Source of the DNA: Dolichospermum sp. DET69
GTDB lineage: Bacteria > Cyanobacteriota > Cyanobacteriia > Cyanobacteriales > Nostocaceae
Direction of reading: 5' to 3'
Assembly: GCA_017355425.1 (NCBI GenBank)
Contig: CP070233.1
Coordinates: 2,707,501-2,771,500, forward strand
DNA length: 64,000 nt
The number at the start of each line of letters is the position of its first letter. Within the stretch, counting starts at the first letter, position 1. The notes beneath the pieces were generated by a model. It searched no databases. It was not told the origin of the DNA and was given only the letters and a program-made list of their open reading frames with translations. The position numbers and the translations under genes were made by a program. Shown one piece after another: positions 1 through 64,000 of the stretch.

Positions 1-72
1 CTCAAAATACTGCAATGTGATCTAGATTAGTGCTTTTTGCTGCTTGATAGGGAGGACAACTATTATGTCAGC

Positions 73-146
73 AAAAATCCTGTAAATCCTCAAATCCTGG
101 ACATCCTGATTCTGACAAATTAAATATCCGGTTCAACATCAAGCAC
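73..146. repeat. 74-bp direct repeat, left copy
   Basis: This stretch recurs almost unchanged at 894-967 (one visible difference near the end, AACATC against AACACC). The two copies bracket the broken HNH gene and its small partner. It contains the phrase TCCTGGACATCCTGATTC, whose reverse complement (with small changes) also occurs near 53178, so it belongs to a dispersed intergenic repeat family. The paired arrangement suggests a cassette bounded by repeats, although no transposase is present. Confidence 0.85.
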
Positions 147-170
147 TCTCAAACAAAAATCTGATAAATT

Positions 171-617
171 TTATTCTTGACGAGGATCTGATTGTGGTGG
201 ATGCCAACCCGCTTCTACCCAAAAGTTACGAGCAACTTGAATAGAAGGCTCATCACGTCGTTCATCATTGAAGTCAAGGTGACTAATAGTAGCTCTACCT
301 GTAATAGTTATACCTACAATTTTTATACCATCTTTTGTCCATATAAAATGTTCAGACCATTCTTGTTGACGGGGATGAAATAAAAAAACCTGTTCTTGGG
401 TTTTGGGATCAATACCCACTATAAAATTATAATGACGCTCATTACAGCGATGACAAGCTAAAGCCAAATTATCCAGTTCATCTGAACCTCACAAAGACTG
501 CGGCATAATATGGTCAATGGTAAAACGGTCTGGACTCAGGTATTCTGGAGAGTCGCAGTATTCACAGAGTAATTTAGCTCGTTTTCTTACAAATTTTCTA
601 ATTTGTTCGGACACCAT
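171..617 (-). pseudogene. HNH endonuclease broken by a nonsense codon
   Basis: Read from an ATG at 617, the frame encodes an HNH nuclease of the small cyanobacterial type. It has a Cys-x2-Cys pair (LCEYCDS), the core FTIDHIMPQSL, a second pair (CHRCNE) and a C-terminal tail ending in FWVEAGWHPPQSDPRQE. Codon 43 is TGA (489-491) exactly where the family has a glycine (SLGGSDELDN), so a single G-to-T change of GGA would produce it. The rest stays open in the same frame to a normal stop at 171. A truncated reading beginning at 467 would lack the histidine centre and is unlikely to be active. The start overlaps the end of the upstream gene (587-856) by about 30 bases, as in a coupled pair. I infer a recent loss of function; a sequencing error or readthrough remains possible. 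Confidence 0.85.
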
Positions 618-856
618 TTACTTTTTGCTGCTAATTGAGCGTTAATTAAGGTAAATATCCGCTGTAACTCCGAAATACCTGTATATTCAGCTTCTTCTTC
701 CAGAGTGAGCGTATCAGCTTTTTTCTTATCTAAAAGTTCTTCAAAACGGGACTGTAACTCATCGGTAAATCTAAATAGATAAATATTACCAAATTCACTC
801 ATCTTCATCCCAGCAGATATTAAAGATGAAGGTTGAACCATTAATTGAGTAGTCAT
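587..856 (-). CDS. Small hypothetical protein paired with HNH nuclease
   Basis: This 89-aa protein is mostly helical and charged (FTDELQSRFEELLDKKKAD, TLTLEEEAEYTGISELQRIF). It has no recognisable catalytic motif, signal peptide or membrane segment. Its end overlaps the HNH gene start at 617, so the two were probably translated together. In many cyanobacteria a protein of this size precedes a small HNH nuclease; I infer it is an accessory or regulatory partner, but this is not shown by the sequence. The frame is intact although its partner is broken. Function unknown. Confidence 0.6.
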   Translation of the reverse strand: MTTQLMVQPSSLISAGMKMSEFGNIYLFRFTDELQSRFEELLDKKKADTLTLEEEAEYTGISELQRIFTLINAQLAAKSKWCPNKLENL

Positions 857-893
857 TGTGTTTTCACAGTGTCTTTATTTCCATTGTGCCAGA

Positions 894-967
894 AAAAATC
901 CTGTAAATCCTCAAATCCTGGACATCCTGATTCTGACAAATTAAATATCCGGTTCAACACCAAGCAC
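894..967. repeat. 74-bp direct repeat, right copy
   Basis: This is the right-hand copy of the repeat at 73-146, in the same orientation. It begins within the upstream region of the small gene at 587-856. Together the repeats delimit a segment of about 895 bp. Recombination between them would remove the HNH cassette cleanly. Confidence 0.85.
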
Positions 968-1011
968 CCTTAACTAGCGCAGAGAGAGGAATATGAGTAC
1001 AATAGCATCAC

Positions 1012-1197
1012 TCAAAAAACCTGCGGGTAACTCTCCTGTACCGACTTCTCATAAAAATGCCAGCATAAGATACTGTTTTTAACTTGATGTTGCTTAATCT
1101 TAATAAATCCCAGCATTGTACGCCAAGTATGACCCTTGCGGAAACCCCCATAATGCAGTATTTCTGCTTGGGAAATTATTATAAACTTCAATATCTC
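1012..1197 (-). pseudogene. Possible gene remnant in intergenic DNA
   Basis: The 968-1377 gap holds no intact gene. On the minus strand one frame stays open from 1197 to a TGA at 1012 and reads like protein (GGFRKGHTWRTMLGFIKIKQ, then ILCWHFYEKSVQE). It has no convincing start codon and I do not recognise the family. It may be the decayed 3' end of a lost gene. The alternative is chance: 61 open codons in AT-rich DNA is only moderately unusual. The remainder of the gap (about 1200-1377) is AT-rich upstream DNA of the next gene; an AAGGA sequence lies roughly 14 bases before its ATG. Confidence 0.25.
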
Positions 1198-1377
1198 TCA
1201 AGACAGGAAACACGGTAATCAAAATTGATTAAAGTTGATAACTATTAATTTTTATGTTCTTAGTCTTGACAAATCAGGTATAGTTGACTTACCTCTAAGA
1301 ATGATTCCATTTGTTTAAACTATACGACTTGAACAGGTGAAGCAGTAAAAAACTGGTGTTAAGGAAAAAAACAAATT

Positions 1378-4300
1378 ATGTCTTCACAAAACAATGGTGG
1401 TGCTAAAATTGAAGCACGTTCACCAAAGCCTTGTATTGATTTAGCAACCCTTGTAGAATTACTAGCTAAAGCTATTCCTCCCAAAAATAATAGTACAACT
1501 CCTAATAAATTGCATCCTGATGATAGAGAAGCATTTATTTTTGATGATAAAAATAAACGTCTTAGAATATGTACCTCAGCAATTATTCGGAGATTATTTG
1601 GAAATAAAGATTTCAAAGCAGCTTTTAATCCCAGTGAAGGTGGGGGTTTTATTCAAGATTTCCCAACTTCTCGTTATGGTTCTAGGATGCGAATTGGTGG
1701 TACTTTAAAAGAAGATAATGCAGATAGATTACCAAAAGCTTTAGATAAATTAATTTCCGCTATTGACGCAGCATTACCTCCAGAAACTCAATTATCAGCT
1801 TTGTTGTTAGATGAAACTCTACAAAAACTTCAACAACTAGCCAAACAAACAGGCACTTATTTTCAGAATAAAGCTCATAGTGCGACTCTTGTACCTATAG
1901 CATTTCCTAATCAAGAGAAAAATCCTGAAAATAAACCCGTTGCTAAAGTAATTTCTGCATTAGAAAAAATAGATGCTAATGATTACTTTTTGCGAATGTC
2001 AAATGCAGTTAAAGAATATTTAGAAAAGCGAGCAGAAGATGATGATGATATTGAAATAGCTCTTGATAGTCTCAAAGCAGCAAAAAATGGCTTAGAAAGT
2101 CAGTTAAATCGGTTTTTGACCTTTTTAGATGACGAAGCATTAGCGCGAGTAAGATTGTTAATAACTTTGCGGATAATGGAAGCAATTTCACAATACAGTT
2201 CCGCTAAATATACAGTATTAACAGAATATGTTCATCGAGTCAATACTTTATTTAATACTGCAAAAGAAGATATTTTTGAAGTTGATTTATCTACTCATTT
2301 TGGTAGTGGTGGTGAATTTAAACTATCGGAATATTTGAATACAGCAGGTTTCTATTTTTGTCTTCCAGTTTGGCCAGAATGTCAAGCACAACTATTTGAA
2401 GATAAAATTTATGATGAAGAAAAAACTAGCTTTGGTGTTATGCGCGAAGTTAGTTATCATTTTCGGATAAATGGAGAAAATCCTATAGCAGGGAAACCTG
2501 CTTTTGATGCACGACTTGGTAAAATTGTTGAAGAATTAATTCCAGAAGATGAAGACTTATTTATTAACGAAAATGTAGTTAGTCGTAGGTTAGCTGAATT
2601 GATATTTTTAGCAATTGTTGTTCCTGATGAAAATTCAGAACATTTAAGTTCAGAAGATTTATCAAATTCAGTAGAAAAAATTTTGCAAAGATTAAAAACA
2701 GATGGTAAGAAAGCTATTAAAGAAATTATAGATGATTTGCAGAAACGTACTAAAGTAATGCAAAAGATAGCCTCATCTTTAATTACTGTTATTAGTACCA
2801 AAGGTGAAAAAATAATTTCTCAAGTGCAGCGTGAATCTTCCCAACAATTTATCTGTGTGAAACGTGGTATTATAGAATGGTCAAGATTAACTGGAGGAGG
2901 ATCTGGCAATTTGCTTGTTGGTTCAGAAAATCCTGGACGAGAAACAATGGAATGGTTCAAAAATATTGAGATTTGTGATACTCCAGAAACACCAGGACTT
3001 TTATTTTCTGTTCAGGTAAATATTCAACTTTCTGAACATAATTTAATTCCTAAAGGTGATCAATATTCAATTCAAGCACAAAGGATATTACCAAAACATA
3101 TTTTACAGATTTTTTGGATGCCATCTTTTTTTATAAAAGATAAAAATAATCAATGGGATTATCAATATTCTCTAAATACTCCTCAATTAAAAGAACAAAC
3201 CCAAAAATGGATATTACCAGCATCAATTTTTGTAGAGTATGAAGTTAAAACTCTAACTCGACAAGAGAATAATAAAGGAAGTGAAGAAAGTAAACAATAT
3301 CATGCGGCTGCGGTTGCAGCTTTTGAAGTATTAGTTTATTGTTGTTTATGGCGGATTATTAACAGATTGAAACAAGAAGTTAGTGATGATTTTACAACTT
3401 TAATGTTGCGATTACAAGAACAGGGAAGAGAAAGTGATGATAAAAGTGGAGATGCTTATGTTTATGCAGCCGCGCAAACTTTAGAAGCGATATTAGCGGA
3501 AGATACTAATATTAGAATGCAAGGAATTGTGCTAAAAAACTTAGCTAAAGCATCATATATTAAACAAGGAGTTTTTAATGCTTTATTGAGTGCATTTCCT
3601 TTAGTTACAAGTACACCAAAACCGCCAGAAATTCCTAAAATTGGTTTGATTTCTTACTCAACTCGTCCCTGTGATGAATCTGGTTTATTGAATGCAGATG
3701 AAAAAAGTTATCTTTTTCTCACACAAAGCTATATTGCTACTGCTGTAAATCAACCATTTTCAGGTTATGAAATTAAAGCAGATAGGAAACAATCTGATAT
3801 TGTTGATACTCTCGAAAATTTGCGAAAACAAAGATTAGTTCAAGAAGAAATCCGTTATTTAGAAAAACAAGGATGTCAACATATCATTTTACTTTCTCAT
3901 GCTTATGGTGGTAGAAGATTTAACCGCGTTGCTGATTATAATTCTTCTTTAACACCAAAAGAATTTTTGGAAGATATTTCTGAAACTTTTCCAAATTCAA
4001 CTATTTATACTTTACTCCGTGATGTTTTTCCTGGTACAAGATTGCGTAAACGTGATACAAATGAAGCTGCATTTGAAATTTCCCAAGCAGGAGATTATAC
4101 TAATTTTTTACATTCTGTGGAAAAAATATTTACTCGTGAATTGATTCCAGTTTATACTTTCGCTACATTGTCTGCAATTCAAGAAGATAAACGGCCACAA
4201 TCAGGTTTTTGTGTTTATTTCCTAGTCTCAGATAAGCGTGTGAGTGATTTGAATTGGACTGAACGCGCACGTCAAAATTTAGTTGTTCCTGAACCAAATA

Positions 4301-4545
4301 CATCTAATATTCATCCTTGTTTAATTTCAGTATTGCGTGGGTTGCATTTTATTGAAGCTGAACGTGGAGTTAATAAATCTGGACAACTTCTCCCTGTTTT
4401 AGATCCCTTTTCTTGGATATCTCCTGATACTGTAGAAGCTGCGGGAGATGTGCGAATTTTGCATACTCGTCGTGGTGGTAAAGTATATTTGAGTTATCCG
4501 GCTTTGCTTACTCACGTTTCACAAGTTTTACATCGAAGGAAATAA
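1378..4545 (+). CDS. Large protein of unknown function, first gene of a helicase-linked pair
   Basis: This 1055-aa protein matches no family I can name. There is no signal peptide or membrane segment, so it is probably cytosolic. The N-terminal 450 residues are largely helical and acidic. The middle (about 470-720) is mixed alpha/beta. The C-terminal 300 residues alternate predicted strands and helices: a strand set starting near residue 752 (IPKIGLISYSTRPCDES), a long helix, then a strand CQHIILLSHAYGGRR at 833-847, and a later IHPCLISVLRGLHFIEAERG. This order resembles an RNase H/PIWI-like or Rossmann-like fold, but I see no canonical catalytic DEDX set, so this is inference only. It lies 74 bp upstream of the helicase-like gene on the same strand, with only a palindromic repeat between, so the two are likely co-transcribed. 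It lacks HIP1 octamers and is AT-rich. A defence function is plausible but unproven. Confidence 0.6.
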   Translation: MSSQNNGGAKIEARSPKPCIDLATLVELLAKAIPPKNNSTTPNKLHPDDREAFIFDDKNKRLRICTSAIIRRLFGNKDFKAAFNPSEGGGFIQDFPTSRYGSRMRIGGTLKEDNADRLPKALDKLISAIDAALPPETQLSALLLDETLQKLQQLAKQTGTYFQNKAHSATLVPIAFPNQEKNPENKPVAKVISALEKIDANDYFLRMSNAVKEYLEKRAEDDDDIEIALDSLKAAKNGLESQLNRFLTFLDDEALARVRLLITLRIMEAISQYSSAKYTVLTEYVHRVNTLFNTAKEDIFEVDLSTHFGSGGEFKLSEYLNTAGFYFCLPVWPECQAQLFEDKIYDEEKTSFGVMREVSYHFRINGENPIAGKPAFDARLGKIVEELIPEDEDLFINENVVSRRLAELIFLAIVVPDENSEHLSSEDLSNSVEKILQRLKTDGKKAIKEIIDDLQKRTKVMQKIASSLITVISTKGEKIISQVQRESSQQFICVKRGIIEWSRLTGGGSGNLLVGSENPGRETMEWFKNIEICDTPETPGLLFSVQVNIQLSEHNLIPKGDQYSIQAQRILPKHILQIFWMPSFFIKDKNNQWDYQYSLNTPQLKEQTQKWILPASIFVEYEVKTLTRQENNKGSEESKQYHAAAVAAFEVLVYCCLWRIINRLKQEVSDDFTTLMLRLQEQGRESDDKSGDAYVYAAAQTLEAILAEDTNIRMQGIVLKNLAKASYIKQGVFNALLSAFPLVTSTPKPPEIPKIGLISYSTRPCDESGLLNADEKSYLFLTQSYIATAVNQPFSGYEIKADRKQSDIVDTLENLRKQRLVQEEIRYLEKQGCQHIILLSHAYGGRRFNRVADYNSSLTPKEFLEDISETFPNSTIYTLLRDVFPGTRLRKRDTNEAAFEISQAGDYTNFLHSVEKIFTRELIPVYTFATLSAIQEDKRPQSGFCVYFLVSDKRVSDLNWTERARQNLVVPEPNTSNIHPCLISVLRGLHFIEAERGVNKSGQLLPVLDPFSWISPDTVEAAGDVRILHTRRGGKVYLSYPALLTHVSQVLHRRK

Positions 4546-4565
4546 TACCAATACCAGAATACCAG

Positions 4566-4594
4566 ATCCCCGACTTCTTGAAGAAGTCGGGGAT
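4566..4594. repeat. 29-bp perfect palindrome (ATCCCCGACTTCTT family)
   Basis: The arm ATCCCCGACTTCTT is followed by one central base and its exact reverse complement, a 14-bp stem. The same palindrome occurs at 28437 (one-base variant), 28741, 29047 and 29353, a degraded copy lies at 8451, and half a copy lies at 58796. It sits between the two genes of the unknown module and could act as an RNA hairpin that attenuates or stabilises the message. It is a dispersed small palindromic repeat of the kind common in Nostocales. Confidence 0.9.
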
Positions 4595-4619
4595 ATAAAT
4601 CTCTTAGGAAATTAATTAA

Positions 4620-7600
4620 ATGCAAATATCATTTTTAGATCAAGCTTCTTTATGGGGACAGGTATTTGAAATTGCTGTAAAACGTGGTGTTTTACGAAAA
4701 TTAGTCCATGCAAAATTACTTTTAGAAAATCATCCAGTTGTTGAAGAATGGCAAAAATATAAAAATGCTGATATTAAAAACAATTTAATAAAAAGCCTGA
4801 AATTAACAGATCAAAATTCCCAAGAATGGGTAGAAAGTATGCTCAGTCATCTGTTAGTTTTAGGTTATGGTTTAGGGTGGACAACTACAAGGGAATGTCT
4901 GAAAAAAACTCCAGTTGCTAAACTGAAATTAGAAGCTATTTGGTGTCCATTATTATTTCCTGGACAGGAACAAAAACCTGATGTAGAACCAGAAGTAACT
5001 GCTAGGGAATTTAAACAAGCTTTTAATTTATCAGGAAATCCAGATTCAGGATTAGTTAAACAAGGAAAACCAGCAAGAGCCGATTTTTTGTTATGGTTAT
5101 CTCCAAATCAAAATTCAACTTCCAAAAAATGTAGTGATTTTATTTTCTGTTTTGAATTTTCTTATAATGCTCCTAGAAAATTAGCAGATTTTAGAAATGA
5201 AACTGCTCATAGAGAAGAAGTAAGTCGTTATGCTCGTTATATTGATTCTAGGGGAGTTTTTTCTAGGGTTTGTGCTGAAGTAGAAGGTGAGGAATTTTCT
5301 ATTTCTTCAGATATAAAAAATCACTTATTACCTTTTAGTGGCTCTGATAAAACTTTGTACAAACTTTGTCAAGCATCCTCTTATACTGAAAATTTAGTTA
5401 AATTATTAAAAAGTCAGGAAAAATTAGAAAGCGGTTGTATTGCTCGCGCAATAGCCATAACATCAAATGGATGTGAAAGTATCGCGGCTAATTTTTCTAA
5501 TCCGTTGGATACTAGAGTTAAATTAATGACATCTTTAGGTGAAGTATATCATAAGTTTCCGAAATCAGATAATGACCCACCTGATAAATTTGCAAAAGAA
5601 ACTCTATCTGCATTTAAAACATTAATAAAATCACTTCCCGCTGATTTCAGAAAACAAGCAAAGCAACTTATTCCAGAACCTGATTTAGCCGCAGATATTA
5701 ACTATAGATTTGAGGAAAATATAGAGGAATTTTATAATCCTACTCAGGAAATATTACGGGAAGATGCAATTTTAGCAGTTGAAGAAACAGAAGCATTACA
5801 TAAATTCTTCTCTGGTAGTCCTCAAAGTCATTTCACTAAAGAACTTTTATCAGCAGAAAAAATACCTTTAAGAGAAATTCATCAAGCAGCAGTCACCGCA
5901 GGTTTAAATTCTGCTCAAATCGGAAAAATTAATGTCATTGCTTTAGAAGGAAATCCAGGAATTGGTAAAACGACTGCGGTGATCAAATTTCTAGAAAAAC
6001 AGTCTCAAGGTTTTATGTTTTTATATATTAGTCCGCGAGTTGTCATTAATAGAGATGTGACTGATAAATTATCTAAAAAAGGTGGTATTTTAACTCTAAC
6101 AACAAATTCAAATTTGATTAATTTAGCTTCTAAATGGTTTAAACAACAAGGTATACAAAGTTATATTGATAGTGCTGTGGTTGTTGATGGTGTTGAAAGT
6201 CTCAATTATCCTGATGGGACTACAAAATTCATTACACCTGCACAAGAAAATGAAATTATTGATAATACTATTTCCGCTAGTAAAACTAAAAATTCCCTCA
6301 ATGAACGTGATGATAAATTAGAATCAATTCGTCGTCCAGGAGTGTTAAAAACCCTCGCAACTTCTGCTAAAAAATTACTAGAAGTTAACCCCAAAATCAA
6401 TCAATTAGTAATGACTGCTGCTACTCAAGGTTATCGTTCTCTTGATGACAAAACCACAATTGATGCTTTAGGAAAGTTATTTAAAAATAAAGCTAATACT
6501 AAACCAGGACAAAAAGAACGTTCAGAGTTTGCAAAGCGTATTCCTACTATTATTGCAATGGTTGATGAAGTAACTGGTGATGGTGCAGGAGCATTATTTG
6601 TCCATAAATTAGGAGAATGGTTACATCAACAATTTATTGAACCTTTTGAGGGGATAAAATCACCTTTTAAAGTTGTTTTAATTTTGGCTGATGCTTCTTT
6701 AAGTAATGAAGTAGTTTTAAATAATTATTTAAGTCATAAAAAAGCCCCTGATAAAGTTTTGTTAAGTAAAAGTAGGGGTAATGAACCATTTAGAATAACA
6801 GGAACTGATGTAAAAGTTGGACTAGGAAAATATCCAACTTTGCATATTATGACTAATAGTTATCCAGCTTCTCAACTTACTGTTGAATATAGTATCCAAT
6901 TGGCAAAAGTTAATCCTGGATTAACAAAAGATGGTAAAAAACAAACTATTCGTCAAGCAATTCGAGAACAATTAGAGCAAAAAAATTTAAATAATGCTTA
7001 TAGAGAAATTGAACGGGGTTTAAAACAAGGATCTGAACAATTGATTTTCTTTGCTCAGGATAAAGCGTTTTTGAGACAATTACGAGAAAAGTTAATTTCA
7101 GGAAAAGATGCTCTTTGTCAACAGCAGGAAGTAGCAGTTTTAGATCAAAGTGTACTTGCTAATAAACGATTAGAATTAGTTCAAGAAAAGACTAGAGATA
7201 AAAAGCGAGTTTTCTTGATGACTTCTTCAGGTTCAAGAGGTGTTTCTTTTCCAAAAACTGATTATATAATTGCCACAATTCCCCGATTTAATATTGAATC
7301 TGCTTTAATGGAAGTTGCACAACTTATTTATCGTGGGAGAGGAATGTACACAGATTCAGAAACGGGTTTACAAGTTTCTGGAGATAATCAAGCTAGAACA
7401 TTAGTAATGTTGATTAATGATTATATTATTGAAGATGAAGATAGTGATTTTCCTAAACGTTGGTTACGTCAATCAAGTGATTTATTGACTTTATTAATGA
7501 TGTTACGTTCGACCATTCATACACGCATTAAAGGTGATGCAGGACTCAAAAGACAACGGATTGCATTTGTTCCAGTTGGTTCTATTGGAGATGAAGAATT

Positions 7601-8441
7601 ATTAAATTTAATGTCTGATGATGTGCAAAGTTTTTTACAGGAAGCACGAGTTTTTATCTTTGATAGTCACTCTGATGAGTCTAAAAGAACTGTGAAAAAA
7701 ACACAACAGCTAATAGAGGAAATATTTGCTGATTTTAAATTAACTGGTAAAGCAGCAGATAGAAATACTAAATCTTATACTGATTATCGCACTTTAGACA
7801 CATTCATACAAGTGGTTTCCAGAATTTCTAGTCAATTATTACCATCTTTAGAAAATGCAGATTTAATAATTCCTGAAAATTTAACTTGTCTTGGTGCTTT
7901 TTGGATAGAAGATTGGGGACAAAGAAAAACAGAAGAAGCATTCATTTTTGAAGCATGGCGTAAAAATATTGGACAAAAAATTGAAAATCTTGGAAAGTTA
8001 CTTTATGTAATTTATAAAGATGATCAAAATAAGTTTCCTCCTAAACTTAGACATCCAGCGGGGGAACTATATACAATTTTAAAGAAAGAACAGGAAGATT
8101 TAACTCAAGAATATTCAACTTTACAAAATCTAAAAACAGAGAATATTTTAGTCAGTATTCCTTTAGATTATCCTCATTTTTGGCGTAAATTTGAAGATGA
8201 AAATAGTCCCAACCTAAGATTAGAAGAACCAGATTCATGGCAAAAATCTTTAGGAAGAAGTTTAACACCTCAAGGTTTAATAATGCCTGTAATTCCCCAA
8301 TATAATGATATTCCTTGGGTAGCTGTGGCTGGTAGAAGGGTTTTAAATCAATGGGAAACTATTTTTAGCGATCGCTATTTTATGGCATCAAGTGAATTAA
8401 ATTTACTCAATACCATCTTATTAGAAGATAATTTAGAATAA
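4620..8441 (+). CDS. SF2/P-loop helicase-like protein, second gene of the unknown pair
   Basis: This 1273-aa protein has a Walker A motif GNPGIGKTT at residues 444-452, a Walker B-like MVDEVTGDG around VDE 648-650, a motif V-like SSGSRGVSFP near 870-878, and a motif VI-like QLIYRGRG at 901-908. These point to an ATP-dependent nucleic-acid translocase or helicase. The N-terminal domain contains ADFLLWL (D155) and CFEFSYN (E179, S181). This spacing recalls a PD-(D/E)xK nuclease, but the expected lysine is serine, so any nuclease would be divergent or inactive. The last 350 residues are unassigned. The gene follows the 1055-aa gene by 74 bp with AGGAAA before the ATG. No methyltransferase lies nearby, which argues against a classical restriction-modification system. 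One HIP1 site occurs only near its 3' end. I am confident of the NTPase core, not of the biological role. Confidence 0.75.
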   Translation: MQISFLDQASLWGQVFEIAVKRGVLRKLVHAKLLLENHPVVEEWQKYKNADIKNNLIKSLKLTDQNSQEWVESMLSHLLVLGYGLGWTTTRECLKKTPVAKLKLEAIWCPLLFPGQEQKPDVEPEVTAREFKQAFNLSGNPDSGLVKQGKPARADFLLWLSPNQNSTSKKCSDFIFCFEFSYNAPRKLADFRNETAHREEVSRYARYIDSRGVFSRVCAEVEGEEFSISSDIKNHLLPFSGSDKTLYKLCQASSYTENLVKLLKSQEKLESGCIARAIAITSNGCESIAANFSNPLDTRVKLMTSLGEVYHKFPKSDNDPPDKFAKETLSAFKTLIKSLPADFRKQAKQLIPEPDLAADINYRFEENIEEFYNPTQEILREDAILAVEETEALHKFFSGSPQSHFTKELLSAEKIPLREIHQAAVTAGLNSAQIGKINVIALEGNPGIGKTTAVIKFLEKQSQGFMFLYISPRVVINRDVTDKLSKKGGILTLTTNSNLINLASKWFKQQGIQSYIDSAVVVDGVESLNYPDGTTKFITPAQENEIIDNTISASKTKNSLNERDDKLESIRRPGVLKTLATSAKKLLEVNPKINQLVMTAATQGYRSLDDKTTIDALGKLFKNKANTKPGQKERSEFAKRIPTIIAMVDEVTGDGAGALFVHKLGEWLHQQFIEPFEGIKSPFKVVLILADASLSNEVVLNNYLSHKKAPDKVLLSKSRGNEPFRITGTDVKVGLGKYPTLHIMTNSYPASQLTVEYSIQLAKVNPGLTKDGKKQTIRQAIREQLEQKNLNNAYREIERGLKQGSEQLIFFAQDKAFLRQLREKLISGKDALCQQQEVAVLDQSVLANKRLELVQEKTRDKKRVFLMTSSGSRGVSFPKTDYIIATIPRFNIESALMEVAQLIYRGRGMYTDSETGLQVSGDNQARTLVMLINDYIIEDEDSDFPKRWLRQSSDLLTLLMMLRSTIHTRIKGDAGLKRQRIAFVPVGSIGDEELLNLMSDDVQSFLQEARVFIFDSHSDESKRTVKKTQQLIEEIFADFKLTGKAADRNTKSYTDYRTLDTFIQVVSRISSQLLPSLENADLIIPENLTCLGAFWIEDWGQRKTEEAFIFEAWRKNIGQKIENLGKLLYVIYKDDQNKFPPKLRHPAGELYTILKKEQEDLTQEYSTLQNLKTENILVSIPLDYPHFWRKFEDENSPNLRLEEPDSWQKSLGRSLTPQGLIMPVIPQYNDIPWVAVAGRRVLNQWETIFSDRYFMASSELNLLNTILLEDNLE

Positions 8442-8450
8442 CACATACAG

Positions 8451-8479
8451 ATCCCCAACTTCTTCAAGAAGTCGAGAAT
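8451..8479. repeat. Degraded copy of the 29-bp palindrome
   Basis: This is a mutated relative of the palindrome at 4566-4594, beginning ATCCCCAACTTCTTC and ending in AAGAAGTCGAGAAT. It lies directly after the helicase-like gene, so copies of one palindrome follow both genes of the module. Confidence 0.75.
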
Positions 8480-8527
8480 CTAAATGAATGAAATGATATA
8501 CTAATAAAAAATACAAGGTGAAGTCTC

Positions 8528-9166
8528 ATGCTAACTATAGCACCTGCTAATACCCATCACGCTATACTTCCTAACATTTCTTGGCAGACTTTTGAAACCA
8601 TTTTAACAGAGATGGGGAATCATCGTACCACCCGTCTAGCTTACGATATGGGAATACTAGAAATTATGACTCCTTTAATGCCTCATGAACATAATAATCG
8701 TCTTTTAGAACATTTAGTTTTTGCTTTAGCACAGGAACTTAACCTCAATTTAAAAAGTACAGGTTCGGTCACTTGTAAACGTCAAGATTTAGCTAAAGGT
8801 GTAGAACCAGATTCTAGTTTTTACATCCAAAATGAACCGATAATGCGAAATAAACAAAATCTGGATTTGACACAAGATCCACCACCAGATTTAGTTATAG
8901 AAGTTGATTATACAAGTGCTTCTATTGATAAATTACCTATTTATTTAGCTTTAGGAGTTCCTGAAGTTTGGCGTTATGATTACCCGGTAATGCAGATTTA
9001 TCAAATGGGTGATGGCGTTTATATTCCCTGTGATGTTTCCCCTACCTTTGCAAATTTGCCCTTAACCACGGAAATTCCCCATTTTCTGGCTCAAAGTTTG
9101 GAAATTGGCGAAATTCCCATGATTGAAGCCTTTCGGGATTGGGTGAGACAAATAAAAGCCGATTAA
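8528..9166 (+). CDS. Uma2-family (DUF820) nuclease-like protein
   Basis: This 212-aa protein belongs to the Uma2 family, very abundant in cyanobacteria and built on a PD-(D/E)xK restriction-endonuclease-like fold. The core is visible: EPDSSFYIQN (acidic residue) followed by PPPDLVIEVDYTS, where the usual E-V-x-S/E-S pattern occurs, then a helix ending PEVWRYDYP. The N-terminal TRLAYDMGILEIMTP is also typical. AAGGTGA lies shortly before the ATG, supporting this start. No partner gene is evident. The biological role of Uma2 proteins is poorly known; a link to mobile elements or DNA processing is often proposed. Two more members occur in this window (40763-41338 and 46632-47504). Confidence 0.85.
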   Translation: MLTIAPANTHHAILPNISWQTFETILTEMGNHRTTRLAYDMGILEIMTPLMPHEHNNRLLEHLVFALAQELNLNLKSTGSVTCKRQDLAKGVEPDSSFYIQNEPIMRNKQNLDLTQDPPPDLVIEVDYTSASIDKLPIYLALGVPEVWRYDYPVMQIYQMGDGVYIPCDVSPTFANLPLTTEIPHFLAQSLEIGEIPMIEAFRDWVRQIKAD

Positions 9167-9232
9167 GTCTCTAAGTCCATTCCCAAACTACAATAAGGAT
9201 ATATATCTCAATATTTTGATTTAATTTGCTCT

Positions 9233-10327
9233 ATGTCAGTTTTAGCAGCGATCGCAGTTTTGGCTATTTTGATCTTAGTACACGAGTCTGGACACTTCAT
9301 AGCCGCCCGTTCTCAAGGCATTTACGCTAACCGCTTTTCCTTGGGTTTTGGTCCAATTCTGTTAAAGTACCAAGGATCAGAAACGGAATACACTCTCCGC
9401 GCTTTCCCCTTGGGTGGCTTTGTCGGCTTTCCCGATGATGATCCAGATAGCGAAATTCCCCCCAATGACCCGAATTTGCTGCGTAACCGCCCAGTTTTAG
9501 ACCGTGCTATTGTTATTAGTGCCGGTGTAATCGCTAATTTAATCTTTGCTTATTTAATGTTGGCTTTACAACTGGGAATCGTCGGTATACCCCAAGAATT
9601 TCAGTATCAACCCGGTGTACTTGTCAAACCCGTAAATGAACAATCCGTTGCTTACCAAGCAGGGATTCGGGAAGGAGACATCATTCTCGCAGTGAATGGC
9701 CAGGAAATTCCTCTTGGTAAAGATGCAACTACATTATTAACCAAAGAAATCCAAACCCATCCTAATCAAGAAATTGACCTCAAAATTCAACACGAAACCC
9801 AACAAACCAACCTGAAACTAACACCAAAACAAGGTGCTGATGGTAAAGGTGTGGTGGGAATTGAATTAGGCCCAAATGGTAAACCAGTTTATCGCCGTCC
9901 CCAAGATATTGTGGAGATTATCAAAGTTGCTGCTAATCGCTTCCAACAATTAGTAGTGGGTACATTTCAAGGTTTTGGGCAGTTAATTACTAACTTTGGG
10001 CAAACTGTAGGACAAGTTTCAGGTCCCGTGAAAATCGTCCAAATTGGCGCACAATTAGCCGCTAGTGATACCACTAATTTATTGTCTTTTGCAGCAATTA
10101 TTAGTATTAACTTGGCAGTTATTAATATTTTGCCTCTTCCCGCTTTAGACGGTGGACAATTAGCATTTTTACTAATTGAAGGTTTATTTGGTAAACCTTT
10201 ACCTAATAAAATTCAAGAAGGTGTGATGCAAACTGGTTTAGTCTTACTTTTAGGATTAGGTATTTTTCTAATTGTCAAAGAAACAACCCAGTTAGAATGG
10301 ATACAACAATTATTGCAGAAATTGTAA
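9233..10327 (+). CDS. rseP: Site-2 zinc metalloprotease, RseP/RIP family
   Basis: This 364-aa membrane protease performs intramembrane cleavage of regulatory substrates such as anti-sigma factors. The zinc-binding HESGH is at residues 17-21 inside the first membrane segment. A PDZ domain follows (about 125-195, containing VAYQAGIREGDIILAVNG), and the third metal ligand is in PLPALDGGQ (D306). The last segment is a hydrophobic helix near 335-350. Length and order match the family with a single PDZ domain, as usual in cyanobacteria. It is followed by two hairpins and then nth, in the same direction, a neighbourhood seen in related genomes. The start ATG directly precedes the membrane segment, as expected. 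Confidence 0.93.
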   Translation: MSVLAAIAVLAILILVHESGHFIAARSQGIYANRFSLGFGPILLKYQGSETEYTLRAFPLGGFVGFPDDDPDSEIPPNDPNLLRNRPVLDRAIVISAGVIANLIFAYLMLALQLGIVGIPQEFQYQPGVLVKPVNEQSVAYQAGIREGDIILAVNGQEIPLGKDATTLLTKEIQTHPNQEIDLKIQHETQQTNLKLTPKQGADGKGVVGIELGPNGKPVYRRPQDIVEIIKVAANRFQQLVVGTFQGFGQLITNFGQTVGQVSGPVKIVQIGAQLAASDTTNLLSFAAIISINLAVINILPLPALDGGQLAFLLIEGLFGKPLPNKIQEGVMQTGLVLLLGLGIFLIVKETTQLEWIQQLLQKL

Positions 10328-10369
10328 CTCCATTAAATCGGCGGTTATAAACCTCATCTACACAGGCAA

Positions 10370-10416
10370 AACCCACCTACGTGGGTTATTAATTAGTCCG
10401 CGAAGGCGGACTTTGT
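10370..10416 (+). terminator. Double hairpin after rseP
   Basis: Two perfect hairpins lie in tandem: AACCCAC-CTAC-GTGGGTT (10370-10387) and AGTCCGC-GAAG-GCGGACT (10395-10412), the second followed by TTGTTTG. They fit a Rho-independent terminator for rseP, although similar hairpins also occur as dispersed repeats in cyanobacteria. Confidence 0.55.
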
Positions 10417-10476
10417 TTGAATAGCTGCGACTGACCGTCGCCCCAACTAGAAAATAAATCCAAAATCTAAAATTAA

Positions 10477-11157
10477 TTGACTCGTAAATCATTAACTAAA
10501 AAACAACGGGCTTTAGAAATTCTTTCCCGTATCCAGAATCTTTATCCAGATGCAACCTGCTCCTTAGATTACTCAACTCCTGTACAATTATTAGTAGCAA
10601 CAATTCTATCCGCTCAATGTACAGATGAGCGTGTGAATAAGGTAACACCAGGATTATTTGGGCGCTTTCCTGATGCTGAAAGTTTAGCAAATGCAGATTT
10701 AACAGAATTAGAAGAATTGGTACATTCGACGGGTTTTTATCGCAATAAAGCCAAGAATATTCAAGGTGCTTGTCGCATGATTGTTAGTGATTTTAATTCC
10801 GTTGTTCCTAACACCATGACAGAACTATTAAAGCTGCCAGGAGTAGCCAGAAAAACGGCAAATGTAGTTTTGGCACACGCTTATGGTATCAATGCTGGAG
10901 TCACTGTAGATACTCACGTAAAGCGATTAAGTCAGCGTTTAGGGTTGACAAAAAATACTGAACCTGTGGGAATTGAAAAAGATTTAATGGCATTATTACC
11001 CCAACCAGATTGGGAGAATTGGTCAATTAGATTAATTTATCATGGTCGCGCTGTTTGTAAAGCCCGTTCTCCTGGTTGTGATATTTGTGAGTTGGCTGAT
11101 TTGTGTGATATGAATTTGTCTCACGCAAAGTCGCAATCTCTCTTAGAGGGTGTTTAA
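10477..11157 (+). CDS. nth: Endonuclease III, DNA glycosylase/AP lyase
   Basis: This 226-aa enzyme removes oxidised pyrimidines and nicks the abasic site in base-excision repair. The helix-hairpin-helix LPGVARKTANVVLAHAYG contains the catalytic lysine (K126), and VDTHVKRLSQRLG contains the catalytic aspartate (D145). A [4Fe-4S] cluster is supported by C194-x6-C201-x2-C204-x5-C210. The start used is TTG, since no in-frame ATG precedes the conserved N-terminus (KKQRALEILSRI) and the length then matches the family. No strong ribosome-binding site is visible before it. All key residues are present, so it should be active. Confidence 0.93.
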   Translation: MTRKSLTKKQRALEILSRIQNLYPDATCSLDYSTPVQLLVATILSAQCTDERVNKVTPGLFGRFPDAESLANADLTELEELVHSTGFYRNKAKNIQGACRMIVSDFNSVVPNTMTELLKLPGVARKTANVVLAHAYGINAGVTVDTHVKRLSQRLGLTKNTEPVGIEKDLMALLPQPDWENWSIRLIYHGRAVCKARSPGCDICELADLCDMNLSHAKSQSLLEGV

Positions 11158-11158
11158 A

Positions 11159-11311
11159 AAGTATTAAATAAAACCAGTAATCTCCAAAAACCTAACCCCC
11201 CTACCCCCCTTCCCTACGAGGGAAGGGGGTTTTCAAAGCCTCACCCCGCTTCGGGGAGAGGTTTGGAGAGGGGTTAATTTATACCTTGAAAACTTTTAAA
11301 ACATCCTCTTA
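11159..11311. repeat. Dispersed repeat with C-rich/G-rich hairpin
   Basis: The 307-bp gap between nth and the next gene contains this unit. It has an AAAAGTATTAAATAAAACC start, runs of CCTAACCCCC, the pair CTTCCCT/AGGGAAG, and a CTCACCCCGCTTCGGGGAG hairpin. A diverged copy in the opposite orientation lies at about 40231-40377. The rest of the gap (11312-11464) holds GTTGGGTT repeats of the sort scattered through Nostocales genomes. No gene is visible. Confidence 0.7.
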
Positions 11312-11464
11312 GAGATATCGAAGGGTAGTCGCAAAGAAAAGGCTTAACGCACTATTTGAACTTCGGAATAAGTTGGGTTTCCCTTTCTCAACCCAACATT
11401 ATCAAAACTTTGTTGGGTTTGGTCTTCGTTCTACCCAACCTACAATTTTCGTTTTCTATTAGAC

Positions 11465-13759
11465 TTATTTCAAATAAATCAATAGATTTAATCCCGGAAT
11501 TGTGCGCGAGAGAGTCCAACCAGCGAGAATAATATAAAGTATACCTAAGCTCCATTGATACCAAGCTAAAGTAGAGATAATTCCTGGTAAATGTTCATCT
11601 CGTAAACGAATATCATTAAATCCTAATCTCACTAAATTATTCAAACTAAAATCATAATAATTCAGCCAATTCCAGCGTCTATCCCATAATAGCGGCATAT
11701 ATCTTTCCCGAAAACTAGGATTTCTAGGAATAACTGGTAATCTCCCAATTAATAATCTTAGCTGTCTTAATGTTCCATCTTCTCTAAAATAGGAAATATC
11801 CATTAAATCATGATAACGTCCTTGTTCATAAAGTTGCCATAATAAAATCCCAGGTAGGGGGAAAATGATAAAGAATAAGCACAGCAAAGTTAACCAAGGA
11901 CTACCAGAATTACGAAAAATTGCTAACAAACTACCAGATATTAAACAAGTAAAACTAACTAATATACAAACAGTTTCATAATATTTAGGAATAATTGCTA
12001 CAGGAGACAAACGACGATAGCGATCAACTAACCAAAAGAATACACCAAAACAAGAAATAACTACACCACCTACGCCGAATACTAACCAAAAGTTTGTACC
12101 ATAACCACTTAATAATAATAACAAACTCAATAACAACCAATTTAAAGATTTAAATAACCACCCACTTAAAACTAGAGGTTCAGTGGCAATAATTCTATCA
12201 CTTAACTGATTATATATTTCTAAATCCACATCTGCTAAAATCAATAGTTCACTAATATTCCGAAAATATTGGATTTGACGATATTTACTAATCTCAACCG
12301 CTTGAGTTGCTGAAAAACCCAAATTTATCAACCTATTAATAGAAGCAGTATTAATATTAATAGCTGTTAACTGATGACTCAATTCAATTAATCTTAAACG
12401 TTGTTTTGTATATTCCAACTGATTTGCATCACTAACCTGCTGCTGTAACCGGAAATTTTGACTTAAATTCCGCAAAATATTTTGATTACCTCGTAATGTC
12501 GGGACAATCAACTTTCTACCAATTTCTCCCACATTACCTAAAATTTTCGCTTGATTAGAATTAAATACCAACCCGGACACATTTAAAAATGCTCTATCTG
12601 CAAACTTGACATCACTAAAATCAGCTTGATTCAGAATACTTGCACTTTGTAAATCGACAGATTGATTAAACTCAGATTCTCGAAAAATTAGCACTTGTTT
12701 AAAAATCGTATCTTTCATAAATAAAAATTTATGAAAATTAACTTTATTGAAATTTACTTGATTATTAAAAATTACACTAGAAAAATCAACATTTCCTTGC
12801 CAAGAACTACTATTAAACTTAACTACTTGTTGAAATTTTCCTTTTGTAAATTTTGCATCATTACAGAATATATCACCTTGAAAATCAGCAGAATCTAGAA
12901 ATTTTACTTCTTGAAAATTAGCCTTATCAAAAAAAATACTCCCTTGAAAACTACTAGGAGCGTGAAAAATAGCCCCACTCAAGCTCACAGTTCTACCAAA
13001 TCTAGATTCATCCCAATTAGTGGATTTTAGAAAATTTGCTCCTTGAGCATTTACAGATTGAAGAAAGAACGTATTAGAGAATTTAACTTCCCCATTAAAA
13101 CGACTTTCTACCATGATTAAAGCTCCACGAAATACGGAAATACTACTAGAATTATTTGACTGATTATTTAACAAAGATTTACAATCTTTAGAATTAGGAA
13201 CAGCCTTTGATAAAGACTGCAAACATACAGAACGTAAACCTTCTAACTGTTCCTGTTCAATAGGTGTAAAAATTTGAGCTATACCTTGAGCATAAAGAGG
13301 AGTTCTTAAACCCAAATCATTCCCATAAAAATCACCTTCAATTACGGAATTACTCAAATCTAAACCCAAAGCTTTTGCACCAGTTTTTTGCAATTCTTTT
13401 CTGAGTAATTGGTAAAAATTATCGCGGAAAACGGCATTTTCAGGACGTAAATCAATTACCATCTTCCTTAAATCTACCGTCAAATTACCATCTCGTAAAA
13501 TTGGGGCTTTAACCCTTTCTTGTAATAATTCCCAAGTTAAAATTATGGGTTCGTTCTGTACTGCAAAGGTAGGAACAGGAAATAAAAACAAAACCGTAAC
13601 AAATATACAAATAAACCATATTACCGCGAATTTAGATATGATGCTTTTTCCTAATTCCACAGATAATAAATTTATTTGTTTAACTATGGTTCTTATTTGC
13701 CAAAGTGGAGTAAATTCCCATCTTTGTAAATAGCTAAATTGACAAAATAATCTCAACAA
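11465..13759 (-). CDS. Pentapeptide-repeat membrane protein with ComEA-like helix-hairpin-helix
   Basis: This 764-aa protein has an unusual domain order. A hydrophobic segment (about 44-66, FAVIWFICIFVTVLFLFPVP) acts as signal or anchor. A long region of degenerate pentapeptide repeats follows (about 200-395, for example FQGSIFFDKANFQEVKF and DFQGDIFCNDAKF), which should form a right-handed quadrilateral helix. A ComEA-like helix-hairpin-helix (ININTASINRLINLGFSATQ) lies near 460-490. Several membrane helices fill the C-terminal third. The substrate is unknown. It may be a membrane-anchored scaffold; the hairpin-helix motif could bind DNA or simply be structural. It stands alone, convergent with nth upstream and followed by an oxidoreductase gene on the same strand whose start is only 13 bp or so beyond. 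Confidence 0.75.
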   Translation of the reverse strand: MLRLFCQFSYLQRWEFTPLWQIRTIVKQINLLSVELGKSIISKFAVIWFICIFVTVLFLFPVPTFAVQNEPIILTWELLQERVKAPILRDGNLTVDLRKMVIDLRPENAVFRDNFYQLLRKELQKTGAKALGLDLSNSVIEGDFYGNDLGLRTPLYAQGIAQIFTPIEQEQLEGLRSVCLQSLSKAVPNSKDCKSLLNNQSNNSSSISVFRGALIMVESRFNGEVKFSNTFFLQSVNAQGANFLKSTNWDESRFGRTVSLSGAIFHAPSSFQGSIFFDKANFQEVKFLDSADFQGDIFCNDAKFTKGKFQQVVKFNSSSWQGNVDFSSVIFNNQVNFNKVNFHKFLFMKDTIFKQVLIFRESEFNQSVDLQSASILNQADFSDVKFADRAFLNVSGLVFNSNQAKILGNVGEIGRKLIVPTLRGNQNILRNLSQNFRLQQQVSDANQLEYTKQRLRLIELSHQLTAININTASINRLINLGFSATQAVEISKYRQIQYFRNISELLILADVDLEIYNQLSDRIIATEPLVLSGWLFKSLNWLLLSLLLLLSGYGTNFWLVFGVGGVVISCFGVFFWLVDRYRRLSPVAIIPKYYETVCILVSFTCLISGSLLAIFRNSGSPWLTLLCLFFIIFPLPGILLWQLYEQGRYHDLMDISYFREDGTLRQLRLLIGRLPVIPRNPSFRERYMPLLWDRRWNWLNYYDFSLNNLVRLGFNDIRLRDEHLPGIISTLAWYQWSLGILYIILAGWTLSRTIPGLNLLIYLK

Positions 13760-13772
13760 ATTCCCTACTTAA

Positions 13773-14768
13773 TTATGAATTCAATAAAACAACCTTACCC
13801 AACATAGAACCAGCTTCAATTAAAGCGTGTGCTTTGGCTGCTTCCGCTAAAGAAAACGTCTGACTAACTGCAATTTTTAATTTACCTTCATCTATCCAAT
13901 TAGCGCACTGTTGGAGAATATCTCCATGATGTATTAATGCTTCCACATTTCCTAATAACATTGGTGTGAGCATTAATTCCAAACTAATGCGGAGATTTTT
14001 ATTTCTAGCAACTTTCCAAACAGTATTAGCTTTGGGTTCAAGAATAGTCACAATATCCCCATAAATTCGCACTGCGGGAAAAGATTTTTCAAAAGTATCA
14101 CCACCAACAGTATCAAAAACTAAATCTACACCTTCACCATTAGTCCACTCTAATATAGATTCGACAAAATCATTTTCTTGATAAAAAATTACCTTATCAG
14201 CACCAATTTGAGTGACAAAATTGGCTTTTTCTGGAGAACTAACTGTAGTTGCTACTTCTGCACCCTTGAGTTTAGCTAATTGAATAGCCACATGACCAAC
14301 GCCACCCGCACCAGCATGAACTAATACCTTTTCTCCTGGTTCAAGTCTGCCGCGTTCATATAAAGCTTCCCAAGCAGTAATTAAAACCAGAGGTGCTGCT
14401 GCTGCTTCGGTGAAAGAAACTGATTTGGGTTTAAAAGCCACAAATCTTTCATCAACAATCGTATATTCAGCATAATTTCCGGGATTTGCACCCAAACCAC
14501 CATAGCAAAAATATACTTCATCCCCAACGCAAAATTTCTCCACACTACTACCCACAGCTTCCACTATACCCGCACCATCACATCCTAAAATAGCCGGCAT
14601 TTGTTCCGGGTAAAATGTCCCCCGTTGACGTAACTTAGTATCAATGGGGTTAACACCAGCCGCTAAAATTCTCACTAAAATTTCTTTATTTGCTGGTATG
14701 GGTTGGGGAACTTCTTGTAACTCTAAAACTTCCGGTTTACCCGCTGCTGTCATTAATATTGCTTTCAT
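13773..14768 (-). CDS. Zinc-independent quinone oxidoreductase-like MDR enzyme
   Basis: This is a medium-chain dehydrogenase/reductase of the quinone oxidoreductase type. It begins MKAILMTAAGKPEVLELQEV. The NAD(P)H-binding glycine motif AGAGGVGHVAIQLAKLKG lies in the middle, with GVNPIDTKLRQRG and LGCDGAGIVEAVG in the N-terminal catalytic domain. The structural-zinc cysteines of true alcohol dehydrogenases are absent, so NADPH-dependent reduction of quinones or enones is more likely than alcohol oxidation. I chose the ATG at 14768, because AGGAG lies just before it, rather than the ATG seven codons upstream at 14789. The gene ends close to the start of the pentapeptide protein, but a shared function is not evident. 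Confidence 0.88.
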   Translation of the reverse strand: MKAILMTAAGKPEVLELQEVPQPIPANKEILVRILAAGVNPIDTKLRQRGTFYPEQMPAILGCDGAGIVEAVGSSVEKFCVGDEVYFCYGGLGANPGNYAEYTIVDERFVAFKPKSVSFTEAAAAPLVLITAWEALYERGRLEPGEKVLVHAGAGGVGHVAIQLAKLKGAEVATTVSSPEKANFVTQIGADKVIFYQENDFVESILEWTNGEGVDLVFDTVGGDTFEKSFPAVRIYGDIVTILEPKANTVWKVARNKNLRISLELMLTPMLLGNVEALIHHGDILQQCANWIDEGKLKIAVSQTFSLAEAAKAHALIEAGSMLGKVVLLNS

Positions 14769-14815
14769 GATTTTTTCTCCTAAATGCAATTATAGAACTA
14801 ATATTTGAAATCTAC

Positions 14816-14840
14816 GTAGGGTGGGCATTGCCCACCCTAC
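14816..14840. repeat. Palindrome GTAGGGTGGGCATTG...
   Basis: A 12-bp-armed palindrome (GTAGGGTGGGCA / TGCCCACCCTAC) lies between exbD and the oxidoreductase gene. A similar GGTGGGCAATGCCCACCCTAC occurs near 58834. It could serve as a terminator hairpin for exbBD, but it lacks a clear U-tract and belongs to a dispersed repeat family. Confidence 0.7.
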
Positions 14841-14918
14841 TAAAAATATCCCCATAACTTCCTATAAAATTGAGGAAAGTATGGGGAGAAAATAGCCAAA
14901 ATTTCTCACAAAATGTTT

Positions 14919-15584
14919 TTAATTTTGCGGAGAAGAATTATTTGTGCCTGGTGTTACAGGTGTTACAGGTGTTACAGGCAAAGTGTTATTAGGAATTACA
15001 GGTAAAGTCCCTGGATTAATTCCGCTCCCTGGTACAGGAAATGGATTTGGATTAGCTGGTGGTAAAGACCTCAAGTTTCCTAGTGGGTTAACTTCTGGGT
15101 TGGTAGGATTATTAGGTATGGGAGGAATAGGGAAACTGGGTGCATTCATTCCCGATTGAGATGAACCGGGGATAATTCCCAAAGAAACACGATTTCCGCC
15201 TACTTGTCGCAGCAAATCCAATGTTTGAATCACGTCGTTGTAAGTAGCTGTCCGCGACGCATTCAATACTAAAATCCCATCTGGATTTGCTTGGATATAT
15301 GTCTTTAAACGTGTTTCTAATTCCTCCCGTTTCACAGGTTCTTTTTCTATGTAAATCAACCCAATAGCATCAATTGTTACGGGTAATATCTTGTTTTTAC
15401 TTTGAGCATTAGCAGCAGAATTTTCACCTGTACTAGCTTTGGGTAAGTTAACATTAATTGCTTGTTGACGAGTAAATTGTAAAGCTGCCAATAGAAAGAA
15501 TGTCAGAATACAAAAAACAACATCAATTAAGGGGATAATTTGAATCTGAAGGTCTTCACCGGAGTTATCTAGCTTAACTTTCAT
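14919..15584 (-). CDS. exbD: ExbD/TolR-family biopolymer transport protein
   Basis: This 221-aa protein has a short cytoplasmic start, one membrane helix (about 15-38, [20 protein letters not shown]) with the conserved aspartate D21 that forms part of the proton path, and a periplasmic domain (about 60-140, containing [20 protein letters not shown]). With ExbB it forms the proton-driven motor that energises TonB-dependent outer-membrane transport or a Tol-like system. The C-terminal 75 residues are rich in Pro, Asn and Gly and end in a 9-bp repeat giving [10 protein letters not shown]; such a tail is not part of the core family. It overlaps exbB by 11 bp, so the two are translationally coupled. 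No tonB gene is in the window. Confidence 0.9.
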
Positions 15585-16380
15585 TTTCTTGTTTTTCTAC
15601 AGAGTGCAAACTAGAATGATCAATTGTATCATCTGATTCAATTATGTCATCTGCTGAAATTGTCGGTTCTTGAATAACTGTTTTTGATTCTAAGTGAGAA
15701 GATGAATCGAAGTTTTCAGGAGTACGTTTTGAGAATTTTCTGGGGTTAATTGTTTTAGGTTCAGGAGGATATTGACGGTAGAGCAGTTCCATTTCATTGC
15801 CGGCTTTGTTGAAAACTTTGACTTGGTTAACAACAAAACTTTGAAATAGGCGATAGAATACCAAACTAGCGATCGCTACTATTAATCCTGCTGCTGTACT
15901 AATCAGCGATTCCCCGATTCCTGTAGTCACACCGGCTGTAGATTCAGTTCCCAAATCACCAATGCGAATTGAACCCAAGGAATGAATCAAACCGAGAACA
16001 GTACCCAACAATCCTAAAAGTGGTGAAAGAGCAATCACAGCCTCTAGCAGTTTTTCACCCCGGCGCATTCCGGCTATCTCGTCGGCTGCGGTTGATTCTA
16101 GGGCTAATCTAAAGGTTTCTGGATCACCTTTTTGTAGGCGTAAAGGTGCGTATAAAAATCTGCCAATGGGCTGATTTACCGCTTTTTCCGCGATCGCTTC
16201 CGCTATTTCCCAATCTTCACCAGCAGCATCAAGCACACGATTGACGATTTCTTTTTCCTGGGTCAGAATTCTTACCCAGAACCACAGACGTTCAAAAATC
16301 ACACTTACTGATAGAACGGATAAAACCAGCAAAGGCCACATGGAGGGCCCGCCCTTCTTAAATAAAACTAAAATATCCAC
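15574..16380 (-). CDS. exbB: ExbB/TolQ/MotA-family proton channel protein
   Basis: This 268-aa inner-membrane protein is the pentameric partner of ExbD. Three membrane helices are visible: about 12-32 ([20 protein letters not shown]), about 110-130 ([20 protein letters not shown]) and about 150-175 ([20 protein letters not shown]). The second and third form the conserved MotA/TolQ/ExbB core. The start is GTG at 16380, preceded by GAGAGGAAA about nine bases upstream. The C-terminal 70 residues are an acidic, probably disordered tail. The gene is first in a two-gene operon with exbD. It powers uptake across the outer membrane, for example of siderophores or vitamin B12, inferred from the family. 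Confidence 0.9.
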
Positions 16381-16566
16381 TGTGTGGGTTTCCTCTCTCC
16401 ATTCCTAGTAGTCAAAGCATTTTCATTTTAGAGAGTAATGCAAAACTCACAACATTTTCTCATTAATTACTCAGGAGTAACATCTTCTATACACAATATG
16501 ACGGTTATTCCCACCGGGAGTTTAGAGGATTATTTGCCAAAATAAAAAAATCACTGGAGGTTAAAA

Positions 16567-16881
16567 ATGAACTTCTCAATTCAATCCCTGTATACATGGT
16601 ATCGGAACACGCTACGCAATCCTAAATACCGTTGGTGGGTAATTATCGGCACAGTAGCCTATTTAATTAGCCCTTTAGATATTTCTCCAGATTTTATTCC
16701 TATTATTGGCCAAATTGATGATGTTTTACTGTTAACTTTATTCGTTTCTGAAGTTTCTAGTTTAGTGCTTGATGGTTGGAAAGCTAAAAAAGGGACTGTA
16801 GAAAATAGTACCAGTAATCCAGCTAATCATCCGCCTTCCCCTGGCGAAACTGTGGATGTTGATTCTATCCCTGTTAAATAG
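16567..16881 (+). CDS. DUF1232 (YkvA-type) small membrane protein
   Basis: This 104-aa protein carries the DUF1232 signature: WWVIIGTVAYLISPLDISPD followed by FIPIIGQIDDVLLLTLFV, which places two hydrophobic segments around the hallmark YLISPLDxxPDFIP motif. The family is widespread and its function is unknown. The C-terminal 30 residues are Ser/Pro/Asn-rich and probably disordered. A GGAGG box lies eight bases before the ATG, so the start is well supported. It is divergent from exbB, with about 190 bp between the two starts. Confidence 0.88.
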   Translation: MNFSIQSLYTWYRNTLRNPKYRWWVIIGTVAYLISPLDISPDFIPIIGQIDDVLLLTLFVSEVSSLVLDGWKAKKGTVENSTSNPANHPPSPGETVDVDSIPVK

Positions 16882-17157
16882 TATTACAGTAGGTTGGGTT
16901 GACGCTCATGTTACCCAACAAAATCTTGAATAATATTGGGTGATGCCGATGGAAAGTTGAGAATGAAGAGAATAAGGTTCTGAAATTTTAGATTTAGTCA
17001 ATGATATTTATCAAAAAGTTCGTGAGTTACGCCGAATATCTTCATTATGTTGAATGGTATAACCCTGGAATCTAAATCTAAAAATCCAAAAAGTTTTTGC
17101 AATTTAATCTGCTGAATGTGGGTTACATAATTTTCTTGATTTATCCAGCCATAAAAA

Positions 17158-17388
17158 TTAATCTACTACTTTAATAAATCCACTGCATAACCCGTCAAAT
17201 ACACGGGTGATTTGTTTACGTTCATCTTCGTCTAATTCTTCTTTTGATAGGAGAGTAGACATGAGTAGCTGCTGATCTTGTCTAGTAATTCTGCGAATAG
17301 AAAATATGCGTTGCAATACCGTTTCCAATAGCATTTGACCTGAATTACTATTATCGCCTATCAAACTAAGGTATATTAATTTAGACAT
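17158..17388 (-). CDS. Small conserved cyanobacterial protein
   Basis: This 76-aa protein (starting MSKLIYLSLIGDNSNSGQML) is compact and helical, with RRITRQDQQLLMSTLLSKEE in the middle and an acidic stretch LDEDERKQITRVFDGL. I know similar small proteins from cyanobacteria but no function. There is no signal peptide, cysteine motif or membrane segment. It is divergent from mtnP with about 120 bp between starts, so the promoters share one region. The 276-bp gap after it (16882-17157) contains GTTGGGTT repeats and no gene. Confidence 0.65.
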   Translation of the reverse strand: MSKLIYLSLIGDNSNSGQMLLETVLQRIFSIRRITRQDQQLLMSTLLSKEELDEDERKQITRVFDGLCSGFIKVVD

Positions 17389-17511
17389 TTTTTGTACTCG
17401 TATCTCTACGGAATTGTCAAAAATAAGTATTTTTATATTTTGTGCATCTTTAATTAAGAAGATTTCCAGTAAAATTACTTGTTAGTTCAATTAATCATCG
17501 GTTGATAATTT

Positions 17512-18384
17512 ATGACAGTAGCTAGAATTGGGATCATTGGTGGAAGTGGTTTGTATAATATGGAAGCACTGAAAAATGTGGAAGAAATAGAAGTTTCCAC
17601 ACCTTTTGGTTCACCGTCAGATGCAATTATTCTGGGAACTTTAGAAGAAACAAGAGTTGCCTTTTTAGCGCGTCATGGTCGTAATCATACCCTGTTACCT
17701 TCAGAGTTGCCGTTTCGGGCGAATATTTACGCAATGAAGCAGTTAGGTGTGGAATACTTAATCTCTGCAAGTGCTGTGGGTTCTTTGAAGGCTGAAGCTA
17801 AACCCCTAGATATGGTAATTCCCGATCAGTTTATTGATCGAACTAAGAATCGTGTTTCTACGTTTTTTGGTGAGGGGATTGTGGCACATATTGCTTTTGG
17901 TGAGCCGATTTGCCACAATTTAGCTAAGGTTTTGGCTGAAGCGATCGCATCTTTAAGTTTACCAGATGTTACATTACATCAGGGTGGTATTTACGTATGT
18001 ATGGAAGGCCCCGCATTTTCCACCAAGGCTGAATCTCATCTCTATCGCAGTTGGGATGCAACGGTAATTGGCATGACAAATGTACCTGAAGCGAAGTTAG
18101 CACGGGAAGCAGAAATTGCTTATGCAACGTTGGCGCTGGTGACAGATTATGATTGCTGGCATCCAGATCATGATGGTGTGACGGTGGAAATGGTGATTGG
18201 TAATTTACATAAAAATGCGGCAAATGCTCAAAAGGTAATTCAAGAAACTGTGAAGCGCTTGAGTGCAAATCCCCCTGTTAGTGAGGCTCATTCGGCTTTG
18301 AGGTATGCAATTTTAACTAATTTGGAGAAAGCACCGGCAGCAACGAAAGAAAAGCTAAGTTTGTTATTAGACAAGTATTTGTAA
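17512..18384 (+). CDS. mtnP: S-methyl-5'-thioadenosine phosphorylase
   Basis: This 290-aa cytosolic enzyme converts methylthioadenosine and phosphate to adenine and methylthioribose-1-phosphate in the methionine salvage pathway, clearing the by-product of polyamine synthesis. The phosphorylase signatures are present: [10 protein letters not shown] near the start, [20 protein letters not shown] (phosphate and base contacts), [22 protein letters not shown] and [20 protein letters not shown]. Length matches the family. A terminator hairpin follows at 18423. No other salvage gene is adjacent, as is usual in cyanobacteria. Confidence 0.95.
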
Positions 18385-18422
18385 AAATATCTTTGTCTAG
18401 AAAACTGGGGCTATTTAAATCA

Positions 18423-18450
18423 AGCCTGCTTATGCAGGCTGAAGTTTTTT
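18423..18450 (+). terminator. Rho-independent terminator after mtnP
   Basis: A perfect seven-pair stem AGCCTGC-TTAT-GCAGGCT is followed four bases later by TTTTTT, 39 bp after the mtnP stop codon. This is the clearest intrinsic terminator in the window. Confidence 0.85.
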
Positions 18451-18560
18451 ACCTTTGAGTGCTTTTTTAAGAAAGAGAATAAACGAACCACTCCAGGCAC
18501 AGAGAAAAGAAGATAGAGAAGTAAGTGTCATCTACATATATAGAATACCGCATTGCGTGT

Positions 18561-20690
18561 TTACACTACTTGAAAACTAAAATTCAAACTTGCCCAATTA
18601 TTGACATCCAAAATATAGGCATCATTAGCAGTAACATTAATATCTGTTGTTACCTGACTAGCATTATGTAAATCTTGTAATAAGGCTTGGGCAACTTCTA
18701 AAGGATTGACAATGGGACTAATAGCTTGTTGATCTGTGGTGGGATATTTAGCGATCGCTAATGCCGTGAGAGTTTCCTTAAATGGTGCTGTACTCAGAAT
18801 AATTTGGTGTTCACAAAAGGTATAACGAGTAGGAAGCAACCAACCAGCTATCGGGTGATTTTCTGGGATTTTGAGAGTTTTACCACCAGGAATGAGAATT
18901 TCTATTAACTGAGGTTTTGTAGGTGGAATATCAGTCTCTGGAAAAACTTCCCAAGGATAAAAAGCAAAGGCATTTTGATTATTATTTAAACCTACTAAAA
19001 TTAAATATACAGGGCGATCGCTCAAATTTTCAATTTTATATTGCAAGCGACTACCTACGGGAATTGTCGGCATAGCTATTTCGTCATAGCTAGGTGTTTG
19101 CCAAGTATTATCTTTACTAGCAGTTCCTAAAGTGTCCCTCACCATAAAAACTCGGGGTAAAACGTTATTAACAATCTCTAAAGTCGCCCTCACTGGTAAA
19201 CGCGAAGAACCTTTGTTTTCTGTAAGTTGCCACAACTTTGATGCTAACAAAGTCGAAAATGTTGGTTTTAATCGCTGTACAGCCACTTTCACCGCTTCCC
19301 CAACTTCCCCAATAGTATTAATAATCAGTTCACCACCCAAGCAAAACAGACCATAACGGCTGGGTAATTGGGCAACTTTACCAAACACATAATCAGCAGT
19401 TTCTTCTATAGTAGTAATATTCGCAATGCGGCTAATCCCTGAAAAAATACTAGTAGCATCTACCCGTTCAATTCTTTCCAAACCCTGATCTAAAGCCACA
19501 TTAATATGAATATTTCGGGGTAATACACGCACAACTTCTTGAACTAATTGCCCCACTGAAGGTAAGTTAGTAATTTCTTTACTTGTAAATTGGGCTTTAG
19601 CGATTAATCCATTCCGTGATCTGATAATTAATTCCTCTCCCGTATCCAGAATTAAACGAGAATTTACCCCATAATTTGTCAGCACTTGGGGAGGTAATCC
19701 TCCTAGCCATAACTGGATAGTTTTTCCATCCTCTTCTATAGCTTTAACTACACCAATACTTCTTAAATTATCAATAGGGAAATAATTAGTAACTAAAGTA
19801 TTTTGAGATTTGTTTTGCTCACTTAATAAACTTGGTTGTTGTTTTCCACCTAGCTGATACATGGAAGTAGCAACACTAGAAAGAAACACTTGGATGGTTT
19901 TAGCAGGGATAGTTTCCCACAAATATTGAGTTAAAGCATAAGTCAATAATCCCGCAGTCCAATTAGAAAAAATAAATTCTCCGGCTTGCTGATTTAGTTC
20001 TGAAGTAGCATTGATAATTAGAGGATTATTAGGGGATGCTTGCTGATTTTTTAGTTGCGATAGAAATTCTAATTCTGCTATTTGTAAAGTTGCTGTTGAT
20101 AATTCTGGACGGCTACGAGATTTTAAACCAGTGAGTTTTAATTCACGAGGATGATAATAACTAGTATCTAATATTGCTGTAACTTGATTTGTAGGGAGCG
20201 ATCGCAATAATAATAACAGCGTTTCTTCTAATAAATAATTAACAGATTTTGTCCCTAGTAAATTATTTTCATCAACAGGAACTATGGCATTTTGGAATAT
20301 TCCCCCTCCCAAATTCATGCGAGTACCATAACCGGAAAAATGGAAAATCACCACATCTCCAGATTTGGCTTGCTTACCCAAGTGATCTAAAAAAGCATTT
20401 TCAATAAATTGTCTGCTGGCTTGTTCATCAGTTAAAGTTAGAATATCTGATGCTACAAAGCCACAGCGATTAATTAACAATTCTGTTTGCAATTCCACAT
20501 CAGTTACACAACCACCAAGGGCAGGACTTTGTGGATACTGATTAATACCTATCAGTAATGCTAACTTACGCTGGTTAGATTGTGCTAAAGCTTGGTAATA
20601 GGGATTCCCCAAACTTAACCACTCAGTTTCCGCTAACCCCAATGCCGCTAATAAGCCGCTAATCTTTTGTAAAAACCTACGCCGTTTCAT
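18561..20690 (-). CDS. Caspase-family protein (orthocaspase), catalytic pair replaced by Tyr-Ser
   Basis: This 709-aa protein starts with a Tat-like signal (MKRRRFLQKISGLLAALGLA), suggesting export. The caspase p20-like domain spans about 41-280: RKLALLIGINQYP opens it. The canonical SGHG histidine site reads HFSGYG, with Y121 in place of His, and the DxCxSG cysteine site reads LDTSYYH, with S177 in place of Cys. This is the YS substitution known from many cyanobacterial caspase homologues, so protease activity is not expected by the normal mechanism. The rest (about 300-709) contains a domain of the type seen in secreted cyanobacterial caspase homologues (VYLILVGLNNNQNAFAFYPW, DUF4384-like). 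It may act as a scaffold, regulator or pseudo-protease. It lies downstream of sat on the same strand with 77 bp between. Confidence 0.85.
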   Translation of the reverse strand: MKRRRFLQKISGLLAALGLAETEWLSLGNPYYQALAQSNQRKLALLIGINQYPQSPALGGCVTDVELQTELLINRCGFVASDILTLTDEQASRQFIENAFLDHLGKQAKSGDVVIFHFSGYGTRMNLGGGIFQNAIVPVDENNLLGTKSVNYLLEETLLLLLRSLPTNQVTAILDTSYYHPRELKLTGLKSRSRPELSTATLQIAELEFLSQLKNQQASPNNPLIINATSELNQQAGEFIFSNWTAGLLTYALTQYLWETIPAKTIQVFLSSVATSMYQLGGKQQPSLLSEQNKSQNTLVTNYFPIDNLRSIGVVKAIEEDGKTIQLWLGGLPPQVLTNYGVNSRLILDTGEELIIRSRNGLIAKAQFTSKEITNLPSVGQLVQEVVRVLPRNIHINVALDQGLERIERVDATSIFSGISRIANITTIEETADYVFGKVAQLPSRYGLFCLGGELIINTIGEVGEAVKVAVQRLKPTFSTLLASKLWQLTENKGSSRLPVRATLEIVNNVLPRVFMVRDTLGTASKDNTWQTPSYDEIAMPTIPVGSRLQYKIENLSDRPVYLILVGLNNNQNAFAFYPWEVFPETDIPPTKPQLIEILIPGGKTLKIPENHPIAGWLLPTRYTFCEHQIILSTAPFKETLTALAIAKYPTTDQQAISPIVNPLEVAQALLQDLHNASQVTTDINVTANDAYILDVNNWASLNFSFQVV

Positions 20691-20767
20691 AATTAACAGT
20701 CAGACTCCAGCCTACTAGCTAATAGCTTAAAGGCTAAAGTCCGGAGAGTAAAGTTTCTAATTTTAAA

Positions 20768-21949
20768 CTAAACTAAGACAGGTGCAATTTTCATAGCCCT
20801 TGTCAACTCTGCCGCTACCTCTGGACGAGAAAATTCTGGTGGTGGTAACTCACCCCGACGTAACATTTCCCGTACCTTTGTTCCAGACAAGTGAACCCGT
20901 TCCTCTGGTTTGCTAGGGCTGGTTTTAGTTGTAGCCATTTGTTTGGTGCGCTTACAGTAGAAAGCGTGTTCAAACTTCATAGGCACAATCCCCAACTCTT
21001 CAGCGGTAAACTCATCAAATATATACTGAGCGTCATAAGTGCCGTAGTAGTCACCTACACCAGCATGATCACGTCCCACTATAAAATGTGTACAGCCGTA
21101 ATTTTTTCTGACTAAAGCATGGAAAATTGCTTCTCTAGGACCAGCATAACGCATTGCAGCCGGGTTAATTGCCAAAATGACTCTATCTACAGGGTAATAG
21201 TGTTCTAGTAAAATTTCATAACAACGCATCCGCACATCAGCAGCGATGTCATCTTCTTTAGTTGCCCCTACCAGTGGGTGCAAAAAGAGACCATCTACAG
21301 TTTCTAGAGCGCACTTTTGAATATATTCATGGGCGCGGTGGATAGGATTACGAGTTTGGAAACCAACAATTGTTTTCCAACCTTTTTCTCGAAACATTTC
21401 CCGTGAAGCCGCAGGATCAATTTGATAGCTGGGAAAATGGGGATGAGAGTCACGTTGTAATAACCAGATATCACCAGCCAGGTTAATAGAACCTTGGTTA
21501 TAAACTACCTGCACCCCAGGATGTTTAGCATCATCAGTGCGATAAACATTGATGGCTTCGTGTTGTTTGTCGTAAGTATACTTTTGGGTCAGTTCCAATA
21601 CCCCAATAAACTCGCCGTTGGAGTTATCCAGACGGACTAAACCGCCTGTTTGTAGAGGGGTTGCTACTGCTTCAGTGACAGACAGTGTAATCGGAATTGA
21701 CCAGACAATACCGTTAGCTAACCGCATTTCGGTTACTACTCGGTTGTAGTCTGCTTGGTTCATGAAACCTTTAAGAGGACTAAAACCACCAATGGCAATC
21801 ATTTCTAAATCAGAAACTGCTCGCTCATCAAGTTCCACACGCGGTAAAAAGTCAGCTTTAGAGATAAATATTTCTCTTTGTGCTGAAGAAGCAACCCGGT
21901 TAATTAACTCTCCACCGTGGGGGGCAATGGCATCTGGATGGTAACTCAA
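20768..21949 (-). CDS. sat: Sulfate adenylyltransferase (ATP sulfurylase)
   Basis: This 393-aa enzyme forms adenosine-5'-phosphosulfate from ATP and sulfate, the first step of sulfate assimilation. The active-site [14 protein letters not shown] and the second signature [12 protein letters not shown] are intact. The C-terminus contains [20 protein letters not shown], typical of this single-domain cyanobacterial form. The start appears to be TTG at 21949, giving [18 protein letters not shown], which fits the family N-terminus; no ATG is close. No other sulfur gene lies next to it. Confidence 0.95.
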
Positions 21950-22156
21950 CGTAGTTTTTCCCTAATTGTTGCAAACTATGTATATAAGTTATCAAATTGT
22001 TGGGACAAAAACTTAAATTTCTCTAAAATTTTTTCCCTTGCCGGTCGGAAAGGGTGAGATTGGGAAAATCAGTAAGTCCAAATCTTTTTTCGCCAGACAA
22101 TACTATTTTAAAATCTTCAGAATAATTAACCGTAGATAATAAAAAGAGTAAAACCC

Positions 22157-22306
22157 TTAAAATACCATTAAATCTAAATGCTTTTCCTTGACTTCTACTG
22201 ATGTAAATTGATAGCGTTTGGCTTTCTTTAATGGTTGACCAATTAGTTCAAACAATAGACTATGAAAGGTTAAAAATAACTGATAGAAAATGGTGTCAGT
22301 TCGCAC
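22157..22306 (-). pseudogene. N-terminal fragment of a DUF2887/Rpn-type transposase-like protein
   Basis: The minus strand from a GTG at 22306 reads RTDTIFYQLFLTFHSLLFEL then IGQPLKKAKRYQFTSVEVKE, which is the recognisable start of the DUF2887 family (Rpn-like recombination-promoting nucleases, typically KTDSIFYxLF...FFELIGQP...YxFxSVEIK). The frame stops at a TAA (22157-22159) after 49 codons, where the family continues for about 200 more residues including the nuclease core. The remainder is not recognisable downstream. It is therefore a truncated relic. Confidence 0.75.
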
Positions 22307-22585
22307 GGAATTATTTTTTTATAGGCTGCATTTCTGCATTTAATTGGGTTACACCTAGCCTCTAATAATAACATAGAAATCAATATTTTGCACTCATGGA
22401 GCGAGAAGCAAGCTAGGTTTCGTCGCTGTAGCCTTCTTTGTTTTCGCTATGCTCAAAGACAATTTGGGCTACGCAACTCAACTCACGCGTATTCATGAGC
22501 CAGTGCTGTAGACGGGTTTCCCGTCGCAGGCGACTGGCATCCCCACGCTCCGGTATAGTGAGACGTGGGGATTCTGCTGATTAAG
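22307..22585. other. Gene-free spacer with inverted repeats
   Basis: This part of the gap between sat and the PhoX-like gene holds no gene. It contains an AATCCCCACG-type inverted repeat (ATCCCCACG at about 22539 and CGTGGGGAT at about 22564) preceded by GACGGGTTTCCCGTC. This arrangement is reminiscent of the end structures of IS200/IS605-group elements, but no transposase or TnpB gene is present. Confidence 0.45.
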
Positions 22586-22611
22586 CTAACCAGATGTTTT
22601 CATCTGGTTAG
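22586..22611 (-). terminator. Hairpin downstream of the PhoX-like gene
   Basis: A perfect 11-bp stem with a 4-base loop (CTAACCAGATG / CATCTGGTTAG) lies 12 bp beyond the stop codon of the 1870-aa gene. There is no U-tract on the minus strand, but position and strength fit transcription termination or 3' end protection. Confidence 0.65.
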
Positions 22612-22623
22612 TCTCCTAAAAAA

Positions 22624-25600
22624 TTAGCTGAAGAAGAAATTAGCACCAAACAAGTTTTGATTTACATCAGCGCTGGTAAAGCCAGATGTACCAGATAAAG
22701 TAACTAACAATGAACCTGTTGTCCCAAAACCAGTATTACCAGTAATACCATCGCTAACTCGTAATTGGGTACTTGTTCCAGATGTAATTACATCAATATT
22801 GGTAATGCCAGTGAACTTTAGTTGATCACCCAAAACAGTTCGCTCAAATTGGTAAATAGTATCTGCACCATTACCAGAGGCATAATTGACAATATCAACA
22901 GCACCATCATGCAAACCTAAGTAGAGGGTATCATTACCCAAACCACCTGTAAAGGTATCTGCACCACTGCCACCATTTAGGATATTGATACCAGCATTAC
23001 CTGTAATGATGTTATTCAAGCTGTTGCCAGTACCATTAATACTGCCAATACCAGTTAAAGTCAGGTTTTCAACGTTATCACTCAATGTATAGGTAACACT
23101 GGAGTTTACAGTATCAGTACCTTCGTTCAATAACTCAAAAACGTTATCACTGGCATTATCCACAATGTAAGTATCATCACCAGCACCACCAATCAGATTG
23201 TCTGCTCCAGTACCACCATTGAGGATATTATTACCGCTGTTACCAGTTAAGGTGTTATTGAGGGTATTACCAGTCCCATTCAGATTGTTAATCCCTGTGA
23301 GGACTAGGTTTTCTACATTGGTTGCCAGTGTATAAGTTACAGATGATTGAACAGTATCTATTCCAGCATTAGCAGCTTCAGTCACAACATCATCAACAGA
23401 ATCAACGATGTAAGTGTCATTTCCTGCACCACCAATCAGGGTATCGTTACCGACCCCTCCGTCAAGAATGTTACTGCCAATGTTAGCAGTAATGATGTTA
23501 TTCAAACTGTTGCCAGTACCATTAACACTGCCACCACCAGTTAAAGTCAGGTTTTCAACGTTATCACTCAATGTATAGGTAACACTGGAGTTCACAGTAT
23601 CAGTACCTTTGTTATCTAACTCAACAACGGTATCACTGGTATTATCCACAATGTAAGTATCATTACCATCATCACCAATCAAGGTATCTGCTCCAGTACC
23701 ACCATTGAGGATATTATTACCGCTGTTACCAGTTAAGGTGTTATTGAGGGTATTACCAGTCCCATTCAGATTATTAATCCCTGTGAGGACTAGGTTTTCT
23801 ACATTGGTTGCCAGTGTATAAGTTACAGATGATTGAACAGTATCTATTCCAGCATTAGCAGCTTCAGTAATGGTATTGGTTAAGGTACTAATGATATAAG
23901 TATCATTACCAGCACCACCTGCTAGAATATTTGTTCCCGCCCCACCATCAAGGGTATCGTTACCAGCACCACCAGTAATAGTGTCATTACCTGTGCTACC
24001 AGTAGCGTTGAGATTTCCCAAGAAGTTAGCAAAATTGAAGCTCTCAAAGTTTTGAACTACCAGTCCTGAAATACCGCTTAATTGATTGCTAGTATTGGCA
24101 ACATTCAATGTTAAAGCGGTTGATGCTATTCCACCAGATATTACTAAGGTATCTGTTCCGTCTCCACCATCGAAAAGGTCATTTTGTCCAGCGTTAGCAA
24201 CAGTTGAGGTGATAGTATCATTACCTGCTTTACCGAAGATGCGATCTGGGTTAGTAGTAGCTATGAGACTATTGTTACCACTTGTACCATTGATTAAATT
24301 GTAGACGGTTAAAGCGATCGCTTTACTATCAGTCAACGCACCACCACTGCCCGTATTGCCCTGATCATTTACAGAAAGATTAATGGTGTCATTACCAAAG
24401 AAACCAAAATTACTGCGATAAGACAAGTTATTCAGTGCAGTATTAATAGCACTCAGTGAACCACTAAAGTTCATATATGTGTCTTGATTTCCATCACCTA
24501 CTGCAAAGTTCAGCCCGCTAGTTGAACCAAGAGTCGCTGAACCATCATTGAGAGCAAGAGTTACTTGCAAAGAACTATTGCCTGCATCTACATCTGTTAA
24601 ACTAATACCCGAAATAATTTGGCTAATGTTGGAATTTGCTGTTTGGGTAGCTGGTGCTATCAACACAGGTGCTTCGTTGACATCATTAAGGGTGACAGTG
24701 AAAGTTTTATCAGTGTAGAGTCCACTTGAATCTGTTGAGCGTACCTTGATGTTGTAGTTGTTCTTAGCTTCATAGTTGAGAGAAGCATTGGACTGGAGTT
24801 GATTTCCGACAATCTGAAAAGCTGTATTATCCGCGTAGTTTGTGTCATCAACTAAGGTATAGGTGAAGGAATCATCTACATTCGGATCAGTAGTGTTGAA
24901 ATTGCCAATTACAGTCCCAGTATTAACATTCTCATTGACACTGAAGGAACTGAGACTAATCTCTGTTGGAGGGAGTTCATCATTAACAATTGTTAGTACA
25001 GCGTTGGGTTGATTCGTTCCTACTAAACTGCCTGTACTAGGATTGGTTAAAGTGAGGTTGACAGTTTCATTACTTTCTACATTCGTATCTCCGGCAACTG
25101 AAATCTGTACATCCTTGTAAGTTTCACCAGGAGCGAATGTAACGGTAATTGGACTATTGATGTAGTCTGCTTGGTAAGATTTGTAGGTATCTGGATTGAA
25201 AAGTGCTTGTAATTGACCACCTTCTACCAATTCCCCAGAAATACCGTAGTGTGCTTGGGTATTCAACAAGAACCAACCGGGACCGAGGATATCTTGAGCA
25301 TCAATAATCCCAGAAGATTCTTCATCGTTGCTGAACGGTGCAGTTGCTGCAACCCCAATATCACCAAAGCGGGCTGGATCATGTTTAGCCAAAAGTTTCA
25401 AGCTATCAGTAGCGATGTCGTACTGCCAAATTTTGCCGTTGTGAGCAGCACCCCCCACATCTTCCTGGAGCAAAATGTGACCATATTTATCAACAGTCAT
25501 GTTGTCGAACATATTGCCACCCTCAGTACCATCGAGCAACATATCAATGGTACCGCCAGCATCAGGATTGGTAATATCGCTGAAATTCAAGCGCCAGAGG

Positions 25601-28236
25601 CGAGTACGACCAATCTGACTACCAATACCGTCGTTCACGTCATCACGACGGTCTGTGGTGACAAAAAAGTATTGACTAGGATTAAGGGGATTCCATGCAC
25701 CATCTTCGGGACGTGAGAAGGCGGTTGAGGCTGTACCACTAAGAGTGAAGGCTGTGCCACTGGTGATATTGGTAGCGCGGGTTGTGGTGTTGACAATTTC
25801 CGCAGGGCTGCCTGTTACATTCACAAACTTGAGAATGCCATTAGTTAAACCAGCTTTATCAATCTCAGTGCCAGTGTTCGTCTTTGTGCCGACATAAACT
25901 GCTAGGGATTGGCTCATGATGCCCGTACCACCATCATTGTTGCCGATAACGATGGTCTTATCTTGGACATAAGGATTGGCCAGGGCGTTTTCCCAACCAC
26001 CAACACCTGTTAAACCAGAGCCATTGGTGCTGAGATTGAACTTGCCAAGGACATAAGTATTTCCTTTGTTAGCACCAGTAGCGACTATGGCTAGTTGATA
26101 ACCATTACTACCACCTTCTTCCCCACTCATAAAAATCCGTTCTTGAGAGCCGAGTCCAGTTGCAGCGTTGTAGTAAGCTGTGGGATTCGCCAAATCAGCA
26201 GAGCAGAAGCGGTTAAAGTTGATGATGCTAGTGGTGGTGTTGGATTGCTGGTTGGAAGCATCCCAGTTGTAGACATTTTTGATCAGATCATCGCCACTGA
26301 CAACTGATAAATCGGACTTGTTAATTATCCAACTAGAAACGAATGCTCCTTTACCACCGTGAGCGCGGGTAATGCCAGATGTACTGCCAATTTCTTGGTT
26401 CATCAATAAGGTGAATGTGCCATTACCATTGTCGAAGGCTCCCAAACCATCGGGAATACCTACCATCTTATAGGGTGTGCCGTCTGATTTGTTGTTGACT
26501 GAATCTCCAACTGTGAAGATGGAGGTTAAATTCACACCTGACCCTGGTGTTGTGGGGATGATGTAAGGGGTTGCAGAACTGCTTAGTCCTTTGATTGTGT
26601 CTTGGGTGGGAGCAGTAGCACTACCTTTAGCTGTACCATCAGTCAATTGTAGTGTTACTGTGTCTGTACCAGTAGTATTGCCTGTGCGAGTTACTCTGAC
26701 AGTGGCATTGGTGTTGAAACCAGAGGTATTACCTTCCACAGTGGCATAATTAGCATTATCAAAATTGAAGGTAGCAAATGAATTTTGATAAGCATTATAG
26801 GTGTCAGGATTGAAAAGCGCTTGTAATTGACCACCTTCTACCAATTCCCCAGTAATACCGTAATGTGCCTGGGTGTTGAGTAAGAACCAACCTGGACCCA
26901 AGATATCTTGAGCATCAATAATCCCAGAAGATTCTTCATCGTTGCTGAACGGTGCAGTTGCTGCAACCCCAATATCACCAAAGCGGGCAGGATCATGTTT
27001 AGCCAAAAGTTTCAAGCTGTCAGTAGCGATGTCGTACTGCCAAATTTTGCCGTTGTGAGCAGCACCCCCCACATCTTCCTGGAGCAAAATATGACCATAT
27101 TTATCAACAGTCATGTTGTCGAACATATTGCCACCCTCAGTACCATCGAGCAACATATCAATGGTACCGCCAGCATCAGGATTGGTAATATCGTTGAAAT
27201 TCAAGCGCCAGAGGCGGGTACGACCAATCTGAGTACCAATACCGTCGTTCACGTCATCACGACGGTCTGTGGTGACAAAAAAGTATTGACTAGGATTAAG
27301 GGGATTCCATGCGCCGTCTTCGGGACGTGAGAAAGCGGTTGAGGCTGTACCACTAAGAGTGAAGGCTGTGCCACTGGTGATATTGGTAGCGCGGGTTGTG
27401 GTGTTGACAATTTCCGTAGGGCTGCCTGTTACATTCACAAACTTGAGAATGCCATTAGTTAAACCAGCTTTATCAATCTCAGTGCCAGTGTTCGTCTTTG
27501 TGCCGACATAAACTGCTAGGGATTGGCTCATGATGCCCGTACCACCATCATTGTTGCCGATAACGATGGTCTTATCTTGGACATAAGGATTGGCCAGGGC
27601 GTTTTCCCAACCACCAACACCTGTTAAACCAGAGCCATTGGTGCTGAGATTGAACTTGCCAAGGACATAAGTATTTCCTTTGTTAGCACCAGTAGCGACT
27701 ATGGCTAGTTGATAACCATTACTACCACCTTCTTCCCCACTCATAAAAATCCGTTCTTGAGAGCCGAGTCCAGTTGCAGCGTTGTAGTAAGCTGTGGGAG
27801 TCGCCAAATCAGCAGAGCAGAAGCGGTTAAAGTTGATGGTGCTAGTGGTGGTGTTGGATTGCTGGTTGGAAGCATCCCAGTTGTAGACGTTTTTGATCAG
27901 ATCATCGCCACTGACAACTGATAAATCGGACTTGTTAATTATCCAACTAGAAACGAATGCTCCTTTACCACCGTGAGCGCGGGTAATGCCAGATGTACTG
28001 CCAATTTCTTGGTTCATCAATAAGGTGAATGTGCCATTACCATTGTCGAAGGCTCCCAAACCATCGGGAATACCTACCATTTTATAGGGTGTGCCGTCTG
28101 GTTTGTTGTTGACTGAATCTCCAACTGTGAAGATGGAGGTTAAATTCACACCTGATGCAATGGGAACAATATAAGATGTTGCAGAACTGCTTGGTCCTTG
28201 GATTAACGCTTGGTTGGGAGCAGTATTACTTGGCAT
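22624..28236 (-). CDS. RTX exoprotein with duplicated PhoX/DUF839 phosphatase-like domain
   Basis: This 1870-aa protein contains two copies of a PhoX/DUF839-like propeller (about 20-490 and 560-1020), each with GDSVNNKPDGTPYKMVGIPD-type starts, FMSGEEGGSNGYQLA, RPEDGAWNPLNPSQYFFVTT and NMTVDKYGHILLQEDVGG. PhoX enzymes are calcium-dependent extracellular phosphatases. The copies are nearly identical over a 538-residue (1614-bp) period. The second interrupts a Calx-beta domain, whose N-half ends at TAKGSATAP (about 540) and whose C-half resumes at DYINSPITVTFAPGE (about 1022). A cadherin-like domain (about 1090-1200) and nonapeptide RTX calcium-binding repeats (about 1340-1790) follow. There is no N-terminal signal, so type I secretion through the C-terminus is expected; no such exporter is in the window. 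A role in releasing phosphate from organic compounds is inferred. Confidence 0.85.
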   Translation of the reverse strand: MPSNTAPNQALIQGPSSSATSYIVPIASGVNLTSIFTVGDSVNNKPDGTPYKMVGIPDGLGAFDNGNGTFTLLMNQEIGSTSGITRAHGGKGAFVSSWIINKSDLSVVSGDDLIKNVYNWDASNQQSNTTTSTINFNRFCSADLATPTAYYNAATGLGSQERIFMSGEEGGSNGYQLAIVATGANKGNTYVLGKFNLSTNGSGLTGVGGWENALANPYVQDKTIVIGNNDGGTGIMSQSLAVYVGTKTNTGTEIDKAGLTNGILKFVNVTGSPTEIVNTTTRATNITSGTAFTLSGTASTAFSRPEDGAWNPLNPSQYFFVTTDRRDDVNDGIGTQIGRTRLWRLNFNDITNPDAGGTIDMLLDGTEGGNMFDNMTVDKYGHILLQEDVGGAAHNGKIWQYDIATDSLKLLAKHDPARFGDIGVAATAPFSNDEESSGIIDAQDILGPGWFLLNTQAHYGITGELVEGGQLQALFNPDTYNAYQNSFATFNFDNANYATVEGNTSGFNTNATVRVTRTGNTTGTDTVTLQLTDGTAKGSATAPTQDTIKGLSSSATPYIIPTTPGSGVNLTSIFTVGDSVNNKSDGTPYKMVGIPDGLGAFDNGNGTFTLLMNQEIGSTSGITRAHGGKGAFVSSWIINKSDLSVVSGDDLIKNVYNWDASNQQSNTTTSIINFNRFCSADLANPTAYYNAATGLGSQERIFMSGEEGGSNGYQLAIVATGANKGNTYVLGKFNLSTNGSGLTGVGGWENALANPYVQDKTIVIGNNDGGTGIMSQSLAVYVGTKTNTGTEIDKAGLTNGILKFVNVTGSPAEIVNTTTRATNITSGTAFTLSGTASTAFSRPEDGAWNPLNPSQYFFVTTDRRDDVNDGIGSQIGRTRLWRLNFSDITNPDAGGTIDMLLDGTEGGNMFDNMTVDKYGHILLQEDVGGAAHNGKIWQYDIATDSLKLLAKHDPARFGDIGVAATAPFSNDEESSGIIDAQDILGPGWFLLNTQAHYGISGELVEGGQLQALFNPDTYKSYQADYINSPITVTFAPGETYKDVQISVAGDTNVESNETVNLTLTNPSTGSLVGTNQPNAVLTIVNDELPPTEISLSSFSVNENVNTGTVIGNFNTTDPNVDDSFTYTLVDDTNYADNTAFQIVGNQLQSNASLNYEAKNNYNIKVRSTDSSGLYTDKTFTVTLNDVNEAPVLIAPATQTANSNISQIISGISLTDVDAGNSSLQVTLALNDGSATLGSTSGLNFAVGDGNQDTYMNFSGSLSAINTALNNLSYRSNFGFFGNDTINLSVNDQGNTGSGGALTDSKAIALTVYNLINGTSGNNSLIATTNPDRIFGKAGNDTITSTVANAGQNDLFDGGDGTDTLVISGGIASTALTLNVANTSNQLSGISGLVVQNFESFNFANFLGNLNATGSTGNDTITGGAGNDTLDGGAGTNILAGGAGNDTYIISTLTNTITEAANAGIDTVQSSVTYTLATNVENLVLTGINNLNGTGNTLNNTLTGNSGNNILNGGTGADTLIGDDGNDTYIVDNTSDTVVELDNKGTDTVNSSVTYTLSDNVENLTLTGGGSVNGTGNSLNNIITANIGSNILDGGVGNDTLIGGAGNDTYIVDSVDDVVTEAANAGIDTVQSSVTYTLATNVENLVLTGINNLNGTGNTLNNTLTGNSGNNILNGGTGADNLIGGAGDDTYIVDNASDNVFELLNEGTDTVNSSVTYTLSDNVENLTLTGIGSINGTGNSLNNIITGNAGINILNGGSGADTFTGGLGNDTLYLGLHDGAVDIVNYASGNGADTIYQFERTVLGDQLKFTGITNIDVITSGTSTQLRVSDGITGNTGFGTTGSLLVTLSGTSGFTSADVNQNLFGANFFFS

Positions 28237-28381
28237 TTTTAAGTAGTCCTTGAATGTTGCAATAGTGAATACGTAAAAATTAAAGCTAGAGAAAGTTATA
28301 ATGATGGCTCAATGGCTTAATATTCGGTAATTTGCCAATAGACAAACCTGTATTAAAGTCTATAGTAAAAATCAGTGATGA

Positions 28382-28389
28382 AGGTTAAG
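28382..28389 (-). promoter_or_regulatory. Single Pho-box-like octamer
   Basis: On the minus strand this reads CTTAACCT, the consensus octamer of the cyanobacterial PhoB-type binding site, about 146 bp upstream of the PhoX-like gene. The following 11-bp-spaced octamers are poor matches, so this alone is weak support for phosphate control. Confidence 0.3.
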
Positions 28390-28436
28390 GTCTATTTAGC
28401 AATTATTTAAGATTGTTTATATTTTGTATTATTTAA

Positions 28437-29453
28437 ATCCCCGACTTTTTCAAGAAGTCGGGGATCTGGCGGCTTTAATGCAGTTTGTTGAGGACTATAA
28501 AGTTACCAAAGGGTATAAATCGCGCTTTCAAGTAACCTACTTGGTATGGGAAACGAGTTAAGGGGTTTACACCGTAAACCCCTACGACTGACAAATTAAG
28601 GAATATGAATTAAATAAAGTGCAAAAGTAGGGTGTGTTAGCGACAGCGTAACGCACCATTTCAGGTGAAGTGCGGAATGTGGGATTAAATTTGCGTTCCT
28701 TACCTGCTTAAATCAAATAATTAAGCCGTTTTGAGTATAGATCCCCGACTTCTTGAAGAAGTCGGGGATCTGGCGGCTTTAATGCAGTTTGTTGAGGACT
28801 ATAAAGTTACCAAAGGGTATAAATCGCGCTTTCAAGTAACCTACTTGGTATGGGAAACGAGTTAAGGGGTTTACACCGTAAACCCCTACGACTGACAAAT
28901 TAAGGAATATGAATTAAATAAAGTGCAAAAGTAGGGTGTGTTAGCGACAGCGTAACGCACCATTTCAGGTTAAGTCAGAATTGCAGGTTATTAAATTTGC
29001 GTTCCTTACCTGCTTAAATCCAATAATTAAGCCGTTTCGAGTATAGATCCCCGACTTCTTGAAGAAGTCGGGGATCTGGCGGCTTTAATGCAGTTTGTTG
29101 AGGACTATAAAGTTACCAAAGGGTATAAATCGCGCTCTCAAGTAACCTACTTGGTATGGGAAACGAGTTAAGGGGTTTACACCGTAAACCCCTACGACTG
29201 ACAAATTAAGGAATATGAATTAAATAAAGTGCAAAAGTAGGGTGTGTTAGCGACAGCGTAACGCACCATTTCAGGTTAAGTCAGAATTGCAGGTTATTAA
29301 ATTTGCGTTCCTTACCTGCTTAAATCCAATAATTAAGCCGTTTCGAGTATAGATCCCCGACTTCTTGAAGAAGTCGGGGATCTGGCGGCTTTAATGCAGT
29401 TTGTTGAGGACTATAAAGTTACCAAAGGGTATAAATCGCGCTCTCAAGTAACC
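28437..29453. repeat. Tandem array of a ~305-bp unit, about 3.3 copies
   Basis: Three full units (28437-28740, 28741-29046, 29047-29352) and one partial (29353-29453) lie head to tail, nearly identical. Each begins with the ATCCCCGACTTCTT palindrome and carries a palindrome GGGGTTTACACCGTAAACCCC and the inverted motif GGTGTGTTAGCG/CGTAACGCACC. Each full unit also contains a 27-codon ATG reading frame (28478-28561 in the first), whose peptide starts MQFVEDYKVTKGYKSRF; the frame is open upstream through the palindrome. Units differ by a few bases (for example TTTC to TCTC in the third). The gap around it (28237-28436 and 29454-29630) holds no gene. It separates the two giant RTX genes and lies upstream of the shorter one. 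Confidence 0.95.
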
Positions 29454-29630
29454 ATAAGAATGTCACTGTCGGAATATAAAAACTTGAAACTCTTATTCAT
29501 CAAGGCTTTTACTGATTTAACAAGGTTTTGTTTTTTCTATGAGAAATAAAATGTTGAAACCTTGAACAAATCTAGATTTCAAAATTAGGGAATAATTTTT
29601 TCCTACCTGGATCGACAAAAAACGAGTAAT

Positions 29631-29803
29631 TATACTGCGAACGGTTCATAGTTTAACCAAATATGAAACCCCTCTTGTAAACCTCTCCCTGACCCTCCCC
29701 TACAAGGGAGGGAAAAGGAGCAGCTTTTATGATTGGAGAGGCTTTGAACTTGGTTGTTTGTATGATAAAAAAGTCCAGCTTCTAGCCGTTTTGAGTATAA
29801 CCA
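29631..29803. repeat. Left arm of ~175-bp inverted repeat flanking the giant gene
   Basis: This unit runs from TATACTGCGAACGGTTCATA to GCCGTTTTGAGTATAACC. Its near-identical reverse complement is at 40511-40692. It contains CCCTCCCCTACAAGGGAGGG. The open frames across it are repeat translations, not genes. The arms lie on either side of the 9.75-kb exoprotein gene. Confidence 0.9.
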
Positions 29804-29820
29804 AGTAGCAAGATATGTTG

Positions 29821-29855
29821 ATCCCATTTTGGGAATGGCTAGGCTTTGCCTAGCC
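29821..29855 (-). terminator. Hairpins downstream of the 3250-aa gene
   Basis: A perfect stem GGCTAGGC-TTT-GCCTAGCC (29837-29855) lies 11 bp after the stop codon, followed on the minus strand by the palindrome ATTCCCAAAATGGGAT. It fits a terminator without a strong U-tract. Confidence 0.6.
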
Positions 29856-29865
29856 AAATTAGCAA

Positions 29866-32800
29866 TTAAACAGTCAGAAAATTGCTAGTGATGAGAGTTG
29901 TGGTATTGAAACCAGTTAAAGTTGCGAGAACTTCATTAGTAGAAGTTAACAGGATGTTGTTACCAGAGAAAGACAGTTGACCAAAGGTTAAACCTCCTGA
30001 CAAACCAATCTTGTCATTCTTAACAACAAAATCAGTAAAGGTATCTGTTCCTTGCCCAGCAGCAATCACGAAGGTATCATTGCCATTACCACCAGTGAGG
30101 ATATCGTTGCCAACACCACCAGAGAGGATGTTATTGCCAGCGTTGCCAATAATGGTGTTATTCAAGCTGTTACCAGTACCATTAATACTGCTACTGCCAG
30201 TTAAAGTCAGGTTTTCTACGTTCTCACTCAATACATAAGTAACACTGGTACTAACAGTATCAGTACCTCCGTTCAATGACTCAAAAACGCTATCATTGGC
30301 ATTATCCACAATGTAGATATCATTACCAGCACCACCCATCAGGATATCTGCTCCAGTACCACCATTGAGGGTGTTATTACCACTGTTGCCAGTCAGGGTG
30401 TTATTGAGGGTATTACCAGTTCCATTCAGGTCGGTAGTTCCTGTAAGAACTAGGTTTTCTACATTGGTTGCCAGTGTGTAAGTTACAGATGATTGAACAG
30501 TATCTAATCCAGCATTAGCAGCTTCGCTAATGGTATTAGTTAAGGTACTAATGATATAAATATCATCACCAACACCACCTGCTAGAGTATTTGTTCCTGC
30601 ACCACCATCAAGGGTATCGTTACCAGCACCACCATTGACAGTATCATTGCCATCATCACCATTGAGAGCATTGTTACCACTATTACCAGTGAGGATGTTA
30701 TTGAGGCTATTGCCTGTGGCATCAATATTATCAGTACCTGAGAGGGTAAGATTTTCTAGTTCTGCACCTAATCCCCAACTAATACTAGCGTTGACAGTAT
30801 CAGTACCCTCTCCTGCGAACTCAGTCACAACATCATTAACAGAATCAACGATGTAAGTGTCATTTCCTGTGCCACCAATGAGACTATCGTTACCAATACT
30901 ACCATTGAGGGTGTTATTACCACTGTTGCCAGTCAGGGTGTTATTGAGGGTATTACCAGTTCCATTCAGGTTGTCAGTCCCTGTAAGAACTAGGTTTTCT
31001 ACATTGGTTGCCAGTGTGTAAGTTACAGATGATTGAACAGTATCTACTCCAGCATTAGCAGCTTCGGTAATGGTATTAGTTAAGGTACTAATGATATAAG
31101 TATCATCACCAACACCACCTCGTAGAGTATTTGTTCCTGCACCACCATCAAGGGTATCGTTACCAGCATCACCATTGAGAGTATCATTGCCATTATCACC
31201 ATTGAGAGCATTGTTACCACTATTACCAGTGAGGATGTTATTGAGGCTATTGCCTGTGGCATCAATATTATCAGTACCTGAGAGGGTAAGATTTTCTAGT
31301 TCTGCACCTAATCCCCAACTAATACTAGCGTTGACAGTATCAGTACCCTCTCCTGCTAACTCAGTCACAACATCATTAACAGAATCAACGATGTAAGTGT
31401 CATTTCCTGTGCCACCAATGAGAGTGTCGTTACCAATACTACCATTGAGAATATTATTGCCAGTGTTGCCAGTAATGATGTTATTCAAGCTGTTGCCAGT
31501 ACCATTAATACTGCCACTGCCAGTTAAAGTCAGGTTTTCTACGTTCGCACTCAATGTATAAGTAACACTGGTGCTAACGGTATCAGTACCTCCGTCAAAT
31601 AACTCAGAAACGCTATCATTGACATTATCCACAATGTAGATATCATTACCAGCATCACCCATCAGGGTATCTGCTCCAGTACCACCATTGAGGATGTTAT
31701 TACCACTGTTACCAGTTAAGGTGTTACTGAGGGTATTACCAATTCCATTCAGGTTGTCAGTCCCTATAAGCTCCAGGTTTTCTACATTGGTTGCCAGTGT
31801 GTAATCTATAGATGATTGAACAGTATCTACTCCAGCATTAGCAGCTTCGGTAATGGTATTAGTTAAGGTACTAATGATATAAGTATCATTACCTTTACCA
31901 CCTACTAGAATATTTGTTCCTGCACCACCATCAAGGGTATCGTTACCAGCACCCGCAGTAATAGTGTCATTGCCTGTGCTACCAGTAGCGTTGAGATTTC
32001 CCAAGAAGGTAGCAAAATTGAAGCTCTCAAAGTTTTGAACTACCAGTCCTGAAATACCGCTTAATTGATTGCTAGTAGTGGCAACATTCAATGTTAAATC
32101 GGTTGATGCTGTTCCTTCAGATATTACTAAGGTATCTGTTCCGTCTCCACCATCGAAAAGGTCATTTTGTCCAGCGTTAGCAACAGTTGAGGTGATAGTA
32201 TCATTACCTGCTTTACCGAAGATGCGATCTGGGTTAGTAGTAGCTATGAGACTATTGTTACCACTTGTACCATTGATTAAATTGTAGACGGTTAAAGCGA
32301 TCGCTTTACTATCGGTTAACGCACCACCACTACCTGTATTGCCCTGATCATTCACAGAAAGAGTAATGGTGTCATTACCAAAGAAATCAAAATTACTGCG
32401 ATAAGACAAGTTATTCAGTGCAGTATTAATAGCACTCAGTGAACCACTAAAGTTCATATATGTGTCTTGATTTCCATCACCTACTGCAAAGTTCAGCCCG
32501 CTAGTTGAACCAAGAGTCGCTGAACCATTATTGAGAGCAAGAGTTACTTGCAAAGAACTATTGCCTGCATCTACATCTGTTAAGCTAATACCCGCAATAA
32601 TTTGACTAACGTTAGAATTTGCTGTTTGCGTAGTTGGTACTATTAACACAGGTGCATCATTAACTGCTGTCACCGCAAAGGATTGAGTTGCATTTACAGA
32701 ACCACCTTGACCATCAACTACTGTGTAAGCAAGGTTCACAGTGCCGTTAAAGTTAGCTGTAGGGTTGAAGGTGTAAGTGCCGTTATTGTTAACGAGTGTG

Positions 32801-35800
32801 CCGTTAGTAGCAGTTAAACCAGTTACAGCCAGGGTGCCTCCATCTACATCACTGAATCCGGTCAAGAGATTAGCAACGTTGATGGTGTAAACTGTGTCTT
32901 CTGTTCCTGCTGTCAATGTAGCATTTGCAGTTCCTGTGGGTGGTTGATTCGGATTTGCAATCTTTCCAGGAGAGCCAATTAGTTGACTTGTTACAGCACT
33001 AGCACCAGTGCCAACGGTATCGGTAATACCATAAGCACCCTTAGTTCCGACGATACTCAGGGTCGAAATTGTGGTGTTGGCCAGACCGACTGAATTATCA
33101 AAGGTGGGGAATGTTCCTGTTGGCGATGCGCCAAAGCTAACTCCTGTAATCTTCGTACCAGAAGGGTTAAAGAGATTCACCGCATCGCCACCGGTACTTA
33201 GACCCACGCCCGATCCAGTGTAGTTGCCGATTTGCAGTCCAGCGGGTTGGTTTCCACCAAACCAAACATTGACGAATTTAGCCTTCGTAGTAGCGAGATC
33301 GGAAGTTTCCAGGAAGATCACAGACTCCCCAGCAGCAATGGTGGTGATGCCACTCAAAGCAACTGATAAGGCAAAGGAGTTTGAGTTGTCGTCCATCTTC
33401 CAGCCAGTTATGTTCACAGCACTGGAGCTACTATTTGTTACCTCGAACCAATCTGCCGCAACGGAGCTATTACCGCTAGACCAAGCTGATACTTCAGAGA
33501 TAATCAGCGGAGAAGAAGCTTCATTTAAATCGTTTACAGCTAAAGTAAAGGCGGTGGTTGCATCAGGTGTACTGCCAACGGTTGTGTCGTCTACATTGAC
33601 ATTGATTTTGTAGCTGGTTTGGGTTTCATAATCTAGAGTAGTTCCAGCTTTGAGATACAATTCTCTGCCAGAAATCTCAAAGAAACTGGCATCTGCTCCA
33701 GTCAGAGTCAGGTTATTTGTTCCCAGAGCGTCATCACTGATGATAATGTTGCCGACTTTGATGCGGGTCGCCGTACTGGTATTTTCCGCGAAGCTGGCAT
33801 TAGTGATATTCAAACTAACGGCAATGGGAGCTTGGTTTGTATAGGTAAAATTAGCCGGTGCATAAACCCAAACCTGTGGGTGATCGATGTCACCGCCGCC
33901 ATTTTCACTGACTACATAAAGCAGTCCGTTGTTATCCATTGTCAAACCTTCATACTGCTGGTCTGCAACGGACAATGGATTACCTGTATCGGATGTAATT
34001 GTCAGGGAACTGGAGATATTTCCAGAACGATCTATATTGACAATCTTGCCTGATTCTTGACTGAGTACCAGCAGTTTGCTGTAATCGGGTAATCCGTTCA
34101 GGAAGGACAGATTTGACAATGCGTAAACATCAGCGAAGTCTGCAAGGTTAGCTAATGCTGGATCAAAAAGGTTAGTGGAGTTAACTGTAGTAGATGAACC
34201 ATTGGTAGCAGTACCTGCGGCAAAATCAATGCCAGTTTGAAAAATCCCTTGTGGTGATATTTCCTTAACTGCGATGAATCCACCTGTCAAGGGGTCATAA
34301 GATATGCCTTCAATCCCAATGTTTCCGATTGTCGTACCAAGCTTGACAGTTTGGACATCGCTCTTAGTCAGGGTAGTACCTGGAGCATAAGTGAATAAGT
34401 TAGCCTGGCGATCGCGCTCTTCTACTAATACAAATTTACCACCACCGACATAAGTAAGTCCTTCTAGATCATAGAAGGCTGTTCCTTGAGGACTGGTTCC
34501 CAGAGCCAAGGTCATGGAATTGATTAATTGCCCGTTCTTGGTTACTTGAACGATGGATCTACCACCGTCACCAACTACAAACAGAGTATCAGTATCCCAG
34601 TTGTAGGTAACAGCAGAAGCTTCTTGAGCCAATAAACTGTTGGCAGGTGCTGTACTTCGTTTGGGTTCTGGCAGATCATACCGACCAATGCGGGTATAGG
34701 TGGATAAATCCACGTTCTCAACTTTTTGATCCTGGAGGGTTAGAGTATAGGCAGTAGTAGCATCTGGTGTAGAACCGACGCTGCTATCATCCACTGCTAC
34801 ATCAACGTTGTAAATGGATTTGGTTTCATAGTCCAATACTGTGTTGGCTTTGAGATATAACTCAGTTCCAGATATCTCAAAGAAACTAGCATCCGTCCCA
34901 GTCACACTCAGAGTATTTGTTCCCTTTCCATCATCGGTAACGGCAATGTTTGCCACCTTAATCCGTGTTGCAGTGTTGGTATTTTCTACCAAAGTGCTGA
35001 TGGTGTTGCTGAGAGTTACCGCTGTAGGAGCTTGGTTGCTATTAAGATTCAACCCAATAATTACGGGGTCGTGGTCGGAAGTACGGAATTGATTAGCACT
35101 ATATAAACTGCTGATTTGTCCCGTTGACTTGAATTCGGTATTGTAGTCCAGCACACTGGGTTCATCGGCATTGATGTGCCATTTATCGGCGACCGTTACT
35201 TGTCCTGCTAAACTCGAATTTCCTAAAGCATGATCAAGAGCACCTACTTGACCATCAAAGACGTAGGAATAGGAACTATTTGGCAACAGATTTCCATATC
35301 CTGCACTGGCCAAGGTTGTCAGTGGGTTTTCTTGGGCATAAGCATTAAAATCACCAAGCAACAGATAATCAGGATCAGTTGTACCTGTGGGATTTGTCCC
35401 TAACCATGTTGCCAAATCTTGTGCTTGACGAGTCCGAGTCCCATTAGACAAGCCTTGACCGTCCCCAGCATCAGCATCACCAACACCACCGGAACTAGAA
35501 CCTTTAGATTTGAAATGATTGACAACGGCAGTAAATCTTTCACCATTGGCAATTTGTTGGAATGTCTGCGCTAGAGGTCTGCGTCCCACTAGATCAAATG
35601 CTGCTGAATATCCAACAGTCATGGTTGCGGCAGAGCCAACTGGGGTAACTTGGCTGGCTTTGTAGATAATGCCAACAGTAATGGCATCAGTGGAGATATT
35701 GGTTCCTGGATTAATGAAGCTATAAGTTCCAGCACCAGCAACTGCATTCAATCCATTGACTAAATCTTGAATCGCACTGGTAGATCCAAAACCATTATTT

Positions 35801-38800
35801 TCAATTTCATTCAGTCCTAAAACATCAGCACCAGAGTTGATGATGGCTTGAATCGTTTTGTTGCGCTGACGGGTAAATTCAGTAGCAGTGTTTGCACCAC
35901 GAGGCTCAAAAGTGAGTCCGTTCGGGGTGTTAATGTTGACATTTGTGTCTAAGTCGTTAAAGTAGTTGAGAACGTTAAAACTGGCAACTTTTAGGGTCGC
36001 ACTACTACCTAAATCTGGTGGTGTATCAGGGCGGGGATTGCTGGCTGTAAAGTTAACAGGTGTGTTAGTTTGGATGCGATAACCTTCAAATCGCTGGTCT
36101 AAAATTCCTGTAATGTTATTTACGGTGTCACCACTGCGTAAGGTATTAGTAGCACTGAGAGAATTACCGCCACGACCAAAAAGAATTGGGTCTAAGTTTT
36201 GTGTACCGCTACCGTCATCAAGATAGATCTTGCGTTTGGCAAGTTCGGCTAGATAGGCAGCATTTCCACTGACGCTAGGAGCGTTAAATTGGGTGTATTG
36301 GTCAAGTCGAGCATCTGTTCCAGTTTGATTGCTTGCACCTGTAGCAGCCAGAACTACTTGTCCATAACGTCCTAACTGGTAATTTTCGGTAACGGTGAGG
36401 TCGCCGCTGCCAGCACTGATATTAACCAACATTCCTTCGTAGCGTTCTAGGTCGCTGACGCTATTTACAGGTAACTGGATATTTGTAACTGTCGGTAAAG
36501 TGCTTGCACCTAAATTGACAACGCTGGTAATGCTAGAAAGTTGAGTTAAGCTGCTACCTGTAGTTCCAGTGGTAAATTCTCCAGCAGTTCCAGTCACGCG
36601 GACTTTATCGCCTACATTGCCAGTAAATAATCCTGATGGGTCATAAACAAAGATAGCTTCTGAAGTGGTAGCGTCGTTATCAGCATCAGCATCTTCTTCT
36701 TGAACATAGAAGCCATTGAGTTTGGTAGAACCTTGGAAAGCGCGGGTAACAATACCTTCAATGGTTTGTGTCCCTGTCAACGCTGCTGTTGTACCGCTAC
36801 CTTGAATGTCGTGGATGTAAGTAGGTACTTTAACTTCAAATATTGCAACGGTTTTACTAACTTCGCTGGCAGTTACTAACAGGGGTTTACCTGTGGGACT
36901 GTCTGCTGCGGAAATAAAAGTTAATCCTTCAGTGCCAGTATCTTCCGGCGTGTTGATGTACTGGACAAATGTTGGCTGATTAGGATTGGTTACATCATAA
37001 ACAACTACGTCCCCTGTACGTTCTAGACCTATAAAGGCATAGGTAAGACCGTTAATAACTCCAACTACAACACCTTCTGGTTCTGGTCCTTTGTTATCGC
37101 TACGAGTGTTAAAGGTTGCGGCTGTACCATCGGAGTTAAAGAGGGTGGGTGTTTTGGCTGCGGTAATTTGTTCAAGTTGATCACCACTATCAAAAACCTG
37201 TGTCCCGTTAGCATTCCAAATGGAGAAGGAACGCGCCCCAAATGATTCTATCCGATCAATATCTCCATCTCCGTCAATATCACCTGTGGCGTTAGTGAGT
37301 TGCAATCTTCCCAAATTGGCGTTTTGTTTAAGGGTGGTTGCATTGGGAAAAGCTGTTGGATCTAATACATATCCGGCTGCACCAACCCGAATTTCTTCGT
37401 TAAATCCTGTATAGGCACGAGAATCACCTTCGTTAGCAGTGATGTAGTAGGCTTGTCCGTTGATGCTGAAGCTGGCGATCGCATCTGGTTGATATAATCC
37501 AAATACAGGCCAGTTCTGAATATTAATCCCACCATTGATGGTGCTATCCTGATCACTGGCATCTATGCCATTACCAGGGAGATTATAATTCTTTGCACCC
37601 AAAGGTAAAATTTGGGTAATAGTCGCACTGGCAATATCCAGAATAGCGATCGCATTATTTTCCTGTAAAGTAATTGTTGCTGTTAAACCGTCTGGGGATA
37701 CAGCAATGTATTCTGGTTCTAAATCTTGGGCAACCGTTGAACCGGGTCCAGTAATTCTCACACCAGCCGCTTTTAAGGATGCAATCTGACTGTTAAAGCT
37801 GGTGAAATCAGCAGTTTGGACTGTAGCGCTGGCAACACCACCAGCTATGTTAATGATACTAACAGAACCTTCTGGATCAACGGAGTTGCCTTGTCCGTAG
37901 CTGTTGGGTTCACCTTCATTAGCTACTAATACCTTTGTGCCGTCGGGTGTAAAGGTGAGCATATCAGGCAATGCACCCACATCTACAGCATTGATAAAGC
38001 TACCATTTCCAGCATTAAAGAAGGCAACTTTACCAGTTAGTTGGGCAAGGGTTGTACTGTTTTGCACTGCATAAGCTACAGCAACAACGCCATTTTTTAC
38101 TGCCACGCTGTTGGGAATTAATACTGTACCCGCAGAAGGTATAATTGTAGGAGTTAAACTACCAGCTAAAGCGAGAGTCCCTGTAGTGCTGACGGTATAA
38201 AATTCAATGGTATTGCCAGCAACGACGAATAGCCGATTACTTCCCGAATCAAAAGCCGATATTTCTGCACCATTAGCACTGGTAGCACCACCGACTTTAG
38301 TTAAAAAGCTGTTGTTGTTGTTGGTAATGGTGATATTTTGGGTAGTCGTCCCACCCAAACTTAGACCTGTAGAGGGATTAGAAATAGTTAATGTGGCGGT
38401 TTCTGTTCCTTCAGCTATAGCGTCATCAGCAACAATGAAGTTAACTGAACCTGTGGTTTGTCCACTGGGGATGGCAATTGTGGGATTGCTGAGGTAGTAA
38501 TCACTGGTGGTGATACCTGTTCCTGATACTGCCAATGCAACAGTTTGATTACTAGAAACTGCACTAGAAGCCGTTGCTGTGACGGTGATTATTGTTGTTC
38601 CTGCTTCTGTACCAGCGTTGGAACTTACAGATAAGTTAACTGTAGGTGTTGCAGGAGTATCGTTATCAGCGATAGCAATATTTTGAGATGTAGTGCCACC
38701 TAATGTAATTCCAGAAGAAGGGCTACTGATGGTTAATATTGCGGTTTCTGTTCCTTCTACTAAAACATCATCAACCACAGTAAAAGTAACAGAACCTGTG

Positions 38801-39618
38801 GTTTGTCCATTGGGGATAGTAATTGTGGAATTGCTCAGGTTGTAATCCCCTGCGGTGATGCCTGTTCCAGTTACACCTAAGTTAACTGTTTGGTCGCTGG
38901 AAACTGAACTAGAAGCTGTAGCAGTGACAGTAATTACTGTTGTACCTGCTTCTGTGCCAGCATTGCTACTGACGCTTAGGTTAACTGTAGGAGTTGCTGC
39001 GGTGATCGTGAAATTTGTAGTATTTGGAACAGTGTTAGTATAAGTACCATCATTTTGATCGACAGTCCAGTTGGCAACATTAAAGACTGAGGATTTATAA
39101 TTTGCAAAGCTTGATTGTCCAGTTCTAGAGCCAGTATATTCACCATAGTCAGCACTAGTTCTTAATAATATCGCGTTAGTTCCAACTGTTAATCCTGCAT
39201 TTGTAATTGGATCGCCAGGAGTTACAGTATCTCCTGATGATACAGCAGTTAAAATCTTAGTTGGACTAGCCGCGCTAGAGCCAAGAAAAGCGTAGACAAT
39301 TTCACCACTTGCAGAGAGACCATAGTTAGTGCTATTTGAGACTGTAGCACGAGAGAGAGTTCCAACTGATGAAGCAAGCAATGTAGAACTATCAACTGCA
39401 CTAAAACGAATTACCGTACCAGCACTTATTGTACTAGTTCCTGATACCCATTGTAAATAAGATTCACCAGTATTAAAAGCTGTGGTGCTAGTAGCTTCGT
39501 TATCTGTGAAATAAATACTTGTATTTGGATCTATGTCTACAAATGTGACAATCGCCCATCCATCTTCATCGGCATTGAAGGATATAAATGCAATATCCCC
39601 TGTTGTTAAAGTTGCCAT
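29866..39618 (-). CDS. Giant RTX exoprotein: ExeM/NucH nuclease plus phytase-like propeller
   Basis: This 3250-aa protein is a chain of secreted modules. In order: an N-terminal beta domain (about 1-205, TGDIAFISFNADEDGWAIV); two Calx-beta domains (207-433); a choice-of-anchor-I type propeller (about 437-930); an ExeM/NucH OB-like part (933-1190); an endonuclease/exonuclease/phosphatase domain (about 1210-1523) with ASFNVLNYF, LGLNEIENNG, VNHFKSKG, LLGDFNAY and TSDHDPVI, so the catalytic set is intact; cadherin (1527-1630); a phytase/SdiA-regulated-like propeller (about 1640-1925); cadherin; a lamin-tail domain (about 2035-2205); a cadherin-like domain; and RTX repeats (about 2560-3210). No signal peptide is present; type I secretion is expected. 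Together these could strip phosphate from extracellular DNA and phytate-like esters. A Pho-box-like site lies upstream. The enzyme domains are clear; the joint role is inferred. Confidence 0.85.
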   Translation of the reverse strand: MATLTTGDIAFISFNADEDGWAIVTFVDIDPNTSIYFTDNEATSTTAFNTGESYLQWVSGTSTISAGTVIRFSAVDSSTLLASSVGTLSRATVSNSTNYGLSASGEIVYAFLGSSAASPTKILTAVSSGDTVTPGDPITNAGLTVGTNAILLRTSADYGEYTGSRTGQSSFANYKSSVFNVANWTVDQNDGTYTNTVPNTTNFTITAATPTVNLSVSSNAGTEAGTTVITVTATASSSVSSDQTVNLGVTGTGITAGDYNLSNSTITIPNGQTTGSVTFTVVDDVLVEGTETAILTISSPSSGITLGGTTSQNIAIADNDTPATPTVNLSVSSNAGTEAGTTIITVTATASSAVSSNQTVALAVSGTGITTSDYYLSNPTIAIPSGQTTGSVNFIVADDAIAEGTETATLTISNPSTGLSLGGTTTQNITITNNNNSFLTKVGGATSANGAEISAFDSGSNRLFVVAGNTIEFYTVSTTGTLALAGSLTPTIIPSAGTVLIPNSVAVKNGVVAVAYAVQNSTTLAQLTGKVAFFNAGNGSFINAVDVGALPDMLTFTPDGTKVLVANEGEPNSYGQGNSVDPEGSVSIINIAGGVASATVQTADFTSFNSQIASLKAAGVRITGPGSTVAQDLEPEYIAVSPDGLTATITLQENNAIAILDIASATITQILPLGAKNYNLPGNGIDASDQDSTINGGINIQNWPVFGLYQPDAIASFSINGQAYYITANEGDSRAYTGFNEEIRVGAAGYVLDPTAFPNATTLKQNANLGRLQLTNATGDIDGDGDIDRIESFGARSFSIWNANGTQVFDSGDQLEQITAAKTPTLFNSDGTAATFNTRSDNKGPEPEGVVVGVINGLTYAFIGLERTGDVVVYDVTNPNQPTFVQYINTPEDTGTEGLTFISAADSPTGKPLLVTASEVSKTVAIFEVKVPTYIHDIQGSGTTAALTGTQTIEGIVTRAFQGSTKLNGFYVQEEDADADNDATTSEAIFVYDPSGLFTGNVGDKVRVTGTAGEFTTGTTGSSLTQLSSITSVVNLGASTLPTVTNIQLPVNSVSDLERYEGMLVNISAGSGDLTVTENYQLGRYGQVVLAATGASNQTGTDARLDQYTQFNAPSVSGNAAYLAELAKRKIYLDDGSGTQNLDPILFGRGGNSLSATNTLRSGDTVNNITGILDQRFEGYRIQTNTPVNFTASNPRPDTPPDLGSSATLKVASFNVLNYFNDLDTNVNINTPNGLTFEPRGANTATEFTRQRNKTIQAIINSGADVLGLNEIENNGFGSTSAIQDLVNGLNAVAGAGTYSFINPGTNISTDAITVGIIYKASQVTPVGSAATMTVGYSAAFDLVGRRPLAQTFQQIANGERFTAVVNHFKSKGSSSGGVGDADAGDGQGLSNGTRTRQAQDLATWLGTNPTGTTDPDYLLLGDFNAYAQENPLTTLASAGYGNLLPNSSYSYVFDGQVGALDHALGNSSLAGQVTVADKWHINADEPSVLDYNTEFKSTGQISSLYSANQFRTSDHDPVIIGLNLNSNQAPTAVTLSNTISTLVENTNTATRIKVANIAVTDDGKGTNTLSVTGTDASFFEISGTELYLKANTVLDYETKSIYNVDVAVDDSSVGSTPDATTAYTLTLQDQKVENVDLSTYTRIGRYDLPEPKRSTAPANSLLAQEASAVTYNWDTDTLFVVGDGGRSIVQVTKNGQLINSMTLALGTSPQGTAFYDLEGLTYVGGGKFVLVEERDRQANLFTYAPGTTLTKSDVQTVKLGTTIGNIGIEGISYDPLTGGFIAVKEISPQGIFQTGIDFAAGTATNGSSTTVNSTNLFDPALANLADFADVYALSNLSFLNGLPDYSKLLVLSQESGKIVNIDRSGNISSSLTITSDTGNPLSVADQQYEGLTMDNNGLLYVVSENGGGDIDHPQVWVYAPANFTYTNQAPIAVSLNITNASFAENTSTATRIKVGNIIISDDALGTNNLTLTGADASFFEISGRELYLKAGTTLDYETQTSYKINVNVDDTTVGSTPDATTAFTLAVNDLNEASSPLIISEVSAWSSGNSSVAADWFEVTNSSSSAVNITGWKMDDNSNSFALSVALSGITTIAAGESVIFLETSDLATTKAKFVNVWFGGNQPAGLQIGNYTGSGVGLSTGGDAVNLFNPSGTKITGVSFGASPTGTFPTFDNSVGLANTTISTLSIVGTKGAYGITDTVGTGASAVTSQLIGSPGKIANPNQPPTGTANATLTAGTEDTVYTINVANLLTGFSDVDGGTLAVTGLTATNGTLVNNNGTYTFNPTANFNGTVNLAYTVVDGQGGSVNATQSFAVTAVNDAPVLIVPTTQTANSNVSQIIAGISLTDVDAGNSSLQVTLALNNGSATLGSTSGLNFAVGDGNQDTYMNFSGSLSAINTALNNLSYRSNFDFFGNDTITLSVNDQGNTGSGGALTDSKAIALTVYNLINGTSGNNSLIATTNPDRIFGKAGNDTITSTVANAGQNDLFDGGDGTDTLVISEGTASTDLTLNVATTSNQLSGISGLVVQNFESFNFATFLGNLNATGSTGNDTITAGAGNDTLDGGAGTNILVGGKGNDTYIISTLTNTITEAANAGVDTVQSSIDYTLATNVENLELIGTDNLNGIGNTLSNTLTGNSGNNILNGGTGADTLMGDAGNDIYIVDNVNDSVSELFDGGTDTVSTSVTYTLSANVENLTLTGSGSINGTGNSLNNIITGNTGNNILNGSIGNDTLIGGTGNDTYIVDSVNDVVTELAGEGTDTVNASISWGLGAELENLTLSGTDNIDATGNSLNNILTGNSGNNALNGDNGNDTLNGDAGNDTLDGGAGTNTLRGGVGDDTYIISTLTNTITEAANAGVDTVQSSVTYTLATNVENLVLTGTDNLNGTGNTLNNTLTGNSGNNTLNGSIGNDSLIGGTGNDTYIVDSVNDVVTEFAGEGTDTVNASISWGLGAELENLTLSGTDNIDATGNSLNNILTGNSGNNALNGDDGNDTVNGGAGNDTLDGGAGTNTLAGGVGDDIYIISTLTNTISEAANAGLDTVQSSVTYTLATNVENLVLTGTTDLNGTGNTLNNTLTGNSGNNTLNGGTGADILMGGAGNDIYIVDNANDSVFESLNGGTDTVSTSVTYVLSENVENLTLTGSSSINGTGNSLNNTIIGNAGNNILSGGVGNDILTGGNGNDTFVIAAGQGTDTFTDFVVKNDKIGLSGGLTFGQLSFSGNNILLTSTNEVLATLTGFNTTTLITSNFLTV

Positions 39619-39928
39619 AAATAAAATTCCCTAGAATTGTAGTTGTGAGAAAACTTAGTCTCGAATTGGATACGACTACTTTTAGTAATCATCCCAAATT
39701 ACTCCTACTTTTTGATTTGCTATGTGATATTCTCGACTAGCGAGTTATATCAACAGAAATCAGAGTCATGTTGTTTTAAAAAGCAAAAAACAACTGCAAA
39801 AACGAGCTTTGCAGTTTGAGAGAGCGATCAGTGTGCCGATATTCGTAATTTTTGGTAAAAACTATTAATTAGGATGATAAAATTTTTACCAAACTATTTA
39901 GTAATTTATATTAAAAACCTTAAAAACA

Positions 39929-39958
39929 AGCTATGAGATAGTTAAAACTAAGTTAAAT
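39929..39958 (-). promoter_or_regulatory. Candidate Pho box upstream of the giant exonuclease gene
   Basis: On the minus strand three octamers are spaced by three bases: ATTTAACT-tag-TTTTAACT-atc-TCATAGCT. This has the 11-bp period and TTAAC core of the cyanobacterial PhoB-type site (consensus near CTTAACCT). It lies about 310-340 bp upstream of the start at 39618. The first two octamers are good matches and the third is weak. It supports induction by phosphate starvation, as the domain content predicts. Confidence 0.45.
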
Positions 39959-40230
39959 AACATTTTTATTACGTAATTCATTAAAGACACCCTATTTTTT
40001 AACCATAATTATTGATTACTATATCTTATACAACTTAATGAAAAGGTTTAAGTAATATGACAGAATTAATTACACAATGTTATTGCGAATGCAGCAAAAT
40101 GAAGCAATCTCAGTTCTTGCCATTGCTTCGATACACCTTGTTTCGCTGGCAATGACTGTTTGCAAAGAATTGGGTGATTGAAAGCTGAATGAATTTGTAG
40201 GGGTTTAGAGGATGAATGAACAAGTTTTTA
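39959..40230. other. Gene-free AT-rich spacer
   Basis: No gene is visible here. A segment near 40100-40160 (TTGCCATTGCTTCGATACAC, TTTCGCTGGCAATGAC) has the form of a cyanobacterial intergenic inverted repeat. The stretch 39619-39928 is similarly gene-free upstream DNA of the giant gene. Confidence 0.5.
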
Positions 40231-40377
40231 ATGTATAAACAAACCCCTCTTGTAAACCTTTCTCCGAAGCGGGGAGAGGCTTTGAAACCCCCCTTCCCTC
40301 CTAGGGAAGGGGGGCAGGGGGGTTAGGTTTTTGGAAATTATCGGTTTCATCTAATACTTTTCAAACAACCTCTTAGC
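40231..40377. repeat. Dispersed C/G-rich repeat, inverted relative of 11159-11311
   Basis: Contains CTCCGAAGCGGGGAGAG, CCCTTCCCTCCTAGGGAAGG and GGGGTTAGGTTTTTGGA, which match the reverse complement of the unit after nth, including the flanking CTTTTCAAACAACCTCTTA. The copies are about 29 kb apart and diverged. Confidence 0.65.
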
Positions 40378-40510
40378 AGTACTGATATGTGTCAACTTAA
40401 CGTAAAATCATGGATCACCTGGGAATGAATTCCCAGTCTAATAGCCAAAGTTATCTAAAGATAACTAAATATAAAAAAAATCTTTAGTCCACTTCAGTAG
40501 ACTTTGGTTA

Positions 40511-40692
40511 TTATACTCAAAACGGCTAGAAGCTGGACTTTTTTATCATACAAAGAACCAAGTTCAAAGTCTCTCCAATCATAAAAGCTGCTCCTTTTCC
40601 CTCCCTTGTAGGGGAGGGTCAGGGAGGGGTGCGGGGAGAGGTTTACAAGAGGGGTTTCATATTTGGTTAAACTATGAACCGTTTGCAGTATA
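40511..40692. repeat. Right arm of ~175-bp inverted repeat flanking the giant gene
   Basis: Reverse complement of 29631-29803 with small indels (for example an extra GGTGCGGGGA segment). It ends at GTTTGCAGTATA, just before the Uma2 gene, and any upstream extension of that gene would be repeat sequence. Confidence 0.9.
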
Positions 40693-40762
40693 CCCTTGAA
40701 ATATGGCTTACGCCACGCTACGCTCACGCGAACAACCCAACCTACAAATCAAGCATAAAAAA

Positions 40763-41338
40763 ATGATTGTTTCACCCGAAATCTATATTACCCCAGAACA
40801 ATACTTGGAACTGGAAGAAAAAAGCCCCATTAAACACGAATATATTAATGGTTATATTTACGCAATGGCTGGCGCACTTGATCCTCATGTGACTATAGCT
40901 CTAAATACAGCAATGCTACTGCGGAATCATCTCCGTGGGTCTGGTTGTCGTGTTTATATTTCTGATATGAAAGCCCGAATTGAATCTTTAAATCGTTTTT
41001 ATTATCCTGACGTGATGGTTACTTGCGACCAAAAAGATCAAGCAACACCTGGATATAAAAGATTTCCCTGTTTAATTATTGAAGTGCTTTCTAATTCTAC
41101 CCAAAGTTTCGATAGAGGCGATAAATTTGCAGATTATCAAAAACTAGATACTTTACAAGAATATGTTTTAATTAATGCTAAAAAGCAAAAGATTGAATGT
41201 TTCCGTCGCCAAAATGATGGACTATGGCTATTACAAAATTATACAGAAGAACAAACAGCTTTTAATTTCCAAAGCATTAATTTTGAAGGTAAAATAGCTG
41301 AATTATACGAAGATGTGAGTTTTGATTTACTTTCCTAA
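40763..41338 (+). CDS. Uma2-family (DUF820) nuclease-like protein
   Basis: From the ATG at 40763 this protein has 191 residues and starts MIVSPEIYITPEQYLELEEK, the usual Uma2 beginning. The fold markers are present: HEYINGYIYAMAGA, the acidic RFYYPDVMVTCD, and CLIIEVLSNSTQSFDRGDK (the E-V-L-S motif of the nuclease-like centre). Then comes LDTLQEYVLINAKKQKIE. An ATG 20 codons upstream is in frame, but that extension is translated from the dispersed repeat, so I reject it. It is the second of three Uma2 genes in this window. It stands alone, followed by a strong hairpin. Confidence 0.85.
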   Translation: MIVSPEIYITPEQYLELEEKSPIKHEYINGYIYAMAGALDPHVTIALNTAMLLRNHLRGSGCRVYISDMKARIESLNRFYYPDVMVTCDQKDQATPGYKRFPCLIIEVLSNSTQSFDRGDKFADYQKLDTLQEYVLINAKKQKIECFRRQNDGLWLLQNYTEEQTAFNFQSINFEGKIAELYEDVSFDLLS

Positions 41339-41377
41339 GAGTCAGATTAGAGAACTCCACAAAAAAAATTATCCAAT

Positions 41378-41440
41378 CTTGTGGGATGGGCATCTGGTCC
41401 CTCCTTGTATTATTAGGGGACCAGATGCCCGCACCACAAG
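41378..41440. terminator. Long hairpin between convergent genes
   Basis: The arms CTTGTGGGATGGGCATCTGG and CCAGATGCCCGCACCACAAG pair over about 24 bases (including GTCCC/GGGAC) around a 15-base loop. It lies between the Uma2 gene (plus) and the creatininase gene (minus) and could terminate both. Its sequence looks like a dispersed repeat, so this may be a secondary role. Confidence 0.6.
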
Positions 41441-41552
41441 AAATTTTAGGATATTTTTTTTAGTTGGAAGTCTCTTAAATAATGAGGTGGATTAAAAAAC
41501 CCACCCTGATTTCTTCAAGTCTAACTAAAGATAAACTGACACATTTATATTT

Positions 41553-42299
41553 TTACTCGGCTTTCACAAATTCCAAATATCCTTTACTCAATTCTTCTAC
41601 AGACAAATCATAAAACTGTTTACCATGTTCGGGAGTTGCTAAATCTGGATTTGAACCCATGCGGCCATCTGGATAACGGGAACGAAAATCAACAGCACTA
41701 TAAATTTTATGTCCACCAGCAATTTCTGGAGAAAGATAGGCTTTTTTAATTGCTTCTGGATAAATATATTGAGTAACTGCTACTTCACTAGGAGTAGCAT
41801 GAGAACCTTCTTGATCACCATACAATTCTTTGGCAAGTTTGTACACAGAACCACCCATAAACCAATTAGCAATTTGACATTGTACTTTTGCAAAATTGGG
41901 AATTTGTAAATCTTCTAAATGAGCATAAGTTTCAGAAAAAGCAGCTTTGAGGGTAGCGATATTTCCCCCATGTCCATTGATAAAATAGAACTTGGTAAAA
42001 CCAGCTTTTGTTAAACAAGTGAGATAATCTTTTACTACTAAAATTAAGGTGCTAGGACGCAAACTAATTGTGCCTGGAAAGGCAGTATGATGTAGTGCCA
42101 TTCCTACATTAATTGTTGGTCCTACCATTGCTTGTGTTGCTTCACCTACACCTTTTGATATAGATTCTGCACAAATTGCATCAGTCCCAATTAAACCAGT
42201 TGGTCCATGTTGTTCTGTCGAACCAATTGGTAAAATTATTCCTTGAGATTTTTGTAGATAAGTTTCAACTTCCGGCCAAGTGCTTAAATGTAAGAGCAT
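41553..42299 (-). CDS. Creatininase-family amidohydrolase
   Basis: This 248-aa cytosolic protein has the family's metal-binding signatures GSTEQHGPTGLIGTD (E29, H31, D40) and FINGHGGNIATL, plus EGSHATPSEVAVTQY further on. Members hydrolyse cyclic amides or formamides (creatinine, F420 and pyrroloquinoline-related intermediates); cyanobacterial members have no assigned substrate, so I do not give one. The ATG is preceded by AT-rich DNA with no strong Shine-Dalgarno. All ligand residues are present, so it should be an active metalloenzyme. Confidence 0.88.
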   Translation of the reverse strand: MLLHLSTWPEVETYLQKSQGIILPIGSTEQHGPTGLIGTDAICAESISKGVGEATQAMVGPTINVGMALHHTAFPGTISLRPSTLILVVKDYLTCLTKAGFTKFYFINGHGGNIATLKAAFSETYAHLEDLQIPNFAKVQCQIANWFMGGSVYKLAKELYGDQEGSHATPSEVAVTQYIYPEAIKKAYLSPEIAGGHKIYSAVDFRSRYPDGRMGSNPDLATPEHGKQFYDLSVEELSKGYLEFVKAE

Positions 42300-42311
42300 T
42301 TTGAAGAATTT

Positions 42312-42410
42312 AGAATTTAGAAGGAAAGAAATAAGGAAATAAGGAAAGAAGGAAAGAAGGAAGAAGGAAAAAAATTACCTAATGACAACTGACAACTGAC
42401 AACTGACAAA
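42312..42410. repeat. Simple-sequence tract (AAGGAA and GACAACT repeats)
   Basis: An irregular purine tract of GGAAAGAA/GGAAATAA steps (about 42322-42370) is followed by tandem GACAACT heptamers (about 42382-42408). Both are short tandem repeats of the STRR kind; the GACAACT motif recurs near 44284 and 50926. No gene is present. Confidence 0.8.
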
Positions 42411-42626
42411 TTAACCAACAATTTCCCACCAATGGAAAGCGGGACCAATAAAGCGGATTATTATCCACGCGACAACCATCATGCCAATGCCTATCCAAGC
42501 ACCACGAGTAGTGATAGCTACAAATTGTCCAGCTTGGGTTTTAGTGATGGGAACCCAAGGTAATATTTTTGTAGTGTCTTCCCCGTATTCTTCTGGTGAG
42601 TTTTTACGGCGTTTTGCTTCACCCAT
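42411..42626 (-). CDS. DUF2839 small membrane protein
   Basis: This 71-aa protein begins MGEAKRRKNSPEEYGE and ends with one hydrophobic helix (WIGIGMMVVAWIIIRFIGPA). Basic N-terminus plus a single membrane anchor is the DUF2839 pattern, a family confined largely to cyanobacteria and of unknown function; a thylakoid or inner-membrane location is likely. The start is conserved. It stands between the creatininase-family gene and the DinG-like gene, all on the minus strand. Confidence 0.85.
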   Translation of the reverse strand: MGEAKRRKNSPEEYGEDTTKILPWVPITKTQAGQFVAITTRGAWIGIGMMVVAWIIIRFIGPAFHWWEIVG

Positions 42627-42712
42627 AATTTTAATAATTTAGTTTCTTCAGAGTGCAATTTAAATTTTAATAGAAATTAGCCATGAAAAATGAATAACGC
42701 AAAAATATTGAA

Positions 42713-44260
42713 TTAAGCAGAATCATCCTCATTATGAGCAGAAAATAAACTAGGATCAAGATAGTTTAAGCGGGCTAAGGGACTGAGAGCGGAGAGAATT
42801 TGCACGCCATAGCTGCGGTTAACGACACGACTATCTAGTAAAGCGACAATACCTTGATTTTCGCGTACAGGTGCGATCGCTCTTTGTAATTCATTCATGG
42901 CTGTGGGTAACAAGTACAGACGAAACCAGTCTTGGTGCGATCGCTTATAATGAGCTACTCTACCAGCGACCAAAGGATTTTCTAAAGATGGTAAAGGTAA
43001 AGTGGCAATAATTAACAATCTGGGTGATGGTAAAACACTTTGATTTTCTCGCCAAAATTCCCAACCAGTAATCAAAATGCCGTTTTCATCTAAACAAGTT
43101 TTTTCCACCTGTACCCGTGAACCAAATTCAGAAGCTAAAATTGCCCCTACCCTAGCCTTTAGCGGCACATCTCCGATTAATATTACAGTCATTCCCGGTG
43201 CAGTTGCACTCAAACAGACCAAAGTGCGAACTTGATGAATTAAGGCTGGTTGAAATTCCGGTGTATTCGGTAAAGGTAACTTATAAGGGACATATAATTG
43301 AATTGCTTCCCCTTGACTATCAGCGGCAAACTTTAAGCAAGTAACATCTTCTAAACCCAAACGTTGACGGAAAAGAGGCGCTTCCGTTTCGGGTTCTAAA
43401 GCACTACCAATTAATACTACAGGTTGACGTTGCCAAATGGGGGCGAGAATTTTACCCAATTCAATGGGAGCATAATTTAAAGAAAATAACCCTTGACGAC
43501 GGGCAATAGTAGACCAAAACAGGGGATACTCGGCAGAAGAATCTTCTAGATTTGGGAATTGTTGCCAAAAATTTCGCCAAGCATCTGGGAGATTATTTTT
43601 ATCCAAAGCCAAATATAGACGTTGTAAAATCTCAATTTCCGGCTGGGAAATTAGATAACAGTGATATGGATTTTCTGGATGCTGAAATAATTCGTGAGTG
43701 AGTTGTACTTTAGCTTCCCGAATTATGTCCGCTTCGTAGGGATAAGCCAGCATTAAATGATCCCAATCTTGGGGTTGAATCGTTTGCGTAAGCTGAGAAC
43801 GCACCCACTTTTCTAAATCGTCAACACCATCAATAATTGTGGGAATATTGGCAGGAAATGAATTGTTATCAGCTAATTGTCCTTTTAACCAAGCTTCAGG
43901 AGAAGTCAACAGCAAACCCTGAAAATCAGGACTTGGCCAAGTGTCACCGGTTCTAATCGGCTTATTCGCTGGTAGCCATTGCTGTAGTCGGGGAATTTCT
44001 ACCTTTAACAACCGTTGTTGTCCAGTTTCCGAAGCGACAATAATTACAGAACCATGCCACATTAAGGCAGAAGCGATAAAACTGGTGCGATATCGCCCTT
44101 GATGTCCACAAACTGCCCCTACTTGAATTAAAGCACTACGCCCCAAACGCAAAGCGCGTGCCACCAATCTAGCCATTGTCAAATGATGTGGCCAGGAAGG
44201 GAAACCCGCCTGCGATCGCAGGAAGTTATGTAATGATAAATGAACTTCTGCTTCAATCAC
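42713..44260 (-). CDS. DinG-like helicase relative with degenerate nucleotide-binding motifs
   Basis: This 515-aa protein resembles cyanobacterial helicase C-terminal-domain proteins related to DinG/XPD (for example TLVCLSATAPGMTVILIGDV and LLIIATLPLPSLENPLVAGR). The expected Walker A is replaced by GAVCGHQGRYRTSF (about 48-61), with no GK(S/T), and the DEAH box by TIIDGVDDL. The C-terminal motif VI reads GRVAHYKRSHQDWFRLYLLP. No iron-sulfur cysteine quartet is visible. I infer that ATP hydrolysis is weak or absent; the fold may be kept for nucleic-acid binding. The start is GTG at 44260. No partner gene is evident. Confidence 0.7.
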   Translation of the reverse strand: MIEAEVHLSLHNFLRSQAGFPSWPHHLTMARLVARALRLGRSALIQVGAVCGHQGRYRTSFIASALMWHGSVIIVASETGQQRLLKVEIPRLQQWLPANKPIRTGDTWPSPDFQGLLLTSPEAWLKGQLADNNSFPANIPTIIDGVDDLEKWVRSQLTQTIQPQDWDHLMLAYPYEADIIREAKVQLTHELFQHPENPYHCYLISQPEIEILQRLYLALDKNNLPDAWRNFWQQFPNLEDSSAEYPLFWSTIARRQGLFSLNYAPIELGKILAPIWQRQPVVLIGSALEPETEAPLFRQRLGLEDVTCLKFAADSQGEAIQLYVPYKLPLPNTPEFQPALIHQVRTLVCLSATAPGMTVILIGDVPLKARVGAILASEFGSRVQVEKTCLDENGILITGWEFWRENQSVLPSPRLLIIATLPLPSLENPLVAGRVAHYKRSHQDWFRLYLLPTAMNELQRAIAPVRENQGIVALLDSRVVNRSYGVQILSALSPLARLNYLDPSLFSAHNEDDSA

Positions 44261-44374
44261 GCACTTTTAATTCCATAAAAATTTGTCAGTTGTTAGTTGT
44301 CAGTGGTCAGTTGTTCGTTGTTTTATCTTTAACACTAACCAATCACAAATTACAAATTACCTCTTCCCTAAATT

Positions 44375-45328
44375 ATGCCAAGTTATCCAGGAATTTCCAG
44401 CGAAGCCTTTAGACATCCATTAGATCGTCAAGCAGAGGAAGCTTTACGCAGTTTACCGGGATTTGATTTAATCGCCCGTAAGTTTGTGGAATTTGTCTAT
44501 GAACGCCCTCAATTTGTCTATCTCATGGGTAACTCCATTCAAGTTGGCCCCCGCCAATATTCCACCATTTACCAGATATTCCGGGAATGTGTCCGAGATT
44601 TGGACATCAGTGGTGAACCGGGATTATTTATCGCTCAAGATGCCCAAGTTAACAGTTATGCGCTAGGACAAGAACATCCTTACATAGTTGTCAACACGGG
44701 GTTACTAGAGTTACTCAATGAAGATGAACTGCGGACGGTGTTAGCTCATGAACTGGGACATATTAAATGTGGTCATACTATTTTAATTCAAATGGCGATG
44801 TGGGCGATGAATGCCGCTTCTGTAATTGGTGAATTAACCTTTGGTTTAGGTAATTTTGTCAGTCAAGCCTTGATTTATGCCTTTTTTGAGTGGAGACGCA
44901 AAGCTGAGTTATCGGCAGATAGAGCGGCTTTATTAGTCATGGATGATTTAAACCCAGTTATGTCATCTATGATGAAACTGTCTGGAGGTAGTAACAAATA
45001 TGCCCATGAATGTAGTTTACAAGAATTTATTCAGCAGTCGGAAAAATATCAGGAACTAAATGATGATGGGCTGAATCAAGTATATAAATTTCTGCTATAC
45101 AATGGCGCACAAGGAATGATGCTAAGTCATCCTTTTCCGGTTGAGCGCTTACATTATTTACGCGGTTGGGCAGTATCAGAAGAATATCAGCAAATTAAAA
45201 AAGGAAACTATCAGCGTTCTGCTGCTGGCTCGGTTAATGTTACACCAGAAACACCTGATTATGAAGCGGAAACACTACGCCAAGAAATTGAAAAATTACA
45301 AGCAGAAATTAACAAAATGAGAAAATAA
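44375..45328 (+). CDS. M48-family zinc metallopeptidase
   Basis: This 317-aa protein has the zinc motif HELGH at residues 125-129 (TVLAHELGHIKCGH) and the third ligand in the downstream ELSADRAALL. A hydrophobic stretch between them (about 137-175, MAMWAMNAASVIGELTFGLG) is membrane-associated, as in HtpX/Oma1-like M48 peptidases. The N-terminal 80 residues are the usual M48 pro-like segment and the end is a coiled coil (EAETLRQEIEKLQAEINKM). It probably acts in membrane protein quality control. It starts with ATG about 110 bp from the divergent DinG-like gene. Confidence 0.87.
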   Translation: MPSYPGISSEAFRHPLDRQAEEALRSLPGFDLIARKFVEFVYERPQFVYLMGNSIQVGPRQYSTIYQIFRECVRDLDISGEPGLFIAQDAQVNSYALGQEHPYIVVNTGLLELLNEDELRTVLAHELGHIKCGHTILIQMAMWAMNAASVIGELTFGLGNFVSQALIYAFFEWRRKAELSADRAALLVMDDLNPVMSSMMKLSGGSNKYAHECSLQEFIQQSEKYQELNDDGLNQVYKFLLYNGAQGMMLSHPFPVERLHYLRGWAVSEEYQQIKKGNYQRSAAGSVNVTPETPDYEAETLRQEIEKLQAEINKMRK

Positions 45329-45337
45329 ATCACAAGA

Positions 45338-45362
45338 GGGGCAACCACAGGGGGATTGCCCC
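45338..45362. terminator. Hairpin between convergent genes
   Basis: GGGGCAA and TTGCCCC pair around an 11-base loop 10 bp after the M48 gene, between it and the convergent AAA+ ATPase gene. It may end transcription on both sides, but no U-tract follows. Confidence 0.4.
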
Positions 45363-45397
45363 TACTCCTGTTCGGGGATCTGAAAATCTGAATTTAA

Positions 45398-46324
45398 TCA
45401 ACTTTCTGTCTCGCAATCAGGAACACCTTCTCTAAATACTCGACTAGCAAGAATATCTACTGCTTCAATGGTAATTAAATCTTGCTTGTTTAAGAGTTTA
45501 CCACTGCTTAATAAACGATTTGCTTGACGTAAACGCGCTCTATCTATAGCATTACGCACACTTCTAGCATTAGCAAAATGGGGCATAATTTTCCGTTTAA
45601 TTAGATATTCGCGGAAGGCTTTTTCAGCATCGGGACTAAAGCAATAGTTTTGCGCTTGAACTATGGATTGGGCAATAGTCATTAAACTATCAACACCATA
45701 ATCGTTAAATTCAATATGTAGTCCAATGCGGGAATTCATCCCTGGATTACTGTGAAAAAATCTGTCCATGTGGTCTTTATAACCAGCCAGAATGACGACT
45801 AAATCATCACGCTGATTTTCCATGACCTGCATGAGAATTTCTATGGCTTCTAAACCAAAATCTCCTGGATAATCTGGACGGTATAAAGTATATGCCTCAT
45901 CAACTAATAAAACTCCGCCCATGGCATTATTTAATACTTCCCTAGTTTTTGGCGCTGTTTGCCCCATACCTTGCCCAACTAAGTCATCTCGCGTCACCAA
46001 CATGACATTTTCTTTACGGATATATTCTAACCGGTAGAGGATTTCTGCCATTCGCATGGCTACGGTGGTTTTACCCATACCGGGATTACCCAAAAATGTC
46101 ATGTGTAGACTGGGCGCACCTGCATTTAATCCCAAACCTTTGCGGATACGGTCAACTAACAATAAAGCTGCCATTTCTCTAATTTTGTTTTTGACAGACT
46201 TTAAACCAACTAACTCCTGGTCTAATTTATCCAGAATTTCTTGAATATGAGATTCTTGGAAAGCTGCTTCCAAATCTATTCCATCATTTTGATCTATTTG
46301 TTTTTCTAATATCTTTTCCGTCAT
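45398..46324 (-). CDS. CbbX-type AAA+ ATPase
   Basis: Starting at the ATG 46324 (AAAGGTGAT just before it), this 308-aa protein has one AAA+ domain: Walker A GNPGMGKTT (79-87), pore-loop-like LVGQGMGQT (115-123), Walker B GGVLLVDEAYT, sensor-type VVILAGYKDHMDRFF and an arginine-rich RSVRNAIDRARLRQANRLL at the C-terminus. This is the CbbX/CfxQ family, whose best-known member remodels inhibited Rubisco in organisms with red-type Rubisco. Nostocales have green-type Rubisco, so I prefer a general remodelling role. A GTG three codons upstream is possible but less supported. No Rubisco gene is nearby. Confidence 0.85.
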   Translation of the reverse strand: MTEKILEKQIDQNDGIDLEAAFQESHIQEILDKLDQELVGLKSVKNKIREMAALLLVDRIRKGLGLNAGAPSLHMTFLGNPGMGKTTVAMRMAEILYRLEYIRKENVMLVTRDDLVGQGMGQTAPKTREVLNNAMGGVLLVDEAYTLYRPDYPGDFGLEAIEILMQVMENQRDDLVVILAGYKDHMDRFFHSNPGMNSRIGLHIEFNDYGVDSLMTIAQSIVQAQNYCFSPDAEKAFREYLIKRKIMPHFANARSVRNAIDRARLRQANRLLSSGKLLNKQDLITIEAVDILASRVFREGVPDCETES

Positions 46325-46631
46325 GACTATCACCTTTGCTAATGAATTTGATGATAGCGTTAAGTCGGGAAATATAAAAGAACATAATGTTTATATGTCC
46401 GATACATTTTTCTTTCTTATCAATTCCTGAGTTTAGTCATAGAGAAAACATTATGGCAGGAAAAGCCATACAGTAGGGATGCGTTAGTGCCAGCGTAACG
46501 CACCGTTAATCGAGTTTAAGGTGCGTTACGGCTATGCATAACTCACCCTACGAATACTTAGAGTTTTCAATATTGAAATGTTATTACTATATATAATAGA
46601 AATAGAAATTCTATCTTTAGGATTGTCAAAA

Positions 46632-47504
46632 ATGTATCAAATAGACCCACCACTTTCTCCTAAAGAAACATTACCAACAATGTATGATCTTCCTAGCGAA
46701 GACCCGGAGGAACCTGGTTTGCCAGATCAATTTCATCTATTACAACCACAATTATTAGCAGACACATTCCAACCAGTAAATTATCCCAGTCAAGAGATAT
46801 TTACAGGAAGTGATCTAAATCTTTACTATGATTTGCGTCATCCTTCATGGTATAAACGCCCAGATTGGTTTGCAGTTGTCGGTGTTTCATCTCTGTACGA
46901 AAAGAGGGATTTACGGTTAAGTTATGTAGTATGGCAAGAAGCAGTTAATCCTTATATTGTCGTTGAATTACTTTCACCTGGAACAGAAAAGGAAGACTTG
47001 GGAAAAACATTAAGAGATGTCGAAAAACCTCCTGGTAAATGGGAAGTTTACGAACAACTTTTAAGAGTCCCCTATTACGCCATTTTTGATCGTTATAAAT
47101 CTAAATTTAGAATGTTTCAGTTAAATGGCGCTCGTTATACTGAAGTAAATTTATCAGATTTGCGTTTTTGGCTTCCCGAAATAGAATTAGGTTTAGGAGT
47201 GTGGCAAGGAAGTTATAAAAATGTGGAAATGCTTTGGTTACGTTGGTATGATCAAGACGGTAATTGGATTTTAACTCCCACAGAACAAGAAAGGCAAAAA
47301 GCTGAACAAGAACGACAAAAAGCTGAACAAGAACGACAAAAAGCTGAACAAGAACGACAAAAAGCTGAACAAGAAAGGCAAAAAGCTGAACAAGAACGAC
47401 AAAAAGCTGAACAAGAAAGGCAAAAAGCTGAACAAGAACGACAAAAAACAGAAAGATTAATTGCCCAACTGCGAGTGCTTGGCGTTGAACCTGATTTAGA
47501 CTAG
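46632..47504 (+). CDS. Uma2-family protein with C-terminal EQERQKA coiled coil
   Basis: From the ATG at 46632 this protein starts MYQIDPPLSPKETLPTMYDL. It has the larger Uma2 form: RPDWFAVVGVSSLYEKRDLR, then NPYIVVELLSPGTEKEDLGK (the E-x-x-S motif of the nuclease-like core) and the helix PYYAIFDRYKSKFRMFQL. The C-terminus is a highly charged coiled coil made of eight seven-residue repeats (EQERQKA) encoded by a 21-bp minisatellite at 47283-47450. The coiled coil ends with ERLIAQLRVLGVEPDLD, a common tail in this subfamily. I prefer this start to one 18 codons upstream. The repeat number may vary between strains. Confidence 0.85.
   Translation: MYQIDPPLSPKETLPTMYDLPSEDPEEPGLPDQFHLLQPQLLADTFQPVNYPSQEIFTGSDLNLYYDLRHPSWYKRPDWFAVVGVSSLYEKRDLRLSYVVWQEAVNPYIVVELLSPGTEKEDLGKTLRDVEKPPGKWEVYEQLLRVPYYAIFDRYKSKFRMFQLNGARYTEVNLSDLRFWLPEIELGLGVWQGSYKNVEMLWLRWYDQDGNWILTPTEQERQKAEQERQKAEQERQKAEQERQKAEQERQKAEQERQKAEQERQKAEQERQKTERLIAQLRVLGVEPDLD
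47283..47450 (+). repeat. 21-bp coding minisatellite, eight copies
   Basis: Eight copies of a 21-bp unit (GAACAAGAACGACAAAAAGC plus one base) encode EQERQKA. Variants differ by GAAAGGC against GAACGAC in the middle, giving the same Arg residue through synonymous codons. The period is exactly seven codons, one coiled-coil heptad. Confidence 0.95.
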
Positions 47505-47521
47505 ATGCAATCTCTCATCCT

Positions 47522-47696
47522 CTCGTTCCCAGTCTCCGGCTGGGAATGCCCTATAGAGGCTCTGCCTCAGTTTTGATGCTAAAATAAAACGACCACTTAT
47601 TACGAAGAAAGACATCAATACAGGTTGATTTGATTGATTTGTGAGGTTTGAGGCAGAGCCTCTTGAAGGCATTCCCAGTCAGAGACTGGGAACGAG
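47522..47696. mobile_element. MITE-like element, 175 bp with long terminal inverted repeats
   Basis: The ends pair over about 48 bases: CTCGTTCCCAGTCTCCGGCT at the left and the reverse complement of AGTCAGAGACTGGGAACGAG at the right, continuing through GAGGCTCTGCCTCA / TGAGGCAGAGCCTC. Each end also folds on itself (TTCCCAGTCTCCGGCTGGGAA). Only AT-rich DNA lies between. There is no transposase gene, so this is a non-autonomous element or a repetitive hairpin. It occupies most of the gap between the Uma2 gene and the convergent RND gene, and may serve as a terminator for both. Confidence 0.75.
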
Positions 47697-47715
47697 TGAA
47701 ATCCTGTTTACAGAT

Positions 47716-50700
47716 TTATGAATGCGGATACTTATTAATAGGTTGCAAACGCTGACGAATTGTACCAACGATGATGTAGAGAATGGGGACAATAAATAAA
47801 CTCAAAAAAGTCGCCACAAACATTCCCCCAAATACAGCAGTACCCAGAGATTGACGACTTGCTGCACCTGCTCCTGTGGCAGTTGCGAGGGGAAAAATCC
47901 CCAACAAAGTAGAAAAAGCCGTCATGAGAATGGGACGTAAACGACCTTGTGCTGCTTCTACTGCGGCTTTAGTAATTGATAAACCTTGCTCTTGTAATTG
48001 GTTAGCAAATTCCACAATTAAAATCGCATTTTTACTAGCTAAACCTATTAACATTACTAACCCTACTTGGCAAAATACATCATTATTTAAACCTCTTAAT
48101 GATTGTGATGCTAAAGCTCCCATAATCGCTAAAGGAACTGAAAGCATAATAATTAAAGGATCAACATAATTTTCATATTGAGCAGCTAAGACCAAAAAGA
48201 CGAAAAGTAATCCCAAACCAAAAATGATTGGTGCTTGTCCACCAGATTGTTTTTCCTCAGCAGTAATACCTGACCATTCATATCCCATACTTGTGGGTAA
48301 TATCTTTTTAGCTAGTTGTTCCATAGCCAGGGTTGCTTGTCCAGAACTAGCACCAGGAGCAGGAGAACCGTTAATTTCAATGGAACGAAATAAGTTGTAG
48401 TGATTGATAGTTTGCGCTCCTGTTGTGGGAGTTAATTTCACTAAACTACTCAAAGGAATCATCTGATTAGTTGCAGAACGCACATTTAATAAACCGATAT
48501 CATCAGGGTTAGAGCGAAACTGAGCATCTGCTTGGATATATACTCGATATGTGCGAGACAGGAAATTAAAATCATTGACATATCGTGAACCTAAGTAAGT
48601 TTGTAGGGTTTTAAAAATATCGTCAATGGCAACTTGCAGAGATTTAGCTTTATTGCGGTCAACTTCAATTAAAATTTGTGGTGTATTGGCTGTAAAAGTG
48701 CTAAATACAGCTTGCAGTCCGGGGGTTTTATTACCCTGCATCATGAACTGTCCAACCGTTTGCAGCATCGAATTTAAGCTGTTTGTTCCTGCTATATCTT
48801 GTAACTGGAATTGGAAACCACTAAAACTACCTAAACCGCGAATTGCGGGGGGATTCACTGGGAAAACTCTGGCTTCGGTAATTCCTGAAAAGCTTTTTCT
48901 TAAATTACCAATAATGGCTTGTACAGATTGATTGGGTTGTTTCCGTTCATCCCAGGATTTGAGGGTTGTAAAAATTATGCCACTGTTAGCGGTACTACCA
49001 CTAAAACCAAAACCACCAATGGCAAAAGTACCTGTAACTTCGGGTAATTTGAGAATTTTGGCTTCTACTTCACTCATAACTTTACTGGTGTATTTGAGTG
49101 AAGAACCTTCTGGACCTTGGATAATGGTGATGAAATAACCTTGGTCTTCGTCGGGAAGAAATGCTGTGGGTACAGTCATATAAAGCCAAGCTGTGAAACC
49201 CAATAAACCAATAAATGCGAGAACAACTATTGCTTTAATTTTTGTCAAAAATTTTAAAGATCTTTCATATCCCCCACGCATGGCTTCTAAAAACCAGTTA
49301 ATTCTCCCAAATACCCAACCAATAATCCCTTTAGGTGCGGGTCTTTGCCTTAATAACAAGGCAGAAAGAGACGGTGTGAGGGTGAGAGCCAAAAATGTGG
49401 AAATGGCAATAGAAAAGGCAATTGTCAGCGCAAATTGTTTGTAAATTTGTCCCGTTGAACCAGGGAAAAAGGCGACAGGGACAAATACTGCCATTAATAC
49501 CAATGAAGTCGCAATTACAGCCCCAAATAGCTCTTGCATGGAGACTGAAGCCGCTTCACGAGGTGACATTCCTTTTTCTTGGATTAAGCGGGAGATATTT
49601 TCCACTACAATAATTGCGTCATCAACTACCATTCCCGTTGCTAGGGTTAAACCAAACATGGTTAAGGTGTTGACAGAAAATCCAAAGGCTTTGACAAAGG
49701 CAAAAGTCCCAACTAAAGATAGAGGAATGGTGATAACCGGAATTAACGTTGTGCGCCAATCTTGTAAGAAGATAAAGATGACAAGAATTACCAGAGCGAT
49801 CGCTTCTAAGAGAGTTTTTACTACTTCTGCCAGAGATTCTTCTACAATGGTAGTGGTGTCAAATGCCACTTGATATTTCATCCCTGGAGGAAAGCTTTGG
49901 GACAATCGCGCCATTTCCTTTTTGACTAAATTAGCAACGTCTAAAACATTACTTCCCGGTGTCGGAAATATCCCTAACCCTACACCTTCATTACCCTTAA
50001 AGCGAAGAAATGAGCTATAGTTTTGAGCGCCTAGTTCTGCTCTTCCCACATCTTTTAACTTAATCAAACTACTGTCAGCAGCAGTTTTAATGACTAAATT
50101 ATCAAATTCCTCAACTTCTGTCAGCCTACTAACTGCCCTCAAATCAATTTGATACATTTGACCATCTACGGCTGGCTGTTGTCCAATTTGCCCCGCACCT
50201 ATCTGTAAATTTTGTTCATTAAGGGCATTAATTACATCACCAGTAGTTAAATTCCGACTAGCCAGTTTATTGGGGTCAAGCCATAGCCGCATTGCATAGC
50301 GGCGTTCACCAAAAATCCGCGCTTCACTGACACCTTTGATGCGTTTGAGGGAGTCTACTAAATATAAATCTGCATAATTACTTAAAAAGATATTATCTAA
50401 GGCTTTGTTGTCACTGTATAAACCCATCGCTAACAGAATGTTATTAGACTGTTTACTCACAGTCACTCCCGTTTGCTTGACACTATCTGGTAATTGGGGT
50501 TCAGCGGAGGTAACGCGATTTTGCACGTCAACAGCAGCAATATCCTTATCCTTTGAGGCATCAAATGTCACAGTAATTATGCTACTACCATCATTACTAC
50601 TGCTCGAAGTCATATATTTAATGCCTTCAACACCGTTAATTTGCCGCTCTAAAATGGTTGTTACGGTACTTTCGACAATTTCCGCACTAGCGCCAACATA

Positions 50701-50847
50701 ATTAGAACTGACAATAATCTGCGTGGGACTAATTTCTGGATACTGGGCTGTGGGTAATGTGGGAATACTGATTGCCCCGACTAGCAAAATGATAATAGCG
50801 CAGACACTAGTAAATACAGGTCGCTTAATAAAAAAGTCAACAAACAT
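47716..50847 (-). CDS. RND-family multidrug efflux pump, inner-membrane component
   Basis: From the ATG at 50847 this protein has 1043 residues and starts MFVDFFIKRPVFTSVCAIII, the conserved beginning of AcrB/HAE1 pumps. Twelve membrane segments and two periplasmic porter domains are expected; LTLATGMVVDDAIIVVENIS contains the conserved proton-relay Asp pair, and LVMLIGLASKNAILIVEFAN is the C-terminal relay region. It drives export of hydrophobic compounds with the fusion protein encoded just upstream (50968-52272) and an outer-membrane channel not found here. An in-frame ATG 27 codons further upstream is translated from a heptamer repeat (YYLLPITYYLLPIT) and should not be used as start. It follows the fusion-protein gene by about 120 bp in the same direction. 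Confidence 0.93.
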   Translation of the reverse strand: MFVDFFIKRPVFTSVCAIIILLVGAISIPTLPTAQYPEISPTQIIVSSNYVGASAEIVESTVTTILERQINGVEGIKYMTSSSSNDGSSIITVTFDASKDKDIAAVDVQNRVTSAEPQLPDSVKQTGVTVSKQSNNILLAMGLYSDNKALDNIFLSNYADLYLVDSLKRIKGVSEARIFGERRYAMRLWLDPNKLASRNLTTGDVINALNEQNLQIGAGQIGQQPAVDGQMYQIDLRAVSRLTEVEEFDNLVIKTAADSSLIKLKDVGRAELGAQNYSSFLRFKGNEGVGLGIFPTPGSNVLDVANLVKKEMARLSQSFPPGMKYQVAFDTTTIVEESLAEVVKTLLEAIALVILVIFIFLQDWRTTLIPVITIPLSLVGTFAFVKAFGFSVNTLTMFGLTLATGMVVDDAIIVVENISRLIQEKGMSPREAASVSMQELFGAVIATSLVLMAVFVPVAFFPGSTGQIYKQFALTIAFSIAISTFLALTLTPSLSALLLRQRPAPKGIIGWVFGRINWFLEAMRGGYERSLKFLTKIKAIVVLAFIGLLGFTAWLYMTVPTAFLPDEDQGYFITIIQGPEGSSLKYTSKVMSEVEAKILKLPEVTGTFAIGGFGFSGSTANSGIIFTTLKSWDERKQPNQSVQAIIGNLRKSFSGITEARVFPVNPPAIRGLGSFSGFQFQLQDIAGTNSLNSMLQTVGQFMMQGNKTPGLQAVFSTFTANTPQILIEVDRNKAKSLQVAIDDIFKTLQTYLGSRYVNDFNFLSRTYRVYIQADAQFRSNPDDIGLLNVRSATNQMIPLSSLVKLTPTTGAQTINHYNLFRSIEINGSPAPGASSGQATLAMEQLAKKILPTSMGYEWSGITAEEKQSGGQAPIIFGLGLLFVFLVLAAQYENYVDPLIIMLSVPLAIMGALASQSLRGLNNDVFCQVGLVMLIGLASKNAILIVEFANQLQEQGLSITKAAVEAAQGRLRPILMTAFSTLLGIFPLATATGAGAASRQSLGTAVFGGMFVATFLSLFIVPILYIIVGTIRQRLQPINKYPHS

Positions 50848-50850
50848 AAA

Positions 50851-50920
50851 TTGGTAATAGGTAATAGGTAATAGGTAATAGGTAATAGGTAATAGGTAAT
50901 AGGTAATTGGTAATTGGTAA
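50851..50920. repeat. STRR heptamer array (GGTAATA)
   Basis: About ten copies of a seven-base unit GGTAATA (TATTACC on the minus strand), with two GGTAATT variants at the right end, sit between the fusion-protein gene and the RND pump gene. They leave no ribosome-binding site in front of the pump start. A second set of GACCACTAACAACT repeats follows at about 50930-50966. STRR heptamers are characteristic of heterocystous cyanobacteria. Confidence 0.92.
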
Positions 50921-50967
50921 CTGAACAACTGACCACTAACAACTGACCACTAACAACTGACAACTGA

Positions 50968-52272
50968 CTAATTCTCAGGAATTACTGGAAGTCCATCTCT
51001 GAGATTTTGGATTCCCGAAATAATCAGTTTTTCATCTTGTTGTAATCCTTCAATCACTTGGTAATCATTACCTCTAATATTGCCTAACTTTACTTGTTTT
51101 TGTTTAGCTATTAATTGAGAAACACCTTGAGGAGATTTTTCTGTTTTGGCGACAAATACAAAGGTTTCTCCAGCTATGCGAGATATGGCTGTAGTCGGAA
51201 CTACTACCCCAGAACGTTGATTCCAAATTACTTTAGCCCGAATTATTTGATTTGCTCGTAGTAGTCCGTTGGAGTTGTTGTAAAGGGTTTTAACTAATAT
51301 TGATTGAGAGTTATTTGTGATATTGGGAGAAATAAAGAATACGCTAGTATTAGCAATGATTTGACCTTGGGCGTTAATTAATTCCACTGGTAATCCTTGG
51401 CGCAATTGCGTGCCTTTTTCCAAGGGAACAGGAATTTTAACTTCTAAAGGTTGGTTTTGGGTAATAGTAGCTAATGGTGTGGAAGTATTGACAAAATCAC
51501 CAACTTTAACGGGAATATCACCAACAGTTCCCGCAAAGGGAGCAGTAATTTTATAATATTGAAGTTGAACTTGTTGTTGTCTAATATTAGCATCAGCTTG
51601 TTGTAAGGATTTTTGTACCTGGGATATGGTAGCTATTTGCGCTTGAATGCGGGAATCTATCGCCCCTAGTTGGGCTTTTGCTGTAGCCAGTTTGTTGGCA
51701 TATAAATCTTGAGTTTGACGCGATACAGCCCCTTGTGCGGCTAATTCAGAATAGCGATTATAATCTTGTTGGTTTAAGCGGACATCTGCAATATTTGCTA
51801 ACCGTTCTGCTTGCAAAGATTTCAGGGTAGCGCGAACATTTTCTAATTGCGCTTGTGAACCTTGACCAGCAGCAGATAAACTACTAACTGCGGCTTGTTG
51901 TTGTCGAGAATCTATTTGCAGAATTGCAGTACCAGGGGTAACTGAATCTCCTGACTTGACGAATATTTGCGAAACTTGACCTTGAATTCTGGGTTGAAGA
52001 TTGACTGAACGCCGAGATTCCAAACTGGCTATATATTCTGTACTATCTTCGACTGTACCTGTTTGTACTGGTGATAGTTTAACTTTAACTCCTGGAGGTG
52101 GAGCATTAGCCACTGCTGGATTTGGTTTTTCAGGAGTTAGCAATTTCCAAGCAATTCCACTCACACCCCCAATCAATAATAGTGCAGCTAATAGTAAGCG
52201 CGGCCACCGTCTTGATTTAGGGAGAGACGGAGAAATTTTTTTAACATCAGTTTGAGGCTCAGGTAATGTCAT
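50968..52272 (-). CDS. RND efflux membrane fusion protein
   Basis: Starting at ATG 52272 (MTLPEPQTDVKKISPSLPKS), this 434-aa protein has one N-terminal membrane anchor (RLLLAALLLIGGVSGIAWKL), a lipoyl half-motif near VNLQPRIQGQVSQIFVKSGD, a long helical hairpin (LQAERLANIADVRLNQQDYN region), the second lipoyl half and barrel APFAGTVGDIPVKVGDFVNT, and a C-terminal membrane-proximal domain (VVVPTTAISRIAGETFVFVA). This is the AcrA/MexA architecture. It links the pump 47716-50847 to an outer-membrane channel. An upstream ATG at 52371 would add 33 residues without family support. The pair forms an operon interrupted only by the STRR array. Confidence 0.9.
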   Translation of the reverse strand: MTLPEPQTDVKKISPSLPKSRRWPRLLLAALLLIGGVSGIAWKLLTPEKPNPAVANAPPPGVKVKLSPVQTGTVEDSTEYIASLESRRSVNLQPRIQGQVSQIFVKSGDSVTPGTAILQIDSRQQQAAVSSLSAAGQGSQAQLENVRATLKSLQAERLANIADVRLNQQDYNRYSELAAQGAVSRQTQDLYANKLATAKAQLGAIDSRIQAQIATISQVQKSLQQADANIRQQQVQLQYYKITAPFAGTVGDIPVKVGDFVNTSTPLATITQNQPLEVKIPVPLEKGTQLRQGLPVELINAQGQIIANTSVFFISPNITNNSQSILVKTLYNNSNGLLRANQIIRAKVIWNQRSGVVVPTTAISRIAGETFVFVAKTEKSPQGVSQLIAKQKQVKLGNIRGNDYQVIEGLQQDEKLIISGIQNLRDGLPVIPEN

Positions 52273-52692
52273 AGTTGATAATAATTTGAAGTAATAAATA
52301 GTTAAAACTCTATCTCTATCTGTAATGATGTTGATTTGGCAATTCCTCATTGAAAAGAATCGCAGTGCCAAAAATAATGTGTTAACTAATTTTAATATAC
52401 AGGTTTTACAATTTTTTACAATTTATGGGAAAAATAATTATTTTCTGAATTTAGTCATAGAGAAAACATTATCTACTTTAGCTCACCTTCAATATAGAAA
52501 CAGCCTGATTTGGTTGTTAGTGTCTTAAATTGCTGGATTTTTGCTGTTTTGTACTAGTAGAACTATTCTATAAATAAGTAGGGATCAATATTTTTATCTG
52601 TGGAACTTTGTAACCATAAGTAGGAAAATTATTGCAGCTACTATTTCCCCGACTAAAATTTGAATCAAGCTGTTATTAACATCAAAATCAAC
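52273..52692. other. Gene-free promoter region between divergent genes
   Basis: This AT-rich stretch separates the efflux operon from the secreted small protein. It contains TTTAGTCATAGAGAAAACAT at about 52450, which also occurs near 46431. A short open frame (52325-52528) is not convincing. No gene or clear promoter consensus was assigned. Confidence 0.5.
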
Positions 52693-53097
52693 ATGATTAA
52701 TAAATTAACACAACGGTTATTGACTTTGGCTCTGATTTTTGCTATTACTTTTTTCTCCTGGGAAGTTCCTGTTGCTTGGGCAAATCACTTTTTCAGTAAC
52801 TCTGGAGAAATTAGCGATAATATCAAATTATCTGAATATGATTTTACTCCCCAAGAAAATCAAGCACTGCAAGCTATTCGTCAGCGTCGAAATAAAGAAA
52901 TTGCCGCAATTTTAGATGTATCTCAACGTAATTTACTGGCACATGAATTACACGATGGTAATAATATTGATCAAGCTTTAGAAGCAATAAATTTAAGTTC
53001 TGAACAACGAGAATTAGTAAGTTCTATAAACGTATTCACTAATTTAAAATTGAAGGGAATTTTTTCTCGGCATGATTTACTTGATAGTCATAGATAA
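52693..53097 (+). CDS. Small exported protein, Spy/CpxP-like
   Basis: From the ATG 52693 this 134-aa protein has a clear signal peptide (MINKLTQRLLTLALIFAITF, with cleavage after VAWA). The mature part is helical with two motifs resembling the LTxxQ signature of Spy/CpxP-type periplasmic chaperones: DFTPQENQALQAIRQRRNKE and LSSEQRELVSSINVF. The conserved second motif is shifted, so this is a weak family call. A TTG start 11 codons upstream is possible but would lengthen the N-region unusually. A periplasmic chaperone or stress role is inferred. Confidence 0.65.
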   Translation: MINKLTQRLLTLALIFAITFFSWEVPVAWANHFFSNSGEISDNIKLSEYDFTPQENQALQAIRQRRNKEIAAILDVSQRNLLAHELHDGNNIDQALEAINLSSEQRELVSSINVFTNLKLKGIFSRHDLLDSHR

Positions 53098-53554
53098 GGT
53101 TAGAGATTGGCAATGATCAATTATGCCAGTTGTGGGAAATATGACTTTTCTACAACTGGTAATATTAGGTAAACTGTCTGAATCAGGATGTCCAGGATTA
53201 AAGGATGAACAGGATGAAAGCAATCAATTGTAAAGTATTTATTTATAGAATTTAGTTCTTTATTAATCGCACCTTAATTATCCAAGTAGGCGCAAATTAA
53301 ATTACTTTTTGTTACAGCCAGTCTGTGTCATATAAAGCAAACATCCCACCGTTTAGGTATAGATGGCTTCCCAGATTTATAGTAATTTTTATACAAAGTT
53401 TCTTTCCGTTAATCCATATTGTAATAAAATATATGAATCAACAACATACTTCACTGGTATAATGTTTTAATACTTGTAAGCAAAATGACTTTCAACCATA
53501 TCATCTGCTACACCAAAACATTTGATATAAAAATCCCATTATTAATTAAATTAA
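53098..53554. other. Gene-free spacer with hairpin and dispersed repeat
   Basis: A stem CCAGTTGT/ACAACTGG (53126-53159) lies shortly after the secreted protein gene and may terminate it. AATCAGGATGTCCAGGATTA at about 53179 is the inverted form of part of the 74-bp repeat near 73 and 894. No gene is seen in the rest. Confidence 0.55.
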
Positions 53555-54475
53555 ATGACCCGTCAATCTCATGACCAATTTGCCAAAGAATATTTAGAGG
53601 AATTACTAACACCTCTAGGGACAATTAAGAAAAGCGAAAAAGTCAAAAGTGAAATTCAAGAAATAGATGTATAGTTTGAACCATTTTCTCCACAACCTCA
53701 AAAAAATCTACCTTTAGGGTTATTAGGAAAAATGGCAACAACTCCCTGTTTGTTTGAGCCTTTTCGCAACCCACCATTTGAGGTAGAAATTCGTAGTTGT
53801 TTCCTGAAACTATATGCTGTTCATGGTGATGTATTAAGGAAATCTAAACGGGAAAATAGAACTATTCCTGAAGCTGAATTACCAATATTATGGATTTTAA
53901 CACCAACATTTTCACCTCGGATGATCGCAGAATCAGGGGCAATTGAGCGTGAAGAAAATTGGTGTAAAGGAGTTTATTTTCTGCCAAATATTATGAAAAC
54001 AGCAATAGTTGTTATTCATCAATTACCAGAAAATGAAGATACATTATGGTTGAGAGTATTAGGAAAAGGAGGAACACAAAAAAAAGCGGTAGAAGAGTTA
54101 ACTCAAATACCAGAACAGAACCCTTTTAAGGAGAATTTATTGGTAATTTTAGCCGATTGGCGCAAAAACTTAGAATTGAGAGATAATTTAAGTAGAGATG
54201 AAGAGGAAGTAATTATGAACTTATCACCAGCTTATTTACAACAAATAGAAGATTGGAAGCAAGAAGGAAAGCAGGAAGGAAAGCAAGAGGGAAAACAAGA
54301 GGGACAACTTTTAATGATCACTTTTCTTCTAGAAGGGAGATTTGGTACTTTAGATTCTGAATTATCTAGTTTAGTAGAAAAGATTGCCCAAATGCCTATT
54401 TTAGAACGCACTCAGTTACTACTTTCTTTGGTGAATTTATCTCGTGAGGAATTACTAGAAAGATTGAAGAAATAA
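53555..54475 (+). pseudogene. DUF4351/Rpn-type protein with an in-frame amber codon
   Basis: Reading from the ATG at 53555 gives MTRQSHDQFAKEYLEELLTP and continues to EIQEIDV, then TAG at 53672-53674 (codon 40), then FEPFSPQPQKNLPLGLLGK and the rest in the same frame to 54475. Relatives have tryptophan at this site (EIDVWFEP), so TGG to TAG is a single change. The remaining 247-residue frame from 53732 keeps the Rpn-like region and the C-terminal DUF4351 (ITFLLEGRFGTLDSELSSLV), with a KQEG repeat linker before it. The family is related to recombination-promoting nucleases and is common in cyanobacteria. The downstream frame could still be translated, but it lacks the N-terminal part. I call it a pseudogene. 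Confidence 0.8.
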
Positions 54476-54488
54476 CGTAAATTTAATC

Positions 54489-54512
54489 AAATCCCCCTTT
54501 TTAGGGGGATTT
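54489..54512 (+). terminator. Hairpin after the DUF4351 gene
   Basis: AAATCCCCC and GGGGGATTT pair around TTTTTA, 13 bp after the stop. It resembles an intrinsic terminator, although the U-tract is short, and it may also be a small dispersed repeat. Confidence 0.55.
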
Positions 54513-54718
54513 AGTGTCATCAAAAAACCTGATAATTATAACTAATTTTACTCCTGATTTCTCAACTTTGCTTATTTCTGCAATTGTTAAAAATAGTAGT
54601 CAGGCAAATAGCACATTGCCACTGCTAATAGGCATTTATGAGAAATTGAAGTTATAGTTTTGATTCAGTTGGATTGATGGTTTTTGTAGAATGATTCTTT
54701 TAAAAGAGGTGAGTGATT

Positions 54719-54958
54719 ATGGTTAATCAACAAATAAATGACCGTCAACAGAGATTAGAGAATTTTTTACAATCTGTAGAAGCAGCCCGTCAATTAGAGC
54801 ATGATATTATGAAACATGGGCTAGATGCAGCCTATTTGTATTGTGATGATGTTGAGGGTGATTGGTTAGATACTTGGGGAGATGATAATGATGAACCAAC
54901 TTATATCCTATCTTCCGCACCCTCAACTGTCACAATCGGTTTTTACTGTTTTTTATGA
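54719..54958 (+). CDS. Hypothetical protein, probably truncated by a MITE
   Basis: From ATG 54719 (AGAGGTGAG just before it), this 79-aa frame reads MVNQQINDRQQRLENFLQSV and then AYLYCDDVEGDWLDTWGDDN. The final 15 codons come from the inverted-repeat element at 54913-55089. If the element is removed, the frame joins exactly to the next frame (55090-55381) and gives a protein of 161 residues. I do not recognise the protein. The acidic tryptophan-containing middle has no known motif. Whether the truncated product is made is unknown. Confidence 0.55.
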   Translation: MVNQQINDRQQRLENFLQSVEAARQLEHDIMKHGLDAAYLYCDDVEGDWLDTWGDDNDEPTYILSSAPSTVTIGFYCFL

Positions 54959-55089
54959 TGAAATGAGGATGTATTGTATACCGAATCTCGATGAATTAAC
55001 GGATACATGATGCCGACAAGGCATAATTTGTATCCAAAAATCAAGAGAAAATCAAGTGATAATACTATGTGACACCCCAGGGTGCGGAA
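54913..55089. mobile_element. MITE-like insertion, 177 bp
   Basis: The ends are inverted repeats of 22 bases with four differences: TTCCGCACCCTcaacTGTCACA at 54913 and the reverse complement of TGTGACACCCCAGGGTGCGGAA (55068-55089). There is no open frame for a transposase. The length is a multiple of three. The flanking reading frames are in phase with each other, and the element supplies the stop codon at 54956. No clear target duplication is visible at the ends. Confidence 0.7.
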
Positions 55090-55108
55090 TGTGGGTTATA
55101 TTGAAAAA

Positions 55109-55381
55109 ATGACAACTTTCTTAGAAAGTGATGATGCAGTTGCGGTAAAGGTGCGGGAAAAGTTACAGAATAAATCTGTTTCAGAAATTATAGAAGGCTT
55201 AGAATATTGTTTGAGTCAATTAACAGAGAATAAGAGAATTTTTGCTGCTAAGGATTTGTTATTTGGTGGTGTTGCAGTTGCAGGAAGTAATCGTAGTTCT
55301 AGTGATACTAATATTGATGAGATTGAGTTGTTAGATTTAGCGGAAGATTTGTTAGAGAAGTTGACGAAGATTTTGGGGTAA
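55109..55381 (+). CDS. Hypothetical protein, probable C-terminal part of a split gene
   Basis: This frame encodes a helical acidic protein (MTTFLESDDAVAVKVREKLQ, then VSEIIEGLEYCLSQLTENKR and ELLDLAEDLLEKLTKIL). I chose the ATG 55109; a GTG at 55082 lies in the element's right end. In phase with 54719-54958, it looks like the 3' half of one gene interrupted by the MITE. It has no recognisable domain. It is followed by a spacer with two strong hairpins. Confidence 0.5.
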   Translation: MTTFLESDDAVAVKVREKLQNKSVSEIIEGLEYCLSQLTENKRIFAAKDLLFGGVAVAGSNRSSSDTNIDEIELLDLAEDLLEKLTKILG

Positions 55382-55524
55382 TTATTATTTAAGGGTGCTG
55401 GAATAAATATGGCTAAGGGATTTGGTATTAAACAGAAAAAATGCCACGGGTTACGATAAAACTCTCTTCTTCCCTTCTTCCTTCGTGTCCTTCGCTCCTT
55501 CGTGGTTAATTAAATCAAAAATTT

Positions 55525-55589
55525 AGGGTGCGTCAGGAAAAACCCCAACGCACCCTAATAACTAATGACTGGGCGCAGGCCCTGCGCCC
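55525..55589. terminator. Two hairpins between convergent genes
   Basis: AGGGTGCGT/ACGCACCCT (55525-55556) and GGGCGCAG/CTGCGCCC (55571-55589) lie between the plus-strand hypothetical gene and the minus-strand glyoxalase-like gene. The second is only 8 bp from the stop of the latter. Both are repetitive hairpin types that may end transcription. Confidence 0.5.
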
Positions 55590-55596
55590 CTACTGA

Positions 55597-56169
55597 CTAA
55601 TTAGCAACTTCAGCCATTTCAATTACCCTGCCGTCATAATCCTTAACTAAAAAATTCAAAGGCTTTTGGTTGCGAATTTTGAACTTCAAACCTCGCAATT
55701 CTACCCGCATTAAAATTAATTCTAGACAATCATGATCAAAACAAACATGACGATGTTGATCTTTTTTGCCTAAACTTGCACCTGTAATGATATGTAATTG
55801 TGTATTTTTCTTGAGTTGATACCACAGCCCGTCATTAGCATTATTCATAGTGCTGTTAGACCAACTCGGACTAGCGGACATATAAAGCGGGTCAATACCT
55901 GTTGCACCAATGGTTTGCTCGTAGTTGTAATAGTAGTGCAAAGGTACTTCAGCTACTGGTAAATCTAGCAATCCTGCATATAACTGTCGGGCAACTTCTA
56001 AATCCGATACCATAACAGTATAAACTTTAGGTGCGCTACTCAGGAACATCCACATAGCACCAGCGTAAGCTGCCAGCAACATAATCATAATCCCCTGGGT
56101 GGAGAACAGACTATCCAAGGGCAGGGAAGGCAAGAAAGAGCCTAAAGTAAGTGGACTCAGCAGGGACAT
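55597..56169 (-). CDS. Membrane-anchored glyoxalase/VOC-like protein
   Basis: From ATG 56169 this 190-aa protein begins MSLLSPLTLGSFLPSLPLDS and has one hydrophobic helix (GIMIMLLAAYAGAMWMFLSS) followed by a glyoxalase/VOC-type domain (VMVSDLEVARQLYAGLLDLP, and HRHVCFDHDCLELILMRVEL, then PLNFLVKDYDGRVIEMAEVA). The paired beta-alpha-beta units fit a metal-binding or lyase scaffold, but the substrate is unknown. An upstream ATG at 56250 would add 27 residues without clear merit. It is conserved in filamentous cyanobacteria to my knowledge. Confidence 0.7.
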   Translation of the reverse strand: MSLLSPLTLGSFLPSLPLDSLFSTQGIMIMLLAAYAGAMWMFLSSAPKVYTVMVSDLEVARQLYAGLLDLPVAEVPLHYYYNYEQTIGATGIDPLYMSASPSWSNSTMNNANDGLWYQLKKNTQLHIITGASLGKKDQHRHVCFDHDCLELILMRVELRGLKFKIRNQKPLNFLVKDYDGRVIEMAEVAN

Positions 56170-56395
56170 TATGGAACTAGTTTCTATAACCATGAACACA
56201 GAGGATAAAAATAAAGGAACTGCTTTTATATTGTCAGTTAAGACTAACATTAAGTCCTTGCTTCTAGTTTATCAATAGTCTAGTAGTCTGAACATTTACA
56301 AACTAACTGACTTCTGGATATTATTTAGCCATAGCATTAACCATTCCCTAGTATATTTTAACAACTATCTAAGTAGGTGAACCGAAAAAATTTAA

Positions 56396-57142
56396 ATGTA
56401 TGTGAAGAAAAGTAAAATCGCCCAAAACTCTCTTCCTCTTCCCTGTTCCCTGTTCCCTGTTCCCTGTTCCCTTGCCCCAACGACAATTTTTAACGCCAAC
56501 CTACTTAGTCCAGAGATTGTGCAAATTCCCCATTTTCCCGAAGCTAATCACCCATTGGTGAAGTCGCTATTTCATCATAGTGATCAAGAACTACTGAGTT
56601 TATTTCAGCAATATCCAGATTATGGCAAATATTTTACGGTGATTTTTTGCCGTTATAGCCCTATAGTCTACACCTTAATTCGACATTCTGCGCGATCGCC
56701 TGTACAAGCTGATTATTTATTTGCCCTCATTTGGCGAAATATCTATTATGAATTAGGTGGACTGGATTTAAACCAAGCAACCACAGAGACAGAATCCTTA
56801 ACCCTACAAAACTGGTTAATTAACATCACTGCATTTCATATTAACGAGATTAAACTACCACCCACAGAAGCCATTCATTATGCCCTCAAGGATACATCAC
56901 CACCACTCTGGTGCTATGTAGAACAAGCGTTAGATCAATTACCACCAATATCACGGTTAATCGTCTTAATGGCGCAAACTTTCCATTGGAGTGAAACCAG
57001 AATTGCTGCGTATTTACAAGCTGAAGGAGAACAAATTTCCCCGGCTGAAGTCGCCAGTTCTCTTCAAGAAGGTTATGAGATGCTAGAAGATAAATTACCT
57101 GCGGATATTCGAGCTATTTACTTAGGCGAAGAGGGGATTTAG
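56396..57142 (+). CDS. Sigma-70-like protein
   Basis: The 248-aa frame contains a region 2-like helix set (YSPIVYTLIRHSARSPVQAD, then LFALIWRNIYYELGGLDL) and a C-terminal helix-turn-helix like sigma region 4 (LDQLPPISRLIVLMAQTFHW, then SETRIAAYLQAEGEQISPAE). It resembles cyanobacterial ECF-like sigma proteins, perhaps non-canonical. The N-terminal 30 residues are translated from TTCCCTG heptamers (56439-56473), so the true start is uncertain and may be a non-ATG codon further downstream. It is divergent from the glyoxalase-like gene. Target genes are unknown. Confidence 0.6.
   Translation: MYVKKSKIAQNSLPLPCSLFPVPCSLAPTTIFNANLLSPEIVQIPHFPEANHPLVKSLFHHSDQELLSLFQQYPDYGKYFTVIFCRYSPIVYTLIRHSARSPVQADYLFALIWRNIYYELGGLDLNQATTETESLTLQNWLINITAFHINEIKLPPTEAIHYALKDTSPPLWCYVEQALDQLPPISRLIVLMAQTFHWSETRIAAYLQAEGEQISPAEVASSLQEGYEMLEDKLPADIRAIYLGEEGI
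56439..56473. repeat. STRR heptamer array (TTCCCTG)
   Basis: Four to five tandem copies of TTCCCTG lie inside the N-terminal region of the sigma-like frame, giving the translation CSLFPVPCSL. This is another heptameric STRR. Confidence 0.9.
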
Positions 57143-57284
57143 TTATAACTTCAACTATAATAATTACCATAGCTCATCTACGGCACAGAACCAAGGATTA
57201 AATCCTGATTCTGCTTACTCCCATAAAATTGGTATTATACCATTTATTTACAGCCGGAATTGCACGGTTATATCTTGTCAGTAA

Positions 57285-57690
57285 CTCAGCCCTAAAGGGA
57301 CTGAGCTTGTAAGAAATTGCAAGCTGTACTGACCAGTCTAAGTCTTAACTGACTACGTTTTTTGAGTCACGACACCCACCGAATGCGAAGCTAGTTCCCT
57401 GCCCTGTCGCTTGTGATTAAACAGTTTCAAAGTCACTGAAACAGTGTTGCAAGCCTAACAAGCTCTTAAAACATTGACGAAGCTAACATTACCCCAGAAA
57501 TGGGAGGCTCTTTGGAGCAAAACATTATGCGTACAGAGTTGGAAAATTTGAATCGGTAATTGTCCCGCTGAAAGTACATCACAAAAGTACCCCGAATTTC
57601 CCAACTCCAAGGCGGTAATGAAAAAATATTCAAGGCGGTTAAAACCGCACGAGTCGTTTCCCTCTCAGCCCTAAAGGGACTGAGTTTCCC
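57285..57690 (+). ncRNA. Structured RNA, HEARO/omega-RNA-like, without nearby nuclease gene
   Basis: The 565-bp gap has no gene but is full of perfect pairings: GTTTCA/TGAAAC (about 57424-57442), CAGTGTT/AACATTG (57443 and 57471), CCCA-GAAA-TGGG (about 57494), GCTC-TTTG-GAGC (about 57507), and a long stem GAGTTGG/CCAACTC (57535 and 57600). CCCTGCCCTGTCGCTTGTGA and the linked stems resemble the HEARO (IscB-associated omega) RNA family as I recall it, and that family is often found in cyanobacteria without its HNH gene. Copies of the hairpin CTCAGCCCTAAAGGGACTGAG frame the region (57285 and 57664). The structure is visible; the family name is inference and the strand could be wrong. The TPR gene starts just after it. 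Confidence 0.5.
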
Positions 57691-57707
57691 ACTTACCGGG
57701 TATTCTT

Positions 57708-58778
57708 ATGAAACAGCGGCATTTGTTATCAGGAAATCCGATTAATCTAGCCAATTTCCCAAAATTGCCAGTTTTGACTTTTTATATGGTACTATTCACC
57801 TGTTTATTGACTACTACAGGTGTAAAAGCAATTGATATTACCCAACAAATTCACCGTCCTTTAAATAGTTCTGCTGGTAAATCATCACGAGATGTAGCGG
57901 ATAGATTACTCAGAAAAGGTAGACAGCAATTATCCCAAGGGTTTCCCGAAAAAACTCTAAAATTATCTTTAGCGGCCTTAGAAATTTATCACTCATTGGG
58001 TGATTTAAAAGCCCAAGGTTCAGCTTATGATTTACTAGCTAATACCTATCTGAAATTACGTGATACCAAAAACGCTGAAGATGCTATCCGGCGACAGTTA
58101 GCAATTGCCCGCGATAATCAAGATTTTCAAAATCAGATTTTTGCCCTAAATAATCTAGCTACCTTATTTCTAGAAAAAGGTGAAAATATTGCCGCCGAAG
58201 AAACTCTGGAAGATGCTTTAGTAGTTGCCCGGAATATTATTAACATTGAGGGACAGGGGTTATCTTTAAGTAATTTAAGCTTGGTTGCTATGAGAACAGG
58301 TGATTATAATAAAGCCGTCAAAATTGGTGAATATGCCTTGACTTTTCGCCGCCAAATTGATGATGCTATTGGTGAGGCTAATACCCTAAATAATCTTGGT
58401 GATGCTTATTTAGCTATCGGTGATTATGAAAATACTATTGGTAGTTATGGTTCGGCAATGAAGTTAGCTAAAAGAAGTTTTGAGCGTCCTAATCAATTAC
58501 GAGCAATTGATGGTTTAGTCACAGCTAATACTGCATTAGGGCGTTATGATCTAGCTTTGGAACTATTGAAAAACCGGGTAATACTTACAGATTCTATTAA
58601 AAATCCCGCAGAAGATTTAAAATATTTAGTCGTCTCTGGAGATATTTATGAAAAAATGGGTAACTTTAACAAAGCCAAGGATTTCTATAAACAAGCTATT
58701 TCCTTGGCACAGAAATTAGAAGATAGTAAGCAACAAAGTTTATTAGTTTATAAAATTAATGAATTAAAAGGACGTTAA
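57708..58778 (+). CDS. TPR-repeat protein with N-terminal membrane segment
   Basis: This 356-aa protein has a hydrophobic stretch (about 22-40, VLTFYMVLFTCLLTTTGVKA) that is a signal or anchor, then about six tetratricopeptide repeats, for example QGSAYDLLANTYLKLRDTKN, NLGDAYLAIGDYENTIGSYG and VSGDIYEKMGNFNKAKDFYK. TPRs mediate protein contacts. The mature part is probably periplasmic or thylakoid-lumenal. No enzyme domain is visible. It lies just after the structured RNA region, so an RNA-mediated 5' effect is conceivable but untested. Nothing else in the window is clearly linked to it. Confidence 0.8.
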   Translation: MKQRHLLSGNPINLANFPKLPVLTFYMVLFTCLLTTTGVKAIDITQQIHRPLNSSAGKSSRDVADRLLRKGRQQLSQGFPEKTLKLSLAALEIYHSLGDLKAQGSAYDLLANTYLKLRDTKNAEDAIRRQLAIARDNQDFQNQIFALNNLATLFLEKGENIAAEETLEDALVVARNIINIEGQGLSLSNLSLVAMRTGDYNKAVKIGEYALTFRRQIDDAIGEANTLNNLGDAYLAIGDYENTIGSYGSAMKLAKRSFERPNQLRAIDGLVTANTALGRYDLALELLKNRVILTDSIKNPAEDLKYLVVSGDIYEKMGNFNKAKDFYKQAISLAQKLEDSKQQSLLVYKINELKGR

Positions 58779-59084
58779 TAATCAATCAAATCAAGATCCC
58801 CGACTTCTTCAATAAATACATCTAGCAGGTTTTGGTGGGCAATGCCCACCCTACAATACTTAAAATTTACAAATATCATTGATGATTCCTATCGTAAAAA
58901 TAGGAAATAAGTCATGATCACGAATTAAAGAAGAATATGCTAATATATCTAAGAGGGTGATGGAAATTCAGAAAAGTTGAAAATTCACCCAATTGGGTGA
59001 TGAATTAGATAAATCGCATGATTATCATATAAATCTGAACCATAAAATATTCTTGCTAACTGCTATTCCTAACCTTTTTCAATC
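58779..59084. other. Gene-free spacer before the exporter operon
   Basis: Contains half of the ATCCCCGACTTCTT palindrome (58796) and a GGTGGGCAATGCCCACC hairpin (about 58834), both dispersed repeats, then AT-rich upstream DNA of the fusion-protein gene. No gene is visible. Confidence 0.6.
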
Positions 59085-60545
59085 ATGATTTTTTACATAG
59101 AAATTCCCTTTATTGGCAAAAAAGTTAAATATCCATGGCGTTGGTTAATGGGTTTAATAGCCAGTGGTGTCTTAATTGTGGGAACAACAGCCACGATTAA
59201 AAGCATACAGCAAAAAAATCGTCCCATAGATGTTACTAAATTAACTATTCCTGTAGAAACAAAAAGCGTAACTGTCCGCATTACTGCTAGTGGGAAAGTC
59301 CAACCAGTTCAAAGTGTCAATATTAGTCCTAAAAGTCCAGGATTATTGGCAGCTTTAAATGTTGAACAGGGGGATACTGTCAAAAAAGGACAAATTATTG
59401 CTCGTATGGATAATTCGGAAATTAAAATGCGAATTATCCAATACAAAGCTAATTTAGAACAAGCAAAAGCACAATTAGCAGAAAGTCAAGCCGGAAGTCG
59501 TCCCGAAGAAATTGCCCAAGGAAAAGCCCGTGTAGACCAAGCACAGGCACAATTAGCGATTACCCGTGATGGCAATCGTTTGCAAGAAATTCAACAAGCA
59601 CAGGCTCAAGTAGACTCAGCAAAAGCTTCTGTAGAACTAACTCAAGCTAGGGTGAAACGTTATCAAGATTTGGCTAAAAATGGAGCTATTTCTCAAGATA
59701 GTTTAGAACAATATATCAGTGAAAATAGTAAGGCCAAGGCTAATTTAGAAGAAGCTCAACGGCGATTATCTTTACTGAAAGTAGGCAACCGCAACCAAGA
59801 TATTCAAAAGCAAGAAGCAATAGTTAATCAGGAAAAAGAAGGATTACGAAAATTAGAAAATGGTAATCGTCCCCAAGAAATTGCTAGATTCAAAGCAGCG
59901 GTAGCTAGTGCAGAAGCTCAGGTAAAACAACAACAAGTCCAATTAGAAGATACAATTCTCCGCGCTCCTTTTTCAGGTATTGTTACTCAGAGATATGCCA
60001 CTGTGGGGGCTTATGTGAGTCCGGCAATTTCCGCTTCCAGTGATGCTTCAGCTACCTCAACTTCCATAGTTGCTTTAGCAAAAGGTTTAGAAATTATAGC
60101 TAAAGTTCCTGAAGTTGATATTCCTCAAATTAAACTGGGACAAAAAGTAGAAATTTTGATTGATGCCTATCCTGAAGAAATTTTTCAAGGACAGGTACGT
60201 TTGATTGCTCCCGAAGCAGTAGTTGAGCAAAATGTGACATCCTTTCAAGTGCGCGTGGCCATTAATACGGGAGCAGGTAAACTGCGTTCAGGGATGAATG
60301 TCAGTGAAGTTACATTTATTGGCAATAAAATCGAAAATGCGCTATTAATACCTCAAGAGTTAATTGTTACCCAAAAAGGGAAAACTGGAGTTTGGTTACT
60401 GGGTGAAAAAAATAAACCTCAATTTCGGATTGTCACAATTGGAGCTAATATTGATAACCAAATTCAGGTTTTAGATGGTCTTAAAGCTGGAGAAAGGGTG
60501 TTTATTGATCTCCCTAAAGAGAAGGGAGGTAAGCCAGAAAAATAG
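59085..60545 (+). CDS. HlyD/MacA-type membrane fusion protein
   Basis: This 486-aa protein has one N-terminal membrane anchor (WRWLMGLIASGVLIVGTTAT), a lipoyl first half (LNVEQGDTVKKGQIIARMDN), a very long alpha-helical hairpin with repeats such as SRPEEIAQGKARVDQAQAQL, the second half ILRAPFSGIVTQRYATVGAY and a barrel/membrane-proximal end. This matches MacA/DevB-type adaptors that work with a MacB-like permease and ATPase. Those genes lie downstream (61598-63610) on the same strand after an antisense gene. In heterocystous cyanobacteria DevBCA exports envelope glycolipids; other paralogues have other substrates, so I do not assign one. The outer-membrane partner is not here. Confidence 0.9.
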   Translation: MIFYIEIPFIGKKVKYPWRWLMGLIASGVLIVGTTATIKSIQQKNRPIDVTKLTIPVETKSVTVRITASGKVQPVQSVNISPKSPGLLAALNVEQGDTVKKGQIIARMDNSEIKMRIIQYKANLEQAKAQLAESQAGSRPEEIAQGKARVDQAQAQLAITRDGNRLQEIQQAQAQVDSAKASVELTQARVKRYQDLAKNGAISQDSLEQYISENSKAKANLEEAQRRLSLLKVGNRNQDIQKQEAIVNQEKEGLRKLENGNRPQEIARFKAAVASAEAQVKQQQVQLEDTILRAPFSGIVTQRYATVGAYVSPAISASSDASATSTSIVALAKGLEIIAKVPEVDIPQIKLGQKVEILIDAYPEEIFQGQVRLIAPEAVVEQNVTSFQVRVAINTGAGKLRSGMNVSEVTFIGNKIENALLIPQELIVTQKGKTGVWLLGEKNKPQFRIVTIGANIDNQIQVLDGLKAGERVFIDLPKEKGGKPEK

Positions 60546-60559
60546 TTAGAGGTAGTTAA

Positions 60560-61408
60560 CTAAATAGATTCTCTCAATGCTTGTGCTAATTCTGCTGAAA
60601 GTTGTAAAATGTTAGCCCATTGTTGAAGATAAATAAAATCAAGTGCTGATTGTTGAAGTTTTAATATACCTAAAATGTCACGCCATTGTTGAGAAGATTG
60701 TTTTTGCGTCATCCGATACCAGATAAGTTTTTGTAAAATTGTATCTTCTGGAGTGTAAAAGTTGAGAGTTCGTCCCATTTCATCAACGGAAATCTGTTTT
60801 CTTCTAGCAAATTTAGATTGCTCAAAAGGATCTGGAGTGAGGATAAAAATATCAATTTTCCAACCAGTTTGATTATCAATTAGATTAAATGAATAACCTG
60901 ATCTTATAGCTTCTCGAATAGCAATTTCACTAATATAAAATCTAGGAGAAAAAGCATTAATTAATAATTCAATTTGACTCTCTTGAATATCAGCGACTAA
61001 ATCAATATCTTGGGTATAACGCATTTCTCCCCAAATGCCACTGGCAACAGAACCACCCACAAGATAAGGAATATCTAAAGATTCTAAAATTTCAGCAACA
61101 ATTAAGGCTTCTTCAATCGCTCCAGTCATTTTTATTTCTCCTTGTATCTCTAGGTAATCAATCAAATTATGATCTAATACTTTTTTTAGAAAGTAACGAA
61201 TTTGTTGGGTTTTATTTTGGGTTGCCAAAGTGGTTTTAGCAATGTACCAAGCTGTAGAACGTGCGCTACGGGTGTTATAATTAATATGAGTAGCTCGTTG
61301 TTCAGTATTCCATGATCTCCAAATGGCAAATAAAGCAAGTTCAGAGGCAATTGCAGTATCGGAGGATTGAGTTTTATAATTGTTAGATATTTTAATTATG
61401 GAAGTCAT
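60560..61408 (-). CDS. Nucleotidyltransferase-like protein
   Basis: The 282-aa frame carries a DNA polymerase beta-type nucleotidyltransferase core: LVGGSVASGIWGEMRYTQDI followed by DLVAD (G-G-S and D-x-D metal ligands), ENLIDNQTGWKIDIF-like strands and helices at the end. This is the kind found in MNT-like toxin-antitoxin modules and orphan transferases. A second start at 61129 has a strong AAGGAGA box, so the first 93 residues (helical) may belong to a separate or fused protein. It lies opposite to the two exporter genes and separates the fusion protein from the permease. No HEPN partner is seen in the neighbourhood. Function is uncertain. Confidence 0.7.
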   Translation of the reverse strand: MTSIIKISNNYKTQSSDTAIASELALFAIWRSWNTEQRATHINYNTRSARSTAWYIAKTTLATQNKTQQIRYFLKKVLDHNLIDYLEIQGEIKMTGAIEEALIVAEILESLDIPYLVGGSVASGIWGEMRYTQDIDLVADIQESQIELLINAFSPRFYISEIAIREAIRSGYSFNLIDNQTGWKIDIFILTPDPFEQSKFARRKQISVDEMGRTLNFYTPEDTILQKLIWYRMTQKQSSQQWRDILGILKLQQSALDFIYLQQWANILQLSAELAQALRESI

Positions 61409-61597
61409 AAATTTACTGTAAATGATTAGGTAAACTCTATTGTGTGTATTTTATAAAATAAGCTGTTTTTATTTTGGCAGAATTTAGGTGCTTTTGACAA
61501 CAAAAATAGAATATTGTACAATTATTCTTTACCAGATAATCTTAATTAAATAAACCACATATATTAGCAAAGAATAAATCTCACATTTGACAAAAAT

Positions 61598-62815
61598 ATG
61601 GACATCTTAGAAAGCGTGAAAATGGCGACTACTACTTTATTAGCTAATAAGCTCAGAAGTAGTTTGACTATGTTAGGAATTATTATTGGTAATGCTTCAG
61701 TAATTGCCATGATTGGGATTGGGGAAGGTGCAAAAACATTAGCAACTAAGCAATTTGAATCATTGGGACCAAATACCTTATTTATTATTCCTGGTAGTCC
61801 AGAAGGTCGGGGAAGAGTGACATCAATACCCAGAACTTTGGTTTTACAAGATGCAAAGGCTATAGCGAAACAAGTTCGTGCAGTTAAAGAAGTTGCTCCA
61901 GAAATTAATAATAGAACCACAATCAACTACCGGAATAGAAATGCAACTACTACAGTTATTGGTACTACCGCTAGTTACCCAATACTTCGGACTTTAGAAA
62001 TTAAGAACGGACGGTTTTTTAATGACTTCGATATTAAACGTAGTAAAACAGTAGCCGTATTAGGTCCAGACTTAGCCAACAAATTATTTGACAATCAAAA
62101 TCCTGTTGGTCAGAAAATACGAATTCAAAATACTACTTTTCAAGTAATTGGCTTAACAGTAGCTAAAGGTTCTTCCTTTGGAAATAATAATGATGATACC
62201 GCATATATTCCTATTAATACAATGTTTAGTCGGTTGGTAGGGAGAACATCCCCCTTTGGTATTAATGTTTCTTTAATTTCTGTATCCGCTAAAGATGAAA
62301 ATAGTATCTCAGCAGCAGAATTTCAAATGACAAACTTACTCCGTCGCAGACACAAAATTGTCCGTGAAGATGATTTCACTATTCGAACCCAAAAGAACCT
62401 CTTAGAAATCACTAATACAATTACCGGAGCATTAACAATTATGTTGGCAGCAATAGCCAGTATTTCCTTATTTGTGGGTGGGATTGGGATTATGAATATT
62501 ATGCTAGTTTCTGTCACCGAACGTACTCAAGAAATTGGACTGCGTAAAGCTATTGGTGCAACTCAAGAAGATATTCTTTTGCAATTCATGATTGAAGCCG
62601 TGATATTATCAATAGCTGGTGGTGTAATCGGCATTGCTTTAGGCGGTGGCAGCATTCTTTTAGTTGGGATATTTAGCCCTTTACAAGCTACCATTTCACC
62701 AAGTGCAGTTATATTAGCTGCTAGTGTTTCTGGTGGGATTGGTTTATTTTTCGGTGTAGTTCCTGCCCGTCGTGCCGCTCAACTTGACCCAATGGTGGCA
62801 CTAAGAACAGCGTAA
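61598..62815 (+). CDS. MacB-like ABC transporter permease
   Basis: This 405-aa protein has an FtsX/MacB topology: one helix at the N-terminus (MTMLGIIIGNASVIAMIGIG region), a large extracytoplasmic domain (about 50-260) and three helices at the end (ITGALTIMLAAIASISLFVG, then VILSIAGGVIGIALGGGSIL and further). The signature VTERTQEIGLRKAIGATQED of MacB-type permeases is present. With the ATPase 30 bp downstream it forms a split MacB, as in cyanobacterial DevC/DevA pairs, using mechanotransmission rather than transport through its own channel. Likely partner: the fusion protein at 59085. Confidence 0.93.
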   Translation: MDILESVKMATTTLLANKLRSSLTMLGIIIGNASVIAMIGIGEGAKTLATKQFESLGPNTLFIIPGSPEGRGRVTSIPRTLVLQDAKAIAKQVRAVKEVAPEINNRTTINYRNRNATTTVIGTTASYPILRTLEIKNGRFFNDFDIKRSKTVAVLGPDLANKLFDNQNPVGQKIRIQNTTFQVIGLTVAKGSSFGNNNDDTAYIPINTMFSRLVGRTSPFGINVSLISVSAKDENSISAAEFQMTNLLRRRHKIVREDDFTIRTQKNLLEITNTITGALTIMLAAIASISLFVGGIGIMNIMLVSVTERTQEIGLRKAIGATQEDILLQFMIEAVILSIAGGVIGIALGGGSILLVGIFSPLQATISPSAVILAASVSGGIGLFFGVVPARRAAQLDPMVALRTA

Positions 62816-62845
62816 TTTTTAATTAAAAAAGGAGGATAAATATTT

Positions 62846-63610
62846 ATGTCCAATACTTTGACTTTTAATGATACGAATATTCCCCAGGCTGCACCAGAAC
62901 CAGTAATTATTCGTTTAGAGGATATTTCTAAACTTTATGGCATTGGAGAAATAGAAGTTAAAGCCCTTAATAATGTTAATTTGGTCATCGAAAAGGGTGA
63001 ATATTGTGCGATAATGGGGCCTTCTGGTTCGGGAAAATCTACAGCCATGAATATTATCGGTTGTTTAGATCGTCCTAGTACCGGAGATTATTATTTAGAT
63101 AATTTGAATGTTGCTCAAATGAGTGATACAGAATTGGCGCATATTCGCAATAAAAAACTAGGGTTTGTATTCCAGCAATTCCATTTATTAAATCAGTTAA
63201 CAGCCCTAGAAAACGTCATGTTACCAATGGTGTATGCTAGTGTTAAACCTGGGGAAAGAAAAGAACGCGCTACAGCCGCATTAATCAAAGTCGGTTTAGA
63301 AAAACGCCTCAATAACAAACCTACCCAATTATCAGGGGGACAACAACAAAGAGTAGCGATCGCTCGCGCCATTGTCAATAACCCCGTTGTCCTGCTCGCA
63401 GACGAACCCACCGGCGCACTTGACTCTCATACTACCCAAGAAGTATTAGACTTGTTTCATGAACTTAATAGCAGTGGTATCACCGTGGTAATAGTTACCC
63501 ATGAATCAGAGGTTGCGCGTCAAACCAAGCGCATTGTGTGGTTTCGTGATGGTGAAGTTGTTCATTCTCATCTTACTCCTAATGAATTACATCAAGTTGT
63601 CATATCCTAG
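62846..63610 (+). CDS. ABC transporter ATP-binding protein, MacB/DevA type
   Basis: This 254-aa ATPase has Walker [10 protein letters not shown] (58-66), the signature [16 protein letters not shown], Walker [14 protein letters not shown] and the H-loop [10 protein letters not shown]. The domain belongs to the LolD/MacB class, which pairs with FtsX-like permeases. It is preceded by a strong AGGAGGA box and follows the permease by 30 bp, so the two are one operon. The first 20 residues before the core are a short extension. Confidence 0.95.
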
Positions 63611-63642
63611 TCAATTAAAACCTAAAAATTAAAACATATTTT

Positions 63643-64000
63643 CTAATCTTCCATTTGCAGAATACCAACCAATATATGACCAATTTCTTCAATATCATCA
63701 GGTATTCTTAAAAGTGTCATATCTTGGGTAATTTGTTTTTGTTGACGGTCTAATTTACCAAAACGCCAAATTTCTCCAGTAGTTACAGCACCATAAAATA
63801 TAGATTTATTTTCTTCAATTTCCGATAAAGCAATTAATTCCACAGCAAGCTGAGTAAATCCCCTAGATAAATCATCATTTTTAGCCTCAATTACTAATAA
63901 ACTTTGCTGAGAACGTAACAAATAATCTAGATTTCCTTTTAGCCAATTATTCACATTAACTGCGTATTCAATTTTCATCTGACATTGACAATAAGTAATA
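63643..64000 (-). CDS. Nuclease-like hypothetical protein, cut by the window edge
   Basis: The visible 111 residues from an internal ATG (63978) and seven more open codons to the edge show that the gene starts outside the window. The visible part includes LDYLLRSQQSLLVIEAKNDD and LSRGFTQLAVELIALSE, which has the E-A-K pattern of a PD-(D/E)xK-type nuclease centre, then FYGAVTTGEIWRFGKLDR. I know similar cyanobacterial hypothetical proteins of unknown role, perhaps related to restriction or Rpn-like families. It is convergent with the ABC ATPase gene, ending 32 bp away. Confidence 0.7.
   Translation of the reverse strand, partial: ITYCQCQMKIEYAVNVNNWLKGNLDYLLRSQQSLLVIEAKNDDLSRGFTQLAVELIALSEIEENKSIFYGAVTTGEIWRFGKLDRQQKQITQDMTLLRIPDDIEEIGHILVGILQMED

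Follow-up and report, generated by a model that had tools for sequence, protein, structure and literature searches.

Two adjacent genes of Dolichospermum sp. DET69 encode a predicted divergent Argonaute-like protein (P1) and an SF2 helicase with an N-terminal nuclease-like domain (P2), and together they probably form an immune module directed at plasmids and/or phages, in which P1 would bear a guide and P2 would supply helicase and nuclease-like functions; we put the probability of this reading at roughly two in three. The window, that is, the whole stretch analysed, comprised 64,000 nucleotides (contig CP070233.1, positions 2,707,501 to 2,771,500 of the forward strand), and all unlabelled coordinates refer to it.

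The gene pair and the domains of its products

An earlier note, made from the letters of the DNA only, had described two large adjacent AT-rich genes on one strand, 74 bp apart. The open reading frames at 1378-4545 and 4620-8441 were confirmed, and the GC content of the pair was 32.2%, against 38.1% for the window. The scarcity of HIP1 sites that it had also pointed out was correct as a count (one site, at 8368) but carried no weight, because only about 2.1 sites were expected within the pair from the window's own density. Dozens of relatives, some with as little as about 20-30% identity, also carry both genes as uninterrupted open frames, and a 99% identical P1 was present in Dolichospermum sp. 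ST_sed8. The features were placed as follows.

1378..4545, + strand: gene 1, P1, predicted divergent Argonaute-like protein, 1055 aa (ORF, AF2 model and PDB structure matches)
3379..3612, + strand: MID-like region of P1, about residues 668-745, with Y696, Q700 and Q715 (model secondary structure and conservation)
3637..4533, + strand: PIWI-like RNase H-fold region of P1, residues 754-1052 (strand/helix order in the model, conservation, structure matches)
4568..4592, no strand: palindromic dispersed repeat in the 74-bp spacer (genome-wide pattern count)
4620..8441, + strand: gene 2, P2, SF2 helicase with N-terminal nuclease-like domain, 1273 aa (ORF and AF2 model)
4620..5495, + strand: N-terminal PD-(D/E)xK-like domain of P2, residues 1-292, with E17, G149-x5-D155, E179-x-S181, K244, K248 and Q251-x3-Y255 (conservation and model secondary structure)
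5772..7589, + strand: SF2 helicase core of P2, residues 385-990
5949..5975, + strand: Walker A of P2, residues 444-452, with invariant G447, K450 and T451
7590..8438, + strand: C-terminal region of P2, residues 991-1273, with conserved ELNLLN near its end (alignment; the AF2 model ends at 1199)

No family could be named for P1 in the earlier note, and none was found in Pfam, NCBIfam, PADLOC or PHROGs, where no match passed the cut-off or carried weight. The AF2 model of P1 (pLDDT 85.1, pTM 0.85) was compared with the PDB, and 48 of the 50 matches listed were titled Argonaute, Piwi or SPARTA. On this model P1 is predicted to be a divergent Argonaute-like protein with MID and PIWI (RNase H-type) domains of the Argonaute/PIWI fold, and the resemblance of its C-terminus to RNase H/PIWI, loosely proposed before, was borne out. 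Residues from about 668 to 745 were tentatively assigned to the MID motif Y-x3-K..Q..K. Across 57 P1 sequences, Y696 was kept in 55 and Q715 in all 57, with Q715-G716 invariant (57/57), whereas the first Lys of the motif, at position 700 (+4), was Lys in only 2 and Gln in 49; no residue was assigned to the last Lys. Because this first Lys is mostly replaced by Gln, 5'-end binding by P1 may differ or be lost.

The PIWI-like region showed the order three-strand meander, helix, strand in the model. The catalytic DEDX tetrad was not found in the 57 aligned sequences, with its positions assigned by strand order and with D766 as a caveat: residues 754-764 of P1 contained no acid, position 760 was Tyr in 56 of 57, and acids occurred in at most 2 of 57 sequences at each position of 835-842 and in at most 1 of 57 at 838-842. 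On these assumed positions the PIWI domain appears to be cleavage-dead, although an Asp close to where the first PIWI strand ends, D766, is kept in 45 of 57 sequences and counts against it. The Pfam Piwi model (PF02171) gave no match to P1 up to E 1, and the same model detected pAgos in 25 of 291 cyanobacterial genomes. PIWI-RE (PF13032) gave no match to P1 up to E 1 and none in the window's genome, and no pPIWI-RE was named among the 50 structure matches listed for P1, which excludes nothing. Profile searching of P1 for a known fold returned nothing significant (best E 0.87). By hhalign the probability between P1 and pPIWI-RE was 0.1-0.2%, and profile comparison with 20 cyanobacterial pAgos gave no signal; this test was without power because the known link between pPIWI-RE and Argonaute, its positive control, was missed too (0.3%).

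For P2, modelled over residues 1-1199 (pLDDT 85.4), the helicase motifs were found where the earlier note had placed them: Walker A at 444-452 (GNPGIGKTT), Walker B at V648-D649-E650 and motif V/VI elements up to residue 908, with K450, D649, E650, R873, Q901, R905 and R907 invariant in 50 of 50 relatives. SF2 motifs I, II, V and VI were thereby present, together with two RecA-like domains seen through structure matches. Among the 50 structure matches listed, most were RNA helicases by title, with exceptions such as Mfd, BLM, FANCM and INO80. Across Pfam, NCBIfam, PADLOC and PHROGs only Helicase_C was matched (25.6 bits, cut-off 23.5), profile searching for a known fold returned only a DEAD-box core (best E 0.002), and PADLOC gave no match at E up to 1.

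In the N-terminal domain, the D155/E179 pair pointed out earlier was invariant in 50 of 50 relatives, and the position of the nuclease Lys was occupied by Ser in 49 of 50. K244 and K248 were invariant in a set of 27 sequences that includes the second clade described below, with E179 nearly invariant there, and these two residues could stand in for the missing Lys. A sequence-profile search of this domain against the PDB gave nothing significant (best E 0.67), and no PD-(D/E)xK nuclease stood among the 50 structure matches listed for P2, which excludes nothing. When the whole protein was viewed (model to residue 1199), the nuclease-like residues were N-terminal and none were recognised behind the helicase.

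As regards the surroundings, the 25-bp palindrome of the spacer occurred at 112 places genome-wide (up to 2 mismatches), against 0 for a reversed control pattern; the 74-bp gap is therefore perhaps an insertion, and the palindrome is probably not part of the mechanism. Another dispersed repeat, matching many places in the genus, lay at about 10331-10400. Directly behind the pair was a Uma2-family gene (8528-9166, + strand; Pfam 4e-22, PADLOC candidate PDC-S17 7.2e-37), which in strain G413 stands before rseP with the pair absent. A frame at 171-467 (- strand) looked by eye like the end of an HNH endonuclease from cyanobacteria, and a small unknown frame at 587-856 (- strand) adjoined it. No empty insertion site was found beside rseP; the flanks vary among strains.

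P1 and P2 are inherited as one unit

A scan of genome_contigs with two P1 peptide patterns yielded 70 loci, in Cyanobacteria and Proteobacteria and also in a few bins assigned to other phyla. In 67 of them a P2-family match followed P1 on the same strand, a count that takes in copies cut by contig ends, copies with split or short frames (L066, L067, L070, L074, L083, L087, L114) and one locus, L110, with a gene between P1 and P2. The three loci without an adjoining P2 were L115, at a contig edge, L122, with a transposon-cut P1, and L119, with P1 alone. In L122 (2657-8448, uncultured proteobacterium) P1 was cut by TnsAB/TniB/TniQ-type transposon genes, read by eye as fused TnsA-TnsB-like, TniB-like and TniQ-like proteins. 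In L119, a Leptolyngbyaceae bin with a small genome, P1 lay at 9980-13003 and P2 (L177, 9862-13617) about 330 kb away on the same contig, both intact in housekeeping surroundings; both genes were therefore kept even when unlinked. In Thioploca, the gene within the pair (L110, 13279-14295) had a repetitive GLQQGLQQG tail and was the sole interruption seen. In Acetobacter persici (L050, 11953-16064), the P2 homologue was split in two frames (1041 + 348 aa).

Among 18 junctions hand-picked from the P1-pattern loci, 13 overlapped, with ATG at -1 or -4, which fits translational coupling. Quick maximum-likelihood trees of P1 and P2 from 49 loci agreed in 41 of 46 splits, and no strong split of one protein was contradicted by a strong split of the other (33 strong splits for P1, 36 for P2). 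Pairwise distances of the two proteins were correlated with r 0.98, a value reached in 0 of 2000 permutations. These results showed that the pair is inherited as one unit. No third gene recurred widely with it in 74 loci, the most widespread flanking family being present in 9, all Nostoc-like cyanobacteria. Uma2 of the window and the HNH and WYL genes of Acinetobacter were considered as a third partner and rejected for lack of wide recurrence.

The distribution was patchy. Good P1 matches occurred in 12 of 386 cyanobacterial genomes and in 4 of 9 of the window's genus; the search had returned 16 cyanobacterial genomes, of which 4 weak ones were set aside as chance, and the 12 kept include one partial copy (G374) and one fragment (G030). 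Long close P2 copies occurred in 11 of the 386, each with P1, and short close remnants without P1 in three further genomes (G099, G336, G380). Copies of the pair were located on plasmids of Cupriavidus, Acetobacter and two Acinetobacter records. The Chromatiaceae did not group together in the P2 tree and in one case branched next to the betaproteobacterium Ramlibacter, which suggests transfer without proving it. A phage or viral origin was tried and rejected, with no match in 50,697 phage records; in an IMG/VR scan for the P2 family, none of the 40 stretches that matched a pattern encoded a relative.

Helicases of a second clade, at about 27% identity, were found in many more of the 386 cyanobacteria. 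In three plasmid copies of this clade a protein of 1012-1169 aa was encoded directly upstream of the helicase, and hhalign related it to P1 with a probability of 99.5% (E 2.5e-22), again 99.5% with a larger family. In 15 of 19 further clade-2 loci a match to this upstream protein adjoined the helicase, and in the other 4 it was absent from the stretch of sequence examined.

Defence neighbours and known systems

Genes flanking the pair, at most four per side, were scanned with PADLOC (E 1e-10) in 19 loci, some of which are near kin of each other. Of 190 genes picked, 150 were scanned, the other 40 being all those of L100, L110, L113, L123 and L124. The 150 genes matched 168 PADLOC models, and 138 control genes, taken from eight stretches in seven of these genomes, matched 25; these figures count models, many of them redundant, and not genes, and the control matches include type II methyltransferase and TIR models. 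Neighbours included ZacC and ZacB of Azaca (L082), a type III restriction enzyme (L112), a type I methyltransferase (L109) and a Mokosh-like protein (L084). Ten large neighbours were checked singly, and five matched while five did not (L090, L097, L099, L103, L105). Beside a clade-2 pair on a Trichormus plasmid (L051, 15624-26390) were DISARM DrmD (2173.7 bits) and two large, weakly Tiamat-like proteins, and in Acinetobacter piscicola an HNH and a WYL gene followed the pair. The commonest Pfam families in the flanks were sugar-nucleotide enzymes, which came from a few loci; N6 methylases and HsdR N-terminal domains ranked next. The pair thus stands beside other defence genes in several genomes; the genes closest to it in the window, Uma2 and two that read as rseP and nth, form no defence island.

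Systems of an Argonaute and a helicase are known to act against plasmids (PMC11096173). In the antiplasmid system ApsAB of E. coli ST38, one gene encodes an Argonaute-like protein and the other an SF2 helicase that bears a PD-(D/E)XK nuclease; its mutants showed the helicase and the MID Lys to be needed, and the nuclease mutant had a partial effect. P1/P2 share with it the two-gene make-up, an Argonaute-like member that lacks a cutting PIWI domain, an SF2 helicase with a PD-(D/E)XK(-like) domain, some MID-type residues and a broad bacterial spread. The differences, drawn from the published description, are that the nuclease of ApsA is C-terminal with D..DxK and the nuclease-like domain of P2 N-terminal with E-x-S; that motifs II and VI read DELH and QAVGRVER in ApsA and VDE and QLIYRGRG in P2; that the PIWI RNase H fold is reported as not conserved in ApsB and is seen in the P1 model; and that the MID Lys is mostly Gln in P1, unlike the ApsB motif. 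DdmDE of Vibrio cholerae, as described in the same source, likewise joins an Argonaute-like protein to a helicase-nuclease, and DdmE is reported there without the MID-like motif that ApsB has. PADLOC, which may lack DdmDE models, gave no strong match to P1 or P2.

Other known systems share single features with the pair. The pPIWI-RE triad (PMC3702460) also encodes a PIWI-type protein, a helicase and a restriction-type nuclease together, so that its three activities match in outline, but as three genes (REase, DinG helicase, pPIWI-RE), whereas here P1 precedes P2 and the nuclease-like domain is fused to the helicase; its Pfam models did not match P1 or P2. Long-B pAgos with associated nucleases (PMC6299218) also lack the tetrad, and cutting is thought to be left to the operon partner; P1 differs in having no Pfam Piwi match. 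DISARM, Dpd, Druantia and ARMADA (YprA-family; PMC12458937) have, like this pair, a large SF2 helicase at their core; in contrast, neither P1 nor P2 contains a CxxC motif, and P2 was unmatched in PADLOC.

Proposed mechanism and its alternatives

In the proposed mechanism, the MID-like pocket of P1 would hold a small guide by its 5' end, and the non-cutting PIWI domain of P1, whose fold is predicted by the model, would position the target. Upon pairing of guide and target, P1 would hand the target to P2, whose SF2 motifs are intact and which would unwind it or move along it, driven by ATP; the N-terminal PD-(D/E)xK-like domain would cut or degrade it. If that domain is dead, P2 may clear the target by helicase action alone.

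It is unlikely that P1 is an Argonaute-derived scaffold without guides, sensing a phage protein or some unusual structure in DNA or RNA, with P2 as a restriction-type motor and nuclease. The replacement of the first MID Lys by Gln in 49 of 57 sequences would fit such a scaffold, as would DdmE, reported without a MID-like motif (PMC11096173), so that the kind includes such members; on the other hand, the conservation of Q715-G716 (57/57) and Y696 (55/57) suggests a pocket still under selection. That P1/P2 belong within the ApsAB/DdmDE family, as a remote branch of it, is possible but doubtful: there, too, one gene encodes an Argonaute-like protein and a second a helicase bearing a PD-(D/E)XK nuclease (PMC11096173), but by the description of ApsAB the nuclease end and motifs II and VI differ, and the PIWI-type RNase H order seen in the P1 model is reported as not conserved in ApsB. 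A cellular, non-immune pair for RNA or R-loop processing is very improbable. It would suit the titles of the 50 matches listed for P2, mostly RNA helicases, and the one small-genome cyanobacterium with both genes unlinked among housekeeping genes, but the patchiness of its distribution (good P1 matches in 12 of 386 cyanobacterial genomes and in 4 of 9 genomes of the genus), the plasmid copies, the defence-gene neighbours, and the transposon-cut copy and remnants in several genomes all argue against it.

The guide-directed immune module is thus our preferred reading, and the earlier proposal of an undescribed defence system was supported: a housekeeping family for P1 or P2 found no backing in Pfam, NCBIfam, PADLOC or PHROGs, and the two genes hardly occurred independently. 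The word undescribed held for the pair, for which these libraries gave no family beyond Helicase_C and which was not found in listings of the open-access literature (preprints and subscription papers being mostly outside that scope), but not for its kind, an Argonaute-like protein with a helicase-nuclease, already known from ApsAB and DdmDE as described in PMC11096173. The pair looks like these two in outline and, by the published description, departs from ApsAB in its nuclease end, helicase motifs, kept PIWI fold and MID Gln. The chances seem evenly balanced that the family, whose two or more deep clades are spread over Cyanobacteria and Proteobacteria, is a third one of two-gene Argonaute-like immunity that evolved separately and in which a guide-binding, cleavage-dead Argonaute with the PIWI fold kept directs an RNA-helicase-like SF2 motor with an N-terminal nuclease.

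Prokaryotic Argonautes are related to the proteins that carry out RNA interference. If the preferred reading is true, protein groups annotated merely as hypothetical or helicase-related would be explained, and the pair would be easily tested, with two genes and clear point mutants. A further widespread family that has no sequence link to the libraries searched, and whose helicase resembles RNA helicases, would then offer a new place to seek guide-directed immunity.
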